A stretch of 64,000 nt of DNA from Metabacillus litoralis (GTDB taxonomy: Bacteria; Bacillota; Bacilli; Bacillales; Bacillaceae), in NCBI RefSeq assembly GCF_007994985.1, contig NZ_VOQF01000008.1, forward strand, positions 124,001 through 188,000. Direction: 5' to 3'. The position numbers and the translations under genes are program-made. Positions 1 through 64,000 of the stretch are shown piece after piece. Below the pieces are notes generated by a model, which was given only the letters and a program-made list of their open reading frames with translations, searched no databases and was not told the DNA's origin. Position 1 is the stretch's first letter; the number at the start of each line of letters is the position of its first letter.

Positions 1-207
1 CAGCAGCTCAATGCCAGCTCTCTAAATTGGACAATCGTCTGTCCAACATATCTTCCAGATGGTAAGTTAACAAAAAAATATCGCTATGCAGCTGATTTCC
101 TACCTGAAGCTGGAAGAGAAATCTCTGTACAGGATACTGCGCATTTTGCATTTAAACAAATAGAAAATCAGGAGTTTGTAAAAAAGCGAGTAGGCATTAG
201 TTATTGA
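1..207 (+). CDS. SDR-family NAD(P)-binding protein, C-terminal end only
   Basis: The frame is open from the window edge to a TGA at 205-207, giving the last 68 residues of a protein whose start lies outside. The visible part (NWTIVCPTYLPDG, then DFLPEAGREISVQDTAHF, ending KKRVGISY) looks like the C-terminal substrate-side region of atypical short-chain dehydrogenases of the NmrA/YwnB type, which carry an N-terminal Rossmann fold. The cofactor motif is not in the window, so function beyond a probable NAD(P)-dependent oxidoreductase or epimerase-like role is inference. A hairpin with arms AGGTCATC and GATGACCT follows at about 275-300 and may be its terminator. Confidence 0.6.
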   Translation, partial: QQLNASSLNWTIVCPTYLPDGKLTKKYRYAADFLPEAGREISVQDTAHFAFKQIENQEFVKKRVGISY

Positions 208-380
208 TGTTTGATCGAACTTTCGTATGATTGAATCCACTTTTCTCTCGTCTGTTTGCTTGCTAAAGGTCATCGTCCACTCGATGATGACCTCTAACAC
301 ACCTATTGCCTTGCTTATAGCTATACAATTACGGTAACTTCAAATTTTTAATATGATTTTCCACAATTAACAGCATAAAG

Positions 381-733
381 AAAGAGGCTGGGACAAAATT
401 ATATAAGCTAATGAAAAATCCGAATTATTAGGTGATATTTTAATTAATCATACACCTAACAGTTTGGGTTTTTATTTCCTGTCTTCAATAGATTTTTTGA
501 TTTTGCATACTATTTTTTAAGATCTAGTGGAATGGAGCGGAAGACATTTGACTCCTGCGGGTGCAGAGGAAAGGCTGAGACCCCACAGGTGCGCAGCTTA
601 CGAGGAGGCTTAGCTTCCTCCCCGGCGAATCTTATGTCTGCAGCACAATGGAACGAACTTGTTTTACAGCTTAACTGAATTTAGATTTATACGTCTTTTT
701 GTATGACTTCTTTAAATATGTCCCAGTCTCTTT
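381..733. repeat. ~350-bp intergenic repeat with inverted ends, copy 1
   Basis: The element begins AAAGAGGCTGGGACA and ends TGTCCCAGTCTCTTT, so its ends are inverted repeats. Inside is an AT-rich arm with a hairpin around TTAGGTG/CACCTAA, then a GC-rich core at about 535-650 containing GACTCCTGCGGG and GACCCCACAGG. A second copy lies at 4041-4380 in the opposite orientation. No coding frame is conserved between the copies; short frames over it are accidental. It fills the 570-base gap between the SDR gene end and the YbjQ-like gene. Similar GC-core palindromes are common between genes in Bacillus, but mobility is not shown here. Confidence 0.8.
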
Positions 734-774
734 CTTCAACATATATCTATTGAAATCCTCATCAATCTCATCGA

Positions 775-1098
775 TTACTCTTCTATTGTCACAGCTGTAC
801 CATAAGCAATTATTTCTGATGCATTTTGCATAACCGCAGACGATTCTAATCTCATACAAACAATTGCATTTGCGCCTTTTGCCTTTGCATCATCAACCAT
901 TCGACCGATTGCTTTTTGTCTAGCTTCTTCCATCATTTCTGTGTATTCCTTTAATTCTCCACCGACAATGGTTTTTAACCCAGCCATAATATCTTTACCT
1001 ATATGCTTTGATTGAACTGTGCTTCCTCTAACAAACCCCTTATATTCTTTTGTTACTTTACCTGGTACTGTTTCAGTAGTTACGATAATCACTTTCAT
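775..1098 (-). CDS. YbjQ/UPF0145 family protein
   Basis: This 107-residue protein starts MKVIIVTTETVPGK and contains GxVxG-like residues (GFVRGSTVQSKHIGKDI), a central ETxxMxEARxxAI helix and the closing stretch GANAIVCMRLESS. This is the pattern of the UPF0145/YbjQ family, small proteins that form a pentameric ring and are often annotated as heavy-metal-binding domains of unknown role. The ATG at 1096-1098 is preferred because an AGGAGG sits just upstream; an in-frame ATG one codon earlier overlaps that site. Its start overlaps the end of the upstream small membrane protein gene by 26 bases, so the two are probably translationally coupled. Confidence 0.8.
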   Translation of the reverse strand: MKVIIVTTETVPGKVTKEYKGFVRGSTVQSKHIGKDIMAGLKTIVGGELKEYTEMMEEARQKAIGRMVDDAKAKGANAIVCMRLESSAVMQNASEIIAYGTAVTIEE

Positions 1099-1282
1099 CA
1101 TCCTCCTTTTTTTCATCCAGTCTAAGCTTAATAAATGCAACAAGTAAGACAGCCAATGATAGGAAATACACAAGAAACAATCCAATTGCAATAGTTATAT
1201 TAATAAACAAAAAAATAATGCCAATAATCTGGGTGAAGACTGCAGTAATCATACTTATGTATTTTACTTTTTCCATCTTCAT
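1073..1282 (-). CDS. small two-helix membrane protein
   Basis: This is a 69-residue hydrophobic protein with two predicted membrane segments (about residues 9-31 and 32-53) and an acidic, hydrophilic tail (DEKKEDDESDY). It starts at an ATG preceded by GAAAGGAAG. It overlaps the start of the YbjQ-like gene and probably forms a two-gene operon with it, which suggests a membrane partner. The family is not recognised. Its compositional pattern and overlap argue for a real gene, but the function is unknown. Confidence 0.6.
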   Translation of the reverse strand: MKMEKVKYISMITAVFTQIIGIIFLFINITIAIGLFLVYFLSLAVLLVAFIKLRLDEKKEDDESDYRNY

Positions 1283-1481
1283 CTTCCTTTCTTAACAATA
1301 CTTTAACTATACCTTTTTTTAGCAAATTGTTGAATTATTTTTATGATCTTAATAACTACTTTTTTATAAAAATGACTAGGACTATTTTATCATTTTATTT
1401 TGTAAGTGTTTTTATTTTATGAAGTAGAGGTATTAAACGACTAACAACAAATTACAGAAACTTTAAATGGAGGTTTTTGAG

Positions 1482-1799
1482 ATGAACAAGCAATTATCTA
1501 TTAACTTGCAAATAGAAAATCAATTACGTATAGATCAAGTCATTAAAATCAATCAACTTGCCAAATCATATAACGGTAAAATTTATTTACTAACTAAAAA
1601 TAAAAGTGAAATAAACGCTGGTAGCCTCCCTACTTTAATTACATATCTTTTAACAGTAAAAAGTGGACAGGTTCTTAGCGTAGTAATCGATGGCCCTTAT
1701 CCTCAGCTTAAATTAAATGATTTAAAACAGATTTGTTCTTCAACAGTTGTAATGCAAAATCACAGAGTGTTACAGCCAGCATTGAAAATGAAGATTTAA
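1482..1799 (+). CDS. HPr/Crh-like domain protein lacking the catalytic histidine
   Basis: The 105-residue protein resembles the phosphocarrier HPr/Crh fold: NGKIYLLTKNKSEINAGS matches the region around regulatory Ser46 (KKVNAKS in HPr), and TVKSGQVLSVVIDGP matches the strand that follows. The site that should read LHARPA around His15 reads LRIDQV, so a PTS phosphoryl-transfer histidine is absent, as in Crh. A serine corresponding to Ser46 remains. The ATG at 1482 is chosen because GGAGG lies seven bases upstream; an earlier in-frame ATG at 1467 overlaps that site. It stands just before a 23-codon gene and a UspA gene. Family placement is a by-eye inference, and a regulatory rather than transport role is likely. 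Confidence 0.5.
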   Translation: MNKQLSINLQIENQLRIDQVIKINQLAKSYNGKIYLLTKNKSEINAGSLPTLITYLLTVKSGQVLSVVIDGPYPQLKLNDLKQICSSTVVMQNHRVLQPALKMKI

Positions 1800-1840
1800 A
1801 TGAGTTTGTCTAATAAATATATACAAGGTGGTGAGTTTTA

Positions 1841-1912
1841 ATGTTACGTACGATTTTTATGATTGTCGGTGCCATTGTCGTAATTGGCTTTTTAATTGGC
1901 TTAATCTTTTAA
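1841..1912 (+). CDS. 23-residue hydrophobic peptide
   Basis: An ATG preceded by AAGGTGGTGAG opens a 23-codon frame coding for MLRTIFMIVGAIVVIGFLIG plus LIF and a TAA stop. It is almost entirely one membrane helix with a single N-terminal arginine. The strong ribosome binding site and the position between two genes on the same strand support it as a real small membrane peptide. It resembles the very short stress-associated membrane peptides seen in Bacillus and Listeria, but no named family can be assigned. Confidence 0.45.
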   Translation: MLRTIFMIVGAIVVIGFLIGLIF

Positions 1913-1990
1913 TGTCAAATTCAGATTAAATGATTAGATTTATGAATATAGGGAAATTAACTAGTATCACATAAGAAAGGATGATGAAAC

Positions 1991-2503
1991 TTGAAAAAAT
2001 TTCAACATTTAGTTGTTGCATATGACGGAACTGACGATAGTAGAGAAGCACTAGAACTCGGAATTGATATGAGCAAACAATTACAATCATCTCTTTCGGT
2101 TGTTAACATTCAAAAAGAAACCACTTTTACTGAAGTGACAAACAGTGACAGATCGGGCGTGTTTCCACCTACAAGTACACCTCCAGTTGGCGGCTTGAAT
2201 CATTATCCAGTTGTACCAGTTCCAATAGAAGAACCAGATACGAGAGAACGAGAGTATTCAGAAAAAGAAGCAGCTTTAAGAAGTGAAGCACAGCGAATAC
2301 TAGATGACCATAATGTTGATGGTGAAGTTAAGGTGGCATATGGTGAACCTTCAGATGAAATTGTCAATTATGCAAAAAACAATGATGGTGATTTGATTAT
2401 CATCGGCAGTAGAGACATAAGTGGATTGAAGCGACTTATATTTGGTAGTGTAAGTGAAAAAGTATCTCACAGTTCAACAATTCCCGTGTTAATTGCTAAA
2501 TGA
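1991..2503 (+). CDS. universal stress protein (UspA family) with internal insertion
   Basis: A 170-residue UspA-fold protein (HLVVAYDGTDDSREALELG at the N terminus; DLIIIGSRDISGLKRL near the C terminus). The usual nucleotide motif G-x2-G-x9-G-S/T reads GSRD...FGSVS, so the second glycine is replaced by aspartate and ATP binding may be altered. About 35 residues rich in proline (about 50-85) are inserted between the first strand-helix unit and the rest, making it longer than the usual ~140-150. Translation begins at TTG with AAGGATGA upstream; the ATG pair just before is out of frame. A strong terminator follows immediately. Confidence 0.85.
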   Translation: MKKFQHLVVAYDGTDDSREALELGIDMSKQLQSSLSVVNIQKETTFTEVTNSDRSGVFPPTSTPPVGGLNHYPVVPVPIEEPDTREREYSEKEAALRSEAQRILDDHNVDGEVKVAYGEPSDEIVNYAKNNDGDLIIIGSRDISGLKRLIFGSVSEKVSHSSTIPVLIAK

Positions 2504-2534
2504 AGCAGAGATTAAATTCTCTGCTTATTTTTTT
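2503..2534 (+). terminator. terminator after uspA-like gene
   Basis: Perfect 9-base arms AAGCAGAGA and TCTCTGCTT around a six-base loop, followed by A and seven T. It overlaps the stop codon of the UspA gene by one base. Confidence 0.85.
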
Positions 2535-2691
2535 AGGCTAAAAAATAATCTTTTTCTTCAATAAATAGAACTATAGCAACAATATTTCAGAATAAAACAT
2601 CTATTTACAGAATTCCCTAAAAATATCTAAAAATCAACCGATATACCTAGTAAAGACAATAAAGAATAATTGGGTAAAGGGGATTTAAAAT

Positions 2692-4002
2692 ATGGGGATT
2701 CTTCCATTTAAAAAGGATAAAAAGACAGCAGCTTCATCTTTAGAGAAAAATAATAGTGAGTTAATGTCACAGGTTTCATTAAAAATTAGTGAACAAGAAC
2801 TACGTAAACAATTAGATATGACCGGATTAACAAAGGATGATCTTTATCTAGCACTTACGTTAAAGCCTTATATCCAAGAAAATATTGATCAAATAGTAAC
2901 TGCTTTTTATTCTTCATTCGAAGCTAATGAAGGTTTAATAGAAATAATCAATAATTATAGCTCCGTCGATAAATTAAAAGGAACACTTAAAGAGCATATT
3001 TTAAAGATATTTAATGGTCGTTTAGATGATGAAGATGTAATTCGTATGAGAAGGATTGCCCACATACATGTTAAAATAGGTCTTGAAGCAAAATGGTATA
3101 TGGCCGCATTTCAACAGCTTTTTGCTTCAGTTATTAATACTGTTGAATCGAAGCTTGCAACGAAGGAAGATGTTATTTTAACTGTTCACAGCTTAAGTAA
3201 ATTATTTAACTTTGAGCAACAAATTGTGTTAGAAGCTTATGATAATGAATACGCGAAACTTCAAGCTGAAATCGACTTACAAAAGGAACAAATTCGTACA
3301 GATGTGAATACGTTAGCTGAACAACTTGCTGATTCTAGTGAAGAAACTAATGCATTTATTCAAGAAATTCTTGCTCAATCAAAAGAAATTGCCTCCTATT
3401 CTATTGATCGTTTTGAAGTGGCAGCTACAGCTGAAGACCAAGCACATAATGGAAAGAAAGATTTAGAAAAACAAAATGAATTAATGACATTTATTGAAAA
3501 AAGTACAGAAGACATCATTCAACAAATGAAATCTTTAGAGCAAACTTCTGAAAAAATCAATAATGTTGTTGGAATCGTTACTTCAATTGCTGAACAAACA
3601 AACTTATTAGCATTAAACGCTGCTATTGAATCCGCACGTGCTGGTGAATATGGTAAAGGCTTTGCTGTTGTTGCGAGTGAAGTTCGAAAGCTTGCTGAAG
3701 AAACAAAGAACTCAGTTCAAGGTGTCTCAAGCTTAATTACCAATATTCATACTCAAATAGATAGCATGTCTAGCTCTATAAACAATGTGGCTGACCTTAC
3801 AACGAAAGGCACAACACAAATGAACGAAATGAATTCATTCTTTGATTCAATTGTTGAAATTATGAACAATAATAAACAACAAAGTGAGCTAGCAAAAACA
3901 GATTTAACAAACTTCACTAATATCATTAATGATGTCTCAAACTCTATTTCTCAAATAGCTAATACTTCTGATAGCTTAAAGCAAATGGCTAAAACAATGT
4001 AA
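2692..4002 (+). CDS. hemAT: haem-based aerotactic transducer HemAT
   Basis: A 436-residue soluble methyl-accepting chemotaxis transducer with a globin-coupled sensor in place of membrane helices. Residues about 35-190 form the globin domain: [13 protein letters not shown] carries the likely proximal haem histidine (His126), and Tyr73 in AFYSSF matches the distal tyrosine region. A coiled coil leads to the MCP signalling hairpin at about 295-340 ([20 protein letters not shown], then [13 protein letters not shown]). Length is almost identical to B. subtilis HemAT (432). It binds O2 and signals to CheA/CheW to guide aerotaxis. It is monocistronic in this window and lies inside the block bounded by the two ~350-bp repeats. 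Confidence 0.95.
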
Positions 4003-4040
4003 AGCTATTTAGGATTTAAAAAGTAATATTTTAATAAGCT

Positions 4041-4380
4041 TTTGAGGCTGGGACATAATTAAAGGAATCATACAAAAGGACGAATAAATCTAAATTCAGT
4101 TAAGTTGAAAGAAACAAGTTCGTTCCATTGCGCTGCAGACACTCCATTCTCCGGGGAGGAAGCTGAGTCTCCTCAGCTACGCCTGCGGGGCCTCAGCCTT
4201 TCCTCTATTCCCGTAGGAGTCGAGTGTCTTCCGCTCCATTTCACTAGTTCTTAAAAATAGTATTCAAAATCAAAGACAGCAAAATAAAAACCCGAACTAT
4301 TAGGCGAATGATTAATTGAAATATCACCTAATAATTCGGGTTTTTCATTCGCTTAAATACTTATGTCCCAACCTCTCTTT
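4041..4380. repeat. ~350-bp intergenic repeat with inverted ends, copy 2 (inverted)
   Basis: It begins TGAGGCTGGGACAT and ends ATGTCCCAACCTCTCTTT, and carries the same GC-rich core (4110-4245) and AT-rich hairpin arm (CCCGAACTATTAGG / CCTAATAATTCGGG) as the element at 381-733, but reversed. The two copies differ by scattered substitutions, so they are not a very recent duplication. The AT-rich hairpin followed by TTTTTC may also act as a terminator for hemAT. Confidence 0.8.
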
Positions 4381-4615
4381 ATTTTCGGTAAAAAAGTAGT
4401 ATTGTTGAGATTTTCTATTACTTAGCGATTAATATTCGTGAAGAATACTTACACTGTCAAAAATAACCTTTTTTAAAATTGTTACTTAATTAAAGGAACA
4501 TTTTCAATCATTTTCATTCTTTGCTATTATTTTTTATATTTTCAAAATAATTGATATATTAAAAAATTAATATACTTCTACAATATATGAAATTTTCATA
4601 CATTAAATAATGTAA

Positions 4616-4643
4616 TTGACTTAATTTATTAGATTGATATAAT
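4616..4643 (+). promoter_or_regulatory. SigA-type promoter for nhaC
   Basis: TTGACT at 4616-4621 and TATAAT at 4638-4643 are separated by 16 bases in a very AT-rich stretch 53 bases before the nhaC start. The rest of the interval 4381-4615 is AT-rich without recognisable genes. Confidence 0.7.
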
Positions 4644-4695
4644 ACTTTTATACAAGAAAGCAAAAAAGCGTTGAAGTTATAAAGGAGTATCAATC

Positions 4696-6066
4696 ATGAA
4701 TCAACACAAGAGATTATTTGGCTTTAAAGAGGCTATTTTTATTTTATTTTTAATTTTAGGTATTATTTTTACAAGCTTATTTATTTGGAAAACAGAGCCA
4801 CATATATCATTACTTATTTGTTTAGTTGTTGTTGGCTTTTTAGCTTTATTAAAAGGTTATAAGTGGAAAGAACTAGAAGTAGGGCTTGTCAAAGGAATTC
4901 AAAATGGCGTTCAACCTATACTTGTTCTCTCTTTAATTGGTATTTTAATTGGGGCATGGATGAGCAGTGGAACTATACCAACTGTAATGGCATATGCCTT
5001 AACTATTATTAATCCTAATTATCTTTTAGTTACTTCCTTATTTTCTTGCATGATTATCTCAAGTCTTGTTGGTAGTTCCTTTACCACTGTAAGTACTGTT
5101 GGAGTGGCCTTAATGGGAGCAGGAATGGCAATTGGCTTGCCAGTAGAATGGGTTGCAGGTGCAGTAATTTCTGGTGCTTGCTTTGGTGATAAAATGTCAC
5201 CAATGTCAGACACTACGAATTTTGCGTCAGGTGTTTCTTCTGTAAAATTGTTTACCCATATTCGTCATATGACATACACAACAATTCCAAGTATCATCAT
5301 TACAACATTGATTTTTTTCATTCTTGGACGTTTAGCAGTGATTGATACTACGTCAATAAATGAAACAAAAAATATGGTGAATTTAATTAAAGACCATGTA
5401 TCCATTAGTAGTATTACACTATTGTCCCCTATTATAGTTATTTTTCTTGCGGTAAAAAAAGTGCCGGTTATTCCTGCATTAGTTGTGGGTGTATTGACCG
5501 GCGGGATGACAGCCATTGGTTTTCAAGGGGTTGAGCTTGGTGAATTTCTTCAAGTTCTTCAAAATGGTACTGCATTTCCTATTGATCATCAAGTTGTTAG
5601 CAATATGCTAAACCGCGGTGGTTTACAATCGATGATGTGGTCTATTTCCCTTATCTTGATTGCATTTGCTTTTGGAGGTCTTTTAGATTCGTTAAGTATC
5701 ATTTCTACCCTATTAAATGGAATAATCGATAAAATTAAAACCAAAGGACAGCTTATCTCCTCTACTGCTGCTTCTTCTGTTGGTGTAAATCTACTAACTG
5801 GTGAACAATATTTATCCATTCTTATTCCTGGTCAATCCTTTAAAGACTTATATGACAAATTAGAAATTGATCGGAAATATATGTCTCGTACATTAGAGGA
5901 TGCTGGCACTTTAATTAACCCTTTAATTCCATGGGGCGTTAGTGGTGCTTTCTTTGCACAAACTCTTGGCGTACCTGTTTTAGAGTTTCTACCTTTTGCT
6001 TTTTTCTTATATATATCTTTTTTCTTTACACTTGGATTTGGATTTAAAACAAAAAACCGGGCATAA
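4696..6066 (+). CDS. nhaC: Na+/H+ antiporter NhaC
   Basis: A 456-residue integral membrane protein with about 11-12 hydrophobic segments. It has the NhaC family signatures SSLVGSSFTTVSTVGVALMG and SGACFGDKMSPMSDTTNFAS, the latter matching the conserved ion-binding region with its Asp residues. It exchanges external H+ for internal Na+ (some members transport lactate/malate or arginine/ornithine), giving sodium and alkali tolerance. The start ATG is preceded by AAAGGAG, and a SigA-type promoter lies just upstream. The gene stands alone and ends in a hairpin. Confidence 0.92.
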   Translation: MNQHKRLFGFKEAIFILFLILGIIFTSLFIWKTEPHISLLICLVVVGFLALLKGYKWKELEVGLVKGIQNGVQPILVLSLIGILIGAWMSSGTIPTVMAYALTIINPNYLLVTSLFSCMIISSLVGSSFTTVSTVGVALMGAGMAIGLPVEWVAGAVISGACFGDKMSPMSDTTNFASGVSSVKLFTHIRHMTYTTIPSIIITTLIFFILGRLAVIDTTSINETKNMVNLIKDHVSISSITLLSPIIVIFLAVKKVPVIPALVVGVLTGGMTAIGFQGVELGEFLQVLQNGTAFPIDHQVVSNMLNRGGLQSMMWSISLILIAFAFGGLLDSLSIISTLLNGIIDKIKTKGQLISSTAASSVGVNLLTGEQYLSILIPGQSFKDLYDKLEIDRKYMSRTLEDAGTLINPLIPWGVSGAFFAQTLGVPVLEFLPFAFFLYISFFFTLGFGFKTKNRA

Positions 6067-6080
6067 AGCTTGGTTTTTTT
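6051..6080 (+). terminator. probable terminator of nhaC
   Basis: AAAAAACC and GGTTTTTT arms around a 13-base loop, overlapping the nhaC stop, followed by a run of T. The stem is AT-rich, so it may be weak. Confidence 0.55.
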
Positions 6081-6334
6081 CATTGGAAATTTTTTACTTA
6101 TTCAGGTTATCCTCAAGACCCTCTTACTTTCTTTCAGTGTTTCATCAAAAAAATCCTTATGATTTCTTTATGATGCACTTCTCCAATATTCTATCAATCA
6201 CGATAATTTTCGACATTTAGAAAGTATTTGTTGATAAATTTACCAAGGTGCTTTATTATGTAATATAGAAGATTAATTCACTATATATTGACGAATTAAT
6301 TAAGAAAACAACTATATATTGTATAAACTAAGTT

Positions 6335-6490
6335 TTAGGCGCCTATGTGGCTGAAATGGGAATCTGGTGAAAATCCAGAGCTGTCCCCGCAACTGTAAAT
6401 GTGACGAACTGAGAAAACCACTGTACATATGTATGGGAAGGACTCGTAGTAGGATGAGCATAAGTCAGGAGACCTACCTACTACTTATGA
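6335..6490 (+). promoter_or_regulatory. cobalamin (B12) riboswitch aptamer
   Basis: Conserved cobalamin-riboswitch blocks occur in the right order: GGCGCC, the core GGGAATCTGGTGAAAATCC, then GCTGTCCCCGCAACTGTAA (about 6381-6397), and finally the B12 box GTCAGGAGACC at about 6463-6474. It occupies the leader of the ribonucleotide reductase operon 140 bases before the start codon. By the known behaviour of this RNA class, adenosylcobalamin binding should lower expression downstream. Placing it before a B12-independent class I reductase implies that another, B12-dependent reductase exists in this genome. Confidence 0.93.
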
Positions 6491-6524
6491 ATGTTTCAAT
6501 TTCTTCGGGGACTGAGAGGATGGG

Positions 6525-6580
6525 ACGATAGTAAGTAACTACGGGTATGTCTACCCTTTTCTTCCTTATCTGTCGTTTTA
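6525..6580 (+). terminator. expression-platform terminator of the B12 riboswitch
   Basis: ACGATAGTAAG at 6525-6535 can pair with CTTATCTGTCGT at 6565-6576 (one bulge and one G-U pair), enclosing an inner hairpin GGGTA/TACCC, and is followed by TTTT. It lies between the aptamer and the nrd start codon. This is the expected place for a ligand-dependent terminator; the alternative antiterminator fold was not worked out. Confidence 0.6.
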
Positions 6581-6631
6581 TCTTGTCTGTTCCTTAACAG
6601 AAGATTAATACGAACTGATGGAGGAATACTT

Positions 6632-8917
6632 ATGACTACTGTAACAACCCCAACAATCATCGATCAACTAAATGGTGATGAAGCTTTTGATATGGACAAG
6701 CTTGCATCATTTATACACAATATACAACAACAATTCCCCTCTCTTGAAATAGAGCATTATTTAAATCGAATTCAAAATACAATTTCCCAAAGAGATTCTT
6801 ATACTTCTGATCAGCTAACAAACCTCTTAATCTTAGAAGGTTTATCTCAAATCAATGAACAAGATCCCGATTGGACGTATTTTTGTGCTCAAATTTATTT
6901 ATCAAAACTATATAAAGACGCTGCATCCAATAGAGGCTATAACAAAGAAGATAAATATGGTAGCTTATATCATTTAATTTCTACACTAGTTGAAAAAGGT
7001 CTTTATCATCCAAAATTACTTAAGCAATATAGTAAAGAAGAAATTGAACAAATTGGATCTTACATTAAACCAGAACGAGATCAATTATTTACATACATAG
7101 GACTTCGCACTTTGGCAGACCGCTACTTAACACGAGATTTCACTAAGGAATTATATGAGCTACCACAGGAACGTTTTATTATTATTGCGATGACACTTAT
7201 GGCAAATGAAAGTAAAGAAAGACGTTTAGAGCTTATTAATCGAGCTTATTGGGCAATGAGTAATCTTTATATGACTGTTGCAACTCCAACATTATCTAAC
7301 GCTGGTAAACCTATTGGACAGCTTTCAAGTTGTTTTATAGATACAATAGATGATAGTTTACAAGGAATTTTTGATAGCAATACAGACATTGCAAACCTAT
7401 CCAAATCAGGTGGAGGAATTGGCGCTTATTTCGGTAAAATACGTTCACGTGGCAGTGATATTAAAGGCTTTAAAGGTGTTTCATCAGGTGTTATTCCTTG
7501 GATGAAGCAACTGAATAACACAGCTGTAAGTGTTGATCAACTAGGTCAAAGAAAAGGTGCAATCGCTGTTTATTTAGATGTATGGCATAAAGATATCTTC
7601 TCATTCCTAGATTCAAAACTTAATAATGGTGATGAGCGTATGAGAACACATGATTTATTTACAGGTGTTTGTATTCCGGATTTATTTATGGAACAAGTTG
7701 AAGCTCGTGCTGATTGGTACTTATTTGATCCACATGAAGTTCGTCAAGTGATGGGCTATAGTATAGAAGATTACTATGATGAAGAAAAAGGAAATGGAAG
7801 CTTCCGTGATAGATACTGGGAATGTGTTGAAAACGATCAGCTTTCTAAAGAGAAATTACCAGCTATTGATATTATGAAGAGAATTATGATTAGTCAATTA
7901 GAAGCTGGTACTCCATATATGTTTTATCGTGATGAAGTCAATAGAAAGAATGCCAACTCACACGTAGGAATGATCTATTGCAGCAACCTTTGTACTGAAA
8001 TTACACAAAATCAAAGTGCAACAACAGTTGAAGAGCAGTTCACTGAAGATGGAAAAATCATCACTGTAAAAACACCTGGTGATTTTGTTGTCTGTAACTT
8101 ATCTTCTATTAACCTAGCAAAAGCAGTGACAAATAATGCTTTAGAGGAGCTAATACCAATACAGGTCAGAATGCTAGACAATGTTATTGATTTAAATACT
8201 ATTCCTGTTCTTCAAGCAAAGCTAACAAATGCAAAATACCGAGCTATTGGGCTAGGAACTTTTGGATGGCATCATTTATTGGCTCTTAAAGAATTGAGAT
8301 GGGAAAATGATGAAGCTGTTAACTACGCTGATGAATTATACGAAAAGATCTCTTATCTAACAATTCAAGCAAGTATGGAGCTTTCTAAGGAAAAGGGTTC
8401 TTATTCAGTATTCAAAGGCTCTGACTGGGAAACTGGTCGTTATTTTGAGAAAAGAGAATACACATCAAAAGCTAGTACCTTAGATTGGGATGGACTGAGA
8501 CAAGAAGTGATGGAGCATGGTGTTAGAAATGGATATTTAATGGCAGTAGCACCTAATGCATCAACATCTATTATCGCGGGAAGTACAGCTAGTATCGATC
8601 CTATCTTCCAAAAGGTCTATTCGGAAGAAAAGAAAGACTATAAAATTCCAGTGACTGTTCCTGACTTAAATTCAACAACAACATGGTACTATAAATCTGC
8701 ATACTTTATTGATCAGCAATGGAGCATCAAACAAAATGCAGCAAGACAACGCCATATTGATCAAGCGATCTCTTTTAATCTTTATGTACAAAATACAATT
8801 AAAGCGAAAGAATTATTGGATTTACATTTAGCAGCCTGGAATAATGGCTTAAAAACAACGTATTATTTACGATCAACCTCAAGTGAAATTGAAGAATGTG
8901 ACTCATGTGCTAGTTAA
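6632..8917 (+). CDS. nrdA: ribonucleoside-diphosphate reductase, alpha (large) subunit, class I
   Basis: A 761-residue catalytic subunit that reduces ribonucleoside diphosphates to the deoxy forms. Visible active-site elements: Cys234 (QLSSCFI) and Cys488 (FVVCNLSS) as the redox pair, Asn452-x-Cys454-x-Glu456 (SNLCTEI) for the thiyl radical and acid/base, and the C-terminal Cys756-x-x-Cys759 shuttle. The first ~95 residues occupy the place of an ATP-cone, but the usual VxKRDG signature is not visible, so allosteric activity control is doubtful. The start ATG has GGAGG upstream. It is preceded by a cobalamin riboswitch and followed by the beta subunit; no nrdI is present, unlike class Ib operons. 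Confidence 0.93.
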   Translation: MTTVTTPTIIDQLNGDEAFDMDKLASFIHNIQQQFPSLEIEHYLNRIQNTISQRDSYTSDQLTNLLILEGLSQINEQDPDWTYFCAQIYLSKLYKDAASNRGYNKEDKYGSLYHLISTLVEKGLYHPKLLKQYSKEEIEQIGSYIKPERDQLFTYIGLRTLADRYLTRDFTKELYELPQERFIIIAMTLMANESKERRLELINRAYWAMSNLYMTVATPTLSNAGKPIGQLSSCFIDTIDDSLQGIFDSNTDIANLSKSGGGIGAYFGKIRSRGSDIKGFKGVSSGVIPWMKQLNNTAVSVDQLGQRKGAIAVYLDVWHKDIFSFLDSKLNNGDERMRTHDLFTGVCIPDLFMEQVEARADWYLFDPHEVRQVMGYSIEDYYDEEKGNGSFRDRYWECVENDQLSKEKLPAIDIMKRIMISQLEAGTPYMFYRDEVNRKNANSHVGMIYCSNLCTEITQNQSATTVEEQFTEDGKIITVKTPGDFVVCNLSSINLAKAVTNNALEELIPIQVRMLDNVIDLNTIPVLQAKLTNAKYRAIGLGTFGWHHLLALKELRWENDEAVNYADELYEKISYLTIQASMELSKEKGSYSVFKGSDWETGRYFEKREYTSKASTLDWDGLRQEVMEHGVRNGYLMAVAPNASTSIIAGSTASIDPIFQKVYSEEKKDYKIPVTVPDLNSTTTWYYKSAYFIDQQWSIKQNAARQRHIDQAISFNLYVQNTIKAKELLDLHLAAWNNGLKTTYYLRSTSSEIEECDSCAS

Positions 8918-8937
8918 AAACTCAGCACATGAGTTTT
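8901..8937 (+). terminator. intercistronic hairpin between the nrd genes
   Basis: ACTCATGTGC and GCACATGAGT form a perfect 10-base stem followed by TTTT, overlapping the nrdA stop codon. It may attenuate expression of the beta subunit or stabilise the upstream message. Confidence 0.6.
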
Positions 8938-8983
8938 TACCAATGTAAAATACAAAAATCAACAACATAAAAGGTGTGATATA

Positions 8984-10030
8984 GTGAAACATACTATCTT
9001 AGAAAAGCGTAAAATTGTCGATGCGGATGCTCCAAATCGTTCAACAGGAATTATCAATGGCTCAAGCTCAAATATTTTAAACTGGGATGATGTTGCTTTT
9101 CCATGGGCATACCCGAGATATAAGAAAATGCTAGGAAATTTTTGGACTCCTTTTGAAATAAATATGGCACAAGATATCAAGCAATATCCAAGTTTAACAG
9201 ATGAGGAAAAAGAAGCATTTCTAAAAATCATTGGTTTGTTAGCACTTCTTGATAGCATTCAAACTGATTATGCTGGTAAAGTTGCTGACTATGTTACAGA
9301 TTCAAGTATAAATGCGTTAATGATTATTCTTGCTCAGCAAGAGGTCATACACAACCATTCTTATTCCTATGTTTTATCAAGCATTGTTCCAAAACAAAAG
9401 CAAGATGAAGTTTTTGAATATTGGAGAAACGAATCAATTTTACGAAAGCGTAATGAATTTGTTACAAACGGATATCAAGCATTTGCAGAAGAACCTACCG
9501 TTGAAAACTTACTAAAGTCAATTGTTTATGATGTTATTTTAGAAGGCCTATTCTTCTATTCTGGATTTGCATTCTTTTATAACCTTGCACGCAATCAAAA
9601 AATGGTTGGTACAAGCACAATGATTAACTACATAAATCGCGATGAACAAATTCATGTAGATTTATTTGTACAAATTTTTAAAGAAGTTTTAAAACAATAT
9701 CCTGAATATGATACAAAAGAACTTGCTACATTTGTCCAAGAAACCTTCATTCAAGCAGCAGAACTTGAGATTGAATGGGGAAGATTTATCATCGGCAACA
9801 AAATGGATGGTCTGAACATGCAGGATGTTGAGGATTATATTAAATTTTATACAAATGTTCGCTGTAATCAACTTGGTTATGAGCGTCCTTTTGAAGGCTA
9901 CCGAACAAACCCTCTAAAATGGATTAAAGCCTATGAAGAAGTAGACTTAGGGAAATCAGATTTCTTTGAACAAAAATCTAGACAATATACAAAGGTTAAT
10001 CATGCTGATAATGGTTTTGATGATCTATAA
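8984..10030 (+). CDS. nrdB: ribonucleoside-diphosphate reductase, beta (small) subunit, class I
   Basis: A 348-residue metal-radical subunit. All diiron/dimanganese ligands and the radical tyrosine of the family are visible: Asp90 (LLDSIQ), Glu120-x-x-His123 and Tyr127 (EVIHNHSY), Glu187 (ILEGL), Glu221-x-x-His224 (DEQIH). It generates the tyrosyl radical transferred to the alpha subunit. Translation begins at GTG with AAAGGTGTGAT upstream. It lies 66 bases after the alpha gene under the same B12 riboswitch, so both should be shut down when cobalamin is plentiful. Confidence 0.93.
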   Translation: MKHTILEKRKIVDADAPNRSTGIINGSSSNILNWDDVAFPWAYPRYKKMLGNFWTPFEINMAQDIKQYPSLTDEEKEAFLKIIGLLALLDSIQTDYAGKVADYVTDSSINALMIILAQQEVIHNHSYSYVLSSIVPKQKQDEVFEYWRNESILRKRNEFVTNGYQAFAEEPTVENLLKSIVYDVILEGLFFYSGFAFFYNLARNQKMVGTSTMINYINRDEQIHVDLFVQIFKEVLKQYPEYDTKELATFVQETFIQAAELEIEWGRFIIGNKMDGLNMQDVEDYIKFYTNVRCNQLGYERPFEGYRTNPLKWIKAYEEVDLGKSDFFEQKSRQYTKVNHADNGFDDL

Positions 10031-10115
10031 ATAAGGTTGTTTTCTAGAAAATAACCTATTAAAAAAAATTAAACAAACGTTTAATTAACTATGTCGGTCT
10101 AAAATCAGACATTAT

Positions 10116-10150
10116 AAAAAGGAGAACGATCATCATCGTTCTCCTTTGTT
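10116..10150. terminator. bidirectional terminator between nrdB and the 31-residue gene
   Basis: Perfect palindrome with arms GGAGAACGAT and ATCGTTCTCC and a four-base loop, flanked by A-run and T-rich sequence. It serves the nrd operon on + and the small gene on -. Confidence 0.85.
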
Positions 10151-10160
10151 TGTTTTCTAT

Positions 10161-10256
10161 TTAATTTTCATCTTCTTCTAAAAGAGTAGCCTCAAAAATC
10201 TCTTCATCTGTTTCTACCTTAATACGTTCTTCTACTCGGATTCTACCTTTTCCCAT
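10161..10256 (-). CDS. 31-residue conserved-looking small protein, function unknown
   Basis: An excellent AAAGGAGGGA site precedes an ATG that opens a 31-codon frame (MGKGRIRVEERIKVETDEEI, ending TLLEEDEN). It is charged, without a membrane segment, and shares a bidirectional terminator with the nrd operon. The strong ribosome binding site and own terminator make it a convincing small gene, but no family is recognised. Confidence 0.6.
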   Translation of the reverse strand: MGKGRIRVEERIKVETDEEIFEATLLEEDEN

Positions 10257-10490
10257 TAAGATATCCCTCCTTTTGAAAGCTTACTTATATTTTAATAAAT
10301 TTGTGCTAACAATTAAACATATCAAAAGTACCAATCTTACTTTAAGGAGAATTTCCCGCATAATTTCTACAATTTTTTACATGGTTTTTGTTTAGAGTTC
10401 TAACATTCGGGTATAAGATTAATAGATTATGCTTAGCTAAGTGATAGTTAATTGCTAAATTTATGTCAAGGAGAAAAAGGTGGTCTTACA

Positions 10491-10655
10491 TTGAGATTTT
10501 TCAAATTATCAGACACTACACTGTTACATAGTTTTGAAGAAGCTAGTAGATTACAGATGAATCCTGAGTTTATCAAGATGCTTGAAAAAGAGATAACAGA
10601 TAGAGGTTTACATCTACCAAACACTCTTATGAAGCAGTTAGAAAAAATTAATTGA
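10491..10655 (+). CDS. sda: sporulation histidine kinase inhibitor Sda
   Basis: A 54-residue helical hairpin protein: FKLSDTTLLHSFEEASRLQM then NPEFIKMLEKEITDRGL matches B. subtilis Sda ([20 protein letters not shown] then FIELIENEIKRR). Sda binds the sporulation kinases KinA/KinB and blocks autophosphorylation when replication is disturbed. The TTG at 10491 is chosen because AAGGTGG lies seven bases upstream and because it aligns with the Sda N terminus; an in-frame TTG at 10452 has no good site. No clear DnaA box was seen upstream. A strong terminator follows. Confidence 0.85.
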   Translation: MRFFKLSDTTLLHSFEEASRLQMNPEFIKMLEKEITDRGLHLPNTLMKQLEKIN

Positions 10656-10666
10656 ATGATTAATAC

Positions 10667-10711
10667 GGCTGCCCTAAAGTAATTACTTCTTATGATTAGG
10701 TCAGCCTTTTT
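10667..10711 (+). terminator. terminator of sda
   Basis: Arms GGCTGCCCTAA and TTAGGTCAGCC (one mismatch) followed by five T. Confidence 0.85.
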
Positions 10712-10730
10712 GTTGGTATTTTAGGCTCTT

Positions 10731-10871
10731 TTCTGAAAGATTGTTCCTAATCAAAATATATATTAGAAACAGTCTATTTTCGTATATAAAGCTACCATTT
10801 ATGAAGAAAAGATGCCACTAGACTGATTTCTTCGAGGATTTTAAAGCAACAAAGTTTGCAAAAACAGCCTT
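10731..10871. repeat. MITE-like repeat, copy A
   Basis: The left end TTAGGCTCTTTTCTGAAAGA and right end AAAGCAACAAAGTTTGCAAA plus AACAGCCT are imperfect inverted repeats. The internal block GAAGAAAAGATGCCACTAG is shared with the elements at 18591-18760, 45761-45926 and 49923-50093. It runs up to the stop codon of the following uspA gene. No coding capacity. Confidence 0.7.
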
Positions 10872-11289
10872 ATTTTACAATCATAACTGGAGATTCTACA
10901 CGTTTAGCCACCTTATGGCTAACACTTCCTAGCACCATTTCTTGTAAAGCATTTAAACCTCTACTTCCTACTATCACTAAATCAAACTCTTCTTTGTTTG
11001 CATATTTAACAATTTCTGGACCTGGTTCACCTTTTAGCATCTTTATCTTAAATGCAATATTTTCTTTTTCAAGTAATTGTTCAGTCGGTCTAAGCTTACG
11101 TGATCGCTTTTCATTAATTGCTTCTTTATCTCCAGCTGATAAAACATCTGATTTTGATGTTGTACCATCCACAACATATACTACTGTAATCATGGTATCT
11201 GATGTTAATTTAGCAATATCAGCTGCTTTGATCGCCGCCCGTAAAGCATGATCTGATCCATCAGTTGCTAATAATATCTTTTTAAACAT
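10870..11289 (-). CDS. universal stress protein, UspA family
   Basis: A 139-residue single-domain UspA protein (KKILLATDGSDHALRAA at the start). The C-terminal GSRGLNALQEMVLGSVSHKV carries the intact G-x2-G-x9-G-S ATP-binding motif, unlike the UspA at 1991. A GGAGGGG site precedes the ATG. In Bacillus, genes like this often sit beside SulP anion transporters, and a decayed SulP fragment lies just upstream at 11500-11696. The role is general stress tolerance with unknown ligand beyond ATP. Confidence 0.9.
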   Translation of the reverse strand: MFKKILLATDGSDHALRAAIKAADIAKLTSDTMITVVYVVDGTTSKSDVLSAGDKEAINEKRSRKLRPTEQLLEKENIAFKIKMLKGEPGPEIVKYANKEEFDLVIVGSRGLNALQEMVLGSVSHKVAKRVESPVMIVK

Positions 11290-11499
11290 CTATATCCCCT
11301 CCAGCATCTTTTCTATTATTTTACATTATTAAACACTTTAACATACAATATATTTTTAAAATTTATGTATAGTCTAGCAATTATTAATAGAAGATCATTT
11401 TCCTATAGATATAAAAATGAGGTTTAGTGTTATAACCATCTCCGTTAATAATGTAGGCTACAATCTTATTACTAAGATTCATTCCACAATTAAGCATAA

Positions 11500-11696
11500 G
11501 TTAAACATATCGTAATCGACTTTAGCAGGCACATCTGTGGGATGATTCTGCTGTAGGCACAGTAGATAAAATTGTATTAAAGTACAAGCAAAATGGAACT
11601 GAAATAGCCATTATTGGTTTAAATAAAGAAAGCTCTACACTAGTTAAAAAGTTAGCGGTATATGATAACGATCATGCTAAAATAGCTAATCATTAA
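11500..11696 (+). pseudogene. remnant of SulP transporter C-terminal STAS domain
   Basis: In frame with a TAA at 11694 the sequence reads HLWDDSAVGTVDKIVLKYKQ, then NGTEIAIIGLNKESSTLVKK, a typical end of a SulP anion transporter STAS domain. Immediately upstream the match continues only in another frame (VKHIVIDFS), so one base has been lost near 11533. Stop codons block the frame further 5', and no transmembrane part exists in the window. This is a decayed gene end beside a uspA gene, a pairing known for SulP loci. The interval 11697-11800 shows nothing recognisable. Confidence 0.75.
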
Positions 11697-11800
11697 AAAA
11701 TATAACCGCGAAGCCTTGTGAAGATTGAAGTTACTTTTGTTGGTAATGAGTATAGTAGCAAGGATCGGAAAAAAGAAATCGAAAACATATCAACAGTCTG

Positions 11801-11840
11801 AACAAAGTCTAATTGTTACTGATTAGACTTTGTTTTATTA
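11801..11840. terminator. bidirectional terminator
   Basis: Arms AACAAAGTCTAAT and ATTAGACTTTGTT form a perfect 13-base stem. It overlaps the 3' end of the HAD gene and also closes the SulP remnant. Confidence 0.8.
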
Positions 11841-12493
11841 CTCATCACTATATCTAGAACCTCTAACAAATCATCAATCATATAATCAGCAGCAACAGGA
11901 TCGGAATGATGGTTCTTTTTCCAAATCGTTTTTAGACCAAGCTTACTTGGTGCATGAATATCATTTTCAGGATGATCACCAACAAAAATACTTTCATGTG
12001 GAGATACATTTAAATCAGACAATCCTTGTAAAAAGATGTTTGGATTTGGCTTCTTAATTCCCACATTCTCTGAAATTATAATACTATCAAAATAATTATC
12101 TATCTTTAATGCTTTAATATTGTCCATTTGAAAAGTTCCAAATCCATTTGAAATGATTGCTAGTTTATAATTCTCTTTCCTAAGATTTTCTAACAGCTCA
12201 TGTAAATGCTCAAAACCTATACAATGAAATTGAAAATATGTAAGATAATCCTCTAAAAGTTCTTCTGCTGTTATTCCTTCAATACTAAACTCCTCGACTA
12301 TTTGTTTATATACTTTATCCTTCCACACATATCCATGATCATCCAACTGAATAAATCGTTTAACATAATCATCTATATTTATATCACTTAAATATGAACA
12401 TAACCGCAGATGCTGATCATGAATAAATTGCTTGACTGATTCATCACGATTTAATAATGTTCCATCCAAATCAAAGAAAATTGCTTTTATCAT
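11816..12493 (-). CDS. HAD superfamily hydrolase (subfamily IA)
   Basis: A 225-residue phosphatase-like protein with all four HAD motifs: DLDGT (nucleophile Asp8), SNG, the lysine region KKPNPNIF, and GDHPENDI for Mg2+. A helical cap domain lies between the first and second motifs, as in the 2-haloacid dehalogenase / YjjG-type nucleotidase group. The substrate cannot be told from sequence. It appears monocistronic, with a terminator overlapping its end. Confidence 0.85.
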   Translation of the reverse strand: MIKAIFFDLDGTLLNRDESVKQFIHDQHLRLCSYLSDINIDDYVKRFIQLDDHGYVWKDKVYKQIVEEFSIEGITAEELLEDYLTYFQFHCIGFEHLHELLENLRKENYKLAIISNGFGTFQMDNIKALKIDNYFDSIIISENVGIKKPNPNIFLQGLSDLNVSPHESIFVGDHPENDIHAPSKLGLKTIWKKNHHSDPVAADYMIDDLLEVLDIVMSNKTKSNQ

Positions 12494-12557
12494 TTATCCA
12501 ACCTCCCTATATAATTTAGTTAATATTACCATAAAGTTCCTTTATTATATCTAGAAT

Positions 12558-12590
12558 CAAAAAAACGTTCAGTTTCTTCTGAACGTTTCC
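12558..12590 (-). terminator. terminator of the 53-residue gene
   Basis: Arms ACGTTCAG and CTGAACGT with an A-run on the left of the + strand, which becomes a T-run on the minus strand. Confidence 0.75.
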
Positions 12591-12597
12591 AAGCTAT

Positions 12598-12759
12598 TTA
12601 TTCTGATGTTTCTTCAGTAGTTGTAATATCTTCATTTGATAACAAATGAAATGCCTGATTAAGAATTAGTGCGGAACTATTTTCTTCTTTTGGATGCTGA
12701 ACAACTTCTGCTTGTGCAAAAACTTCATTATTGTAAAATTCTTGATCTTTATCGTTCAT
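12598..12759 (-). CDS. 53-residue acidic small protein, function unknown
   Basis: The frame encodes MNDKDQEFYNNEVFAQAEVV, a middle stretch SSALILNQAFHLL and an acidic tail ending TTEETSE. AAAGGATGG lies just upstream of the ATG at 12757-12759; an earlier in-frame ATG at 12766 overlaps that site. A dedicated terminator follows. It is soluble and acidic, with no family recognised. It resembles short uncharacterised Bacillus proteins only in length and composition. Confidence 0.5.
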   Translation of the reverse strand: MNDKDQEFYNNEVFAQAEVVQHPKEENSSALILNQAFHLLSNEDITTTEETSE

Positions 12760-12869
12760 TATTGCCATCCTTTCAAATTCGAATTATATTCAATGTTATT
12801 TTCCCCGTCTTAGTCTCTCTTTATGTAGAGCTTTTTCTGAATACAACTCATCCATGTCTAACTTCATGC

Positions 12870-13150
12870 CATGTTTTCCTTTTTTATCGACCATCATAGT
12901 TATCTTTCATGTCATTCTATCTACTTTGTCGACCATATACTCACTTTTATCGACCATTATCATTAATTTTCACGCCAACTGCAACAATGCATGTCATTCC
13001 CGCTACTTTCCCGACCACATCCTCATTTTTATCGACCATCACCACTACTTTTCACTCCAACTCCAACAATGCATGACTTCATTCTCTCTACTTTCCCGAC
13101 CACATCCACATTTTTATCGATCATCACCAGCACCTTTCACGCCACCGCGC
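12870..13150. repeat. tandem array, ~82-85-bp unit, about three copies
   Basis: The string CTACTTTCCCGACCACATCC recurs at 13003 and 13088, with a diverged form at 12921, spaced 82 and 85 bases. Each unit also carries TTTTATCGACCAT and CAACAATGCATG. The array fills the interval between the small gene and the terminator of the drug exporter. Frames reading through it on the + strand are repeat artefacts. No function is known. Confidence 0.75.
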
Positions 13151-13186
13151 AAATATACAAGTCCGTCCAACACTGTAATAACATCC

Positions 13187-13215
13187 AAAAAAGAGAGCAT
13201 ATGCTCTCTTTTTCT
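13187..13215. terminator. terminator at the 3' end of the DHA2 exporter gene
   Basis: AAAAGAGAGCAT and ATGCTCTCTTTT form a perfect palindrome flanked by A- and T-runs, and overlap the stop of the exporter gene. Confidence 0.8.
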
Positions 13216-14842
13216 AAACTGGTTGCTTCGTTAATTTTACCTGCTTCGTATCTGTCTTCTCTAGTTCTTTAACTGGGTCGCTAGAGCTTCTTAACGGTAT
13301 TTCTTTTAAGAAGAATGTTAATAAAACAGCAACAATCATGATTAATGTTGCTGTCATAAATACTCCTGATAAAGCAAAGCTTAGGGAATCTTGAAGCAGG
13401 TTAATGATTTTCCCAAAGAAAGTGGTCATACTTTCAGGAAGACTTTGCTGAATTTCAGTCAATTTTTCATGATCTAATAGTAACTGTGGATTTTGTAATG
13501 CTGTTAATTTTTCTTGCATTTCTGCTGGTGCAGCAGCAGCCTGTTCACTTACAGTCTTAAATGATTCAGTCATTTTAGTTTCCATTCTTTGATTTAACAC
13601 GGTTCCCATTATTGCGACACCAACAGTACCTCCAATAGAACGGAACAGCTGTGATGTAGCTGTTGCTACTCCCAAGTAACTTTGTTCAACTGCATTTTGA
13701 ACAGTTAATGTAAATACTGTCATACCAACACCAAGACCAAGTCCTACTAGCACTAAATATAAAACTAAAAGCCATTGAGATGTTTCAGCATTCATTGTTG
13801 TAAATAAGAACATACCGATAGTAGTGATCATTAATCCAATAATAGCTTGAGTTTTATATTTACCTGTTTTTGTAATAATCTGTCCACCAATTGCACTTGC
13901 AATGACTAAGCCGAGTGTCATTGTCATTGTGATAAAACTAGAATGTGTTGCTGAGTACCCTAATACACCTTGAACAAAATAAGGAATGTACATAACTCCG
14001 CCAAACATAGCAACACCGATTGCAAATGCAATGATATTGGAGATTGTAAAAATACTATTTTTAAACAAATTCAATGGCATAATTGGACTTTTTGCCTTCT
14101 TTTCAGCTGCTATGAACAAAATTAGTGAAACAATCGCTCCTGAAAATAATGCGATAATTTGTGCAGAGTTCCATTCATATTTTGTTCCTGCCCATGAAAA
14201 CGCTAATAATGCAGGTACAATTGTGGTTGTTAAGAAAATAGAGCCAAGATAGTCTACAGTTTCGCCAGCCTTTTTCTCTGCTTTCGGGAAAAGCTTCCAT
14301 ATTAAGATTGCCGCAACAATTCCTAAAGGTAGAAAAACCCAGAAAACCCATTTCCACTCTAGATTATCAACAATATATCCCCCTAGTGTTGGACCAAATA
14401 CACTGGAAATACCAAATACTGAAGCCATCGCTCCTTGCCAACGTCCTCTTTCACGTGGAGCAAATAGATCTCCTACAGCTGTAAATGCTGTTGACATGAT
14501 CATACCAGCACCTAACCCTTGAATACCTCGATATGTGATCAATTGTATAATGTCTTTTGATAAACCTGATAAAAATGCACCAATCATAAAAATGAAGATA
14601 CCAATTAATATAAATGGTCTTCTTCCATAAATATCAGAAAGCTTACCTACAAGTATCGTTGTAATTGCAGATGTTAACATATAGATCGTAAATACCCAGC
14701 TATAATAATCCAGTCCACCTAAATCAGCGATTATTTTGGGTAAGGCATTGCCTACAATTGTTTGATTTACAGCTGCAAAAAACATAGCACCAATAACTGC
14801 AATCATAATGGCTACTTTTTCTTTTTGACTTAAATGTTCCAT
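13214..14842 (-). CDS. MFS multidrug exporter, DHA2 (EmrB/QacA) family
   Basis: A 542-residue transporter with 14 predicted membrane helices. It has motif A (GKLSDIYGRRP), an Arg-containing motif B region (YRGIQGLGAG) and motif C (SSVFGPTLGGYI). A ~75-residue extracytoplasmic loop near the end (about 430-495) precedes the last helix, and a charged tail closes it. It expels drugs or other hydrophobic cations in exchange for protons. It is monocistronic, with inverted-repeat elements upstream that could be operators for a repressor not encoded beside it. Confidence 0.9.
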   Translation of the reverse strand: MEHLSQKEKVAIMIAVIGAMFFAAVNQTIVGNALPKIIADLGGLDYYSWVFTIYMLTSAITTILVGKLSDIYGRRPFILIGIFIFMIGAFLSGLSKDIIQLITYRGIQGLGAGMIMSTAFTAVGDLFAPRERGRWQGAMASVFGISSVFGPTLGGYIVDNLEWKWVFWVFLPLGIVAAILIWKLFPKAEKKAGETVDYLGSIFLTTTIVPALLAFSWAGTKYEWNSAQIIALFSGAIVSLILFIAAEKKAKSPIMPLNLFKNSIFTISNIIAFAIGVAMFGGVMYIPYFVQGVLGYSATHSSFITMTMTLGLVIASAIGGQIITKTGKYKTQAIIGLMITTIGMFLFTTMNAETSQWLLVLYLVLVGLGLGVGMTVFTLTVQNAVEQSYLGVATATSQLFRSIGGTVGVAIMGTVLNQRMETKMTESFKTVSEQAAAAPAEMQEKLTALQNPQLLLDHEKLTEIQQSLPESMTTFFGKIINLLQDSLSFALSGVFMTATLIMIVAVLLTFFLKEIPLRSSSDPVKELEKTDTKQVKLTKQPV

Positions 14843-14888
14843 CTATCTCACCTCAAATTAATATATATAATTAATAATTAACTTAGTT

Positions 14889-14953
14889 AACTATATAACC
14901 ATTTAAAAAGTGGCTTTTAACTAACTTACCACTGATTTAAACCTTATATAGTT
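14889..14953. promoter_or_regulatory. possible operator region upstream of the DHA2 exporter
   Basis: AACTATATAA at 14889-14898 is repeated inverted as TTATATAGTT at 14944-14953, with AGTTAACT nearby. The arrangement resembles repressor-operator DNA of efflux genes, but the regulator is unknown. The rest of 14843-15095 holds only AT-rich promoter-like sequence. Confidence 0.3.
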
Positions 14954-15095
14954 TACCAACTTAATATTTTTCTTCGTTAACATTATGTTATTATATTCTC
15001 TTCTTTTTATAAAAGCAATGAGAAATATTTCAAATCACAATACTACTTCCAAAGCTTTTATCCTTCCTCCTTATCATTCACTAATAGTTAACACT

Positions 15096-15121
15096 AAAAA
15101 AACTAACCAAATTGGCTAGCT
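15096..15121 (-). terminator. terminator of the DedA gene
   Basis: Arms CTAACCAA and TTGGCTAG (one mismatch) with a seven-A run on the left, reading as a T-run on the minus strand. Confidence 0.7.
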
Positions 15122-15125
15122 TCTT

Positions 15126-15719
15126 TTATGTATTGTTCATTTGAAATTTCTTCACTAAAAAATAGGCAATAACCATTAAGCAAGAAATACTAATTAGAGG
15201 AATGACAAATGGTTTAGCCGCTTCTTTTATATACATCCAGTTGCTTCCTAACTCCATTCCTAAATATAAAAAGAAAATAGTCCAGGGTATCATGGCTGCA
15301 ACAGTATAAAGCGTGAATTTCCATATAGACATCTTTGCTATTCCCGCTGGGATACTTATAGCATGCCTTACTATAGGAATAAACCTTGCTCCGAAAATCA
15401 CACCAGACCCATATTTTTCAAACCATTTTTCCGATAAATCAATATGATGATTCTTAATTAATAAAAACTTACCATATTTCTTAAGAAAAGGACGACCACC
15501 TATACTACCGATCCAATATAGAATTAATTGGGCAACAGTTCCCCCAATAACTCCCGCTATAATTGCACCAATAAAACCAATTTTACCTAAGACTATCATA
15601 TATCCACCATAACCTAAGACAACTTCACTAGGAATAACTTCGAGCATTAATCCAATTGCTATCCCTATATAACCAAGGTTTGTTAGCCATTCCAATACAT
15701 CTACAATTATTGCCTCCAT
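15126..15719 (-). CDS. DedA/VTT-domain membrane protein
   Basis: A 197-residue membrane protein with the DedA (SNARE-associated) pattern: an amphipathic start, EVIPSEVVLGYGGYM in the first re-entrant region, G(x)3G(x)3AQ-type spacing, and the conserved FGARFIPIVRHAISIPAG, which includes the Arg typical of the family. Members flip phospholipids or undecaprenyl phosphate carriers. The paralogue cannot be told apart by eye. It appears to be transcribed alone. Confidence 0.88.
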   Translation of the reverse strand: MEAIIVDVLEWLTNLGYIGIAIGLMLEVIPSEVVLGYGGYMIVLGKIGFIGAIIAGVIGGTVAQLILYWIGSIGGRPFLKKYGKFLLIKNHHIDLSEKWFEKYGSGVIFGARFIPIVRHAISIPAGIAKMSIWKFTLYTVAAMIPWTIFFLYLGMELGSNWMYIKEAAKPFVIPLISISCLMVIAYFLVKKFQMNNT

Positions 15720-15827
15720 CGATGTTCACATCCTTAAAAGAAATGTACAATCTTGTCCATCTCCTATATGAATATGACAAAGCTATTGATAATATTAACC
15801 CATTCTTAGAAAAACCTTATGCATAAT

Positions 15828-15860
15828 AAAAACTCTGTGTTAAATTTCCACAGAGTTTGA
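15828..15860 (-). terminator. terminator of the YitT-family gene
   Basis: Perfect arms ACTCTGTG and CACAGAGT with an A-rich left flank that reads as T-rich on the minus strand. Confidence 0.8.
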
Positions 15861-15863
15861 AAG

Positions 15864-16772
15864 TTAATGAATATCTTTTTTCTTAAATCTACCGCCCCTT
15901 ACTTCAGCAATATTTGAAACTGCCAAGAAAGCTGACGTGTCCAAATCTTCTACAATGGATTTTAGCTTTGCTTCTTCTAAACGGGTAATTACACAGAATA
16001 TAACCTTTTTATCATCACCTGTATAAGCACCTTCTCCGTTTAGATAGGTTACACCTCTTCCAAGTCGAGCAATAATCGCATCACCGATTTCTTGATATTG
16101 TTCACTTATGATCCATGCTGATTTTGATTCATCAAGACCTTCTATCACAATATCAATCGTTTTAAAAGCAACAAAATAAGCAATTAGTGAATACATCGCT
16201 CTATTCCATCCGAAAACAAAGCCGGCACTACCCAAAATGAAAATATTAAAAAACATGATAATTTCACCAACTGAGAAAGGCAGCTTTTTATTGGCAAGTA
16301 TAGCGAGGATTTCCGTACCATCTAGGGAACCACCGTATCTGATGACAATTCCCACACCAATACCTAAAGTAATGCCACCAAAAACAGTTGCTAATAACAC
16401 ATCCTCAGTAAACGCTGGTACGGGATGCAATAATACTGTTGCTATTGATAAAATTGAAATCCCAAAAACAGTTGATAAAGCAAACGTTTTACCGATTTGC
16501 TTGTACCCTATAAAGAAAAATGGAATATTAAGTAAGAAGATAAACAAACCAAGCTTCCAACCAAGCAAGTGAGAAAGTATGATCGATATACCAACAATTC
16601 CACCATCGATAACTTGATTAGGTACCAAGAAGATTTCAAGACCAACTGCCATCAATACAGCGCCTATAAAAATGAATAAAACTCTTTTTAGAATTTTAGA
16701 TTTTGGCATACCTTGATGTTTTTTAATTTGCTTTTGCATTTCCTGTTGAACCTCTAACGGAACTTCAGTCAT
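15864..16772 (-). CDS. YitT/DUF2179 family membrane protein
   Basis: A 302-residue protein: a charged cytoplasmic N terminus, five or six membrane helices with NQVIDGGIVGISIILS and RYGGSLDGTEILA, and a C-terminal ~80-residue DUF2179 domain (GRGVTYLNGEGAYTG... VITRLE... DTSAFLAVSNIAEVRGGRF). This is the YitT/YpjC/YqfU architecture of Bacillus. The function is not established. An ATG with AAAGGGGGAG upstream defines the start. Confidence 0.9.
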   Translation of the reverse strand: MTEVPLEVQQEMQKQIKKHQGMPKSKILKRVLFIFIGAVLMAVGLEIFLVPNQVIDGGIVGISIILSHLLGWKLGLFIFLLNIPFFFIGYKQIGKTFALSTVFGISILSIATVLLHPVPAFTEDVLLATVFGGITLGIGVGIVIRYGGSLDGTEILAILANKKLPFSVGEIIMFFNIFILGSAGFVFGWNRAMYSLIAYFVAFKTIDIVIEGLDESKSAWIISEQYQEIGDAIIARLGRGVTYLNGEGAYTGDDKKVIFCVITRLEEAKLKSIVEDLDTSAFLAVSNIAEVRGGRFKKKDIH

Positions 16773-17088
16773 AAAACTCCCCCTTTTTTTATATGAAGCT
16801 CTCTATACATGTCTTTTTAAAAATCCTATCCTAGTTGGTTAAATGTTGAATAACTTCTTTAAATTTTCTGTGTTGTTTTATCTTATATCATTATAACTCA
16901 AATTTTTTCAATAGTGGATTCATACGAATTTCCCTTTTCAGGACATGCTTCAGTATAGTATGCTTACACTTCACTTTGAATAAAGAGTCTTTTTGAATCT
17001 AATAGTATAATAGAAATTATGATAAAATATAATAATTCTGATTCAATTAATGAAGCCTTTGTGAAATTGTGAAGCTAGAGGTGATAAC
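16773..17088. other. intergenic region between divergent genes
   Basis: This 316-base AT-rich spacer separates the YitT gene (minus) from the cobalamin-binding protein gene (plus) and must hold both promoters. No hairpin, repeat or clear operator was found. The only feature that fixes a start is AGAGGTGATAAC just before the ATG at 17089. Confidence 0.4.
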
Positions 17089-17742
17089 ATGGCTTGGGAA
17101 GTTGAAGAATTTGCTCGTTTTCTTCTTAATGGTGATGAAGATTCTGCCTGGGAAATCACAATAACAAATGTGAATCGTGCTGAAGGTAGAACCGAATTAT
17201 TCGAAGAATTAATCACGAAATCACTCCAACATATAGGGTATCTATGGGAAACAGATCAAATTACTGTTGCAGATGAGCATCTTGCCACTTCAACATGTGA
17301 ATATATTTTAGCAAGATTTCATAATTATATGAAAAGAGAACAAAAAATACGACAATTCTCAGAAAAGAAAGCCTTGTTTTTATGTTTAGAAAATGAACAA
17401 CATGATATTGGACTTAAAATGGCATCACAGCTATTTGAAGAATATGGTTGGAAAACACGACTATTAGGTGCAAACTTACCTCTAGAATATGCCTTAAAGT
17501 CAGCAAGTATTTGGGAACCACATGTGATTGGTCTTTCCTTTTCAATCTGGTACCATGCAGAGATTCTAGCAAACTACATAAAAGCACTTGAAGAGCTACC
17601 TCACAAACCAATAGTAATAGTAGGTGGAAGGTTATTATCAAACTATGATTTTTCCTCATACTGTTCTGACAAAACCCGATTGTTTCCATCTCTTATTGAA
17701 CTTAAAGCTTGGCTAATGGAACATTCAAAACAAGGAGTGTAA
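17089..17742 (+). CDS. CarH-type cobalamin-binding (putative light-sensing) protein without DNA-binding domain
   Basis: A 217-residue stand-alone B12-binding protein. Residues about 1-80 are a helical cap with Trp53, nine residues, then Glu63-His64, exactly the W-x9-E-H motif of the CarH/LitR adenosylcobalamin photoreceptors. Residues about 93-215 are a Rossmann B12 fold with Glu103-x-His105-x-x-Gly108 (ENEQHDIG), supplying the lower axial histidine, followed by IGLSFS and VVGGRLL. CarH proteins have a MerR-type DNA-binding domain before this module; here the protein starts directly at the cap. It is followed five bases later by a PAS/STAS gene, so the output is probably protein partner switching rather than DNA binding. 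Light sensing is an inference from the motif. Confidence 0.85.
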   Translation: MAWEVEEFARFLLNGDEDSAWEITITNVNRAEGRTELFEELITKSLQHIGYLWETDQITVADEHLATSTCEYILARFHNYMKREQKIRQFSEKKALFLCLENEQHDIGLKMASQLFEEYGWKTRLLGANLPLEYALKSASIWEPHVIGLSFSIWYHAEILANYIKALEELPHKPIVIVGGRLLSNYDFSSYCSDKTRLFPSLIELKAWLMEHSKQGV

Positions 17743-17747
17743 TTCTA

Positions 17748-18497
17748 ATGTCAGCAGTTAAATTTATCCCTGTTCCATATTTTTTAATTGATAAAGGACT
17801 TACGATATTACAGTGTTCAGATATTGCAATTGAAACTTTTGGGGATGCTACATTATTTTTAGATATCATTGATAGAGAAAGTAAGGATAAAGCAGAGCGC
17901 ATTCTTACTTCACATGAAACGAAAACAACCGAGTTAGTTATGAAAACAATTACCTCCCCATATTTCCTTTTTAAGTTGAAGGTTAATTGGGCAGATTCAG
18001 TTGGACATGTTATTTGTATCGAGCAGGATGACCGTATTCAAGAGCTAATTGAAGCTGTAAACAAGCATCGACTTCGTCTAGCAGAAACAAATTTTGAATT
18101 ACTTGAAAAAAAAGAGCAGCTTGAGACCTCTCTTGCATTAATTAATGAATTATCTGCACCTTATATAATCCTTACAAAAGGCATTGTCCTAATCCCACTT
18201 TATGGCCATTTAAATAAGGATTTAATTGATAGTAATAGTCTGCGAATTTTACAGCAAATTAATAACAATAGTGCAATAGTACGAATTTTATTTGATTTTC
18301 ATGGAATTGGAAATATTACAACAGAAGGAATAGTAGCATTACGGAACTTACTCACCCAAATAACACTTATGGGTGTTCTCCCTTATATCATTGGATTACA
18401 TCCAGATCATGCACAGCTCATTCATAAAAGTGGGATAAAAACAGAATCCTATTTTATGAGAAATATAAATGAGGCAATAAGGAAATTTATTGTTTGA
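17748..18497 (+). CDS. PAS-like/STAS (RsbR-type) signalling protein
   Basis: A 249-residue protein. Residues about 1-100 look PAS-like (FIPVPYFLIDKGLTILQCSD). A coiled-coil linker follows (HRLRLAETNFELLEKKEQLE), then a C-terminal STAS domain opening LSAPYIILTKGIVLIPLYGH, with the DFHGIGNITTEGIVALRNLL helix that in RsbR holds a phosphorylatable threonine. This is the layout of stressosome sensor proteins that feed the SigB partner-switching pathway. An ATG with GGAGTG upstream gives the start, five bases after the cobalamin-binding gene, so the two almost certainly work together. No RsbS/RsbT genes are nearby. Confidence 0.8.
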   Translation: MSAVKFIPVPYFLIDKGLTILQCSDIAIETFGDATLFLDIIDRESKDKAERILTSHETKTTELVMKTITSPYFLFKLKVNWADSVGHVICIEQDDRIQELIEAVNKHRLRLAETNFELLEKKEQLETSLALINELSAPYIILTKGIVLIPLYGHLNKDLIDSNSLRILQQINNNSAIVRILFDFHGIGNITTEGIVALRNLLTQITLMGVLPYIIGLHPDHAQLIHKSGIKTESYFMRNINEAIRKFIV

Positions 18498-18590
18498 AAA
18501 TCTTCTTTAGAGAACGAAGAAAATTGAAAATTAGATTAAACCAAACGAGGAACTTTGTGTAAATTAGAAACCAAGCTCCTTCTTCTTTTA

Positions 18591-18760
18591 AAAAGGCTCT
18601 TTTCTGATAGATTGTTGCTAATTGACCTAATTATGCAGTGGCAACATTGTTGTTATGGCAAAATAGGTACTATCCTATGAAGAAAAGATGCCACTATGCT
18701 TTATATAGTGCTGTTTACTTGGAGTTGTTAAAGCAACAAAGATTACGAAAACAGACTTTA
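18591..18760. repeat. MITE-like repeat, copy B
   Basis: Begins AAAAGGCTCTTTTCTGATAG and ends AAAGCAACAAAGATTACGAA plus AACAGACTTT, with the shared internal block GAAGAAAAGATGCCACTA. It lies between the STAS gene and the DUF3231 gene. Non-coding. Confidence 0.7.
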
Positions 18761-18817
18761 AAAATGAAGTAAAGCTCAAATTATGGTATTCGGATAAATT
18801 TTGATTATGTAGGTCCG

Positions 18818-19897
18818 TTATTCTCCTGAGTTTATATTAGTAGCTTCTTTAGAAAGCTTTTTCCTATCTGCAGCCCTAGGCGGTTCTTCAAGCCAACCAT
18901 TGCCGATAATAAGATTCATTCCTTCATTTGCATATTTTCCTATATCTGCTATGAGAATACCCATAATGGCATGTAAATCATGTCTCATCATCTTGGAGAC
19001 CGCTAATCCATAATTCGATATCCCAATTGTGTTTGCAAGTGAAGCATGATAAAGCATTAATTTATCCGAAAATGGTGCTGTTGTAGAATCACTTATATGC
19101 GCATCCATAGAAGTAGGAACTGGTAAATTATCACTGATCAAATACTTTCCTAGTTGTTTAATCTGAGTATCAGCTACCTTTGCTCCTTGCTGAAAATACT
19201 TACGTAACTTCTCAGATGATGCTACTTGACTAAATCCTAACATCAATGATTTCCCTAATATATTTGTATTGATATTTATTTGTAAATGCTTAATCTCTAG
19301 TGCTGTAAGAGGTCTGAATTTACCAGCAATCATTGAAATAAATGACTCCCGTTCAATGAAATTCACTTTTTTCGGATAAGGAATTGTAGGCGGCACCATA
19401 TTTGTCCCCTTAAGAAGCATTAAATGTAGACCCTTTTCAAATATAATAACAGTGTCATCTAAACACATCTTGAAGTAATCCACTATGTCTTGTCTGTATG
19501 AGCTCGATAGTGCACCACCATATGTTACTAGAGCGGCTCGTGACATTTCTACAACGTAAAAAATCATGAAGATATCACTAAACAATCTTGGAGAACCTCT
19601 CCTTACATCTTGGTCTCCAAATCCTACTGGAATAGCAATATTTTCTTTCTCATAAATCTCTTCCATCTTATTTAAATGTTTTTTCGCTGTTTTCAATGCA
19701 AATTCAAGATATTCTTTTATTTCATCATCTTTCACTACTTCAAGATGATGCTCGAAAATACAACAAGATAAAGAGTCTCCCAAATAGTTAGCAAATAAAT
19801 CGCCTAGCTCTGATGAAATTAACTTTTGATTTTGTTGATGCTCACTCACTTTCTCCATAACTTCTTTATCTCTATATGATGTTGTATTTGATTCCAT
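18818..19897 (-). CDS. DUF3231 family protein (tandem four-helix bundles)
   Basis: A 359-residue all-helical protein with two related halves: the first about residues 20-175 (ELGDLFANYLGDSLSCCIFEHHL), the second about 195-345 (SFISMIAGKFRPLTALEIKH ... LMLYHASLANTIGISNYGLA). This is the DUF3231 pattern, a ferritin-like family abundant in Bacillaceae and often linked to spores, with no proven biochemical role. The start ATG follows GGGAGG. No partner gene is obvious. Confidence 0.8.
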   Translation of the reverse strand: MESNTTSYRDKEVMEKVSEHQQNQKLISSELGDLFANYLGDSLSCCIFEHHLEVVKDDEIKEYLEFALKTAKKHLNKMEEIYEKENIAIPVGFGDQDVRRGSPRLFSDIFMIFYVVEMSRAALVTYGGALSSSYRQDIVDYFKMCLDDTVIIFEKGLHLMLLKGTNMVPPTIPYPKKVNFIERESFISMIAGKFRPLTALEIKHLQININTNILGKSLMLGFSQVASSEKLRKYFQQGAKVADTQIKQLGKYLISDNLPVPTSMDAHISDSTTAPFSDKLMLYHASLANTIGISNYGLAVSKMMRHDLHAIMGILIADIGKYANEGMNLIIGNGWLEEPPRAADRKKLSKEATNINSGE

Positions 19898-20039
19898 TTA
19901 TTAATTTCCTCCCTGTAAAGCGTTAAGAATAGTATTGGATAAATTTTTATAAAATATGTTGTATAGAAATTAAATCTATTAAGTAAGACTTGCGCAAAGC
20001 ATGTAATAATACAGAACTTTACTTAGAAAAATAGCTCAA

Positions 20040-20082
20040 AAAAAAATTAAAGGATGAAATCAATAAGATTTCATCCTTTTAC
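20040..20082 (-). terminator. terminator of the sortase gene
   Basis: Perfect 12-base arms AAGGATGAAATC and GATTTCATCCTT with an A-run on the left, which is the T-run for minus-strand transcripts. Confidence 0.85.
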
Positions 20083-20096
20083 CAAAACAATGATTT

Positions 20097-20744
20097 TTAA
20101 TTATCTTTCAAAACTGTATAAACAACTAATCGTTCTTCATGTGTTCCTTTTTCTCTATTAAATGATCCTGTGCAAGTAATAAGGTTTAGCTGACTTCGAT
20201 AAGAAAATCCAAAAACCTTATCTACAGGAGCAGATTCTGTTACATAGCTTTTCTTATCATAAACAACAAAGGTGAGAGATTTTCCATCTTTATCTGCTAC
20301 AATAATTTCATCACCTTTAGCAAGCTTTTCTAAGTGATAAAAAATAGCTGGACCTGTTTTGCTGTCAACATGACCAGCTAAAACTGCATTACCTTGCTCA
20401 CCAGGCATTACACCTTCTTTAAACCAACCAACTTGATTTATATCCTCTGGTACCCCCATTTGACCATTATCAAGTAAACCTACCTCTTCAATTTGAGCTT
20501 TTACATTAATTGCAGGAATCGTAATCTGGGCTGGTTTTATCTTTTCCCTTATATCCTTAATAATTGGATCATCGTTTTTCACATGAGTATTTTCAGTCTT
20601 CACTACAGACGAGGCTGGCTCCTCCGTCTTTTCAGCTTCATGCAAAACAGTCGAATCTTCCGTCTTGGATTTCTTGATAGAATCATTTTGCTGACACCCT
20701 GTAAAAACTACCAAGAAAACCAATGCATAGATTACACGCCACAT
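20097..20744 (-). CDS. class F sortase, lipoprotein-anchored
   Basis: A 215-residue transpeptidase. An N-terminal lipobox-type signal (FLVVFTGC) is followed by a charged linker, then the sortase barrel with the catalytic histidine in LAGHVDS, the cysteine in LITCTG and the arginine in EERLVVYT. It joins LPXTG-like proteins to cell-wall peptidoglycan. The ATG at 20744 is preferred because GAGGTG lies eight bases upstream; an in-frame ATG two codons earlier is only two bases from it. It follows its presumed substrate gene by 15 bases, and the ribosome binding site overlaps the substrate's stop region. The lipobox is unusual, since most sortases have a membrane helix instead. Confidence 0.88.
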   Translation of the reverse strand: MWRVIYALVFLVVFTGCQQNDSIKKSKTEDSTVLHEAEKTEEPASSVVKTENTHVKNDDPIIKDIREKIKPAQITIPAINVKAQIEEVGLLDNGQMGVPEDINQVGWFKEGVMPGEQGNAVLAGHVDSKTGPAIFYHLEKLAKGDEIIVADKDGKSLTFVVYDKKSYVTESAPVDKVFGFSYRSQLNLITCTGSFNREKGTHEERLVVYTVLKDN

Positions 20745-20759
20745 TTGCATTTCACCTCA

Positions 20760-22115
20760 TTAGTTTTGTTGAAGTTTTTTACGAATGACTAAGCCCATAC
20801 TAGCGAAAATGGCCATAATTAACCCAAAGACAATATAATTCCCCATCATACTATCATCTGTGCCACCCATACCAGTTTTCGGCATTTCGTCAGGCATCAT
20901 TGATGTGAACTTTTCTGGAAATTGATCAACAAATGCTCCTGATAATCCTTTAGCAGGATTTAACATATGTCCGTATGCTTCTCTAATTGAATCATATGCT
21001 TTTTCATAATCACCAGCAACATAGAAGTCAAAAGCCGCAATTAGCTGTTCAACATGCATTTGTAAACCATCTGCAAGAGCATCTGATTTTAAGCGCCCAT
21101 CTGTTGCAGTTTCAAGGAATTTTGAGAATTCTGCACGATAGCCATCTAGATTCTCTAATGCCTCTTTCTTAGCATTTTCATCATTTGCTCCTGTTGCTTT
21201 TACATAATCAACGAAGAAGCCGATGTGATTTGACCACATTGTTTTAAATTGTTCGCCAGCTTCATCTCCATACACAGAAGCAATTGCTGCAGTTAAATCC
21301 TCTGTATTAGCATTTAATGCACCTGCTGCAGCTTCAAAATCCTCTGCACCATCAGCACCTTGTTGCATTGCTACGACTGCTAGCCCTGCATGCTCTGTTA
21401 ATAAATGATTTAATGTAGCTCTCAAATCTACAGCAGGTGTTACTGCTTTTGTTGTTTCAAATTTCTCTGGAAACTGATCTGTAATAGCGTTAGATAGTCC
21501 TTTTGCTACCATATGCATGTGGTGGATAGCTTCTCTTTCATATTCATACGCTTTATTAAAATCCTTTGCTAAATAGCTATCAAAAGCTCCTACTAGTTGA
21601 TTTACATGCATTTGTAATCCTTCAGCAAGACCACTTGCTTCTAACCGCTCACCTGTTGCTGTTTCTAAGAATTGTGAAAATTTTTCACGGTAAGTATCTA
21701 AATTATTAAGTGCTTCTTCCTTTTTCGTTTCATCATTTTCTGCTGTTGCTGTTACATAATCAACGAAAAATCCGATATGTTCCTCCCACATTTGTTTAAA
21801 TTGTTGTCCTGCCTCATCACCATAAACAGATGTAATTGCGTTTGATAAGTCAACTGTGTTTTCATTTAATGCCCCAACAGATGCTTCAAAGTCCTTTGCA
21901 CCTAATGCTCCGTTTCTCATTACCTCTACAGCTAAGTAAGCATGCTCACTAAGTAAATGACCTAATGTTGAGCGAAGCTCTGCAGCAGGAGTAGCTACTG
22001 CCTCACTACCACTCATTTTAGTATGGTTTACATGATCATGTGCAAAAGCTCCTTGGACTGGTACTAGTAACGATAAGCTTAATGGAATTGCTAATAAAGA
22101 TTTGTTAAGTTTCAT
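20760..22115 (-). CDS. sortase substrate with duplicated helical domain and MPKTG anchor
   Basis: A 451-residue secreted protein: a signal peptide ending near GAFAHDH, two ~190-residue helical repeats (ELRSTLGHLLSEHAYLAVEV and DLRATLNHLLTEHAGLAVVA open them, each closing with KGLS then QFPEKF), and a C-terminal MPKTG, a hydrophobic helix and KKLQQN. The MPKTG-helix-basic tail is a cell-wall sorting signal related to LPXTG. Histidine and methionine clusters (HDHVNHTKM, HHMHM) could bind metal, but this is speculative. The ATG at 22115 has AAAGGGGA upstream. The class F sortase directly follows, and an ECF sigma/anti-sigma pair lies upstream. Confidence 0.85.
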   Translation of the reverse strand: MKLNKSLLAIPLSLSLLVPVQGAFAHDHVNHTKMSGSEAVATPAAELRSTLGHLLSEHAYLAVEVMRNGALGAKDFEASVGALNENTVDLSNAITSVYGDEAGQQFKQMWEEHIGFFVDYVTATAENDETKKEEALNNLDTYREKFSQFLETATGERLEASGLAEGLQMHVNQLVGAFDSYLAKDFNKAYEYEREAIHHMHMVAKGLSNAITDQFPEKFETTKAVTPAVDLRATLNHLLTEHAGLAVVAMQQGADGAEDFEAAAGALNANTEDLTAAIASVYGDEAGEQFKTMWSNHIGFFVDYVKATGANDENAKKEALENLDGYRAEFSKFLETATDGRLKSDALADGLQMHVEQLIAAFDFYVAGDYEKAYDSIREAYGHMLNPAKGLSGAFVDQFPEKFTSMMPDEMPKTGMGGTDDSMMGNYIVFGLIMAIFASMGLVIRKKLQQN

Positions 22116-22253
22116 TTTAATTTCCCCTTTCACGTTTTCTATTAAGCTAACGAACTAGTTTTTCGTTTGGATCACTTTTTTCTAAAATAATTTTTAATAA
22201 ATTTATTTTTCGAAATGGCTATGTTAAAGGTTAATATTGATTTTTAGCACATT

Positions 22254-22380
22254 GTTGATTGGAGTGAAAGGCATGAGACTCCTGCGGGAGAAGCGTGTCA
22301 AAGGGAGACCCCACAGGCGCTCGCGCCGAGGAGGCTCCCGGACCGCCCGCGGAAAGCGAATGCCTGTAACGGAAATCAAC
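22254..22380. repeat. GC-rich palindromic intergenic repeat, copy 1
   Basis: Begins GTTGATTGGAGTGAAAGG and ends with CGGAAATCAAC, with inverted ends and a GC-rich centre (GACTCCTGCGGG, GACCCCACAGGCG, CCGCGGAAAGCGA). A second copy is at 32782-32910. Its core resembles that of the ~350-bp elements. Non-coding. Confidence 0.75.
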
Positions 22381-22404
22381 AACAAAGTTTAACAGGGCCT
22401 TCGA

Positions 22405-22455
22405 AATAAAAAGCTTGAGTTTGCCTCAATAAAGAGACCAACTCAAGCTTCTTTT
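22405..22455. terminator. bidirectional hairpin 3' of the 42-residue gene
   Basis: Perfect arms AAGCTTGAGTT and AACTCAAGCTT, with A-rich left flank and T-rich right flank. Confidence 0.75.
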
Positions 22456-22464
22456 ACTTACTAT

Positions 22465-22593
22465 TTATTTACCCTTTTTTTCATTATGCTTTCTTTCTGC
22501 TAAATCATTTCCGAAATCTTTATCGGTATTAATTGCGTCACTTGCTTTTTTCATTTTTAATTGTTGATTTTTATGACTATCTCTTTGAGCCAT
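22465..22593 (-). CDS. 42-residue basic small protein, function unknown
   Basis: An AAAAGAGG site precedes an ATG and 42 codons encoding a very hydrophilic peptide (MAQRDSHKNQQLKMKKASDA, ending AERKHNEKKGK). Composition resembles small spore-associated proteins of Bacillus, but no family was recognised. It lies between the anti-sigma gene and the sortase-substrate gene and has its own terminator. Confidence 0.5.
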   Translation of the reverse strand: MAQRDSHKNQQLKMKKASDAINTDKDFGNDLAERKHNEKKGK

Positions 22594-22679
22594 TTAAAAA
22601 ACCTCTTTTCTTTTGATAATTCTTCTTCAAGAACTTATTTTGTACAATAAGAAGAATATCATTCTCGAGAAGGGTATTT

Positions 22680-23432
22680 TTATATTCCACCCGCTAGAAC
22701 AACTTTTCCTTCTGGTAACGGTAAATTGGCTTCTTTTTCAACAGTGATCGCTACTGTATCCCAATTACCTTCTAACTCTTTTAATGAATAAGATAACGTT
22801 CCCTGACCAGATTCATTCGGTTCAAAAGCACCAGCAGGATAAGGTTTTTCTCCTTCAATCACCCAAACCTGATATACCTCTTCATCACTTAGCTTAGGTA
22901 AATTGGATGCTTGTAGTAATAGCGATGCTTCATTGCCAGAAGATAAAAGTGAAACAATTGCAACGGCTTCGATACTTTCATCAACAGGTAATAAAGTTAC
23001 TTGTGAAGAAGGCTTTATTTCAGCTATCTCAGATTGGATTTGTTGATTTTCTTTATTCTCACTATATAAATAGGCATTTGTTATAAGAGAAAGTATTAAT
23101 GCTGCAGCTAGTGATGGTAATACAAATCTTGGTGTTTTTCGTTTATTTGGTTGAGCAATCCCTATTTGTTGATTATTTTCACTTTCATTATACTGAGGTT
23201 CATCTTCTTTCTCTTCTTTGAAAATCTCATCAAATATTCGTGCTTTCATATCTTTTGGTACATCAACCGCTTCAGAAAGGTAAGGTAAATCTTCCGTTAA
23301 ACTAGTTATCTCTTCTAATTCATTTTGACACTCTGCACATGTTTGTAAATGGAGTTCAAAAAGTGCCATTTCCTCATCTGTAAGTGTTGAATTAAAATAG
23401 TCAATTAGCTGATAACACTTTTCGTTACTCAT
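22680..23432 (-). CDS. anti-sigma factor, zinc-finger (zf-HC2) with RskA-like C-terminal domain
   Basis: A 250-residue membrane anti-sigma factor. The N-terminal anti-sigma domain carries the zinc motif H-x3-C-x2-C (HLQTCAEC). A single membrane helix near 105-122 (FVLPSLAAALILSLITNAYL) is followed by an extracytoplasmic RskA-type domain (LSDEEVYQVWVIEGEKPYPA). It overlaps the ECF sigma gene by 8 bases, so the pair is co-translated. It should hold the sigma factor inactive until an envelope signal triggers its proteolysis. Confidence 0.9.
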   Translation of the reverse strand: MSNEKCYQLIDYFNSTLTDEEMALFELHLQTCAECQNELEEITSLTEDLPYLSEAVDVPKDMKARIFDEIFKEEKEDEPQYNESENNQQIGIAQPNKRKTPRFVLPSLAAALILSLITNAYLYSENKENQQIQSEIAEIKPSSQVTLLPVDESIEAVAIVSLLSSGNEASLLLQASNLPKLSDEEVYQVWVIEGEKPYPAGAFEPNESGQGTLSYSLKELEGNWDTVAITVEKEANLPLPEGKVVLAGGI

Positions 23433-23988
23433 TTGATGTCCCTCCTTCCTGAGCTAACATTTTCCGTAAATGCTTTAATGCGATTCGAATTCTGCCTTTT
23501 ACTGTTCCTAAAGGTAATTCACACTGATTTGCGATCTTTTGTTGGCTCAAGCCTTTGAAATAAAAGAGATTAATTATTTGTTGTTGATCTTCCTTAAGGC
23601 TGTTCATTGCTCGTTGTATGTTAATTTTTTGTTCATTCCATTCTATCTTATCTTCCACCGAATCTTCATCCTGAACAAGTGAATCTTTATCAATTATTTC
23701 TTCGTGAGTATGTCGTTTCCTTTTTCGTATCTCATCAATTGCTTTATTTCTTGTAATCGTTAATAGCCATGAAGATAATTTACCTTTACTTTCATCATAG
23801 ACGTTTGTACCATTCCAAAGCTTCAGAAAAACATCCTGTACAACTTCCTCTGTTAAAGAAGCATCATTTGTTAGTCGATACGCAAAGGAATAAAGCAGCT
23901 TTTCATAACGATCATATAATATTTCAAAAGCAATGCGATCTTTATTTATAGCCTTATTATATAATGATGCATCATCATTTTGGATCAT
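23425..23988 (-). CDS. ECF sigma factor (SigK/RskA-type pair)
   Basis: A 187-residue ECF sigma factor: region 2 (FEILYDRYEKLLYSFAYRLT ... EVVQDVFLKLWNG) and region 4 (QQQIINLFYFKGLSQQKIAN then LGTVKGRIRIALKHLRK). Its stop overlaps the anti-sigma start, a classic arrangement for extracytoplasmic stress response. The sortase/substrate operon 1.3 kb downstream on the same strand is a candidate target, by position only. No ECF promoter could be confirmed upstream. Confidence 0.92.
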   Translation of the reverse strand: MIQNDDASLYNKAINKDRIAFEILYDRYEKLLYSFAYRLTNDASLTEEVVQDVFLKLWNGTNVYDESKGKLSSWLLTITRNKAIDEIRKRKRHTHEEIIDKDSLVQDEDSVEDKIEWNEQKINIQRAMNSLKEDQQQIINLFYFKGLSQQKIANQCELPLGTVKGRIRIALKHLRKMLAQEGGTSNE

Positions 23989-24190
23989 ATGAATCTCCTT
24001 TATCTTGATATTTTCTATAAGAATATCACATTACCAATTGATGATAATAGATTTAACTGTTTTCTGGTTAATTAGTATACGAATTAAACTTTAATTTAGA
24101 TCATCATAAAAAGGTAAGCACCTGTATAATCTTTCCTATATTAGTGAATAAATGTATCTGTTGATTTATTTTGAATAAGGAGGTAATACA

Positions 24191-25813
24191 TTGGACAAGG
24201 ATCAATCTAATAATGAAGAATTCGGAACATCTATTGAAGGTGTTGGTAATTCATTAGATAAACGAATGAGCAGCAATGAAAGTAATGACACATTAACAAA
24301 TAGACAAGGACACCCAGTAACTGATAATCAAAATGTTCGTACTGTTGGTAACCGTGGTCCTACAACATTAGAGAATTATGATTTCCTAGAAAAAATCAGT
24401 CATTTTGATCGTGAACGAATTCCTGAACGTGTTGTACATGCTCGTGGTGCTGGTGCACATGGTTATTTCGAAGCTTATGGATCTTTTGGTGAAGAAGCTA
24501 TCTCAAAATATACTCGTGCTAAGCTTTTCCAGGAAAAAGGTAAGCAAACTCCTGTATTTGTACGTTTTTCTTCTGTCATCCATGGCGGACATTCGCCTGA
24601 AACATTACGTGATCCACGTGGATTTGCTGTTAAATTTTACACAGAAGACGGAAATTGGGATTTAGTTGGTAATAACTTGAAAATTTTCTTTATTCGTGAT
24701 CCACTAAAATTTCCGGATCTTGTTCATGCATTTAAGCCAGATCCTGTAACAAATATTCAAGACAGCGAAAGAATCTTTGATTTTATAAGTCAAACTCCTG
24801 AAGCAATGCATATGATAACATTTCTTTTCTCACCTTGGGGTATTCCAGCCAATTATCGTGAGATGCAAGGATCTGGTGTTAATACATACAAATGGGTTAA
24901 TAAAGATGGAGAAGCTGTTCTAGTTAAGTATCACTTTGAACCAAAGCAAGGTATTAAAAACTTATTACAAAAAGAAGCTGATGAAATTCAAGGAAAGAAT
25001 TTCAATCATGGTACACAGGATTTGTATGAAGCAATTGAGCGCGGGGATTATCCTGAATGGGAGATGTTCGTACAAATTTTAAGTGATGATGATCATCCAG
25101 AACTTGATTTTGATCCTTTAGATCCTACTAAAATCTGGCCAAAGGATCAGATACCTTGGGTTCCTGTAGGTAAGATGGTTTTAGATAAAAATCCAACAAA
25201 TTATTTTGCTGAAGTAGAGCAAGCTGCTTTTGGTACAGGTGTACTAGTTGATGGCTTAGACTTCTCAGACGATAAGCTATTGCAAGGAAGAACCTATTCT
25301 TATTCAGATACTCAGCGTTATCGTGTAGGTTCAAATTATCTGCAATTGCCGATTAATTCACCGAAAAAACATGTAGCAACAAATCAACGTGATGGTCAAA
25401 TGGAATATAAAGTTGATATGGGGAAACAACAAAATCCTCATGTGAATTATGAACCATCTATTCTTGGTGGGCTAAAAGAAGCAAAACAAGATGGAAAAGA
25501 TCATCAACCACATGTTGAAGGAAAATTAGTTCGTCAAAAAATCGATCGCGAAAACAACTTTAAACAAGCTGGTGAAACATACCGGGAATTCTCTGATTTA
25601 GAGCGTGACGAACTTATTATGAACATTGTCGAAAATCTAAAAAAGTGTCACCAAGAAATCAAAGATACAATGGTAGACATGTTCTACAAATGTGACGAAG
25701 ACTACGGCAAAAGAGTAGAACAAGGTCTTAAAAACGCAAAAATGACTGACACAAAAGCAGAATCAGCAGTAAAACAAGCTGAAAATGAAGGTCACTCAAC
25801 AGATTCTTATTAA
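24191..25813 (+). CDS. katX: KatX-type catalase
   Basis: A 540-residue haem catalase. Catalytic His83 ([11 protein letters not shown]), Asn161 ([12 protein letters not shown]) and the haem-iron ligand region Arg367-Tyr371 ([14 protein letters not shown]) are intact. The internal sequence [15 protein letters not shown] and [17 protein letters not shown] follow the spore catalase KatX more closely than vegetative KatA. It decomposes H2O2 and in B. subtilis protects germinating spores. Translation starts at TTG with AAGGAGG upstream. Length fits KatX (about 547). A strong terminator follows. Confidence 0.88.
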
Positions 25814-25816
25814 AAA

Positions 25817-25866
25817 AAGGGTCAGTCCCTCACCACTTTAAAGTAGCGAGGGACTGACCCCATTTT
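25817..25866 (+). terminator. terminator of katX
   Basis: Perfect 13-base arms GGGTCAGTCCCTC and GAGGGACTGACCC, then CATTTTT. It runs up to the stop of the convergent gene and may serve both. Confidence 0.9.
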
Positions 25867-26849
25867 TATTTATCTGCAGGATAATGTAATCCAATTTGCT
25901 TACGAGTTGTTTCTAGGATGGTTGCTGTAATAAGTGTGTTTTGATGCGAGTTTTGTTTTGATTGCAGTTTTTTAGCTTTAATAAGCTCTATAAATTCTTG
26001 TGCTTCATAATACATGCTTTCAGAGTCTTGATCTCTTGAGATATCTTCAACTGTTCCATCTTTATAATGAATTTTCACACTTTCAGGAGTATGTATTTTA
26101 TCAATTATGATACTTCCATCTTCGCCTTGAATTTCAGACGGAACAAATGAATTTGTAATTTTTGAATACATAATAACTGCATCCATTTCTTCATAAGTAA
26201 GTAGAATACTACCTTCACCATCAACACCTGATTCAAGCATATAGCTTGATGCCTGAATTTTCTTTGGTTCGCCAAACAATGTAACTGCTGGGTATACACA
26301 GTATATGCCGATATCCATTAATGATCCGTTTGAAAACTCTGGTTTAAAAGCATTCAATACAGTTCCTTGCTTATATTTATCATAGCGAGAAGAATATTGA
26401 CAATAGCTTGCAAAGTAGCGTCTTACCTTCCCTATTTTATGAAGATTTTCTTGAATTGCTAGGAAATTGGGTAATAGCGTAGACTTAATCGCTTCCATTA
26501 ACACAACTGAATTTTCCTCAGCTACCTTAACCAATTCTTTTACTTCTTTTGTATTAGAAGCAATTGGTTTTTCACAAATCACATGCTTACCATTTTTCAT
26601 GCATAAAATTGCTTGTGAAGCATGAAGTGAATTTGGGCTTGCAAGATAAACAGCATCATATTCATTACTTTTAACAAACTCATCTAAATCTGTATATGTA
26701 TGTTGTACATCATATTTATTTGCAAACTCTTCTGCTTTATCACTAGTTCTTGAATAAACAGCAGTAAGTTCAAAGTCTTCAACCTTACCTGCTGCACTTA
26801 AGAAACTCTCTGTAATCCAGTTCGTCCCAATCACACCAAAACGGACCAT
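25866..26849 (-). CDS. Gfo/Idh/MocA family oxidoreductase
   Basis: A 327-residue NAD(P)-dependent dehydrogenase. An N-terminal Rossmann motif (FGVIGTNWITESFL) is followed by the family's CEKPIA motif near residue 94, whose lysine contacts cofactor and substrate. The C-terminal half is the sheet domain (NGSLMDIGIYCVYPA). It resembles B. subtilis YulF. The substrate, a sugar or cyclitol, is not evident. It is convergent with katX. Confidence 0.88.
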   Translation of the reverse strand: MVRFGVIGTNWITESFLSAAGKVEDFELTAVYSRTSDKAEEFANKYDVQHTYTDLDEFVKSNEYDAVYLASPNSLHASQAILCMKNGKHVICEKPIASNTKEVKELVKVAEENSVVLMEAIKSTLLPNFLAIQENLHKIGKVRRYFASYCQYSSRYDKYKQGTVLNAFKPEFSNGSLMDIGIYCVYPAVTLFGEPKKIQASSYMLESGVDGEGSILLTYEEMDAVIMYSKITNSFVPSEIQGEDGSIIIDKIHTPESVKIHYKDGTVEDISRDQDSESMYYEAQEFIELIKAKKLQSKQNSHQNTLITATILETTRKQIGLHYPADK

Positions 26850-27050
26850 AAATTAACCCTCCTACTTAGTACTTGTTTCTTAGCAAGTATATCTTTTTTT
26901 TATTGAAATCAAAAGTCATCAACAAAATTCATCAAAACATTAATTCATTTTTCTCAATAATTTTTTAAAAATATGTCATAATAGATAATTAAGTTCTTCA
27001 TTTCTTACATACATAAAACAATTCAAATGAAATATAAAGGAGAAACTAAA

Positions 27051-27908
27051 ATGAAAAAATTAATCGCCATTGATCTTGACGGAACCCTTTTATCTTCAAA
27101 CATTGATATTTCAAAGGAAAATATTGAGGCAATACAAGCGGCACAAGAAGCTGGTCATATCGTGATGATTTGCTCAGGACGTGCTCCTGAAGATATTAAA
27201 ACAGTGATTGGTCAAACTCCACTGCAGTGCCCAGTTGGTGGAAGCAACGGGACAATGGTCATTGCAGATGGAAAGTTATTAAGTGAAGTTTCAATCAACA
27301 AAGAAACTTCAAAGCATGTTGCAACGACGTTAAATGAAAATAAATTCCCTTTTAAAGTATATACAAGTAAAGGTATATATGTTGCTTCAACTTGGTCTGA
27401 ACGTATGTTAGTTTTCTTAGAAAAAAATCCTGATATCGCATCAGGATTAACAGAAAAAGAATATAAATTTATGACGGAGCAACCGAAAGAAACTGACACT
27501 ATTAAGATATTTACCACAATAGATGATGTACTTAACAACCAGGATCTATCTATCCAAAAATTCTTTGTTCCTACACTTTCAGGAAAAGATGAATTAATCG
27601 CAACACTACAGACTATTGAGAATATCTCGATCACAACTTCTGGTCCATTCAATATTGAAATTATGGATACAAATGGACATAAAGGAAACGGTGTTAAAGT
27701 AATGGCTGAATACTTCAACATCCCGATTGAACATACAGTTGCGATTGGAGATAACTTTAATGATGTACCAATGCTTGAGGTTGCAGGTCTTTCTGTTGCT
27801 ATGGGGAATGCAGATCCAACAGTAAAGGAAATGGCTGATGTTGTCACATTAACAAATAATGAGAATGGTGTTGCACACGCTATTAACAAATATGTTCTAG
27901 CTCAGTAA
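27051..27908 (+). CDS. Cof-type HAD-IIB phosphatase
   Basis: A 285-residue HAD phosphatase with DLDGTLL (residues 7-13), CSGRAP, and the C-terminal signatures GNGVKVMAEYFNI and IGDNFNDVPMLEVAG that define the Cof/HAD-IIB group. These enzymes dephosphorylate sugar phosphates, FMN or related metabolites. The ATG at 27051 follows AAAGGAG; an earlier in-frame ATG overlaps that site and is not used. Confidence 0.9.
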   Translation: MKKLIAIDLDGTLLSSNIDISKENIEAIQAAQEAGHIVMICSGRAPEDIKTVIGQTPLQCPVGGSNGTMVIADGKLLSEVSINKETSKHVATTLNENKFPFKVYTSKGIYVASTWSERMLVFLEKNPDIASGLTEKEYKFMTEQPKETDTIKIFTTIDDVLNNQDLSIQKFFVPTLSGKDELIATLQTIENISITTSGPFNIEIMDTNGHKGNGVKVMAEYFNIPIEHTVAIGDNFNDVPMLEVAGLSVAMGNADPTVKEMADVVTLTNNENGVAHAINKYVLAQ

Positions 27909-27916
27909 TGATTTAG

Positions 27917-27991
27917 CAAAAAAAAACGACCTTGAAGTAATTAGAATCCCGTTTATAGGATTCTGACTACTCTACGCAGGTCGTTTTTTTG
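27917..27991. terminator. branched bidirectional terminator
   Basis: Outer arms AAAAAAACGACCT and AGGTCGTTTTTTT enclose an inner hairpin AGAATCC/GGATTCT. It overlaps the last codons of the convergent diguanylate cyclase gene, so the cyclase C terminus is encoded within the stem. Confidence 0.8.
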
Positions 27992-29063
27992 TTGCTATAG
28001 ACACTTTATTTCTTCCACTATTCTTTGATAAATATAATGCTTCATCCGCAAACTCCACTAATTCATTTCCATTTGTTGATATCGATGGAAAATGGGAAAT
28101 ACCAATCGAGATTGTTACAAATATCACTTTTCCATTAGTAAGTTTAAAAGGATGTAATTCAACTGCTCTACGAATTCGTTCAGCAATTTCTTCTGCTTTC
28201 GTTAATGGACTATTAGGCAGGATAATACTGAATTCCTCACCGCCTTTACGATAACAGCTGTCTATTGGTCTTACAAGACTTACCATAATATTGCTAATTT
28301 GCTTTAATACTTCATCCCCTTCGTTATGACCATATGTATCATTTACCTTCTTAAAGTGGTCAATATCTAAGTATAAAAGTGAATGTTCCTTTACATGTTC
28401 ATCTTCAATTATTGACATTAGCTTCTCATTAAAATAGCGAACATTCCTTAAACCAGTTAAAAAATCCTTTGTCGATTGTGCCTTATAATGTTGAAATAAC
28501 TTGTGAGTTTTCCGTAAATGTTCAGAAAAATAATACCCTATCAAACCACCAACAATAGAAAGTATCCAAAAAATTGGTACCAAAGTTTTTAACACATTCC
28601 ACTCAGGTACTAAATAACTGATAACAAAGGAAAAGATAGTATTTGCATAAAAAAGCATCCAAAAAACCTTATACACTCTTTTCATCTTATGATTTCTAAT
28701 AAAATAGAATCCTATAGTTACAACTACTACATATAAAAGTGCAACAATAGAAGATAAGTTAAAACCAATAAAAAAACGCGCAATAATAATAACAATTGCA
28801 CTAATAATAGCGGGAATGGTGCCACTGTAAATCATGGAAAGTAAAATGGGAACATGTCGCAAATCGACAATTGTATCTGATGTTACTTGAATAGAAAATT
28901 GCATTAGTATAACACCTAATATTCCGCTTGCCACTCCCCCAACTATTTTTCTTGTAAAGGGTGTTAAATTTCGAAATATTTTCCTATCAATCAACTGACT
29001 ATAAACAAAAATGAGTGCTACTAGGATATTAATATTAATGAATAAATCTCGAACAATATGCAT
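27972..29063 (-). CDS. dgcK: membrane diguanylate cyclase (5TMR-LYT plus GGDEF), DgcK-like
   Basis: A 363-residue protein with five to six N-terminal membrane helices of the 5TM-LYT type (LRHVPILLSMIYSGTIPAII) and a C-terminal GGDEF domain starting near DFLTGLRNVRYF. The active-site signature reads GGEEF, which is catalytically competent, and DIDHFKKVNDTYGH is intact. It makes cyclic di-GMP, which lowers motility in Bacillus. Size and layout match B. subtilis DgcK (YhcK). It is monocistronic. Confidence 0.88.
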   Translation of the reverse strand: MHIVRDLFININILVALIFVYSQLIDRKIFRNLTPFTRKIVGGVASGILGVILMQFSIQVTSDTIVDLRHVPILLSMIYSGTIPAIISAIVIIIARFFIGFNLSSIVALLYVVVVTIGFYFIRNHKMKRVYKVFWMLFYANTIFSFVISYLVPEWNVLKTLVPIFWILSIVGGLIGYYFSEHLRKTHKLFQHYKAQSTKDFLTGLRNVRYFNEKLMSIIEDEHVKEHSLLYLDIDHFKKVNDTYGHNEGDEVLKQISNIMVSLVRPIDSCYRKGGEEFSIILPNSPLTKAEEIAERIRRAVELHPFKLTNGKVIFVTISIGISHFPSISTNGNELVEFADEALYLSKNSGRNKVSIATKKRPA

Positions 29064-29216
29064 TTGACTTCATCCTAATTTATGAAATTTTATAGTACTA
29101 TTTTATCATGATATATATGCCATTTTATAGATGATTATGTAGAAAATAGGACATTTTCATTACAATGAAGTTTTAAAATTTTCACTAATGATTGTCGTGA
29201 AATGGTTAGTTAAACT

Positions 29217-29264
29217 AAAAAAACAAAGAGACACGCGCTATAATTGCAACGCGTATCTCTTTGA
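29217..29264 (-). terminator. terminator of the CotF-like gene
   Basis: CAAAGAGACACGCG and CGCGTATCTCTTTG arms (one mismatch), with an A-run on the left giving a T-run on the minus strand. Confidence 0.85.
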
Positions 29265-29267
29265 CCT

Positions 29268-29777
29268 TTATTCATTTAGAATATGAAGGTAATGCTGTAG
29301 TGTCTTTAATTGTTCCTTTTCTGTTGCTTTTGGTGTATAGTCACTGTTAGTCTGCAAAACGATGTTATTATATAACCCTTGAAGCTTAACTTGCTGATCA
29401 GCCATTTTAAAATGCACATGCTTTGTATTGGCATCCTTCATCCTAAGTGCAGAGGTAAAGTTATTACTAGCCATTGACATGGAGGTTGATCTTGCTTCTA
29501 AGGCTATATGTTTCTCTTGTTCTGTTAAGTTATGATAAACAAACTTTTCTTGATTAATAGGAATTTGCGCCAAATGAACAGGACCATGCTGTTGTGGATC
29601 AATAAGAGCCAACATTACTCGTACATGATCTCTCATTATAGTAATTGAAGTATAAAGAAGCTGTTTTAATGCAGGATTTTGTATGACTAAATAATCTCTT
29701 TTCCATTTATTTATTATTCCTTCATGTGCTGCAAGATGTTCTGCCATTAAACCCAAATCTGAAGCTGGTAACCTCAA
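29268..29777 (-). CDS. CotF-like spore coat/ferritin-like protein
   Basis: A 169-residue helical protein. LPASDLGLMAEHLAAHEGII, then LLYTSITIMRDHVRVMLAL, resembles the CotF/YhcQ-type spore coat family, whose members are four-helix bundles. The TTG at 29777 is preferred because AGGAGAGG lies seven bases upstream and the protein then begins MRLPASDLG; in-frame ATG (29795) and GTG (29843) codons further up have poor sites. Function outside the spore coat is unknown. Confidence 0.65.
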   Translation of the reverse strand: MRLPASDLGLMAEHLAAHEGIINKWKRDYLVIQNPALKQLLYTSITIMRDHVRVMLALIDPQQHGPVHLAQIPINQEKFVYHNLTEQEKHIALEARSTSMSMASNNFTSALRMKDANTKHVHFKMADQQVKLQGLYNNIVLQTNSDYTPKATEKEQLKTLQHYLHILNE

Positions 29778-29885
29778 ACCATATCCTCTCCTCATAATCA
29801 CATTTTCTAGATTATATGAGAAATAAGTTTGCTTTAAGAACACGGTTAGTTACTAAATAAGATTTTTCAATAGTGATCATTTCAA

Positions 29886-29942
29886 ATAAAAAAAACTAAG
29901 TTACAATTAACCTGATAATTCAAAGGTTCATTCACTTAGTCA
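29886..29942 (-). terminator. terminator of the PCYCGC lipoprotein gene
   Basis: ACTAAGT and ACTTAGT arms with an inner AACC/GGTT pairing and an A-run on the left. Confidence 0.6.
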
Positions 29943-29964
29943 TTTATTCATCATTTAATTTTTT

Positions 29965-30456
29965 CTAGACTTCTGGAGTAGGAGTTGGTGTTGAATATCC
30001 TTCTTTATACATCTCATCAATTTTCGAACGAATATCTTTCACTGATTTTCCTTCTTGAAAATCAACAATAGATTGAGCAGCAATTTCTAAACAAACTCCA
30101 CATTTTGTTCCATGATCATCCCAAATAATACTTCCGTCTTTTTTATTTTCAAACACAAAACAATCATAGCTACTTTTATGATTTGCGCTCTCACCACAGC
30201 CACAATAACAAGGGATTTTTTCTAAAAGATCTTTATGCTGAGAAGCTGCTTGATAAATAACTTGCATATTTTCAGGTTTGTCATTTAAAAAAGTTGGTAA
30301 AATATCTATTCCAGTCGTTTCTTCTCTAATATCATTTATCACATGCTCATGATGTTCAGCTTGCTCACTAGTATCATTAGAACCACTAGTATTTGAACAG
30401 CCACTCACAATAGCAACAGCTGTAAACACGACGATTACTTTTTTCTTGTAATTCAC
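29965..30456 (-). CDS. PCYCGC-motif lipoprotein
   Basis: A 163-residue secreted lipoprotein with a lipobox signal (FTAVAIVSGC). The mature part carries PCYCGCG near residue 83 and a second pair C-x-x-C (CGVC) further on, plus a single Cys in YDCFVF. The family is named for the PCYCGC motif; cysteines could bind a metal or cluster, but no function is proven. The GTG at 30456 follows GAGGTG by six bases; an earlier in-frame GTG overlaps that site. Confidence 0.85.
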   Translation of the reverse strand: MNYKKKVIVVFTAVAIVSGCSNTSGSNDTSEQAEHHEHVINDIREETTGIDILPTFLNDKPENMQVIYQAASQHKDLLEKIPCYCGCGESANHKSSYDCFVFENKKDGSIIWDDHGTKCGVCLEIAAQSIVDFQEGKSVKDIRSKIDEMYKEGYSTPTPTPEV

Positions 30457-30535
30457 ATCATTCACCTCACTATAAGTATTCTAAGCTCTACACTCCACTA
30501 CTACAATACATGTAACATAATTGCCATAATAAAAC

Positions 30536-30598
30536 AGGGATATCTCAACAGTCTCAATTGGGGTCTGACCCCAATTGAGATATGTGTGAGATATCCCT
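30536..30598. repeat. nested perfect inverted repeat
   Basis: The outer arms AGGGATATCTCA and TGAGATATCCCT enclose a second perfect palindrome TCAATTGGGGTC-T-GACCCCAATTGA. This 63-base structure lies between wrbA and the PCYCGC gene and could terminate wrbA transcripts, though T-runs are short. Confidence 0.65.
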
Positions 30599-30639
30599 AT
30601 TATAAGTATTAAATTGGTAATCTTTTAGAGTAAGTATAT

Positions 30640-31239
30640 TTATTTTAGTTTTGCTGCAATTGTTATTGTTCGTTTGGCTTGATGTTTTACTGCAGCTTGA
30701 ACATCTTCAACCATTTCTCCGTCTTGATTAACTGACACGCTTGTACCGTAAGGATTTCCACCTGCAGCAAATGTAACTGGATCTGTGTATCCAGGTGCTG
30801 CAACAATAGCTCCCCAATGATACATTGTTGTATAAAGTGCTAATAAAGTCGACTCTTGACCACCATGTGGGTTTTGTGCTGAAGTCATGGCACTTACTGT
30901 CTTATTAACAAGTTTTCCATTAAACCATAACCCACCGGTAGTATCTAAGAAGGCTTTCATTTGTGATGGCATATTACCAAACCTAGTTGGTACACTGAAA
31001 ATAATTGCATCTGCCCATTCAAGATCATCTAAAGTAACCTCAGGCACATCCTTTGTTGCCTCATAATGTGCTTTCCATGCAGGATTAGATTCAATAGCTT
31101 CTTGAGGTGCTGTTTCTGGTACCTTTAACAACTTCACATCCGCACCAGCTTCTTTTCCACCAGCCTCTGCCCATTGAGCTAGCTGATAATTAGTACCTGT
31201 GGAGCTATAATAAATAACGGCTAATTTAACATTCTTCAT
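30640..31239 (-). CDS. wrbA: NAD(P)H:quinone oxidoreductase WrbA
   Basis: A 199-residue flavodoxin-like enzyme: VIYYSSTGTNYQLAQWA binds the FMN phosphate, SVPTRFGNMPSQMKAFLD and TSAQNPHGGQESTLL are characteristic WrbA loops, and MYHWGAIVAAPGYTDP follows. It reduces quinones by two electrons, avoiding semiquinone radicals. It is divergent from a MarR gene, with a 16-base palindrome between them. RBS AAAGGAG precedes the ATG. Confidence 0.93.
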   Translation of the reverse strand: MKNVKLAVIYYSSTGTNYQLAQWAEAGGKEAGADVKLLKVPETAPQEAIESNPAWKAHYEATKDVPEVTLDDLEWADAIIFSVPTRFGNMPSQMKAFLDTTGGLWFNGKLVNKTVSAMTSAQNPHGGQESTLLALYTTMYHWGAIVAAPGYTDPVTFAAGGNPYGTSVSVNQDGEMVEDVQAAVKHQAKRTITIAAKLK

Positions 31240-31300
31240 GAATTTATATCTCCTTTTTTAAAAGTTTTCATTCCTTCACTACTATTTAATCTTTACCCGT

Positions 31301-31316
31301 TTTAACTAGTGTTAAA
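31301..31316. promoter_or_regulatory. palindrome in the wrbA-marR divergent region
   Basis: TTTAACTAGTGTTAAA has perfect six-base arms around TAGT. It lies 62 bases before the wrbA start and may be a binding site of the adjacent MarR regulator. Confidence 0.4.
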
Positions 31317-31486
31317 TCATGCATCTCATTTTTAAATTATAGTAATTCAAATCTTATTGTTAATCTTTTTGGAAAATAGATATAATGAATATAATTGAAT
31401 GTAAAAAATTCTTTACCATAAACCTACAATTAGTTATATTAAGCTGATGTTTAAATAAAATTCCTTATAATAAACGGAGGGATATA

Positions 31487-31912
31487 ATGAAACTCTCTAT
31501 GGACGATTATATAAGTATATTCATTCATAAAACGGATCTTACTTTAACAAGTTATGTAAAAAATAAATTAGCTCCTTTTAATCTTGCTCCAGAACAAAAT
31601 TTGATTATGATGCTTCTTTGGGAAAAGGATGGAATGACTCAAAACGAAGTAGCTGAGATGCTTGTTAAGGATAAAACGAACATTGCTCGAATGGTCTCTA
31701 ATTTAGAAAATAAGGGATTTATAAAAAGAATTATTAGCCTAAGTGACCGCCGCTCTTTACAGTTACACCTAACTGATAAAGGAAAAGAGCTCGGAGCTAC
31801 TATAACGCCCATTACTGAGGATTTTAATAAATTGGTATGCCAAGGTATCTCTAAAGAGGAAATATGTGAATTAAAAAGAATTTTAACTAAAATGCGTGAT
31901 AATGTATTATAA
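31487..31912 (+). CDS. MarR family transcriptional regulator
   Basis: A 141-residue winged-helix regulator: MTQNEVAEMLVKDKTNIARM forms the recognition helix region, and IIKRIISLSDRRSLQLHLTD-like residues form the wing (here FIKRIISLSDRRS). MarR proteins usually repress nearby detoxification genes and release DNA upon binding phenolics, quinones or after Cys oxidation. It lies between wrbA (divergent) and azoR (downstream), and palindromes are present on both sides. GGAGGG precedes the ATG. Confidence 0.9.
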   Translation: MKLSMDDYISIFIHKTDLTLTSYVKNKLAPFNLAPEQNLIMMLLWEKDGMTQNEVAEMLVKDKTNIARMVSNLENKGFIKRIISLSDRRSLQLHLTDKGKELGATITPITEDFNKLVCQGISKEEICELKRILTKMRDNVL

Positions 31913-31932
31913 ATTTTACATTATCAATACTT

Positions 31933-32016
31933 ATTAGTTGCTACAACAACTAATAGATGCTAAGATAAACAATGTTCAAATTTCAACTAAGCACAAAGGT
32001 TGCTATAGCAACCTTT
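31933..32016 (+). promoter_or_regulatory. two palindromic operator-like sites upstream of azoR
   Basis: ATTAGTTG-CTACAA-CAACTAAT at 31933-31954 and AAAGGTTGCTATAGCAACCT (perfect palindrome, 31995-32016) share the core GTTGCTAYARCAAC. They lie within 120 bases before azoR and after the MarR gene. Related palindromes occur at 36327 and 38121. The second may also be a weak terminator for marR. Confidence 0.55.
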
Positions 32017-32047
32017 TAAAACACAAAATATATGGAGGTATTTTTAA

Positions 32048-32674
32048 ATGGCAAATGTTTTATTTATAAAAGCAAACTCTAGACCAATTGAACAGGCTAT
32101 TAGTGTTCAACTTTATCAGGCATTTTTAGACAGTTACAAGGAATCCAATCCAAATGATCAAATAACTGAACTAGATTTATTTAAAGAAAACTTACCTTAT
32201 TTTAGCACTGATATGATTAACGGTATGTTCAAACTAGGTAAAGGTCTTGAATTAACATCTGACGAAAAGAAAGCAACAGACTTAGTGAACAAATACCTTG
32301 AGCAGTTCCTAGCAGTAGATAAAGTAGTATTTGCATTCCCATTATGGAATTTCTCTGTTCCTGCTGTTTTACACACTTACTTAGATTATCTAGGTCAAGC
32401 AGGAAAAACTTTCCGTTATACTGCTGAAGGCCCAATTGGTCTTCAAGGTGACAAAAAAGTTGCTTTGTTAAACGCAAGAGGTGGAGTTTATTCTGAAGGT
32501 CCTGCACAAGCAGCTGAGATGTCAGTAAACTACGTGAAAACAGTTTTGAATTTCTGGGGTGTGACTGATACAACAGAAGTTATTATTGAAGGTCATAATC
32601 AATATCCTGATCGTGCAAAAGATATTATTGAAGAAGGCTTAAGAAAAGCAGCTACAGCGGCAAGCACTTTCTAA
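32048..32674 (+). CDS. azoR: FMN-dependent NADH-azoreductase
   Basis: A 208-residue flavodoxin-fold quinone/azo reductase. VLFIKANSRP begins the FMN-binding loop, FAFPLWNFSVPAVLHTYLDY is the flavin-contacting region, and ARGGVYSEGPAQAAEM is a typical AzoR loop. These enzymes reduce quinones and azo dyes using NADH and defend against electrophiles. GGAGG precedes the ATG. The MarR gene upstream and intervening palindromes suggest repression by MarR. Confidence 0.92.
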   Translation: MANVLFIKANSRPIEQAISVQLYQAFLDSYKESNPNDQITELDLFKENLPYFSTDMINGMFKLGKGLELTSDEKKATDLVNKYLEQFLAVDKVVFAFPLWNFSVPAVLHTYLDYLGQAGKTFRYTAEGPIGLQGDKKVALLNARGGVYSEGPAQAAEMSVNYVKTVLNFWGVTDTTEVIIEGHNQYPDRAKDIIEEGLRKAATAASTF

Positions 32675-32781
32675 GTTAGCTCTTTTATATTGAAGGATGT
32701 TTCTTTTATGCCACTTAGTTTATGAAAATAGCCTTCTTAAAAGATAGTTGTTTTAGAAGATTTTAAAGATATCTAATTAAG

Positions 32782-32910
32782 GTTGATTGGAGCGAAAGGT
32801 GCGAGACTCCTGCGGGTGCAGCGGGACAGGTGAGATCCCACAGGCGCTAAGCGCCGAGGAAGCTCACCGCCCGCCCCGCGGAAAGCGAGCAACCTGTAGC
32901 GGAAATCAAC
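32782..32910. repeat. GC-rich palindromic intergenic repeat, copy 2, inside MITE-like sequence
   Basis: Begins GTTGATTGGAGCGAAAGG and ends GCGGAAATCAAC, matching the element at 22254-22380. To its left (32720-32775) and right (AAAGCAACAAAGTTTACAAA at 32937-32956) lie pieces resembling the MITE-like family, so the GC element appears to occupy the middle of a MITE-like copy. Non-coding. Confidence 0.7.
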
Positions 32911-32958
32911 TATCGCGATACTTGTTATAAAGCAACAAAGTTTACAAAGAAATATATT

Positions 32959-32994
32959 TAAAACGCTGTTGAATTCAAAATCAACAGCGTTTTA
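32959..32994 (+). terminator. terminator downstream of azoR
   Basis: AACGCTGTTGA and TCAACAGCGTT arms, A-rich left and T-rich right. It follows the composite repeat, so azoR transcripts may run through it. Nothing recognisable is seen in 32995-33169. Confidence 0.65.
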
Positions 32995-33169
32995 GTGTAT
33001 GGTTATTTATGTGAATTCTTTTATTAGCAAGACCATACGTTTGGGTTTATCTACCTCTAAAAACCATAATTCCTTATGAATTCGTATGCGATTAATTTAC
33101 AAACCATCAAAACGTACCTTTACTTTTTATCTTAGCTCTCTCTTCTCATTAAGAAAATAACTTTAGTTA

Positions 33170-33718
33170 CTAATTTTCCACTCTATTACTTATCCCATTT
33201 TGAAGATAAATCATTTCCTCAACCAATCTATCTATTCGGTTTTTTATATCCATATTCGTAATTTCATTATCTTTACTAAAATCATTGTTATGGACAAAAA
33301 CATTTCCTACTGGAACAACGCCTTTTAAATAATTTATAATTGGTCTCAATTGATATTCTGTTACAAGAAAATGTTTTTCAGTTCCTCCTGTTGTGACAAT
33401 TCCTGTTACTTTAGACTTTAAAGCATCAATCGGAAGATGATCAAACACATTTTTTAGCACACCTGGAATGGAGGCCTGATATATTGGTGTTCCAATCAAA
33501 AGAAAATCCGCTGAGAGAATGGCAGTAACTACTTTTTGCGTATCATTGTTATACTCATTAAATGGTTTACCGCTAACAAACTCAACCTCGTAATCTTTTA
33601 GATCAATTAATTCTGTTATAATACTTGCATCCTTTGCTTTTGCTGTTTGTAACACCTCATGAACAGCTTTTGATGTTTTAGAGCCTATTATTGAACCAGA
33701 AATACCAACGAGCTTCAT
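33170..33718 (-). CDS. NADPH-dependent FMN reductase
   Basis: A 182-residue flavodoxin-like reductase: KLVGISGSIIGSKTSKAV (phosphate-binding loop) and GTPIYQASIPGVLKNVFDHL (flavin-site signature of the SsuE/EmoB type) are clear. It supplies reduced FMN or reduces quinones. It is the last gene of a likely sodA-fnr-FMN reductase operon, 12 bases after the reductase gene. Confidence 0.87.
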   Translation of the reverse strand: MKLVGISGSIIGSKTSKAVHEVLQTAKAKDASIITELIDLKDYEVEFVSGKPFNEYNNDTQKVVTAILSADFLLIGTPIYQASIPGVLKNVFDHLPIDALKSKVTGIVTTGGTEKHFLVTEYQLRPIINYLKGVVPVGNVFVHNNDFSKDNEITNMDIKNRIDRLVEEMIYLQNGISNRVEN

Positions 33719-33730
33719 GTTTTGTCCCCC

Positions 33731-34714
33731 CTATTTAAATACACTTGTGCTATGAAGTGGTTGAACTCTTGATGTTGGATCAATATATTTCTTTATATTA
33801 TTAATGGCAATAGGTGCTTCACCTAATCCAACTGCAATGAGTTTTACTTTTCCATCATAAGTTGCTATATCTCCAGCAGCATAGATACCCTCAATATTCG
33901 TTTCCATTTTTGGATTCACAACAATTGAATTTTTCTCCATATCTAAGCCCCAGCTTTTTATTGGGCCTAGTGAAGAGATATTCCCATAATTAACAATCAC
34001 AGAATCTACTTCTATTGTTTCTTCATTATTTTCTTTATCAACAATTACGACTTTGCTAATTTTCTCTTGATCTCCAATTAGCTCTTTAATAACATAAGGA
34101 ATCTTAATATTGATATCAGATTGATATAATTGCTCTACACTGCTTTCATGTGCCTTGAATTCTCCTCGTCGATGGCATAAAGTAACTGTCTCTGCAATTT
34201 CGTTTAACATCATTGACCAATCTAAAGCTGAATCTCCACCACCACAAACTAGAACTTTAGTATCCTTAAATTCTTGCAAATCTTTTACAGAATAGTGAAG
34301 ATTTTTCCCTTCATAAAAAGATGCAGAATCAATAGTTAATTTTCTTGGTTCAAAAGCTCCAATTCCACCAGTGATTAAAATTGCCTTTGTATAATGTTCA
34401 CCCTTATTTGTTTTTAATGTGAAAACTTCTCCATGTTTTTCAAGATCTATTACTGTTTCATTCAAACAAATCTCAGGAGAAGCATAATTAGCTTGGTTGA
34501 TTAAATTCTCGACAAAGTCTTTTCCTAATACTTTAGGAAAACCACCTATATCATATATATATTTGTCAGGATAAAGCTCTGCCACCTGTCCTCCTAATTG
34601 ACCTAAGCTATCAATTATTTTTACTGACATCTTTCTCATTCCTGCATAAAAAGCTGAAAATAATCCTGTGGGACCGCCACCTATTATCGTAATATCAACT
34701 ATTTGCTCATTCAT
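33731..34714 (-). CDS. ferredoxin--NADP+ reductase (thioredoxin-reductase-like, YumC/YcgT type)
   Basis: A 327-residue FAD/NADPH enzyme: GGGPTGLFSAFYAGMRKMSV binds FAD, CGGGDSALDWSMML binds NADPH, and GDIATYDGKVKLIAVGLGEA is the C-terminal FAD motif. The CxxC redox site of thioredoxin reductases is absent, as expected for this ferredoxin reductase group. The ATG at 34714 follows GGGGTAA; an upstream in-frame ATG lacks a site. It lies between sodA and the FMN reductase. Confidence 0.9.
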   Translation of the reverse strand: MNEQIVDITIIGGGPTGLFSAFYAGMRKMSVKIIDSLGQLGGQVAELYPDKYIYDIGGFPKVLGKDFVENLINQANYASPEICLNETVIDLEKHGEVFTLKTNKGEHYTKAILITGGIGAFEPRKLTIDSASFYEGKNLHYSVKDLQEFKDTKVLVCGGGDSALDWSMMLNEIAETVTLCHRRGEFKAHESSVEQLYQSDINIKIPYVIKELIGDQEKISKVVIVDKENNEETIEVDSVIVNYGNISSLGPIKSWGLDMEKNSIVVNPKMETNIEGIYAAGDIATYDGKVKLIAVGLGEAPIAINNIKKYIDPTSRVQPLHSTSVFK

Positions 34715-34797
34715 ATATATTACCCCTTTGTTAATTTCTACATTTAACGAAGTAATAAGGTGCCTAAATGGCACCTTATTACTTCTTAGGATAGATA

Positions 34798-35415
34798 CTA
34801 GATATTTTGCTCGTATTTCTCAGATACAACATTCCAATTGATTATATTAAAAAAGCTTGAGATATATTCTGGTCTTCTATTTTGATAATTAAGGTAATAC
34901 GCATGCTCCCAAACATCTAAGCCTAAAATTGCTTGGTTTCCTTCCATAATTGGATGATCTTGATTAGCTGTGCTTGTTACCTGTAACTTTCCATCTTCAT
35001 TAATAATCAACCAAGCCCATCCAGATCCAAAACGTGTTGTTGCTGCTGCAGTAAATTCTTTTTGAAAGTTTTCAAAGCTCCCAAAAGACTCATGAATAGC
35101 TTTTTCCAAGTTTGTAGCGATTGTGTTTTGACCTGAAGCTGGAGCGATTACTTCCCAAAATAAAGAGTGGTTAAGATGACCTCCACCATTGTTTCTTACA
35201 GCTATTCTTATTTCCTCAGGTACATCATCTAAATTTTTCACTAATTCTTCTAATGATTTTGCTTGTAATTTTTCTTTGCCTTCTAGAGCAGCATTCAAAT
35301 TATTCACATATGTTTGATGATGTTTACCGTAGTGAATCTCCATTGTTTGTTGATCGATATGAGGTTCTAATGCGTTAAATTCATAGTTTAAAGCTGGTAA
35401 AGTGTATTTTGTCAT
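34798..35415 (-). CDS. sodA: superoxide dismutase (Mn/Fe)
   Basis: A 205-residue enzyme with the four metal ligands in place: His28 ([12 protein letters not shown]), His83 (LNHSLFW), Asp167 and His171 ([11 protein letters not shown]). The Gln in TANQDHP favours manganese. The ATG at 35415 has GGAGG eight bases upstream. It heads a probable three-gene operon with a ferredoxin reductase and an FMN reductase. A TATAC-N6-GTATA palindrome lies 25 bases upstream of its start, near a divergent Fe-S-type regulator gene. Confidence 0.93.
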
Positions 35416-35440
35416 TTGATATTCCTCCAAATATTGTTTT

Positions 35441-35456
35441 TATACTTTATAGTATA
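35441..35456. promoter_or_regulatory. operator-like palindrome at the sodA promoter
   Basis: TATACTTTATAGTATA is a TATAC-N6-GTATA palindrome, with further flanking symmetry (TTTTATACTT at 35438 and AAGTATAAAA at 35459). It lies immediately upstream of sodA. Confidence 0.55.
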
Positions 35457-35545
35457 ATAAGTATAAAAATATAGTAAATCAAATTTTCAATATGATCAAT
35501 TTATTTGCTTATGAAAATATGAAGCATCCAATTTGTTTCAACATT

Positions 35546-35563
35546 TTATACCTTGTGGTATAA
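35546..35563. promoter_or_regulatory. operator-like palindrome upstream of the SufR-like regulator
   Basis: TTATACCTTGTGGTATAA has perfect seven-base arms and matches the TATAC-N6-GTATA pattern. It lies 75 bases before the regulator start, suggesting autoregulation. Confidence 0.55.
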
Positions 35564-35637
35564 TAAGATTTAACTATTTTTAAAGCTCTATTCTAAATTT
35601 CTACCTACTCCTAACTGTAACTAAAGGAGGTTTTATA

Positions 35638-36270
35638 ATGACAGTCGCACAAAAAAGTACAAAAGATAAAATTCTTAATTTGATAAAAAAAGAAGGATCT
35701 TTAACTGTAAATGAATTAACATCACATCTAAATATTACGCATATGGCTGTAAGAAAGCATTTGACAAGCCTCGAAAAAGATGGCTTTATATTGTCATCTG
35801 AACTAAAGCAGCCGATGGGTAGACCACTCCAAATTTACTTCTTATCACAAAAAGCAGCAGAGTATTTCCCAAAAAACTATGAGGGAATGAGTGTTGATTT
35901 TCTTAACGATATTAAAGAATTACATGGAGAAGAAACAATTGATCTTCTATTTAAAAAAAGAGAAGCAAGACTAAGCACAGAATATAAGAATCGAATGCAA
36001 AATAAACATCATTCATTCGAAAAGCTTAATGAAATGGTCAACATCCAAAACGAAAAAGGCTATATGGCTGAGCTCTTGAAAATAGATGACAACACATATG
36101 AACTAACAGAATATAATTGTCCAATTCTATCTGTAGCCAAAGAGTACAAAGTAGCATGTCGATGTGAAACAGCTATGTTTAAAGAAGTCATTGGCACAGA
36201 TAATATTAATAGAACTTGTTGTCAAACTGAAGGAGATCGTCATTGTAAGTTTTTAATAAAGATTTCCTAA
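35638..36270 (+). CDS. SufR-like winged-helix regulator with cysteine cluster
   Basis: A 210-residue regulator. The N-terminal HTH (SLTVNELTSHLNITHMAVRK and the wing GFILSSELKQPMGRPLQIYF) is of the DeoR/ArsR-like type found in SufR. The C-terminal part has C-x12-C-R-C (NCPILSVAKEYKVACRC), then CC and GDRHC, close to the C-x12-C-x13-C-x14-C pattern that ligates Fe-S in SufR. It probably senses iron-sulphur, superoxide or electrophile status. AAAGGAGG precedes the ATG. It is divergent from sodA, with TATAC-N6-GTATA palindromes between. Confidence 0.78.
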   Translation: MTVAQKSTKDKILNLIKKEGSLTVNELTSHLNITHMAVRKHLTSLEKDGFILSSELKQPMGRPLQIYFLSQKAAEYFPKNYEGMSVDFLNDIKELHGEETIDLLFKKREARLSTEYKNRMQNKHHSFEKLNEMVNIQNEKGYMAELLKIDDNTYELTEYNCPILSVAKEYKVACRCETAMFKEVIGTDNINRTCCQTEGDRHCKFLIKIS

Positions 36271-36289
36271 TAATGAAACATCTTAGGGA

Positions 36290-36321
36290 GAGAGCAAAAC
36301 GTCATACGTTTTGCTCCTTTT
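36290..36321 (+). terminator. terminator of the SufR-like gene
   Basis: GAGCAAAACG and CGTTTTGCTC arms with a five-base loop, followed by CTTTTG. Confidence 0.85.
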
Positions 36322-36326
36322 GTTTT

Positions 36327-36342
36327 AGTTGCTATAGCAACT
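36327..36342. promoter_or_regulatory. orphan GTTGCTATAGCAAC palindrome
   Basis: AGTTGCTATAGCAACT is a perfect 16-base palindrome matching sites near azoR and pirin, but here it sits between convergent genes with no start codon nearby. The rest of 36343-36529 shows nothing recognisable. Confidence 0.4.
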
Positions 36343-36529
36343 TTTAACCTGTGATTTCTCCCTCGGAAATTACAAGAATGATTTGTTATGATTATAACGT
36401 ATTCGCATATACATGGCTCTAACCATAACCATTCAAAAAATCAACTCTAATATATAGTAATTGGTATAATTACGGCTTATTATGAATGCTAATGTTGTAG
36501 AATACTACATAATTAGAGTTAATTCATTT

Positions 36530-37120
36530 TTACTTATCTTCCTCTGAATCTTCCCCTATCCATGTGGTCACTTCAGAAAATAGCTTTCTTTTTCCTTCTG
36601 GTAACGATCTTTTTGGATACCCAAAATAAAGGAAACCTAATACATCTCCTTTATCGGATAAACCAAAAAACTCTTTCATTAATGGATCATAAGTAGGTTC
36701 GCCTGTTCTCCAGAATCCCGCTAACCCTAAACTATGTGCAGTCAATAACATATTTTGAATACTCGAGTATACTGCGCCATACTCTTCTTTGGAAATTGCT
36801 TTTGGATTTTCACTTGGCTCAACAGCAACGGTTATGATAACAGGTGCCCTAAATGGTTTCTCAGCAATCTTCTCAAGCTTTTTCTGATTTCCTTCACTTA
36901 AGTAATCTTCCATCTTCTGTTGAGCAATATTCACAAGAACTTCACCTAACTTCTTTCTGCCCTCACCTCTTAAGACAAAAAATCGCCAAGGCTCAGTTCT
37001 AAAATGGCTAGGAGCCCAAGTGCCTGCTTCTAATATTTGTTCAATGATTTCTTTCGGAATTGCCTCATCAGTCACACGTCCATTACTTCTGCGTGATTTA
37101 ATCACTTCAAAAATATCCAA
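36530..37120 (-). CDS. nitroreductase family protein
   Basis: A 196-residue FMN enzyme: MDIFEVIKSRRSNGRVTDEA (the SRRS phosphate-binding segment), GTWAPSHFRTEPWRFFVL and a C-terminal GFLYFGYPKRSLP are typical of YdjA-like nitroreductases. It reduces nitro compounds or quinones with NAD(P)H. The TTG at 37120 is chosen because GAGGTG lies six bases upstream and the family begins MDIF; an earlier in-frame GTG overlaps that site. It follows the pirin gene by 57 bases and is likely co-transcribed. Confidence 0.9.
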   Translation of the reverse strand: MDIFEVIKSRRSNGRVTDEAIPKEIIEQILEAGTWAPSHFRTEPWRFFVLRGEGRKKLGEVLVNIAQQKMEDYLSEGNQKKLEKIAEKPFRAPVIITVAVEPSENPKAISKEEYGAVYSSIQNMLLTAHSLGLAGFWRTGEPTYDPLMKEFFGLSDKGDVLGFLYFGYPKRSLPEGKRKLFSEVTTWIGEDSEEDK

Positions 37121-37177
37121 TAGAAACACCTCAACTTATTTTAAAATTTGAGTCTCATATAGATGAAATGTTTACTT

Positions 37178-38053
37178 TCAGACTGCAGGAGGACCGAACT
37201 TTCCATTATGAAAGTCACGATATGCATCCTTAATTTCATCCATTGTATTCATTACAAAAGGACCATAAGGAACGATTTCTTCTTTGATCGGAGTACCTGA
37301 ATAGATCAATACTTTCGAGCGCCTACTGTTTGCTTTAATTCTAAACTCACTCATCATATCTTTATTACCGCTCTCATTAAAACTTAAAGTAGCAACTCCA
37401 TGTTTTGTCAGGTTCACTTCATTTTCTCCAAAATCCATATCACCTGATAATACATACAAAAATGCATTATGCGTTTCTGGTAGCTTGTGTGTGTATGTTG
37501 CTCCTTCATTTAATGAGATTTCTGATAATGTAAAAGGAACAACAGATTCCATCGGACCTTTAACTCCTGCTATATCGCCAGAAAATACTTTGACAGAGCC
37601 ACCTGCAAAATCAACTGTTGGTGCATCTTCACTATAAATATTTTGGTAGCTAGTATCTGTTTTCTTTAAATGCTTTGGAAGGTTCAACCAAAGCTGTAGG
37701 GTGTGAGCAATATCATCTCCTACGCCTTCCTCTCCATGTCTTGCGGCCCAACCAGCGTTCATATATTGAACATCACCAGGCTCAAGAATATCGCGTCCAC
37801 CTGCATTATCTATATGCTCTAGTCTCCCATCAATAACATATGTTACTGTTTGAAAGCCCCTATGAGGATGGTCCGAAAAAGTGCCTCTTTTAAACCAATC
37901 TTCTGCCATTAAAATAAACGGATCAAAATCAGCCCAGCGTTCAACAGGTAAAACCCACCCCTTTTGAATAGATGGAAAGCCGACTTCCTCATATTTTACA
38001 TACCAATGATCTTTTACTAATCTTTTTATATTGTCTTGTTGTTCGTTTGACAC
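37178..38053 (-). CDS. pirin family protein (quercetinase-like cupin)
   Basis: A 291-residue bicupin. The N-terminal cupin has the metal site HPHRGFQTVTYVIDGRLEHID plus a further His-x-Glu (ARHGEE) expected for pirins. The C-terminal half holds the second, metal-free cupin (HKLPETHNAFLYVLSGDMDF). Bacterial members can act as quercetin 2,3-dioxygenases or redox-dependent regulators. The GTG at 38053 follows GGAG by eight bases. Two operator-like palindromes are found within 130 bases upstream, shared with azoR and sodA. Confidence 0.9.
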   Translation of the reverse strand: MSNEQQDNIKRLVKDHWYVKYEEVGFPSIQKGWVLPVERWADFDPFILMAEDWFKRGTFSDHPHRGFQTVTYVIDGRLEHIDNAGGRDILEPGDVQYMNAGWAARHGEEGVGDDIAHTLQLWLNLPKHLKKTDTSYQNIYSEDAPTVDFAGGSVKVFSGDIAGVKGPMESVVPFTLSEISLNEGATYTHKLPETHNAFLYVLSGDMDFGENEVNLTKHGVATLSFNESGNKDMMSEFRIKANSRRSKVLIYSGTPIKEEIVPYGPFVMNTMDEIKDAYRDFHNGKFGPPAV

Positions 38054-38120
38054 ATGAACCACTCCTTAACTATATTATGAGGTAAGTTAATTTATTAGAA
38101 TTATGGTTATATATCATCTT

Positions 38121-38138
38121 TAGTTGCTATATCAACTA
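38121..38138. promoter_or_regulatory. GTTGCTAT-type palindrome upstream of pirin
   Basis: TAGTTGCTATATCAACTA matches the azoR-side palindromes (TAGTTGCTA ... CAACTA) and lies 68 bases before the pirin start. Confidence 0.5.
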
Positions 38139-38150
38139 TTTTACACCAAT

Positions 38151-38180
38151 AACTTTTTATACTAATTTGTATAAAAAGTT
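38151..38180. promoter_or_regulatory. 30-base TATAC-N6-GTATA palindrome upstream of pirin
   Basis: AACTTTTTATAC and GTATAAAAAGTT form perfect 12-base arms around TAATTT. The centre matches the two palindromes in the sodA/SufR-like intergenic region. Confidence 0.6.
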
Positions 38181-38390
38181 TCTTATTTAATTAGAACATA
38201 TTGATTTTTTATTTGCAAGAAATACGTCTGTAATAAGATGAGGTATATTAAAAACACGACAAAAATGGAGATAATATCAGGAAGAATTTTAGATGTGATA
38301 AAAGTATTTTGTTTTAATTAGGTGTAATCTCCTTTAAAAGAAGCTTACACCTAATTAAATTGTCTGAATTATAGGATTAGATACAGATAT

Positions 38391-38478
38391 TTGCTATTTT
38401 ACGGCGTTTATTTGCTCTTTTCTCGTTATATTTGCTGTTTTATTAAATTTATTTGCTATTTTGATCAATATATTTGCT
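38391..38478. repeat. 21-bp-period array of TATTTGCT
   Basis: TTTGCT recurs five times at 38391, 38412, 38432, 38453 and 38474 (spacing 20-21), each within an AT-rich unit such as TATTTGCTATTTTACGGCG. It lies between the pirin promoter region and the HesB-like gene. The spacing of two helical turns recalls iterons or phased sites, but no origin-like context exists. Nothing else is seen in 38181-38390 or 38479-38546. Confidence 0.65.
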
Positions 38479-38546
38479 AAAACTCAAGATATATTAGTTT
38501 TTCGACAAAAAATGACACTCCTGATAACCAACCACTACACCTTTTC

Positions 38547-38822
38547 TTAACAGCAATTACTCGCACCTAATAAAACCAAGCCAGCTCCATCTGCGTCTTC
38601 TTCTATATCTAAAGTTAACTCATCTGTATCTGTAATTTGTGCATCAACAGCTACTGTGATTCCATTAATTGTGTTAACTTTATCTGTTTCAATCGGTGCA
38701 TCTAAAGTAATTGTGAATTGTGGTCCACAGCAACCAGCTACAGATGTTAGCCGAATACCTTCAGCACCTTTTTCAGTTAGGAATTGCTCCAGTACCTCTT
38801 TTGCATCATTAGTAATTTTCAT
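38547..38822 (-). CDS. HesB/IscA-like protein of the arsenic island
   Basis: A 91-residue HesB/IscA-fold protein: MKITNDAKEVLEQFL, GCCGPQFTITLDAP with Cys31-Cys32, and a terminal NCC. A-type carriers use a first Cys and a C-terminal C-x-C; here the end is Cys-Cys, as in variants found within arsenic operons. It may bind Fe-S or arsenite. GGGGGAATT precedes the ATG at 38822; the upstream in-frame ATG overlaps the site. It is the last gene of the ars operon, 18 bases after the phosphatase gene. Confidence 0.75.
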   Translation of the reverse strand: MKITNDAKEVLEQFLTEKGAEGIRLTSVAGCCGPQFTITLDAPIETDKVNTINGITVAVDAQITDTDELTLDIEEDADGAGLVLLGASNCC

Positions 38823-38840
38823 TTCTAATTCCCCCATGTT

Positions 38841-39269
38841 TTACCCATTTGGATAGATTCTTTTTAATGTTTCTTTCATTTCAGGTTTCACCTTGATTTT
38901 TGGACGTGCATTTTTTGCAATTTCTTCAGCTTCTTCAATTGTTTCGGCTTGTCCCAGTGCTAAAAGAGTGCCAATTGCTACAGTACCTGTACGGTTACTT
39001 CCTCCCTGGCAATGAAAATAGACATTTTCTCCCTCGTTATATGCGGTAACAACAGAGTCGATTGAATTTTTCACTGATTCATCTTGTTTATCAGCATCGT
39101 CAACAATTGGGCTATGAACACGATTATATTCTGAATCTTCATGAGATGCCTCAGCTCTTAAATCAAACGCAACATCAATCTTTTCATTCTTCATCACTTC
39201 GTCAATATCGTCAGCACCACCAATATAGATGCGGTTCTTCACTAGTTCGTTGTAATTTTTTGTTGTCAT
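38841..39269 (-). CDS. dual-specificity/tyrosine phosphatase-like protein of the arsenic island
   Basis: A 142-residue phosphatase fold with the C-x5-R signature HCQGGSNRTG (Cys87, Arg93) and a candidate general-acid aspartate in PIVDDAD. Such proteins recur in arsenic operons; an arsenate reductase-like or regulatory role has been proposed by position only. It lies 40 bases after arsA. Confidence 0.78.
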   Translation of the reverse strand: MTTKNYNELVKNRIYIGGADDIDEVMKNEKIDVAFDLRAEASHEDSEYNRVHSPIVDDADKQDESVKNSIDSVVTAYNEGENVYFHCQGGSNRTGTVAIGTLLALGQAETIEEAEEIAKNARPKIKVKPEMKETLKRIYPNG

Positions 39270-39309
39270 TTATTTATCCTCCAAGTCTTTTTTAGCATTA
39301 GAAAATATC

Positions 39310-41082
39310 CTAAAGCTCTACATACTCTTTTATTTCTTCATAACCAATCTTCTCCTCAGCTATCCAAGGAATGATTGCAGATTGTGCTGCTAATTCATTT
39401 TTCACTTTATCTATCCAGGCTTTTTCAGCATGGGCTCTTCCCAGTAGAGTCTGATCTTTTGTTTTAGTTGCGTATAGACTTTGATTAATAACCCACCATT
39501 TTGGCTCTATGTTAGCTCGTTTTAAATCTTCTTGAAGTCTAGCAGCTTCTAAGACAGGTGTTGCTTCTGCTAAAGTAACAATCACAACACTTGTTTCATT
39601 TTGATTTCTCAATCTAGGAAGTAATGCTTTAACACTGTTAGGAACATCACCAGTAGATCGAGCAAGCTCTTTATGATAGTTTTGTGCAGAATCTAATAGC
39701 AATAATGTGTGTCCTGTAGGTGCTGTATCAATCACAACAATTTCATCTTCTGATTTTGCAACAACTTCAGCAAATGCTCTGAAAACAGCAATTTCCTCAG
39801 TACAAGGAGAATTTAGATCTTCTTGTAAATAAGCTAAGCCTTCATCATCAAGCTCGGTACTTGCCTTTGATAGAACTTCCTTTTTATACTGTTCAACAAC
39901 CTCTACTGGATTAATCGCACTTATTGTTAGATTTTTATTATAACTATCTTCTGCAAACATATTTTGAATATGTGATGCAGGATCTGTTGTTGTTAAATGA
40001 ACTTTATGACCTTTCTCTACAAGTCCAACGGCAAGTGCTGATGCCACCGTTGTTTTTCCTACACCACCTTTGCCCATCGTGAATATTATCCTTTTTGTCG
40101 ATAGATCATTTATTAAGTCATTTAATTTTTGCATTGAAATCTCTGTATGAATATCATTAACTTCGTCTTCCACACTTGGTAAGAATTCATTAGAGAATAA
40201 ATAACGAAGATTTTCAATACCTGTTAATGAATAAGAAACATAAGGTACTTCGTATATCGGCAGCTCTTTTAGCTTCTTAGGAAAATGGTTTAATGCTAAT
40301 TGTTGACGCTGAAAAAATGAGGAAGATACAGCATCATCTGAAACTGATGTTTGTAGTACACCATTCATAATCAGTATTTGATTATTTATCCCAATCCCCC
40401 GCAACTCTGTAGATGCACGATTTGCTTCATTTATTGAGGAAATCTCTGGCCTTGATACTAAACATAGTGTAGTTTGTTTTGGATCTGATAGCACTTTAAC
40501 TGTTCTTGAATATAAATCCTTTTTCTCTCCTAAACCTGATAAAGGTCCTAAGCACGAAGCTCCGTGTGTACTTTCTTCTAAAAATCCAGTCCATGCAGTT
40601 GGAAGTTGTAGTAACCTTAAAGTGTGCCCTGTTGGCGCCGTATCAAAAATAATTGTGTCATAATCACTTATAGTTGAGGAATCAGCTATAAGATTTGTAA
40701 ACTCATCGAAAGCAGCTATTTCAACTGTACATGCTCCAGAAAGTTGTTCTTCCATTGTAGCGACAACTGCATCAGGTAGTTTCCCACGATACGGTCCAAC
40801 AACATTTTCTCGATATTTTCTCGCAGCTTCTTTCGGATCTAAATTACATGCATAAAGATTCTCTACTGATTTCACTTGTTGGGGTGTATTTGTTAAACTC
40901 ATCTCTAACACATCTTGTAAATTAGAGGCGGGATCTGTGCTGACTAATAACACCTTTTTGCCTTCATCAGCTAAAGCAACAGCAGACGCACAAGCAGTAG
41001 AAGTTTTCCCCACCCCACCTTTTCCAGTAAAAAATAAAAATGGTGTTTTAACCAAATTGGTTGGATTATAGGATGTAAACAT
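39310..41082 (-). CDS. arsA: arsenite-stimulated pump ATPase ArsA
   Basis: A 590-residue ATPase of two homologous halves, each with a deviant Walker A: GKGGVGKTSTA near residue 20 and GKGGVGKTTVA near residue 336. Each half also has switch-like DTAPTGHTLRLL / DTAPTGHTLLLL (P-loop partner). Cysteines at GACTVE and PCTEE near the ends of both halves fit metalloid binding. It drives ArsB-dependent arsenite extrusion. It follows arsD closely (50 bases), consistent with the chaperone-pump pairing. Confidence 0.95.
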   Translation of the reverse strand: MFTSYNPTNLVKTPFLFFTGKGGVGKTSTACASAVALADEGKKVLLVSTDPASNLQDVLEMSLTNTPQQVKSVENLYACNLDPKEAARKYRENVVGPYRGKLPDAVVATMEEQLSGACTVEIAAFDEFTNLIADSSTISDYDTIIFDTAPTGHTLRLLQLPTAWTGFLEESTHGASCLGPLSGLGEKKDLYSRTVKVLSDPKQTTLCLVSRPEISSINEANRASTELRGIGINNQILIMNGVLQTSVSDDAVSSSFFQRQQLALNHFPKKLKELPIYEVPYVSYSLTGIENLRYLFSNEFLPSVEDEVNDIHTEISMQKLNDLINDLSTKRIIFTMGKGGVGKTTVASALAVGLVEKGHKVHLTTTDPASHIQNMFAEDSYNKNLTISAINPVEVVEQYKKEVLSKASTELDDEGLAYLQEDLNSPCTEEIAVFRAFAEVVAKSEDEIVVIDTAPTGHTLLLLDSAQNYHKELARSTGDVPNSVKALLPRLRNQNETSVVIVTLAEATPVLEAARLQEDLKRANIEPKWWVINQSLYATKTKDQTLLGRAHAEKAWIDKVKNELAAQSAIIPWIAEEKIGYEEIKEYVEL

Positions 41083-41132
41083 GGTTATCCCTTCTTCCTA
41101 AATCAGAAAATATAGTGAACTCTTCCCTTTTT

Positions 41133-41492
41133 TCACATTTGCTTTAAATCAATTGATAATCGTACCTTTGGCTTTTCCTGTAACTCTTCTGACTTAACCC
41201 CAAACCACTCTGATAACTCTTTGTTAGTTGGATATGTACCGCTTTTTTTCATTTCATTATTAACCAAAACAACCGGTAGGGCATCTGGACCTTTTTCAGT
41301 AAGGATTTTTGTTATTTCACTATTATTGGTAAAAGCATCTGGTTCATTCGCAAGATTATATCTTTTAATATCAAAGCCTTTTTTTCCTAATGAATATACC
41401 GCAGAAGCCACACGAGTTAATTCTGGATCAACACTTGGTCCGCAAACACCAGTTGAACAGCACATGGCAGGATCAAATATTTCTACTTTCAT
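41133..41492 (-). CDS. arsD: arsenite metallochaperone ArsD
   Basis: A 119-residue protein with Cys11-Cys12 and Cys17 (DPAMCCSTGVCGPSVDPEL), the vicinal and third Cys that carry As(III) to ArsA. It also acts as a weak repressor of ars operons. An RBS AAGGAGTT precedes the ATG. It opens the second half of the operon, 177 bases after arsC with a hairpin between. Confidence 0.93.
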   Translation of the reverse strand: MKVEIFDPAMCCSTGVCGPSVDPELTRVASAVYSLGKKGFDIKRYNLANEPDAFTNNSEITKILTEKGPDALPVVLVNNEMKKSGTYPTNKELSEWFGVKSEELQEKPKVRLSIDLKQM

Positions 41493-41597
41493 ATGTTACA
41501 ACTCCTTAGGAAATAATTAGATTGTTATAAAGTAGTTTTCATAAACCTTGTTGCTTTCTAAGACTCTCCTTAAGCTCTTAGAAAAAGCCACCTTTAT

Positions 41598-41628
41598 AAA
41601 GAGAAAGCCGAGAGAAGTTCTCACGGCA
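41598..41628 (-). terminator. intra-operon hairpin between arsC and arsD
   Basis: GCCGAGAGAA and TTCTCACGGC form a near-perfect stem with one-base loop; on the minus strand it is followed by TTTCTCTTT. It would reduce readthrough from arsRBC into arsDA and accessory genes. Confidence 0.6.
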
Positions 41629-41668
41629 TCATGTGAATTATTAATCTAGTGCTTAAAAAAGCTGATAC

Positions 41669-42088
41669 TTACTCTCCAGTTTTAGCAAAACGTTCAATTC
41701 TCTCTCCAATTTCGTCACGTACTCGTTGGAAAAATCCCCATTTTTCTTCTTCTGATCCTTCAGCTTTTGCCGGGTCATCAAAGCCCCAGTGTACTCTTTT
41801 AATGTGAGCAGGTGTTACTGGACAATTGTCTGCGGCGTGGCCACATAACGTAACAATTAAATCTGCATTGTTAAGAATTTCTTGATCAATCACATCTGAA
41901 GTTTGATTTGAAATATCAATTCCTGTTTCGTTCATTGCTTTTACGGCATTAGGATTTAAACCATGTGCTTCAAGTCCTGCACTTTTCACTTCCCATTCGC
42001 TTCCTAAATGCTTTTTAGCCCAACCCTCTGCCATTTGGCTTCGGCAAGAGTTTCCAGTACAAAGAAAATAAATTGTTTTTTTAGACAT
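41669..42088 (-). CDS. arsC: arsenate reductase ArsC (thioredoxin-coupled)
   Basis: A 139-residue low-molecular-weight phosphatase-fold reductase: Cys10 in the P-loop [11 protein letters not shown], and the redox relay Cys82 and Cys89 in [10 protein letters not shown], plus WGFDDPAKA with the catalytic Asp. It reduces arsenate to arsenite for export through ArsB, with thioredoxin regenerating it. It follows arsB by 24 bases. Confidence 0.95.
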
Positions 42089-42112
42089 GATAATTGCTCC
42101 TTTTAATTTGAA

Positions 42113-43411
42113 TTAATGAATAATAAGTAACCAAATATATAAACCAACAAGTGTAATAAACAAAGTCGGAATGGTTAAAACAAGACCTGTTTTAAAATAA
42201 GTACCCCAAGAAATTTTAACACCTTTCAAAGAAAGGACATGTAACCATAATAATGTAGCAAGTGATCCGATTGGAGTGATTTTCGGCCCCAAATCTGAAC
42301 CAATCACATTAGCATAAATCAGCGCTTCTCTTATAACTCCTGATGTATTTGTATCAGAAATTGCAAGTGCATCGATCATAACAGTTGGCATATTATTCAT
42401 CACTGAAGATAAAATTGCTGCAATAAATCCCATTCCTATCGTTGCAGCAAATAAGCCTTGATCTGCTGTAGCTTGGATAACATCTGCTAAAACATCTGTT
42501 AACCCTACATTTCGCAAGCTATAAACAACCACATACATACCTATTGAGAAAAAAACAATTGCCCAAGGTGCACCCTTTATGACAGTTTTCGTGTTAACTG
42601 CAGAACTTCTTTTCGCCATAAATAAGAAGAAGATTGCAACAATACCTGCAATAATTGACACAGGAATTCCAATAAATTCACTAGCAAAATAACCGATAAG
42701 TAATATCCCTAAAACAAACCAAGACAATTTAAACATCTTTTCATCACGAATTGCTTCGACTGGTTTCTTTAGTTGCGATAAATCATAATTTTTCGGAATA
42801 CTTTTACGGAAAAAGAGCAGTAGAACTAGAATACTTGCTCCTAATGAGAAAAAGTTAGGAATAATCATTCTTGATGCAAATTCAACAAAACCTATACCAA
42901 AAAAGTCAGCAGAAACGATGTTAACAAGGTTACTAACAACTAATGGTAGTGATGTTGTATCGGCAATAAATCCACTTGCAATAATGAATGGGAATACCAT
43001 TTTTTCACTAAAGTTAAGATTTCTTACCATCGCCAATACAATCGGTGTAAGAATTAAAGCTGCACCATCATTTGCAAAAAATGCTGCCACAACCGCTCCT
43101 AAAAGACTTACATAAATAAACATCTTAACTCCATTACCCTTTGCCGCTCGTGCCATGTGTAAAGCAGACCATTCAAAAAATCCAATTTCATCTAGTATTA
43201 GTGAAATAATAATAATGGCAATAAAAGCTAGTGTTGCGTTCCAAACGATTGATGTTACATCAATCACATCATTAAAATCTACTACACCTACAAGAAGAGC
43301 TAATATTGCTCCTCCACATGCAGACCAACCGATCGACAATCCTTTAGGTTGCCAAATAACTAGTGTAAGTGTGAGTATGAAGATGGCAGATGCTAGTATT
43401 ACTGATGTCAT
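42113..43411 (-). CDS. arsB: arsenite efflux transporter ArsB
   Basis: A 432-residue membrane protein with 11-12 helices and ArsB/NhaD superfamily signatures: [20 protein letters not shown] and [18 protein letters not shown], each with the re-entrant Asn/Thr-Pro element. It exports As(III)/Sb(III) alone with the proton motive force or together with ArsA. It lies 14 bases after arsR. Confidence 0.95.
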
Positions 43412-43425
43412 GTTATCCCCTCCAT

Positions 43426-43770
43426 TTATTCACACGAAATACGTAAACCTTGAGCTTCCAATTCTTTGATTCGATAATCTTGATTAGGAAGATGCTGTAA
43501 TAAATTTTGTACAAGTGGATAATAGTCACTATTTTTATTCAGCGAGTAAATAATCCATTGTCCCCTTCTAGTTTCTTTTACAATTCCTGCATCTTTTAAT
43601 TTTCTAATATGCTGACTAATGGCGGGCTGACTTGCTTTAAAAACCTCAACAAATTCACACACACAACAATCATTCGAATCTAGCATTTTCACCATAGTCA
43701 ATCTTGTTTTATCTCCTAAGAGTTTTAAAATTGTTGCTGCATTTTCTATCTCTATTAGTGCCTCAGACAT
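43426..43770 (-). CDS. arsR: arsenic-responsive repressor ArsR
   Basis: A 114-residue ArsR/SmtB winged helix. [20 protein letters not shown] carries the CxC metal site in the recognition helix region (Cys35, 36, 38), equivalent to the ELCVCDL motif; As(III) binding releases DNA. It is the first gene of the ars operon. A 20-base sequence in its promoter recurs before the XRE gene at 44188. Confidence 0.95.
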
Positions 43771-43804
43771 TTGTTCCCCCCCTTTTATTTATCTGTAAAT
43801 CACT

Positions 43805-43824
43805 ATATAACAATATACTTATAT
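43805..43824. promoter_or_regulatory. putative ArsR operator, arsR promoter
   Basis: ATATAACAATATACTTATAT lies 35 bases before arsR and matches 16 of 20 positions with a site before the neighbouring XRE gene. Confidence 0.5.
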
Positions 43825-43906
43825 ATTCAATGCAATTGTTTTAATTCCCTTTTATTAATTTCCCCACTAATTTAAATTCTATCCGGGAGACTACCAAACT
43901 CTTATC

Positions 43907-44158
43907 TTAATTATGTATACATTCATTTTGGTCTTCTTCACACCATATATACTTTTTCACCTCAAAAGGATTCATTTGAAAAGCATTGGCTAAACGTTCA
44001 ATAAAATCATCACTAGGATGAAGCTGACCATTTTCAAGCTTCTCTATAATACGAAGCTCTGTTTCTGTTAGTAGAGATAATTCTTCGGTTGTGATACACA
44101 TCTTTTCTCTTAACTCTTTCATTTTATTTTCATATCCAACACATGGTTCTTTTAACAT
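43907..44158 (-). CDS. small XRE-type HTH protein next to the ars operon
   Basis: An 83-residue protein with an XRE-like HTH (MKELREKMCITTEELSLLTE, then ELRIIEKLENGQLHPSDDF) and several Cys residues outside it (EPCVGYE, MCITT, IWCEED, ECIHN) that might bind metalloid. The ATG at 44158 follows GAGGG by nine bases; an earlier GTG overlaps that site. Its promoter contains an ArsR-box-like sequence. Its position immediately upstream of arsR suggests an arsenic-linked regulator, but this is inference. Confidence 0.65.
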   Translation of the reverse strand: MLKEPCVGYENKMKELREKMCITTEELSLLTETELRIIEKLENGQLHPSDDFIERLANAFQMNPFEVKKYIWCEEDQNECIHN

Positions 44159-44187
44159 AAGAATCGCCCTCACTTTATATGATTAAT

Positions 44188-44207
44188 ATATAACTATTTG
44201 CTTATAT
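44188..44207. promoter_or_regulatory. putative ArsR operator, XRE gene promoter
   Basis: ATATAACTATTTGCTTATAT, a near copy of the site at 43805, lies 30 bases before the XRE gene start. Confidence 0.45.
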
Positions 44208-44273
44208 GTTAATTCACTTATATAAAATCCTCAAGAATATTTTTGTAAAGATTATGTAAATCTTTCTTATCTA

Positions 44274-44317
44274 TAAAAATAAGAGATCGATAAACATCAA
44301 TCATCCATCTCTTATTT
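44274..44317 (-). terminator. terminator of the Cys-tailed flavoprotein gene
   Basis: AATAAGAGAT and ATCTCTTATT arms with A-run on the left, giving a T-run on the minus strand. Confidence 0.8.
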
Positions 44318-44325
44318 ACATTAAT

Positions 44326-45735
44326 TCAACTACAGCATGAATTATTATTAATTTCTTTTGGTTTAATTTGTACACAGCTAATTGATTCCGATGCTTCAAC
44401 ACTTTTAGTTGTAGTACAACTTTTATTTCGGTTATTTACTGTCTCTTCGCCACAGCAATCGACTAATCCAACACTACACACACCTGTTTCCGGAAGCTCT
44501 AATTTCACATCTACTGCACCTTGAAAATCTCCAGTGAGATACGCAATAACTGAACGAACCTGCTCATATCCTGTTGCCAGTAGAAAAGTTGGTGCACGTC
44601 CATAGCTTTTCATTCCAACAATGTAAAAGTTTTTTTCAAAATGTCTTAGTTCTTTTTCTCCATGAGGTCGAACTGTTCCACAGCTGTGGATATTTGGATC
44701 AATTAATGGTGCAAGCTCATAAGAACTTTCAATAGCAGAATCTATGTTCAAACGTACTTCTCTCAAAAAAGAGAAATCTGGTCTTGATCCCGTAGCAGAA
44801 ATCACTTCATCAATACCTTCAATCACTACTATCTTATCTTTTACTACTCCCTTAACATTGACTTTTTCATTATGTTTGTGTAAATCAATAATTTGATACT
44901 CAGTAAAAGTAGAAATAGTATTCGTGTTAATTAATTTTTCAACCCTACTCCCTAGCTCCCCTCTTGCAGCTAATTGATCATTCTCTTTCCCTCCATATAC
45001 CTCTTCCACATTTGCTTTTCGAATGGCCCAAAGAATTTCCGTTTGTGGATGTTCTTCTTTTAGTTTCGCTAACTCAAGAAGAATGTTTATAGAAGAATGA
45101 CCACTTCCAACAACTAAAACTTTTTTACCTGCATACCTTTCTTTTTCTCCTTTCAAATCAGGTATACCATAATAAATATGCTCCCTTGCATTTATTTCAT
45201 TTTTTGTAAAAATTCCATTAGAAGCAACAGGATTAGGATTGGACCACGTTCCAGTAGCATCAATCACAGCTTTAACTTCATAGTTTGATATATGTTCATC
45301 ACTTTCCACATAAATAATAAATGGTACATTTTCTCTGTTTGAAGATTTTACTTTATCCAATCCTTTTTTACCTACACCAATTACCTTTGCATTTAAAATC
45401 AAGCTCTTGTTTATTTCGGGGATATCACTTAAAGGTTTTAAATAGCTTTCCACCAATTCTCTTCCTGTAGGTAATTGAGTTAAATCAGGTGCTATCCAAC
45501 CACTCTTCTCCAACAGCTTTTCCGCTTCTTTATCTATATTGTATTGCCAAGGCGAAAACATTTTAACGCTTCCCCACTTTAGTACACTGTGACCAACAGA
45601 ATTGCCTGCTTCAAAAAGGAGTACCTTTTCACCTTTGCTAATAAGATGCGCCACTGCAGCTAAACCTACAGGTCCTCCACCAATAATAGCAACAGGTAGT
45701 TTATTTTGATCTTTTTCAAACGTAATTTCCATCAT
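44326..45735 (-). CDS. FAD/NAD(P)-dependent flavoprotein with cysteine-rich tail (arsenic island)
   Basis: A 469-residue flavoprotein: GGGPVGLAAVAHLISKGEKV binds FAD, VVGSGHSSINILLELAKLKE binds NAD(P), and an ISATGSRPDFSFL motif follows. It resembles flavin monooxygenase-like ArsO proteins of arsenic operons. The last ~60 residues carry seven cysteines including two Cys-Cys pairs (LVDCCGEE and NNNSCCS), suited to binding As(III) thiolates. The ATG at 45735 has GGAGGG upstream. Its promoter region is occupied by a MITE-like repeat starting 26 bases upstream. Confidence 0.75.
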   Translation of the reverse strand: MMEITFEKDQNKLPVAIIGGGPVGLAAVAHLISKGEKVLLFEAGNSVGHSVLKWGSVKMFSPWQYNIDKEAEKLLEKSGWIAPDLTQLPTGRELVESYLKPLSDIPEINKSLILNAKVIGVGKKGLDKVKSSNRENVPFIIYVESDEHISNYEVKAVIDATGTWSNPNPVASNGIFTKNEINAREHIYYGIPDLKGEKERYAGKKVLVVGSGHSSINILLELAKLKEEHPQTEILWAIRKANVEEVYGGKENDQLAARGELGSRVEKLINTNTISTFTEYQIIDLHKHNEKVNVKGVVKDKIVVIEGIDEVISATGSRPDFSFLREVRLNIDSAIESSYELAPLIDPNIHSCGTVRPHGEKELRHFEKNFYIVGMKSYGRAPTFLLATGYEQVRSVIAYLTGDFQGAVDVKLELPETGVCSVGLVDCCGEETVNNRNKSCTTTKSVEASESISCVQIKPKEINNNSCCS

Positions 45736-45760
45736 AAATCCCTCCAATTGTTTATCTATC

Positions 45761-45926
45761 TAGGCTATTTTCTGAAAGATTGTTGCTAACTTGTTCAATT
45801 ACATGTTAAAAAAGTGTTTTTTTCCGAATAAAAGTCTCTAGGACAATAAGAAAAGATGCCACTAGCTGTATACACTGCTGTTTCCTAAAGTTACTAAAAG
45901 CAACAAAGTTTACAAAAACAGCTCTT
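45761..45926. repeat. MITE-like repeat, copy C
   Basis: Begins TAGGCTATTTTCTGAAAGAT and ends AAAGCAACAAAGTTTACAAA plus AACAGCTCTT, with internal AAGAAAAGATGCCACTAG. It sits 26 bases upstream of the flavoprotein start codon and between two divergent genes. Confidence 0.7.
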
Positions 45927-46034
45927 ATCTATTAAGACTTCTTTTTTTCTAAAAGGACGCAAAAAATTCTAAAATAAAAACAGATTCGATATAATGAAAT
46001 TAAATGACACGATTTGACTTATAGGGAGAGAATT

Positions 46035-46610
46035 ATGATGGAACAAAATTTAATTTGGTCTCAATTCAATGATTCTTTATTTCGATTTATTTTAGGAAAA
46101 GTCGCTACCACACAGGATGCGGAAGACATACTCCAAAACGTCTTCATCAAAATCCACACACAGCTATCGAGTGTGAAAGATGAAGAAAAAATTCAAGCAT
46201 GGATCTTTAAAGTTGCTCGAAATGAAATTGTAGATTTTTATAAAAAAAGAGAAAAAGATATTCGCGAAAACCCGAATAGCCTTTTAGAATTTTCACGAAA
46301 CACAGATAATCCTACTCTCGATAACGATGAAAACCTAAATCTGCTTGTTTCATCATGGCTGTTGGAAATGACAGAGTCCCTCCCAAATCATTATAAAGAG
46401 GCATTACTTTATACCGATTTTCATAATCATACTCAAAAAGAGCTGGCAGAAAAACTAGGCATCTCTTTATCAGGTGCTAAATCACGAGTTCAACGAGGAC
46501 GAGTAAAATTAAAAGATATTTTATTAGAATGCTGTTCAATTGAATTAGATAAAACAGGAAATGTGATAAACTATACAAAAAACAAAAGAGATTGTTTCTG
46601 TGATTCCTAA
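46035..46610 (+). CDS. sigZ: SigZ-like ECF sigma factor
   Basis: A 191-residue ECF sigma factor: region 2 (DAEDILQNVFIKIHTQLSSV ... WIFKVARNEIVDFYKKR) and region 4 (HTQKELAEKLGISLSGAKSR). A Cys-containing tail (LECCSIELDKTGNVINY then DCFCDS) is characteristic of B. subtilis SigZ. No anti-sigma gene is adjacent, as with SigZ. The cysteines might make it redox- or metal-sensitive. The ATG at 46035 follows AGGGAGAG. Confidence 0.8.
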   Translation: MMEQNLIWSQFNDSLFRFILGKVATTQDAEDILQNVFIKIHTQLSSVKDEEKIQAWIFKVARNEIVDFYKKREKDIRENPNSLLEFSRNTDNPTLDNDENLNLLVSSWLLEMTESLPNHYKEALLYTDFHNHTQKELAEKLGISLSGAKSRVQRGRVKLKDILLECCSIELDKTGNVINYTKNKRDCFCDS

Positions 46611-46741
46611 GAAAAGTGCAAGGCGACTTAAGCTAAGACACCAAAACTAAGTGCAGTTTTTTTGCTTTCTTATCTTAGTAATCTAGTGGCCGCATTAGTT
46701 ATCGTTTCTCTTTTGTTTTGTATATGTTGAAAGGATACATC

Positions 46742-47998
46742 ATGCACACGATCAAAAACGTTCTTAAAAATCAGATACACGTACATTTATTGTTATACAT
46801 GATCAAATGGATTATATTAGCTGGATTTGTAGGTATTCTAGCTGGATCTGCTTCAGCTCTTTTTTTAGTAAGTTTAGAATGGGCAGCCCAAACAAGAGAA
46901 GCTTATTCATGGTTTTTATTTTTACTTCCAATTGGTGGGATTCTTGTTAGCTTTCTTTATTGGAAATATGGATTAAACTCCGCAAAAGGAAATAATTTAA
47001 TCATTGAGCAAGCAACTGGTGCAAAGGAAAGCATTCCATTTCGCATGGCTCCATTAGTGTTATTTGGCACAATTGTCACACACTTATTTGGTGGATCTGC
47101 TGGGCGAGAAGGTACAGCTGTTCAAATGGGTGGAGCATTTTCTGAATTAGTTGGGAAGATATTTAAATTAGACGCAGTGGATCGGAAAATAATCATTATC
47201 TGTGGAATCAGCAGTGGCTTTGGCTCTGTCTTCGGTACGCCTTTAGCAGGTACAGTATTTGGATTAGAAGTTTTAGCTTTAGGGTTGATTAAGCATGAAG
47301 CTATTTTCCCGGCCTTTGTCGCAGCTTTTGTTGGAGATTTTGTCACAACGGCATGGGGAGTTGGCCATCACCATTATGATATTGGTACAATTCCTACACT
47401 ATCCATACTATTGTTAATAAAAATAATCCTTGCCAGCATTCTTTTCGGCTTAACAAGTACATTATTTTCACAGCTAACACATTGGTTAAAAAAGCAATAC
47501 ACTAAAATTTTCCCAAACCCTATGATTAAAAGCTTTGTTGGTGGACTTGTTATTATTGCCCTCGTCTACTTAATTGGCACTCGTAAATATCTTGGCTTAG
47601 GGCTTCCACTAATTGATGATGCATTCGAAGGGAATGTTTCACCTTTAACTTTTATCACAAAGCTACTTTTCACCTCGCTAACTCTTGGTGCGGGATATCA
47701 GGGTGGTGAAGTAACTCCTTTATTTGCCATAGGCTCCACACTTGGAAGTTTCCTTGGTGAGTACCTTCATGTATCAATTCCCTTTTTAGCCGCCTTAGGC
47801 TTTATCGGTGTTTTTTGTGGAGCTACAAATACACCTTTAGCATGCTTTATTATGGGTATCGAGCTTTTTGGTTCTGAGGCAAGTCTATATTTATTTCTTG
47901 TTTGTATTATTAGCTATTTATTTTCAGGACACACAGGAATTTATACTTCTCAACAAATTGGCATTTCAAAAGGGAAGCTACATCACAACTCACCGTAA
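46742..47998 (+). CDS. ClC-family chloride/anion channel or transporter
   Basis: A 418-residue membrane protein with the ClC pattern: GGSAGREGTAVQMGG contains the gating glutamate, GFGSVFGTPLAGTVFGLEVL follows, and GYQGGEVTPLFAIGSTLGS corresponds to the conserved GxFxP region. No C-terminal CBS domains. It may be a Cl-/H+ exchanger or a fluoride transporter; the critical ion-selectivity residues could not be judged. The ATG at 46742 has AAAGGA upstream. Confidence 0.85.
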   Translation: MHTIKNVLKNQIHVHLLLYMIKWIILAGFVGILAGSASALFLVSLEWAAQTREAYSWFLFLLPIGGILVSFLYWKYGLNSAKGNNLIIEQATGAKESIPFRMAPLVLFGTIVTHLFGGSAGREGTAVQMGGAFSELVGKIFKLDAVDRKIIIICGISSGFGSVFGTPLAGTVFGLEVLALGLIKHEAIFPAFVAAFVGDFVTTAWGVGHHHYDIGTIPTLSILLLIKIILASILFGLTSTLFSQLTHWLKKQYTKIFPNPMIKSFVGGLVIIALVYLIGTRKYLGLGLPLIDDAFEGNVSPLTFITKLLFTSLTLGAGYQGGEVTPLFAIGSTLGSFLGEYLHVSIPFLAALGFIGVFCGATNTPLACFIMGIELFGSEASLYLFLVCIISYLFSGHTGIYTSQQIGISKGKLHHNSP

Positions 47999-48059
47999 GA
48001 AAATCTCAGGGGTGCCCTTTTACCGACTATACCTAAACTTAAACTTATACTAAATAAGT

Positions 48060-48094
48060 ACTACCTTCAAAATCTTGTTGAAGGTAGTTTTTTG
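48060..48094 (+). terminator. terminator of the ClC gene
   Basis: ACTACCTTCAA and TTGAAGGTAGT arms (perfect 11 bases), followed by six T. Confidence 0.9.
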
Positions 48095-48190
48095 TTTTGG
48101 GACTATTATTAAGTACCACCTATTATGTTATAAATATTAACGAACCGGGTATTGTATGGACAAGTAATTGAAATGAAGGAGTTTTAAACA

Positions 48191-49486
48191 ATGCCAGATT
48201 ACAAGAAAAACAGTATTTCACTTACTGGGGCTGTAGGTCTTGGGACTGGTGTGATGATCAGTGCTGGTATTTTTGCTCTTCTTGGACAAGTAGCAGAGCT
48301 CTCAGGCTCTTGGTTTCCCCTCATTTTCATTATAGGAAGTATTGTGACAGCTTTTAGCGCTTATTCTTATGTGAAGATGAGTCAGGAATATCCTTCAGCA
48401 GGTGGAATTGGAATGTTTTTAGTTAAAGCCTATGGAAAAGGTACGATCACTGCATCTGCAGCTTTAATGATGGCTGTATCTATGATTATTAATCAAAGTC
48501 TTGTCGCCAGGACATTTGGTACATACACACTTCAATTATTTGATGGTGCTCAGACGGAGTGGTTAGTACCTTTACTAGGTGTAGGTTTAATAGTCGTTTC
48601 TTTTCTCATCAATATATCGGGAAACACTTTTATTCAAACATTTACCTCAATTGCCTCATTGATTAAAATAATTGGATTATCTACTATGGCAATTGCGGGA
48701 ATTATAGTTGCGGATTTTGCATTCACCATTCCTAATAAAGCTAGCAACCCACCTGATATAGGAATTGTCAGTTCAGTAGCTGCCATTGCATTAACCATCC
48801 TTGCCTTTAAAGGTTTTACTACGATCACTAATAGTGGGGAAGAAATCACGAAGCCGAAGAAAAATGTTGGACGAGCTATTACAATTTCCATACTAGTCAG
48901 TCTATCTGTTTATCTATTACTTGCATGGGCTGTTTCAAGTAATTTAACATTGTCTGAAATTATTGCTGCTAAAGATTATGCACTCGCTGAAGCTGCTAGA
49001 CCAGCATTTGGAGATTTTGGAGTGTGGTTTACGGTTATACTTGCCATTATCGCAACGATAACTGGAATTATTGCAAGTGTATTTGCTGTTTCGCGAATGC
49101 TTGCGATGCTTACTGAAATGAAGCTAATACCACACAAACATTTTCATATGCCAGGCTCTATTCAGAAGCACACTCTTGTTTATACAGTTGTGTTAGCGAT
49201 TGTCTTAACTGTATCCTTTGACTTAACTCGGATTGCTTCAATAGGTGCAATTCTCTATCTTGTTATGGATATCATGATTCACTGGGGAGTTTTTAGACAC
49301 TTAAGAAAAAAGGTCAATGCAAACCCCTTTATCGTTGTTTCAGCAATCGTCTTAGATCTTATCGTTCTTAGTGCTTTTCTTTGGGTGAAATTTCAATCAG
49401 ATATTGTTGTTGTAGTTGTGGCAATACTTATGATTACTTTCATTTTTATTGGAGAATATGCTTTTTTGAGAAAAACATCTGACTAA
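48191..49486 (+). CDS. APC superfamily amino acid permease
   Basis: A 431-residue transporter with about 12 helices: TGAVGLGTGVMISAGIFALL is the first unwound helix with the substrate-binding GxG/G turn, and KGFTTITNSGEEITKPKKNV matches the sixth-helix/loop signature of APC permeases. The substrate is unknown. AAGGAG precedes the ATG. It is transcribed alone. Confidence 0.85.
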   Translation: MPDYKKNSISLTGAVGLGTGVMISAGIFALLGQVAELSGSWFPLIFIIGSIVTAFSAYSYVKMSQEYPSAGGIGMFLVKAYGKGTITASAALMMAVSMIINQSLVARTFGTYTLQLFDGAQTEWLVPLLGVGLIVVSFLINISGNTFIQTFTSIASLIKIIGLSTMAIAGIIVADFAFTIPNKASNPPDIGIVSSVAAIALTILAFKGFTTITNSGEEITKPKKNVGRAITISILVSLSVYLLLAWAVSSNLTLSEIIAAKDYALAEAARPAFGDFGVWFTVILAIIATITGIIASVFAVSRMLAMLTEMKLIPHKHFHMPGSIQKHTLVYTVVLAIVLTVSFDLTRIASIGAILYLVMDIMIHWGVFRHLRKKVNANPFIVVSAIVLDLIVLSAFLWVKFQSDIVVVVVAILMITFIFIGEYAFLRKTSD

Positions 49487-49651
49487 CTTGGATGTCTAAA
49501 GTACAATTCAAGAACAACAATAATTCAAAGCATATACTAAGATTATAGCTAGGTGAAAACCCAACTTGGGTATAACTAGGCATTTGTACTGTCAATTTTC
49601 CATTTCCTTAATACTCTATTATTAATCCTACAAATGAAAGGAGAATTATTT

Positions 49652-49831
49652 ATGGGTTTAGGATATGGTAACTTTGGTGGTTATGGTGCAGGATTCGGTG
49701 GCTATGGTGCAGGTGGCTATGGCGCTGGTGTAGGCGGTTATGGTGCAGGTGGCTATGGCGCTGGTGGATCATTCGCGTTGATCGTCGTTCTATTCATTTT
49801 ACTAATTATTGTCGGAGCAGCATTTGTTTAA
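49652..49831 (+). CDS. YjcZ-family sporulation peptide
   Basis: A 59-residue peptide made of GGYGAG repeats (about residues 8-40) followed by one membrane helix (FALIVVLFILLIIVGAAFV). This glycine-rich-plus-helix layout is the YjcZ-type sporulation protein of Bacillus. AAAGGAGA precedes the ATG at 49652; the earlier in-frame ATG overlaps that site. A terminator follows. Confidence 0.85.
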   Translation: MGLGYGNFGGYGAGFGGYGAGGYGAGVGGYGAGGYGAGGSFALIVVLFILLIIVGAAFV

Positions 49832-49863
49832 TAGCTAGCTTCTAACAATTGACTATTATTTTA

Positions 49864-49913
49864 AGATGACTTGAGAGTGGTCTTCTGTAGACCCCTTTCG
49901 AGTCATCTTTTTG
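49864..49913 (+). terminator. terminator of the YjcZ-like gene
   Basis: GATGACTTGAGAG and TTTCGAGTCATC arms with a loop, followed by five T. Confidence 0.8.
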
Positions 49914-49922
49914 TTACATAGA

Positions 49923-50093
49923 AAAAAGGCTTTAGTATAAACGTTGTTGCTTTTAGGAATTTGAAGTAAACAGCACTGTATAAAGTCTAGTGGCATCTTT
50001 TCTTCTTAGAAATTGTACTTTTTATGCGATAAAATACTTTTTCTAACAGATAATAAGATCATTTAGCAACACTCTTTAAGAAAAGAGACTTTA
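49923..50093. repeat. MITE-like repeat, copy D (inverted orientation)
   Basis: Reads AAAAGGCTTTAGTATAAACG then TTGTTGCTTTT at the left and TAGCAACACTCTTTAAGAAA plus AGAGACTTT at the right, with the internal block CTAGTGGCATCTTTTCTTC reversed relative to copies A-C. It abuts the spoVR fragment at 50094. Confidence 0.7.
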
Positions 50094-50365
50094 AAAAAGC
50101 CACTGATATTCAGTGACTTTCCCACACTATTAGTATTTTCCAGATACACTTTTTCCATCAAATGAAAATATAACGACTTTATCCTCTAGCACACTTTCCA
50201 TGTGTACGGTTTTACCCCAAAGCTATTACAAATAAGGCAGAACCTTTTGTAATTATTTAAGATCAAGCTCAATATCCTCGAACTGATGCTTTAAAAAAAG
50301 TTCATTGTTTTTTAAGTAATCACCATCATAGCCCAGCCTTCGTATCGTAATGGTGGTTTTGTAAT
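50094..50365 (-). pseudogene. misplaced 3' fragment of spoVR with its terminator
   Basis: The sequence from AAAAGCCACTGATATTCAGTG through about 50310 matches the terminator and last ~75 codons of the intact spoVR at 59063-59300, with scattered substitutions and small insertions. At about 50315 the match jumps to AGCCCAGCCTTCGT, which lies ~420 bases further into spoVR, and AATGGTGGTTTT nearby is an inverted piece of it. The open frame is broken. It is a decayed partial duplication joined to a MITE-like repeat. Nothing recognisable is seen in 50366-50479. Confidence 0.85.
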
Positions 50366-50479
50366 GTTAGTATGCTTTCATTAATTGTGCAGATTCTAAG
50401 GAGTTTGTTAGAACCACGTTATATTCGATATTGGACGGGTACTATAAATAATGTAATAAAATAAGGAGGGGTTCCACAA

Positions 50480-50809
50480 ATGTTAAACCAACAATATAAA
50501 GAATGTATCCAAGCATGTTTAGAATGCATGGAGGCTTGTAATGTTTGTTATAGTGCATGCCTTAAAGAAGAAGATGTAGCAATGATGTCATACTGTATTC
50601 GCCTTGACAAAGAATGTGCGGATATATGTGGCTTTACAGCAAAAGCTATGCAATCAAATAGTCCTTTTGCTGAACAAATTTGTAAATTGTGTGCTGAAAT
50701 ATGTGAGGCATGTGGAAAAGAGTGTGAAAAACATGATCAGGAACATTGTAAAAAATGTGCCGAGTCTTGCTTTAGATGTGCAGAAGAATGTCGCAAAATG
50801 GCTTCATAA
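50480..50809 (+). CDS. csp: four-helix-bundle copper storage protein (Csp/YhjQ type)
   Basis: A 109-residue helical protein with 19 cysteines spaced C-x2-C and C-x3-C along the helices (ECIQACLECMEACNVCYSAC; CKLCAEICEACGKEC; CKKCAESCFRCAEEC). This is the Csp copper-storage bundle, in which Cys thiolates line the core and bind many Cu(I) ions. No signal peptide, so cytosolic (Csp3-like). AAGGAGGGG precedes the ATG. It opens the copper-related region. Confidence 0.92.
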   Translation: MLNQQYKECIQACLECMEACNVCYSACLKEEDVAMMSYCIRLDKECADICGFTAKAMQSNSPFAEQICKLCAEICEACGKECEKHDQEHCKKCAESCFRCAEECRKMAS

Positions 50810-50944
50810 ATAGGGCAAGAATTTTTAGCAAAGTTTATTTCTAAAGAGCAGAGCATAATTAACTTTGCTCTTTCAATTAGTTTTCAATTACTAGAAAGTA
50901 CGCATACTTACCTTATTATCGGGTAAAGCACTATTTAATTAGTC

Positions 50945-51415
50945 TTGAAAGGAGTAATTATCATTAAACAATATCTTAAATTTGCTGGGATGATCATCAC
51001 CTCAACTATTGTCATGTTTCTATTTAAATATTTAAACACATACAGTCTAGACCATGTCTTTTTTAGTGAATCAAGGCTGTATATGTCTCTGTTGATGGGG
51101 GCTACAATGACTATTATTATGTTAGCGTTTATGTACCGTATGCTAAAAAACCGAAAAGTTAATATTGGAATTGCTGTAGGAAGTGTTCTTGTTTTTGCTC
51201 TTTCACTTTTTCTTTTACGAAGCCAAACTTACGTAGATGATACTGACTATATGGAGGCCATGATTCCTCATCATTCTATTGCGATACTAACCAGTGAACG
51301 TGCAAAAATTTCAGATCCAAGAGTTCGTGAACTAGCAGATGAAATTATAAAAGCTCAACGTAAAGAAATTGATGAAATGAAGAAATTAATAGAGGATTTA
51401 GAAGATGAAGAATAA
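50945..51415 (+). CDS. DUF305-type membrane protein
   Basis: A 150-156-residue protein with three membrane segments in the first ~90 residues, then an extracytoplasmic helical part YMEAMIPHHSIAILTSERAK, the HH-containing signature of DUF305, which is common near copper genes. The frame begins at TTG 50945, but AAAGGAG (50949-50955) lies after it and eight bases before ATT 50963, where the family-like start KQYLKFAGM follows. So a rare ATT start at 50963 is quite possible. It stands between the Csp gene and the two-component system. Confidence 0.75.
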   Translation: MKGVIIIKQYLKFAGMIITSTIVMFLFKYLNTYSLDHVFFSESRLYMSLLMGATMTIIMLAFMYRMLKNRKVNIGIAVGSVLVFALSLFLLRSQTYVDDTDYMEAMIPHHSIAILTSERAKISDPRVRELADEIIKAQRKEIDEMKKLIEDLEDEE

Positions 51416-51427
51416 TACTACCTTACT

Positions 51428-51453
51428 AAAAAACCTCCAATTGGAGGTTTTTT
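51428..51453 (+). terminator. terminator of the DUF305 gene
   Basis: AAAAAACCTCCAA and TTGGAGGTTTTTT form a perfect palindrome with T-run. Confidence 0.9.
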
Positions 51454-51458
51454 ACTGA

Positions 51459-51621
51459 TTATAGAAGGCTTCGACACTCTGCAATACATTCTTCTAAGTC
51501 TCTTACAGCATGCTGCATTTTTTACTTTGATTGCTCATGAGCTTTACTAATTGCATTATTTCAGATGAGATAGTGCACTTTCGCATTCTGAAATACATTC
51601 TAGAAGATCTACTTTGTTCAT
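51459..51621 (-). pseudogene. decayed small Cys-containing protein gene
   Basis: AAAGGAG precedes an ATG and MNKVDLLECISECESALSHL, cut by an early TAA. In a shifted frame the sequence resumes as ISKAHEQSK, a stop, then KMQHAVRDLEECIAECRSLL and TAA. The two ends look like one ~54-residue protein with paired ExC motifs, now broken by one frameshift and one stop. Its family was not identified. Confidence 0.5.
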
Positions 51622-51691
51622 ATAAAAGCACTCCTTTAATCTAATTTTCACAGGAGTATTATCCACAATTATTATTTTATCCTTCAATTTC

Positions 51692-51976
51692 CTAATCGCT
51701 TTTACTTAAAACAATTATCCTATCTTCTATGTTTAGAATTGCGTTAAACTTCATTGCGGATGTTATTTTACAAATTCTTCTTATCTCAACAGGAATATGG
51801 AGTGTCCCCCTATTGCTGAGTATGCATTGATTTTCTTTCTCACATGCTTCTTTTGCCAAAATAATTGCTTTATTATCCACAAAAATATAGATATTGTCGC
51901 CTGGTTCGAGATTTAGCTCTTTTCTGATATAATTTGGAAGATAGACTTGTCCCAATTTAGTTAGTGTTATTTGCAT
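51692..51976 (-). CDS. AbrB/SpoVT-type protein with two swapped-hairpin repeats
   Basis: A 94-residue protein made of two similar ~40-residue units (LTKLGQVYLPNYIRKELNLE then IYIFVDNKAIILAK; LSNRGTLHIPVEIRRICKIT then ILNIEDRIIVLSK), each matching the AbrB swapped-hairpin DNA-binding fold. Most AbrB-type regulators carry one such unit per chain, so a single chain may act like a dimer. The ATG at 51976 has GAGGTGG upstream. Target genes are unknown. Confidence 0.7.
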   Translation of the reverse strand: MQITLTKLGQVYLPNYIRKELNLEPGDNIYIFVDNKAIILAKEACEKENQCILSNRGTLHIPVEIRRICKITSAMKFNAILNIEDRIIVLSKSD

Positions 51977-52133
51977 TGAAACCACCTCTAAAGCAAAGGT
52001 TTTTTTTATGATAATAAAAATTTGTGGAGAAAGTTTGCATTTGAATGAATTTCATTAGTTACAAATCAAATCTGCATATTTTCTCAACAATTTCCCATTA
52101 CAATACTCTTATAACGATAAAAAGGTGTAGTTT

Positions 52134-53507
52134 ATGAAAATTTCAATCAAACTTGGTCTTTGGTTTTTTATCTGTATTTTTATTATTGAAGCATCTTCTA
52201 TGTTCTTCTTACATCGCAATGTTGTGCATTCTCTTGTTAATGAAGAATTGGAGTCATTAAAATCACGTGGAAATAGTCATAGTGATGTTTTGGAAATTTC
52301 ATATGATGAAACGACATTACATCATATTCAAGTTATGGAGACAGAAACCGAAACAGAAGTTATCGTAACAGATGCTATTGGGAAAATTAAGATATCATCT
52401 AAGCCAATAGATGCTGGGATGAACAAGATATTAACAAGACATAACGCTGATCTAGAAGCACCTAATGAAGGACTAATTCTACAATCAGATTGGCAAGACA
52501 CACAATATATTTCTACGGTTTCCTCATTTAAAGCACCAAACGGAGATATTGGTTATGTCTACATGTTCAAAAGTACGGACCAAATTAAACGTTTTATTTC
52601 ACGATTAAATGAACATTTTATCCTGGCTTCAGTGCTCATTCTACTTTTCATGTTGATTACCATATTCTTTTTATCCAAAGCTCTAACAAAACCATTGATA
52701 TCGATGAAGGAAGCAACAAGAAGAATAAGCAAAGGGGATTTTTCAGTCTCTTTACCCAAGGCTTCAAATGATGAAATTGGCGAGTTATCATCTTCTATTC
52801 AAACACTTGCAAATGACTTAAATTATTTGAAAAAAGAGAGAACCGAGTTTTTAGCAAGTATTTCTCATGAAATACGTACTCCTCTTACCTACATTAAAGG
52901 TTATACAGATATTGCACGAAGAGACAGCTTATCAGAAAAAGAACGGCTTAACTACTTAAATATTATTTATGAAGAATCAAACCATGTTGGTGACCTTCTA
53001 AAAGAACTATTTGATTTAGCTAAAATGGATCAAAATACCTTCTCCATTTCTAAGGAAAAAGTAAAAATCTGCTCATTCATCCACTCCATTTACCATAAAA
53101 TGAAACCAGCTTTCGATAGTAAAGGAGTAAACCTTGTATTAGATTGTAAAATCACTGCTATTGTAAATATTGATCCTAATAGGTTTGAACAAGTCTTATT
53201 AAATTTATTGGATAACGCTCTAAAATACTCTGATATCAATTCATTGACTAAAATTGAGATAACAAATGAAAAGAATTTCATAAGCATATTTGTTAAAGAC
53301 CAAGGAACAGGGATACCTGATGAAGATTTACCTTATATCTTTGACCGTTTATATAGAGTGGATAAATCACGATCAAGGTTAACTGGAGGTTTTGGATTAG
53401 GTTTATCCATAGTAAAAGAAATAGTAGATGCTCATGGAGGAACCATTTCGGTGGAAAGCCGAATAGATAAAGGAACATGCTTTAAGATTACACTGAAGGG
53501 GCAGTAG
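52134..53507 (+). CDS. sensor histidine kinase (BaeS/CssS-like)
   Basis: A 457-residue membrane kinase: helix about 6-26, an extracytoplasmic sensor of ~135 residues, a second helix about 162-182, a HAMP linker (KALTKPLISMKEATRRISKG), HisKA with His245 (SISHEIRTPLTYIKG) and HATPase with DQGTGIPDEDLPY and GGFGLGLSIVKE. One base separates it from the response regulator. Neighbours are copper-linked, so a metal or envelope signal is plausible. Confidence 0.92.
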   Translation: MKISIKLGLWFFICIFIIEASSMFFLHRNVVHSLVNEELESLKSRGNSHSDVLEISYDETTLHHIQVMETETETEVIVTDAIGKIKISSKPIDAGMNKILTRHNADLEAPNEGLILQSDWQDTQYISTVSSFKAPNGDIGYVYMFKSTDQIKRFISRLNEHFILASVLILLFMLITIFFLSKALTKPLISMKEATRRISKGDFSVSLPKASNDEIGELSSSIQTLANDLNYLKKERTEFLASISHEIRTPLTYIKGYTDIARRDSLSEKERLNYLNIIYEESNHVGDLLKELFDLAKMDQNTFSISKEKVKICSFIHSIYHKMKPAFDSKGVNLVLDCKITAIVNIDPNRFEQVLLNLLDNALKYSDINSLTKIEITNEKNFISIFVKDQGTGIPDEDLPYIFDRLYRVDKSRSRLTGGFGLGLSIVKEIVDAHGGTISVESRIDKGTCFKITLKGQ

Positions 53508-53508
53508 G

Positions 53509-54195
53509 ATGAAAACAGTTTTGCTAATAGATGATGAGCAAAGAATGCTCGATTTATTATCTTTATATATAGAACCTTATGGATATAGATGTTTTAAGAA
53601 GAACTCTGGTCCTGAAGGCATAGAATTTTTGCAACAGAATAAAGTCGATCTTGTGATTCTGGATATTATGATGCCTGAAATGGACGGATGGTTAACCTGT
53701 GAAAAAATAAGAGAATTCTCTGATGTACCCATCATCATGTTAACAGCAAGAAGTGAAAAGGAAGATATCGTTAAAGGATTAAAAAAAGGGGCTGATGATT
53801 ATCTCGTTAAACCATTTAATGAAGAAGAATTATTAGCACGTATAGAAGCAATTATGAGAAGAACCAGCAGGACATCTCACTCTGAGGATATCATCAAATT
53901 TGGAGATTTGTTAATAAATCAATCTACGTATCAGGTTACATTTCAGGAGAAAGAGATCGTACTTACACCAAAGGAATATGCATTGCTTAGCTTATTTTTG
54001 AAAAACCTAAATAAAGTATTTTCACGAGAACATTTACTCATGAGCATTTGGGGACTAAAGGCTGAAACAGAAGATCGAACCATTGACTCGCATATACGAA
54101 ACATGAGAGAAAAGCTACGACAAGCAAACTTTCCAGTAGAAAAATATTTAAAGACAGTTTGGGGAGTAGGCTATAAATGGATTTCTAGTAAATAA
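53509..54195 (+). CDS. OmpR/PhoB-family response regulator
   Basis: A 228-residue regulator with receiver domain (Asp52 in LVILDIMMPEMDG, Lys in YLVKPFNEEE) and a C-terminal winged helix (LTPKEYALLSLFLKNLNKVF ... TIDSHIRNMREKLR, then VWGVGYKW). It is the partner of the kinase one base upstream and probably controls the downstream lipoprotein gene. Confidence 0.93.
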   Translation: MKTVLLIDDEQRMLDLLSLYIEPYGYRCFKKNSGPEGIEFLQQNKVDLVILDIMMPEMDGWLTCEKIREFSDVPIIMLTARSEKEDIVKGLKKGADDYLVKPFNEEELLARIEAIMRRTSRTSHSEDIIKFGDLLINQSTYQVTFQEKEIVLTPKEYALLSLFLKNLNKVFSREHLLMSIWGLKAETEDRTIDSHIRNMREKLRQANFPVEKYLKTVWGVGYKWISSK

Positions 54196-54218
54196 CCAAT
54201 AATGTAGGAGGTATTATT

Positions 54219-55190
54219 TTGATAAAAAAAACATGCTCATTCTTCCTGTTATGTTTTTTACTGAGTGCCTGTTCACAAGGAGAAAATGAAAAAACTACGG
54301 AAAATGACATTGAAGTTTATACAGATGAAAAAGATGATTATGTAGACATTTATAAAGAAATAAAAGATGAAAAAATTGAGCATATACACGGTATTGGCTA
54401 TGCAGGGAATAAAGATGAATTGTATCTTGCCTCACACGATGGATTATTAAGATTCTCAAATGAAAAATGGTTTGAAATCACTGAAAATAAACATGATTAC
54501 ATGGGTTTTCAAGCTACTGATGAAGGCTTCTATTCAAGTGGACACCCTGAACAGGGATCAGATTTAAAGAATCCTCTTGGGATTATCAAAAGCTCTGACG
54601 ATGGAAAAACATTAGACAAACTTGATTTTTATGGTGAAACAGATTTTCACTATTTAGCAGCAGGTTACAAGAGTCATATGATCTATGTAATGAATGAAGC
54701 AAAGAATTCAAGTTTAAATAGCGGATTTTATTACTCAGAAGATGAAGGTGAAAACTGGACAAAAAGTAAGATGAATGGGCTTTCATTTAATAATATTGGT
54801 AATATAGCTACTCATCCAACCAAAGCGAATATTGTGGCAATATCCACAGATCAAGGTTTATTCACTTCAAATGATAATGGTGATTCGTTTGCTCTAGCCT
54901 CACAATCTCAACCAGTTACAAGTGTTGTATTTAGAGAAAATTCCTTTCTCTATTTTACTTTAAAAAGAGATAAGGTATCGCTTTATAAAAAAGAACTAAA
55001 TAATGAAAAAGAGGAATCAATACCTATTCCAAAAGAAGTGAATGAGCAAAATCCTGTGATGTACATTTCATCTCATCCAGAAATAGAGGAAGTGATGACT
55101 ATAATTACTTACGAAAATGATATTTATCAAACAAAAGATAATGGTCAGTCATGGACTAATTTAGTAAGGAAAGGCAAGATACAATCATAG
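54219..55190 (+). CDS. lipoprotein with sortilin-like beta-propeller (F510_1955 type)
   Basis: A 323-residue exported lipoprotein: signal with lipobox LLSACS, then repeated BNR-type strands (LYLASHDGLLRF, IIKSSDDGKTLDKL, GFYYSEDEGENWTKS, GLFTSNDNGDSF, DIYQTKDNGQSWTNL), forming a sortilin/VPS10-like propeller. The pattern HIHGIGY near residue 54 is typical of the family, whose members accompany two-component and copper genes in Bacillus. Starts at TTG with AGGAGG upstream, 23 bases after the response regulator. Confidence 0.82.
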   Translation: MIKKTCSFFLLCFLLSACSQGENEKTTENDIEVYTDEKDDYVDIYKEIKDEKIEHIHGIGYAGNKDELYLASHDGLLRFSNEKWFEITENKHDYMGFQATDEGFYSSGHPEQGSDLKNPLGIIKSSDDGKTLDKLDFYGETDFHYLAAGYKSHMIYVMNEAKNSSLNSGFYYSEDEGENWTKSKMNGLSFNNIGNIATHPTKANIVAISTDQGLFTSNDNGDSFALASQSQPVTSVVFRENSFLYFTLKRDKVSLYKKELNNEKEESIPIPKEVNEQNPVMYISSHPEIEEVMTIITYENDIYQTKDNGQSWTNLVRKGKIQS

Positions 55191-55201
55191 CTATATACTC
55201 C

Positions 55202-55236
55202 AAAAAAGAACTTGGATTAATCCAAGTTCTTTTCTT
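55202..55236. terminator. terminator of the two-component/lipoprotein operon
   Basis: AAGAACTTGGATT and AATCCAAGTTCTT arms, A-run left and T-run right; it can serve both convergent genes. Confidence 0.9.
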
Positions 55237-55256
55237 TATTTTAAGCACACACATTC

Positions 55257-55838
55257 CTATTTCGGTGACAATTCACTTTCCGTCACCCACTTATGGTTTT
55301 TCACTTCCTCGCCTCCAGTTGTCGGAGTGTAATCAACCATATATACTGTCATTTCTTCGACTGAGTCAACAACAGCTGTTGCACCTTTCATACCTTCCAT
55401 ATGATCGGCGTTTAACACAACCTCCGTTCCTGGTTCAAATGGTTGATCTCCTGAATTTTCAACTTCTTCATGGATGACCCATTTATGATCTTCAACCATT
55501 TCTCCTCCAGTTGTTGGAGTATAAGAAACCATATAAACATTTGTATAATATGCTCCAACAATTGTAGCTTCTGCACCCTTCATACCTTCCATGTGATCTG
55601 TTTCAAGAATAGCTTGACTCCCAACTTTATAAGTTGGATTTTCTTCTTCTTTTAATCCTTCTGGAATTTCACCAGAACCTGAATGATTCATCTCAGAATG
55701 ATCCATTTCCATACTTTCTTCGGTATTTGTGTTCGAGTCTGTGTTTTCATTTTGTGCCTCTTGTCCATTATTACTACATGCAGCTAAAGAAATTGCTAAT
55801 AGACTTGTCATAATACCTATTATGAATTTATGTTTCAT
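55257..55838 (-). CDS. ydhK: YdhK/DUF1541 lipoprotein with two repeats
   Basis: A 193-residue lipoprotein: lipobox LAACS, a linker rich in Met, His and Glu (MEMDHSEMNHS) that could bind copper, and two DUF1541 repeats (ETDHMEGMKGAEATIVGAYY ... SYTPTTGGEMVEDHKWV; NADHMEGMKGATAVVDSVEE ... DYTPTTGGEEVKNHKWV). YdhK-type proteins are associated with copper and envelope stress. AAGGAG precedes the ATG; a hairpin at 55202 closes it. Confidence 0.88.
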   Translation of the reverse strand: MKHKFIIGIMTSLLAISLAACSNNGQEAQNENTDSNTNTEESMEMDHSEMNHSGSGEIPEGLKEEENPTYKVGSQAILETDHMEGMKGAEATIVGAYYTNVYMVSYTPTTGGEMVEDHKWVIHEEVENSGDQPFEPGTEVVLNADHMEGMKGATAVVDSVEEMTVYMVDYTPTTGGEEVKNHKWVTESELSPK

Positions 55839-55954
55839 TTCAGCCTGCTCCTTCTTTGTTTATGATTGATATGTTAATACTGTAAAAATACCAAAAGACT
55901 TTGCAGAAAGTGTGCAAAATTAGTGTCATATATGTAAATATTTTTAACTTAAAA

Positions 55955-55998
55955 ATAAAAAAGCAGTAAGTAGAAAGAATTCGTCTACATACTGCTTA
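55955..55998 (-). terminator. hairpin after the multicopper oxidase remnant
   Basis: AAGCAGTA and TACTGCTT outer arms plus TAGA/TCTA inner pairing, with an A-run on the left for minus-strand transcripts. Confidence 0.55.
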
Positions 55999-56006
55999 GT
56001 TTATCC

Positions 56007-56904
56007 TTATTTTTCATAATTTAATTTTGTTACCATACCACCTGGTGTTTTCCCATTATTCGTTTGTGAAATGTTTTTGTTCCGTTTATTGGTAAAGATC
56101 CTGGGTTTATTGATAAAAATTCAATGTCAATCCGTTGACCTGAAGCAACATTAATTGTGTCATCGTATATGTTATAACGTGGAAACCCATTGACACTTAC
56201 TACTTGAAAATCATGACCATGAACATGCATGGAATGTGAAGCACTCGACTTATTTATAAAGCGAATTCTAATTTTTTTCCCATATTTCGTGCGAAGTCCT
56301 TCAGTTTCAGGAAATGCTTTTCCATTGATTGTAAAAAAATTAGGGGCAGTATCAAACTTCCTAGGTTTATATACACCTGGTGTAATTTCACCTATTTTTT
56401 CTTGGGGGATATCCCATTGCTGTAAAACTAATACATAATCACGATAAGGAATTTCTCCACCTGTTAATTGGTTTTCATTAGGCAACACAATAAAAGGTCC
56501 CAATAACCCTTGAGGGATTTGGGATGGATCTCCAGCATGATAAAAAAATGTGCCTGCTTGCCATGCTGGAAATTGATACACGTATGATTCGCCTGGCTTG
56601 ATTGATGGAGTAGGTTCTATTTCAGGAATTCCGTCCTGAAAAACAAGCTTAGATAATCCATGTACATGTAGTGATGTAGGTTTATCTAGACGATTTTCTA
56701 ATTCAATCCGAACCATTTCCCCTTGTTTAAACACGAGTAAAGGACCAGGTATAGAATTATTGTATCCTAGACCTTCTATTCTACTTTATCAACAATAGTA
56801 TGATGTGAAGGTTGTGGTACTAATTTATAGTATCTAGTATTACCAGCCTTTTGATATTGTGCCTTCAAACCATTTGGCATCATTAATCTACTTTCCCAAT
56901 TCAT
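56007..56904 (-). pseudogene. multicopper oxidase, frameshifted and copper-site damaged
   Basis: A GGGGGAAA site and ATG at 56904 open MNWESRLMMPNGLKAQY up to KVE then a TAG near 56777; a one-base shift restores GLGYNNSIPGPLLVFKQGEM, the conserved cupredoxin start. The middle keeps SLHVHGLS, FFYHAGDPSQ and HSMHVHGHDF copper ligands. Near 56065 the WxFHCHxxHH type-1 copper motif is lost and the frame shifts again: the family-like end NNGKTPGGMVTKLNYEK is found only in another frame. Two frameshifts and loss of the Cys-His ligands mean no active laccase/oxidase. A 234-codon stretch (56030-56734) still stays open. Confidence 0.85.
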
Positions 56905-56998
56905 GACATTTCCCCCATTTAGTTTTGTCCATTATTAAAACTTATGACAGGAACTAAACTATTATGAGAAAGTATCATAGAAATACTTATACTTAAAT

Positions 56999-57028
56999 AA
57001 AAAATAACGAGCACTTGGTACGTTATTT
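56999..57028 (-). terminator. hairpin closing the CopZ remnant
   Basis: AAAATAACG and CGTTATTTT arms with an A-run on the left; it overlaps the remnant's stop codon. Confidence 0.65.
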
Positions 57029-57113
57029 TAATTCAACATCATAACCTTGATCATCAATTGTTTCCTTAATAGTGAACTTCTGAAGGATCAAATTCTACAT
57101 CAACTTGCCCTGA
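57022..57113 (-). pseudogene. remnant of copper chaperone CopZ (C-terminal half)
   Basis: GQVDVEFDPSEV is followed, after a one-base shift, by TIKETIDDQGYDVELK and TAA. Together they match the second half of CopZ/heavy-metal-associated domains (KVDVEFDPSKVTLDQIKETI then EDQGYDV). The N-terminal half with the MxCxxC copper motif is absent. It lies between the CcdA-like gene and the broken multicopper oxidase. Confidence 0.75.
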
Positions 57114-57131
57114 ACTTAAATAAGGTACTTA

Positions 57132-57863
57132 TTAAGACCAATATGTAACGGTATCAACTATCCCAACTATAATCATTAAGACTCCTGCAATATTTTGGAT
57201 ATTTGTGCCAAGTTTTCTACCTTTCTTTAATAAAGCCCCACTTCCTCCTAAATACCATATTAGAAAAATCGTAATAATTAATGGTAAGACCGTGCCGATT
57301 GCAAACACAGTTGGCAACATAAGACCATAGGAACTGGATAAAACAATTGGCATCAAGGTTACAAAATACAATACAAACATTGTAGGACAAAAGGCAAGCG
57401 AAAAACTAAACCCTAATAGGAAGGAAGCAAATGGTCTTTCGAGTTGCTTATCTTCAGCTTGTTTTACCAATTTAAAAGTACCTCTTAATTTAATGACACC
57501 AAGCATAACCAATCCTACTATGATTAACAGTGAACCCATTAGTTTCCGTATCCATGGAAAATACATGGTGAGAACACCTTCAATTTCCCTCCCTAAAAAC
57601 CAAATTAATATCCCTAAAAGAGAAAAGGCAACAATCTTTCCCAAAATAAAACCTAATATATCTTTCCATACAATTCTACTTTGCAGAGAACGATTACCGT
57701 ATAAAGTAACGGCACTTACATTTGCGACAAATTGACATGGAGCTAGTGCCCCTACAATCCCCAATACAAATGCAAATGCAATCGGAAATCCTTCTAGTGA
57801 ATTTGCCATATTAAAAAATGGTTGACTTAACCATGAGCTTATTTTGCTGATGAAAATGTACAC
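57132..57863 (-). CDS. CcdA/DsbD-like membrane thiol-disulphide transporter
   Basis: A 243-residue membrane protein with six to seven helices. The two halves each carry a Cys-bearing helix of the DsbD/CcdA type (LGIVGALAPCQFVANVSA and FSFSLAFCPTMFVLYFV), the expected redox pair for passing electrons across the membrane. It may support copper proteins or cytochrome c maturation; an alternative label is SafE/TauE-like or mercury-related CcdA. Starts at GTG with GGGGGAAAG upstream. The CopZ and multicopper oxidase remnants lie immediately downstream. Confidence 0.8.
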   Translation of the reverse strand: MYIFISKISSWLSQPFFNMANSLEGFPIAFAFVLGIVGALAPCQFVANVSAVTLYGNRSLQSRIVWKDILGFILGKIVAFSLLGILIWFLGREIEGVLTMYFPWIRKLMGSLLIIVGLVMLGVIKLRGTFKLVKQAEDKQLERPFASFLLGFSFSLAFCPTMFVLYFVTLMPIVLSSSYGLMLPTVFAIGTVLPLIITIFLIWYLGGSGALLKKGRKLGTNIQNIAGVLMIIVGIVDTVTYWS

Positions 57864-57977
57864 ATCTTTCCCCCTTTTCCTACCCTTATTAGCTTAGTAC
57901 AAATATGTGCAGATTTTATGAAGGAGGTGAAAGGGGTTGATTGGCTAAAAAATTATTACAAATATCACAGAAACATT

Positions 57978-58955
57978 TTAGTCATGGACATTCCCCCAAT
58001 AATATTCACTTATAGCGTTTCCTAAAATATCGGCACTTCTATAAAGTTCTTCCAGACTATTTTCTACACCGCCTATTTCAACAATAACGCTATTAGGTAG
58101 TACATCTTGATTATAGACACCATTCCCTTGAGACTTATCTTTAATTATGACTCCTCTAGAAAGACCTGGATATTTCCTCTCAATAACTTCATGAATATCA
58201 TTCGTAAAATCTAAATTCCCCTTATAATTTTCATGTCCACTTCCAATAACGAATGAAAATTTAGCTAGTGATTCTCCATCAATTTCAATTGTTGATTGTT
58301 CTCTTGGTAATGAATCACGATGAATATCAAAAGCCATTTCTAAATCTCTATTTTCACGCATTTCATTCACAATAACTTCTCTAGACATTTGATAAGAACG
58401 ACCAAATGTTAAGTTTCTGTCATGTAACATATTTACTATATCGATTTGACTAACCTCATTCCAAATCCCATTGCTTCTCAAGGAGTCTCCTAATCTGTTT
58501 CCAACCAGTGATATATTTACTTTGGAATGGTAAGCACTCTCTGGGGCAGTTCCTTTTTTAAAGTAAGGCAAAAAAGATTCTCTAGTATGAGAAAAATAGA
58601 TAAATACCACTTTTCTCCCAAATGTGCTATGAAAGTTTTTCTTAGTAATTTCTGGTCTTTTAATATCCTGTTCATTAAAAGAATTAACCTTTTCTAAAAT
58701 TAGCTCAGCATCCATTTTAAGTGAATTTTCGTTTGGTACAAGTTCAATTGAAACTTCTGATTCAGTATCGCTTTTATTATTTAATAGCTTTGAAGATAGA
58801 TCTACCTTATTTCTCAATTCTCCACTATTACTCTCTTTTTTATTTAGGAGCTCCTCTTTGCCATTAAGGAAGAAGATAACTGTTAACACCACTACGAATA
58901 AAGTAACTGCGATAAATAATAATACTTTTAATGTGTTAATGTTTAGTCTTTTCAT
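57978..58955 (-). CDS. spoIIP: stage II sporulation protein P (SpoIIP) family
   Basis: A 325-residue protein with an N-terminal membrane helix (about 9-30), a linker, and a SpoIIP amidase/endopeptidase domain: VVFIYFSHTRESFLPYF with the metal His, MAFDIHRDS with another His, and NSVIVEIGGVENSLEELYRS with the catalytic Glu. It degrades septal peptidoglycan during engulfment with SpoIID and SpoIIM. It is shorter than classical SpoIIP (~400), so it may be a paralogue. Transcribed alone. Confidence 0.85.
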   Translation of the reverse strand: MKRLNINTLKVLLFIAVTLFVVVLTVIFFLNGKEELLNKKESNSGELRNKVDLSSKLLNNKSDTESEVSIELVPNENSLKMDAELILEKVNSFNEQDIKRPEITKKNFHSTFGRKVVFIYFSHTRESFLPYFKKGTAPESAYHSKVNISLVGNRLGDSLRSNGIWNEVSQIDIVNMLHDRNLTFGRSYQMSREVIVNEMRENRDLEMAFDIHRDSLPREQSTIEIDGESLAKFSFVIGSGHENYKGNLDFTNDIHEVIERKYPGLSRGVIIKDKSQGNGVYNQDVLPNSVIVEIGGVENSLEELYRSADILGNAISEYYWGNVHD

Positions 58956-59060
58956 ATTAATCCCTCTAATAAAGTAATAGATTATTACTTTATATATCGG
59001 TTACATTTAAAGACTCTAAAGTGAAGATCTACCTTATTGTAAGCATGTAGTTTCAAAACA

Positions 59061-59090
59061 AGAAAAAAGCCACTGATATTCAGTGACTTC
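59061..59090 (-). terminator. terminator of spoVR
   Basis: AGCCACTGA and TCAGTGACTT arms; the A-run on the left gives TTTTTT on the minus strand. A copy of this hairpin is in the spoVR fragment at 50094. Confidence 0.8.
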
Positions 59091-59096
59091 CTCATT

Positions 59097-60512
59097 TTAT
59101 AAGTATTTTCTAGATACACTATTTCCATCAAATGAAAATAAAACGGCTTTGTCTTCCAACACACTTTCCATGTGTACAGGTCTACCCCAAAGCTGATACA
59201 AATATGGAAGAACTTTTTCTAAATATTTAAGATCAAGCTCAATATCCTCGAACCAATGCTTTAAATAAAGTTCATTGTTTTTTAAGTAATCTCCATCATT
59301 GACTGTAATATAAGGAAAACCACCATTCACCCTCATACTAACAAGCTGATCTCGAACATTTTCCCATTCCTTATCAACTACTTTATAATCTCTACCTTGT
59401 TTTTGAAACAAATACATATCTTCTCTCATAACAAGGTCTTTTGTTAAATAATTACGAATAAAGGAAATATCTGATTCAACCTCACGAACCTCAAACATTT
59501 TCTCTCGACCAGATCCTGGTGTTGCTCCAAACATTTTCATTTCTTCTGTTGGGTTATTATATCGTTCTTCAATGTCCTCGAAGATTTTCAAGCCTAAATA
59601 ATAAGGGTTAATACTTGTTTTTGAAGGCTGTACAACACCAGCATTAAGCTTAGCAAATTCAATGGATTCGTCTGATGTTAGATCAAGCTCACGAAGAATT
59701 CGTTGATGCCAGTACGAAGCCCAGCCTTCGTTCATGATTTTCGTTTCTAGCTGTGGCCAGAAATATAGCATCTCTTCACGCATCATTGTTAAAATATCAC
59801 GTTGCCAATCTTCTAGTTCACGACTATATTCTTCAATAAATAAAAGAATATCCTTTTCTGGTGTTGGAGGAAAATTCCGTTTCTTCTTTTTAACTGTGTG
59901 CTTTGGTTTTTGTTTATCATCAAGCTTCCAAAGATCATCATAAGGAGTACTTGTTTTTTCTTCCATCTCCTCAAACTCAATATCATCAATTGTCCAAGAC
60001 AGCTTTGGGCGTACCAAGGACGGATCAATATGTTCTTGTATGGCAAGAACAGCATCTAAAAATGTCTCAACTTCATGTCTTCCATATTGGATTTCATATT
60101 GCTTTATTCGTTCAGCAGTGGCTGACATGCTTTCAACCATTTCACGCTTTGTATTTCCAAAACGCGCATTATTCTTAAAGAAGTCACAGTGAGCTAAAAC
60201 GTGGGCTACAATCAATTTATTTTGGATAAGAGAGTTCGTGTCAAGAAGAAATGCGTAGCAGGGATCTGAATTAATAACAAGTTCATAAATTTTACTTAAA
60301 CCTAAATCATATTGCAGCTTCATCTTATGAAATTGCTTCCCAAAACTCCAATGTGAAAATCTTGTTGGCATCCCATAAGCACCAAATGTATAGATAATAT
60401 CTGCTGGACAAATTTCATATCTCATAGGATAAAAATCAAGTCCAAAGCCAGTAGCTACTTCTGTTATTTCAGCAATTGCATATTCAAGAGCCTTTTGTTC
60501 AGATTCTTTCAT
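59097..60512 (-). CDS. spoVR: stage V sporulation protein R (SpoVR)
   Basis: A 471-residue soluble protein of the SpoVR/YcgB family: [38 protein letters not shown], the [20 protein letters not shown] segment and a C-terminal half for cortex-related function. It is required for normal spore cortex formation; the biochemical activity is not established. A 3' fragment of the same gene with the same terminator lies 9 kb away. Confidence 0.94.
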
Positions 60513-60609
60513 GCTCTCCCCCCTAAGCTATCGTTATCCTAAATGTATGTGCTTAGGAGAGAAAAGATGAAAGGGTTTGTTTATATTTATAAAATTGCTA
60601 AATAAAATG

Positions 60610-61830
60610 TTAAGTATTTTGTGTTTCTTTTAAGTTAATAGATGGGCCAAAGAATTCATAACGAATTGCTTCTTCTCTTACACCTAGTGACTCTAATTGA
60701 TCAATCATGCTTTTCATAAATGGTGCTGGACCACATATATAAAATGAATTTTCTTTATGGATTAATTCATTCTTAAATTTAGTAAGATCTACTCTACCTT
60801 CAAAGATATTATCTTCTAGATCAACGTTAACACCTTGATCGTAGTAGTAGTACTTCCGACCATTGAATAATTTATTCAATTTCACTTCAATTTCTTGTTT
60901 AAAAGCATGCACATCTGCACTTTTAGCTGCATGGATAAAAGTGACAGGTCGCTTGGGCTGTTTCTCAGCAATATCGTTTAACATGCTTATCATAGGAGTA
61001 ATACCAACACCACCACTAATTAGATAAACTGGATTTTCATTGCTACTGTCTATAACAAAGTCACCAGCTGGAGCAGTCAATTCTATTGTATCTCCAGCGG
61101 TCAATTGATTATGAAGGTAATTAGATACGATTCCTTCCTCGACAAGATGTTCACCACTTTCACGTTTAACAGAAATTCTTAGATAATTCTTTCCTGGTGC
61201 ATCTGATAAACTATATTGGCGATTTAATAAGTGTGTTTCACTTGTAATATTTAGACGAACTGTCACATACTGTCCTGGTTGAAAGTATGGGATACTTGTT
61301 CCATCCTGAGCTTCTAAATAAAATGAAGTAATAATTTCACTTTCCTTTTCTTTCTTTACAATTCTAAAGTTCTTAAAGCCTTCCCATGCAACCTCCTTAG
61401 TTGTTTCATACATCTCTTCTTCAACATCTATAAATACTTGGGCAATCACTCCATAAGCCTCTCCCCAAGCTTCTAGAACATCTTGAGTCGCCGCATCTCC
61501 AAGTACATCTTTAATTGCTTTAAGTAGAAATTCCCCTACAATTGGATAATGTTCTTTTTTCACATTTAAACTTCTATGCTTATGTGCAATTTGTTTAACA
61601 GTAGGAAGTAAAACCTCTAATTGATCTATATACGTTGCTGCTGCATAAACTGTATTTGCCAATGCTGTTTGCTGGCGGCCCTTTTTCTGATTCACTGAAT
61701 TGAAAATATTTAATAATTCAGGATGTGCCTCGAACATTGTTTTGTAAAAATACGTTGTGATTTCTGTTCCTCGTTCTGCTAAAACAGGTGCAGTTGATTT
61801 AACGATATCAATTGTTTTTTGAGAAAGCAT
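60610..61830 (-). CDS. hmp: flavohaemoglobin / nitric oxide dioxygenase Hmp
   Basis: A 406-residue three-domain enzyme. The globin (1-140) has proximal His85, Tyr29 and Gln53 in the distal pocket. The FAD domain shows RQYSLSDAPG, and the NAD(P) domain GGVGITPMISML and CGPAPFM. It converts NO plus O2 to nitrate. NsrR boxes lie in the promoter, and nsrR is divergently encoded, so it is induced by NO. Confidence 0.97.
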   Translation of the reverse strand: MLSQKTIDIVKSTAPVLAERGTEITTYFYKTMFEAHPELLNIFNSVNQKKGRQQTALANTVYAAATYIDQLEVLLPTVKQIAHKHRSLNVKKEHYPIVGEFLLKAIKDVLGDAATQDVLEAWGEAYGVIAQVFIDVEEEMYETTKEVAWEGFKNFRIVKKEKESEIITSFYLEAQDGTSIPYFQPGQYVTVRLNITSETHLLNRQYSLSDAPGKNYLRISVKRESGEHLVEEGIVSNYLHNQLTAGDTIELTAPAGDFVIDSSNENPVYLISGGVGITPMISMLNDIAEKQPKRPVTFIHAAKSADVHAFKQEIEVKLNKLFNGRKYYYYDQGVNVDLEDNIFEGRVDLTKFKNELIHKENSFYICGPAPFMKSMIDQLESLGVREEAIRYEFFGPSINLKETQNT

Positions 61831-61844
61831 TGTATCATCTCCTA

Positions 61845-61867
61845 AAGATGTATTTTAAATACATCTT
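61845..61867. promoter_or_regulatory. NsrR box at the hmp promoter
   Basis: A 23-base perfect palindrome: AAGATGTATTT, a central T, AAATACATCTT. It matches the known NsrR operator pattern and lies 15 bases upstream of hmp. Confidence 0.9.
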
Positions 61868-61892
61868 TATAATAGAGTATGTAACAATCTAA

Positions 61893-61915
61893 AAGCAATA
61901 TCTAAAATACATCTT
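61893..61915. promoter_or_regulatory. second, half-conserved NsrR site
   Basis: The right arm AAAATACATCTT is intact while the left (AAGCAATATCT) is degenerate. It may control nsrR itself. Confidence 0.55.
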
Positions 61916-62027
61916 TAAAAATTTGTCACATTTGATAACAGAAATTAAGATTTTAAAATAATTTATGATAAAATTAGTTAAAGTACTAGTCGATTATTAG
62001 AAGTCATTGATATGTGAGGTCCTTTAT

Positions 62028-62480
62028 ATGCGTCTAACTTTATATACAGATTACTCTCTACGAGTTTTAGTATTTTTGGCTACTAAACCAAAAGAAGAGC
62101 TTTCAAATATAAAAGAAATTGCTGAAATTTATAATATATCCAAGAACCATTTAATGAAGGTTACATATGAGTTAGGAAAGATGGATATTATTGAAACAGT
62201 CAGAGGACGGAATGGTGGAATCCGCTTAGCCATTTCTCCAGATGAAATTAATATTGGTGAAGTTGTTCGCCAAACGGAAGAAGATTTTCATATTGTAGAG
62301 TGTTTTGATGAAGAGCGAAACCAATGTATCATATCTCCCGCTTGCGGACTAAAGCATGTTCTTAATAAAGCTTTACAAGCTTATTTAGCTGTGTTAGATG
62401 AATATACATTAGCTGACTTAGTGAAAAACCAGTCTGCTTTGTTATCCTATTTCTCAATTGGAGCTAAAGACCAAAACTAA
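62028..62480 (+). CDS. nsrR: NO-sensing Rrf2-family repressor NsrR
   Basis: A 150-residue Rrf2 winged helix (LTLYTDYSLRVLVFLATKP, KEIAEIYNISKNHLMKV recognition region) with Cys92, Cys100 and Cys106 (VECFDEERNQC ... PACGLKHVL) for a [4Fe-4S] cluster that is nitrosylated by NO. It represses hmp through palindromic boxes in the shared promoter. The ATG at 62028 follows GAGG; an upstream in-frame ATG has no site. Confidence 0.95.
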   Translation: MRLTLYTDYSLRVLVFLATKPKEELSNIKEIAEIYNISKNHLMKVTYELGKMDIIETVRGRNGGIRLAISPDEINIGEVVRQTEEDFHIVECFDEERNQCIISPACGLKHVLNKALQAYLAVLDEYTLADLVKNQSALLSYFSIGAKDQN

Positions 62481-62508
62481 GTACCAGATTTATACTCCTA
62501 GCCTTACA

Positions 62509-62557
62509 AAAAAAGCAATAAGCTATGCCATTTTACTAGCAGCTAGCTTATTGCTCT
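62509..62557. terminator. convergent terminator nsrR / DUF3889 gene
   Basis: AGCAATAAGCTA and TAGCTTATTGCT form perfect 12-base arms, A-run on the left and T-containing right flank. Confidence 0.85.
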
Positions 62558-62906
62558 AAAAATCTCGCTCATTTCCCTCAGTCATTTTCACAGTAATGAG
62601 TTTTCCTGTTTTTGGATTAAATACCACATCAACACTTACAACAAAGATTTTCCCCTGTTTACTGGCTTTAATATGAAAAATATCCTTTGCCTCTTGCTCA
62701 TTAACTTCCTCGCGTTTCACATATTTATAATCAATAAGCTCTGATTCTGGGTATTTTTCTTGTACTGATGAGATAGCAATTTTACTCCACTTTTTGTAAT
62801 CTATATCATCATCATTATGTTCTCCATATGCTTTTATCCCCACTGATAAAATAAGAATAAAAGCAATACATGTGAAAATCAATTTAGATAGTGAGTTCAA
62901 CTTCAT
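62556..62906 (-). CDS. DUF3889 family secreted protein
   Basis: A 116-residue protein with an N-terminal signal/anchor (LIFTCIAFILILSVGIKAYG) and a mature part KKWSKIAISSVQEKYPESEL ... IFHIKASKQGKIFVVSVDVV ... TGKLITV. This is the DUF3889 (YqzG/YhdC) pattern of Bacillus, related in shape to PepSY domains. GGAGG lies before the ATG at 62906; an earlier in-frame ATG overlaps it. Function unknown. Confidence 0.8.
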   Translation of the reverse strand: MKLNSLSKLIFTCIAFILILSVGIKAYGEHNDDDIDYKKWSKIAISSVQEKYPESELIDYKYVKREEVNEQEAKDIFHIKASKQGKIFVVSVDVVFNPKTGKLITVKMTEGNERDF

Positions 62907-63021
62907 ATAATCCTCCATTACCTTTTCCTATGGTTTTTCATTCCGCTACTAACGATTGCATAATCAGTGATATCTGCCATTTGTTATTGATTATAACTTG
63001 CCCAAATTTATGAGGCTTATC

Positions 63022-64000
63022 CTAATTATCCACATGTTTTTTTGCATACTCTGCTAAAATAAGACCTATTGTTTTATTTCTGTTCCATTCTTCATCAAAA
63101 ATAGATAATGGTGGATTTGTCTCCTCAACCAAGTAACTTAACTCAATTGTCATGGCAGGTTTCTGGTAGCATTGAATAAACCAATCTGTATATCCTCCTC
63201 CTACTGCATCGCTAGAAGGATAAGATATTTTATAGCCCGTCACGTCTGATACCATTTCAGCTAGTTGATAATCACGGTATAGGTTTTCTACCTGATTATA
63301 GTAATACCAGAAAATCTCACGACCTGATGTATGATAAGCAATTGATGCTAAAGGCTTGATTTCCTCTGTAAAAGTTAGTAGAGATTTTGTTTCACTAGAA
63401 CCAAAGGGCTTTTCACCTTTATAGTGGGAATAAGAAGCATAAGTCGAATCTCCTTGTATTTCTTCCCAGCCTGCAGGGTATTGTCGATTAAGATCAACAC
63501 CTACCCCATTTGCTTTCCACCTTTTAAAGTTGCTTTCACCATTATTCATATCCACATAAACTTCCTGCAATACTAATGGCAAATGTTCTACACCTTTTTG
63601 CTGTATTGTCACTCCATCTGGATTCACCATAGGAACAAACCAAATGGAAACATGATCTAATATATTCAAGCTATGTCCATATAATGAATACTTCTTGTTA
63701 TAGGCAGAGGCATACTCTTTTATCATCTCCATGATGATATGTGTTGTTAGCCATTCTCTTCCATGATGACTACCTGTAATTAGGACATTCTTTTTTCCTT
63801 TCCCTATTTTTATTGCGAAAATTTCACGACCTAGCTCAGATTGACCTAGTGACTTCATTTCTAAATCATGTTTGTCTGAAAGCATGACCAAGTGATCCTT
63901 CATTATTTCATATGTAAACATATCTATTGTAGCTCTACTACATATTGGTTGATTTATAAAAACCATGTACAAAACAATAAGAATTACCGAAATTTTTTTC
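63022..64000 (-). CDS. M14 zinc carboxypeptidase, 5' end outside the window
   Basis: The frame stays open to the window edge on the minus strand. Its first visible residues KKISVILIVLYMVFINQP look like a signal peptide, so the start lies a few codons beyond base 64000 (a TTG at 63972 is not a convincing start). The peptidase domain has the M14 zinc signature GSHHGREWLT (His-x-x-Glu), the third ligand in IAYHTSG, the substrate arginine in DLNRQYPAG, and the catalytic Glu in MTIELSY. It probably trims peptidoglycan-type or peptide substrates outside the cell. Confidence 0.9.
   Translation of the reverse strand, partial: KKISVILIVLYMVFINQPICSRATIDMFTYEIMKDHLVMLSDKHDLEMKSLGQSELGREIFAIKIGKGKKNVLITGSHHGREWLTTHIIMEMIKEYASAYNKKYSLYGHSLNILDHVSIWFVPMVNPDGVTIQQKGVEHLPLVLQEVYVDMNNGESNFKRWKANGVGVDLNRQYPAGWEEIQGDSTYASYSHYKGEKPFGSSETKSLLTFTEEIKPLASIAYHTSGREIFWYYYNQVENLYRDYQLAEMVSDVTGYKISYPSSDAVGGGYTDWFIQCYQKPAMTIELSYLVEETNPPLSIFDEEWNRNKTIGLILAEYAKKHVDN

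Follow-up and report, generated by a model that had tools for sequence, protein, structure and literature searches.

What does a stand-alone B12-binding protein do beside a gene for a STAS-domain protein, and by what route might a signal pass from one to the other? The question is raised by two adjoining genes in the window, i.e. the whole 64,000-nucleotide stretch of Metabacillus DNA that was analysed. A first-pass annotation had read them as a CarH-type cobalamin sensor that lacks a DNA-binding domain and is coupled to an RsbR-like PAS-STAS protein of the stressosome. The ATG of the second gene (17748) lies five bases past the stop of the first. The nearest named loci are those of Metabacillus crassostreae and M. 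litoralis, whose B12 proteins are 94% and 85% identical, respectively, to that of the window. The features of the pair are as follows.

17089..17742, + strand: gene 1, a stand-alone B12-binding protein of 217 aa with a photocobilin/CarH-type cap and a Rossmann domain (Pfam, NCBIfam, PDB search, alignment)
17245..17280, + strand: W53-x9-E63-H64 cap motif (sequence and alignment; residue roles from PMC10979010 and PMC11796333)
17395..17412, + strand: E103-x-H105-x-x-G108 lower axial ligand motif (sequence, alignment)
17467..17481, + strand: GxxxP motif (G127-P131) of light-responsive B12 domains (sequence, alignment)
17748..18497, + strand: gene 2, a PAS-coiled coil-STAS protein (P0001) of 249 aa (NCBIfam, AlphaFold2, Foldseek)
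17769..18032, + strand: predicted PAS-like domain, about residues 8-95 (AlphaFold2 model, Foldseek; the region matches PAS-histidine kinase partners)
18033..18152, + strand: predicted signalling helix or coiled coil, residues 96-135 (AlphaFold2 model)
18159..18488, + strand: STAS domain, residues 138-247 (Pfam, NCBIfam, Foldseek)
18321-18323, + strand: codon of T192 in the STAS domain (aligned with the RsbR Thr)

The first protein matches the Pfam families B12-binding_2 (E 2.2e-10) and B12-binding (E 1.1e-12), and Pfam finds neither a MerR nor any other DNA-binding domain in it. The cap without a DNA-binding domain that was described at first pass is thus borne out. The protein has the motifs G50-x-x-W53, E63-H64, E103-x-H105-x-x-G108 and G127-x3-P131. 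These are all four signatures of light-responsive B12 domains in the set given in PMC11796333, except that the histidine motif reads E-x-H here and GxxH there. The Trp and Glu-His residues belong to the adenosyl pocket in CarH and in the photocobilins, according to PMC10979010 and PMC11796333.

The proposed kinship with CarH holds for the cap and ligand motifs (W-x9-EH and E-x-H-x-x-G), but the nearest solved relatives are others. The best PDB matches are 8jbs, 8j2w and 8j2x, which we take to be photocobilin chains, with E-values of 4e-9 to 6e-9 versus 0.012 for CarH. The window protein carries the photocobilin signature of GxxW, EH, ligand His and GxxxP, and it differs from CarH in the absence of the MerR domain. 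In a phylogenetic tree its group falls outside the MerR/CarH clade, apart from the genome's own MerR-B12 protein, with deep branches that are weak. The latter, a classical CarH-type protein, is encoded at L084:1488-2411.

The second protein shows the arrangement of sensor domain, linker helix and STAS domain that is typical of RsbR/YtvA-type proteins. Its STAS match lies slightly under the Pfam cut-off (22.2 versus 22.6 bits), and the NCBIfam YtvA_fam model matches residues 120-233 with E 2e-11, far below the model's own cut-off. No PAS domain was detected in gene 2 by Pfam or NCBIfam; the predicted PAS-coil-STAS layout rests on an AlphaFold2 model (pLDDT 83.6, pTM 0.49) and on Foldseek, which places full-length YtvA (2mwg, E 2.5e-11) first and the Listeria RsbR stressosome second. 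The neighbour is therefore of the YtvA/RsbR type, as had been noted. By eye, the PAS-like domain has no NCRFLQ motif, which we take to be the LOV motif, and so it is not a LOV domain. This sets it apart from YtvA, which a review (PMC7522486) counts among the stressosome proteins and describes as having a LOV sensor, and the signal would have to arrive in trans from the B12 protein.

A threonine at the GxxxxxT position had also been pointed out. It is present (G186...T192) and aligns with the Thr of Listeria RsbR, but as a conserved phospho-site it fails, the column being Thr in only 3 of 19 aligned orthologues. RsbR-like phosphorylation of T192 was rejected on these counts as a general feature. 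In the alignment YtvA has Glu at the RsbR phospho-Thr position. Since a phosphorylatable Thr is not conserved, gene 2 would be expected to behave like YtvA rather than like RsbRA.

The two genes keep company widely. In a family sample of 80 genomes, B12 relatives (E <= 1e-20) are found in 27 and PAS-STAS relatives (E <= 1e-8) in 29, paralogues and partial matches included. Wherever there is a close B12 orthologue (E <= 1e-50), coordinates place a PAS-STAS gene next to it (23/23 genomes), with the PAS-STAS open reading frame split in two frames in G053 and G072. The co-occurrence that the first-pass annotation had proposed to look for across Bacillaceae is conserved, but its limits were drawn too narrowly: the pair is common across the order, well outside Bacillaceae in the strict sense, and histidine kinase genes, too, are found behind this sensor. 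Genus g2 yielded no B12 gene at the search threshold in 44 sampled genomes, and G065, without a B12 match, retains PAS-STAS as broken remnants.

Among the 82 distinct B12 proteins at 121 loci scanned, 58 are paired with PAS-STAS, and all 58 of these have both the EH and the ligand His motifs; GxxxP is found in 54. Compared with M. litoralis, dN/dS is 0.20 and 0.19 for the pair, the control gene YitT being far more constrained (0.02). Because of the motif counts, the adjacency and these ratios, the pair is more than a chance neighbourhood. Split frames were seen at a few loci. Frameshifts interrupt PAS-STAS in the nearest relative (L005/L012) and in G072 (L027), and the B12 open reading frame is split in G131 and G130 (L120, L207); decay or sequencing error are both conceivable causes.

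The coupling of two genes is real, but the system usually has four. Two extra genes lie upstream of the pair in Cytobacillus firmus (L009), a Bacillus (L010) and Jeotgalibacillus (L011). One encodes a 101-aa ABM-domain protein (PF03992) and the other a protein of about 121 aa, here called the globin, which alone matches no Pfam family significantly. The operon order is ABM-type monooxygenase, globin of about 120 aa, B12 protein, PAS-STAS. Sixty loci of the order were picked around globin or B12 matches, one or two per genus and not at random; the strictly contiguous four-gene order is present in 25 of them, one per genus (25 genera), and the remainder comprise 18 with ABM-globin alone, 1 with ABM-globin-B12 and 17 without the ABM-globin pair. 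Five further loci have the full operon (the three above, L043 and L044). The ABM and globin genes overlap by 4 bases in 65 of 78 globin open reading frames, a redundant set.

In most Metabacillus, the window's genome included, the globin is unlinked to the pair. Here the ABM and globin genes are on another contig (C45, L041:4492-5183; the window is on C74), at a site 480 kb into its 586 kb. The globin nevertheless tracks the B12 gene. Among the 80 family genomes, the 23 that encode it are precisely those with a close B12 orthologue; the four whose only B12 copy is more distant (G045, G048, G050, G079) lack it. A search of 397 genomes of the order finds the globin in 161 (E <= 1e-6) and the B12 gene in 176 (E <= 1e-25): 152 genomes have both, 9 the globin only, 24 the B12 gene only (24/176 B12 genomes without a detected globin) and 212 neither. 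The association has a Fisher p of 7e-71 with kinship ignored.

What kind of protein the globin is was approached by profile and fold, which were informative; single-sequence PDB and Pfam searches gave nothing useful. An alignment of 20 members (A1) has C36, D39, N40, H42, H43, W65, G74 and M75 invariant. The best PDB match of the profile is phycocyanin alpha, with a weak E of 0.0097, aligned across its Cys motif; photocobilin chains score only E 1 to 1.9 and are outranked by some chains that are clearly unrelated. Pfam Phycobilisome is matched by 7 of the 20 members (best E 4.3e-5). The predicted model has five helices (pLDDT 96), and 49 of the 50 Foldseek matches listed are phycobiliproteins, smURFP or ApcE, with modest E-values (best 7.8e-3, none below 0.001 among the matches listed). 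The bilin motif is CXRD in phycobiliproteins and CXQD in photoglobins, as given in PMC10151467, and here it is mostly CxED. By hand tally the Cys of this CxxD motif is kept in 57 of 72 distinct globins and is Thr or Ala in 15. Motif and fold agree in tentatively suggesting a phycobilin-like globin; sequence scores are weak to moderate. Outside the order, the globin profile picks out, in 8 of 398 genomes of the phylum, proteins of about 360 aa that join globin and B12 domain in one chain, as photocobilins do; one of these (L180) has an ABM gene just upstream.

The ABM proteins have Trp in 62 of 66 and His in all 66, and Ser where IsdI has Asn in the alignment. Asn, Trp and His are what we take to be the catalytic triad of IsdG-type heme monooxygenases, the Asn of IsdI presumably being catalytic, and so this triad is incomplete here.

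The gene that follows the B12 gene varies. Next to the 82 distinct B12 proteins there are, besides the 58 PAS-STAS genes, 9 for PAS-histidine kinases, 7 for short PAS proteins, two of which are frameshifted PAS-STAS, and 8 for none of these. Two of the last group (L162, L166) have a GGDEF protein close by, with a PAS match in L162 only. Further loci from 31 genomes add 14 PAS-STAS, 3 PAS-kinase and 3 short-PAS neighbours. Since the PAS region is common to the STAS and the kinase partners, it is the likely docking site. Some individual cases are of interest in themselves. The GGDEF proteins (L162:4786-5682, L166:2528-3436) adjoin B12-ABM-globin genes and recall the diguanylate cyclase photocobilin. 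A second B12 protein of the window's genome (L042:5307-6821) has a 213-aa PAS-like partner without a STAS or kinase domain. Three kinase-paired B12 copies of genus g3 (L035, L036, L047) have Tyr for the His of EH and are without GxxxP; perhaps they no longer bind adenosylcobalamin.

How might these parts work together? We propose that the pair supplies the B12 component and the output component of a split photocobilin, which acts via a PAS adaptor and, in this genome, on the SigB stressosome; we give this proposal an even chance of being right. The 217-aa protein would bind adenosylcobalamin base-off, with His105 below and Trp53 and Glu63-His64 around the adenosyl group. The ABM monooxygenase encoded next to the globin elsewhere in this genome may make bilin from heme, and the separate globin, carrying bilin, would dock on the B12 protein and widen the usable light. 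Light would break the Co-C bond and alter the assembly of the B12 protein, and PAS-STAS would sense this alteration through its PAS domain. The PAS-STAS protein would sit in the RsbR/RsbS stressosome like YtvA and let RsbT go, whereupon RsbU, RsbV and RsbW would release SigB. PAS would thus be a common adaptor, leading to the stressosome when fused to STAS and to a two-component path when fused to a histidine kinase.

The state reached after light would probably differ from that of CarH, which ends as bis-His. The residue after the Trp in CarH is, we assume, His132; here it is Glu54, invariant in 25 of 25 aligned rows (alignment A3), and a bis-His end state is therefore not expected. A photocobilin ends with water-ligated cobalamin (PMC10979010) and by analogy would be the better guide.

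The STAS or kinase output would be unchanged if the module sensed not light but B12 supply or redox/oxidative stress, the signal being loss of adenosylcobalamin by starvation, or turnover of heme or bilin by the ABM enzyme and the globin. The hosts are non-phototrophs, a cobalamin riboswitch in the same window indicates that the cell monitors B12, and an ABM/IsdG-like enzyme as a steady partner fits heme or oxidant sensing; but the residues conserved are exactly those of the adenosyl pocket used by light cleavage in CarH and photocobilins, and a conserved phycobilin-like globin would be needless for a sensor of B12 level. We consider such a sensor unlikely, though it is the strongest competitor of the split photocobilin.

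For the split photocobilin, the proposed target is at hand. The window's genome has an intact rsbR-rsbS-rsbT-rsbU-rsbV-rsbW-sigB-rsbX row (L081), its rsb genes being assigned by eye from sequence features and its SigB scoring above the NCBIfam TIGR02941 cut-off, so that the partners RsbR, RsbS and RsbT are present. It should be pointed out that the B12/PAS-STAS pair is not near sigB. The presence of SigB was discarded as a discriminating test, as it is found in 79 of 80 family genomes, and RsbS was used instead. RsbS occurs in 310 of 397 genomes of the order; among the 176 that have the B12 gene it is found in 171, and among the other 221 in 139. On a hand-assembled list of 55 inspected PAS-STAS genomes all 55 have RsbS, versus 1 of 5 inspected genomes with only a PAS-kinase seen at the B12 locus; these counts, uncorrected for kinship, fit a need of PAS-STAS for the stressosome. 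The four PAS-kinase genomes that lack RsbS belong to one family (f20) and so represent few independent events, PAS-STAS having been searched at the locus only. A genome may also have both RsbS and a kinase partner, as seen in G128 and genus g3. In G180, the fifth B12 genome lacking RsbS, the globin/B12 stretch looks broken, and the 3.6-kb locus contains no PAS-STAS.

These counts also bear on the possibility that B12 protein and bilin globin form a photosensor whose PAS-STAS partner works outside the stressosome, e.g. on another anti-sigma factor or a kinase-like ATPase. The RsbR-type Thr site is not conserved, and kinase and GGDEF partners indicate that the output can vary. With YtvA and the Listeria stressosome as the top folds for PAS-STAS, and RsbS in 55/55 of its inspected genomes versus 310/397 overall, we regard this as quite improbable. 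That gene 1 belongs to a methyltransferase system as its corrinoid protein, or that the two genes adjoin by mere chance, is very hard to credit: the NCBIfam similarity to the corrinoid protein MtgC is weak (E 2.2e-5) and is bettered by the CarH model (E 1.6e-10, itself far under that model's cut-off), the PAS partner recurs across the order, and a Pfam scan of window genes that flank the pair finds no corrinoid methyltransferase. The corrinoid role was rejected on flanking genes and motif comparison.

Several known systems come close to the split photocobilin proposed here. The photocobilins SasPcob and AbDPcob, the subject of PMC10979010, have in common with it a B12 domain with the Trp, Glu-His and His motifs and a bilin-type globin. 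They differ in that B12 domain and globin are one chain and that the photocobilin globin is without the covalent Cys; in the present system B12 protein and globin each have a gene, an ABM gene accompanies them, and the output lies in a further protein, PAS-STAS. Predicted interactions of SasPcob include STAS, SpoIIE and PP2C-like proteins (PMC10979010). The type 2 bilin biosynthesis-associated globins (BBAG-2; PMC10151467) are likewise stand-alone globins with a separate B12-binding protein in one cluster, which is linked to heme oxygenase, and biliverdin binding has been shown. That cluster carries a bilin reductase, whereas the Bacillales operon carries the ABM gene and a PAS output. A word search of the main text of PMC10151467 found no mention of Bacill, Firmicutes, Bacillota or STAS. 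Published work thus already includes split B12/globin clusters as well as STAS contacts predicted for a photocobilin. In the open-licence literature searched, no ABM-globin-B12-PAS-STAS operon and no coupling of CarH or photocobilin to the stressosome was found in Bacillales; the photoglobin study of Schneider et al. (2022), outside that scope, may show similar neighbourhoods.

A broader reading, which we offer tentatively and with the balance somewhat against it, is that a two-pigment photoreceptor in trans, made of the B12 protein and a phycobilin-like globin, is established in non-photosynthetic Bacillales, where one PAS adaptor connects it to different signalling machines. In species with a stressosome it would supply a green-to-red stress input, the counterpart of YtvA for blue light. 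If so, many ordinary soil and marine Bacillales would use vitamin B12 and a phycobiliprotein relative to sense light over an extended range of colours, and the stressosome would be signalled in trans by a photoreceptor that is a protein apart. This would also explain a use for stand-alone B12 proteins in Bacillales, offer separable optogenetic parts and provide a testable case of one sensor that switches output via what follows the PAS domain.

Other features of the window may be mentioned. The cobalamin riboswitch (6320-6495, + strand, 111.7 bits) lies ahead of two genes for a class I ribonucleotide reductase (genes to 10030), and likely serves B12-dependent repression of this B12-independent enzyme; an Rfam scan at the gathering threshold finds no riboswitch at the B12/PAS-STAS pair itself. 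A DUF3231 protein gene (18818-19897, - strand) is convergent beside the pair, and one is also found 3' of the Cytobacillus firmus cassette (L009:7495-8496), which may be coincidence. At 20097-22133 (- strand) there are genes for a sortase-domain protein and a 457-aa two-repeat protein with an MPKTG-like anchor and a hydrophobic tail, probably a dedicated sortase and its substrate. These are followed at 22680-23988 (- strand) by an ECF-type sigma factor and an RskA-like anti-sigma factor.
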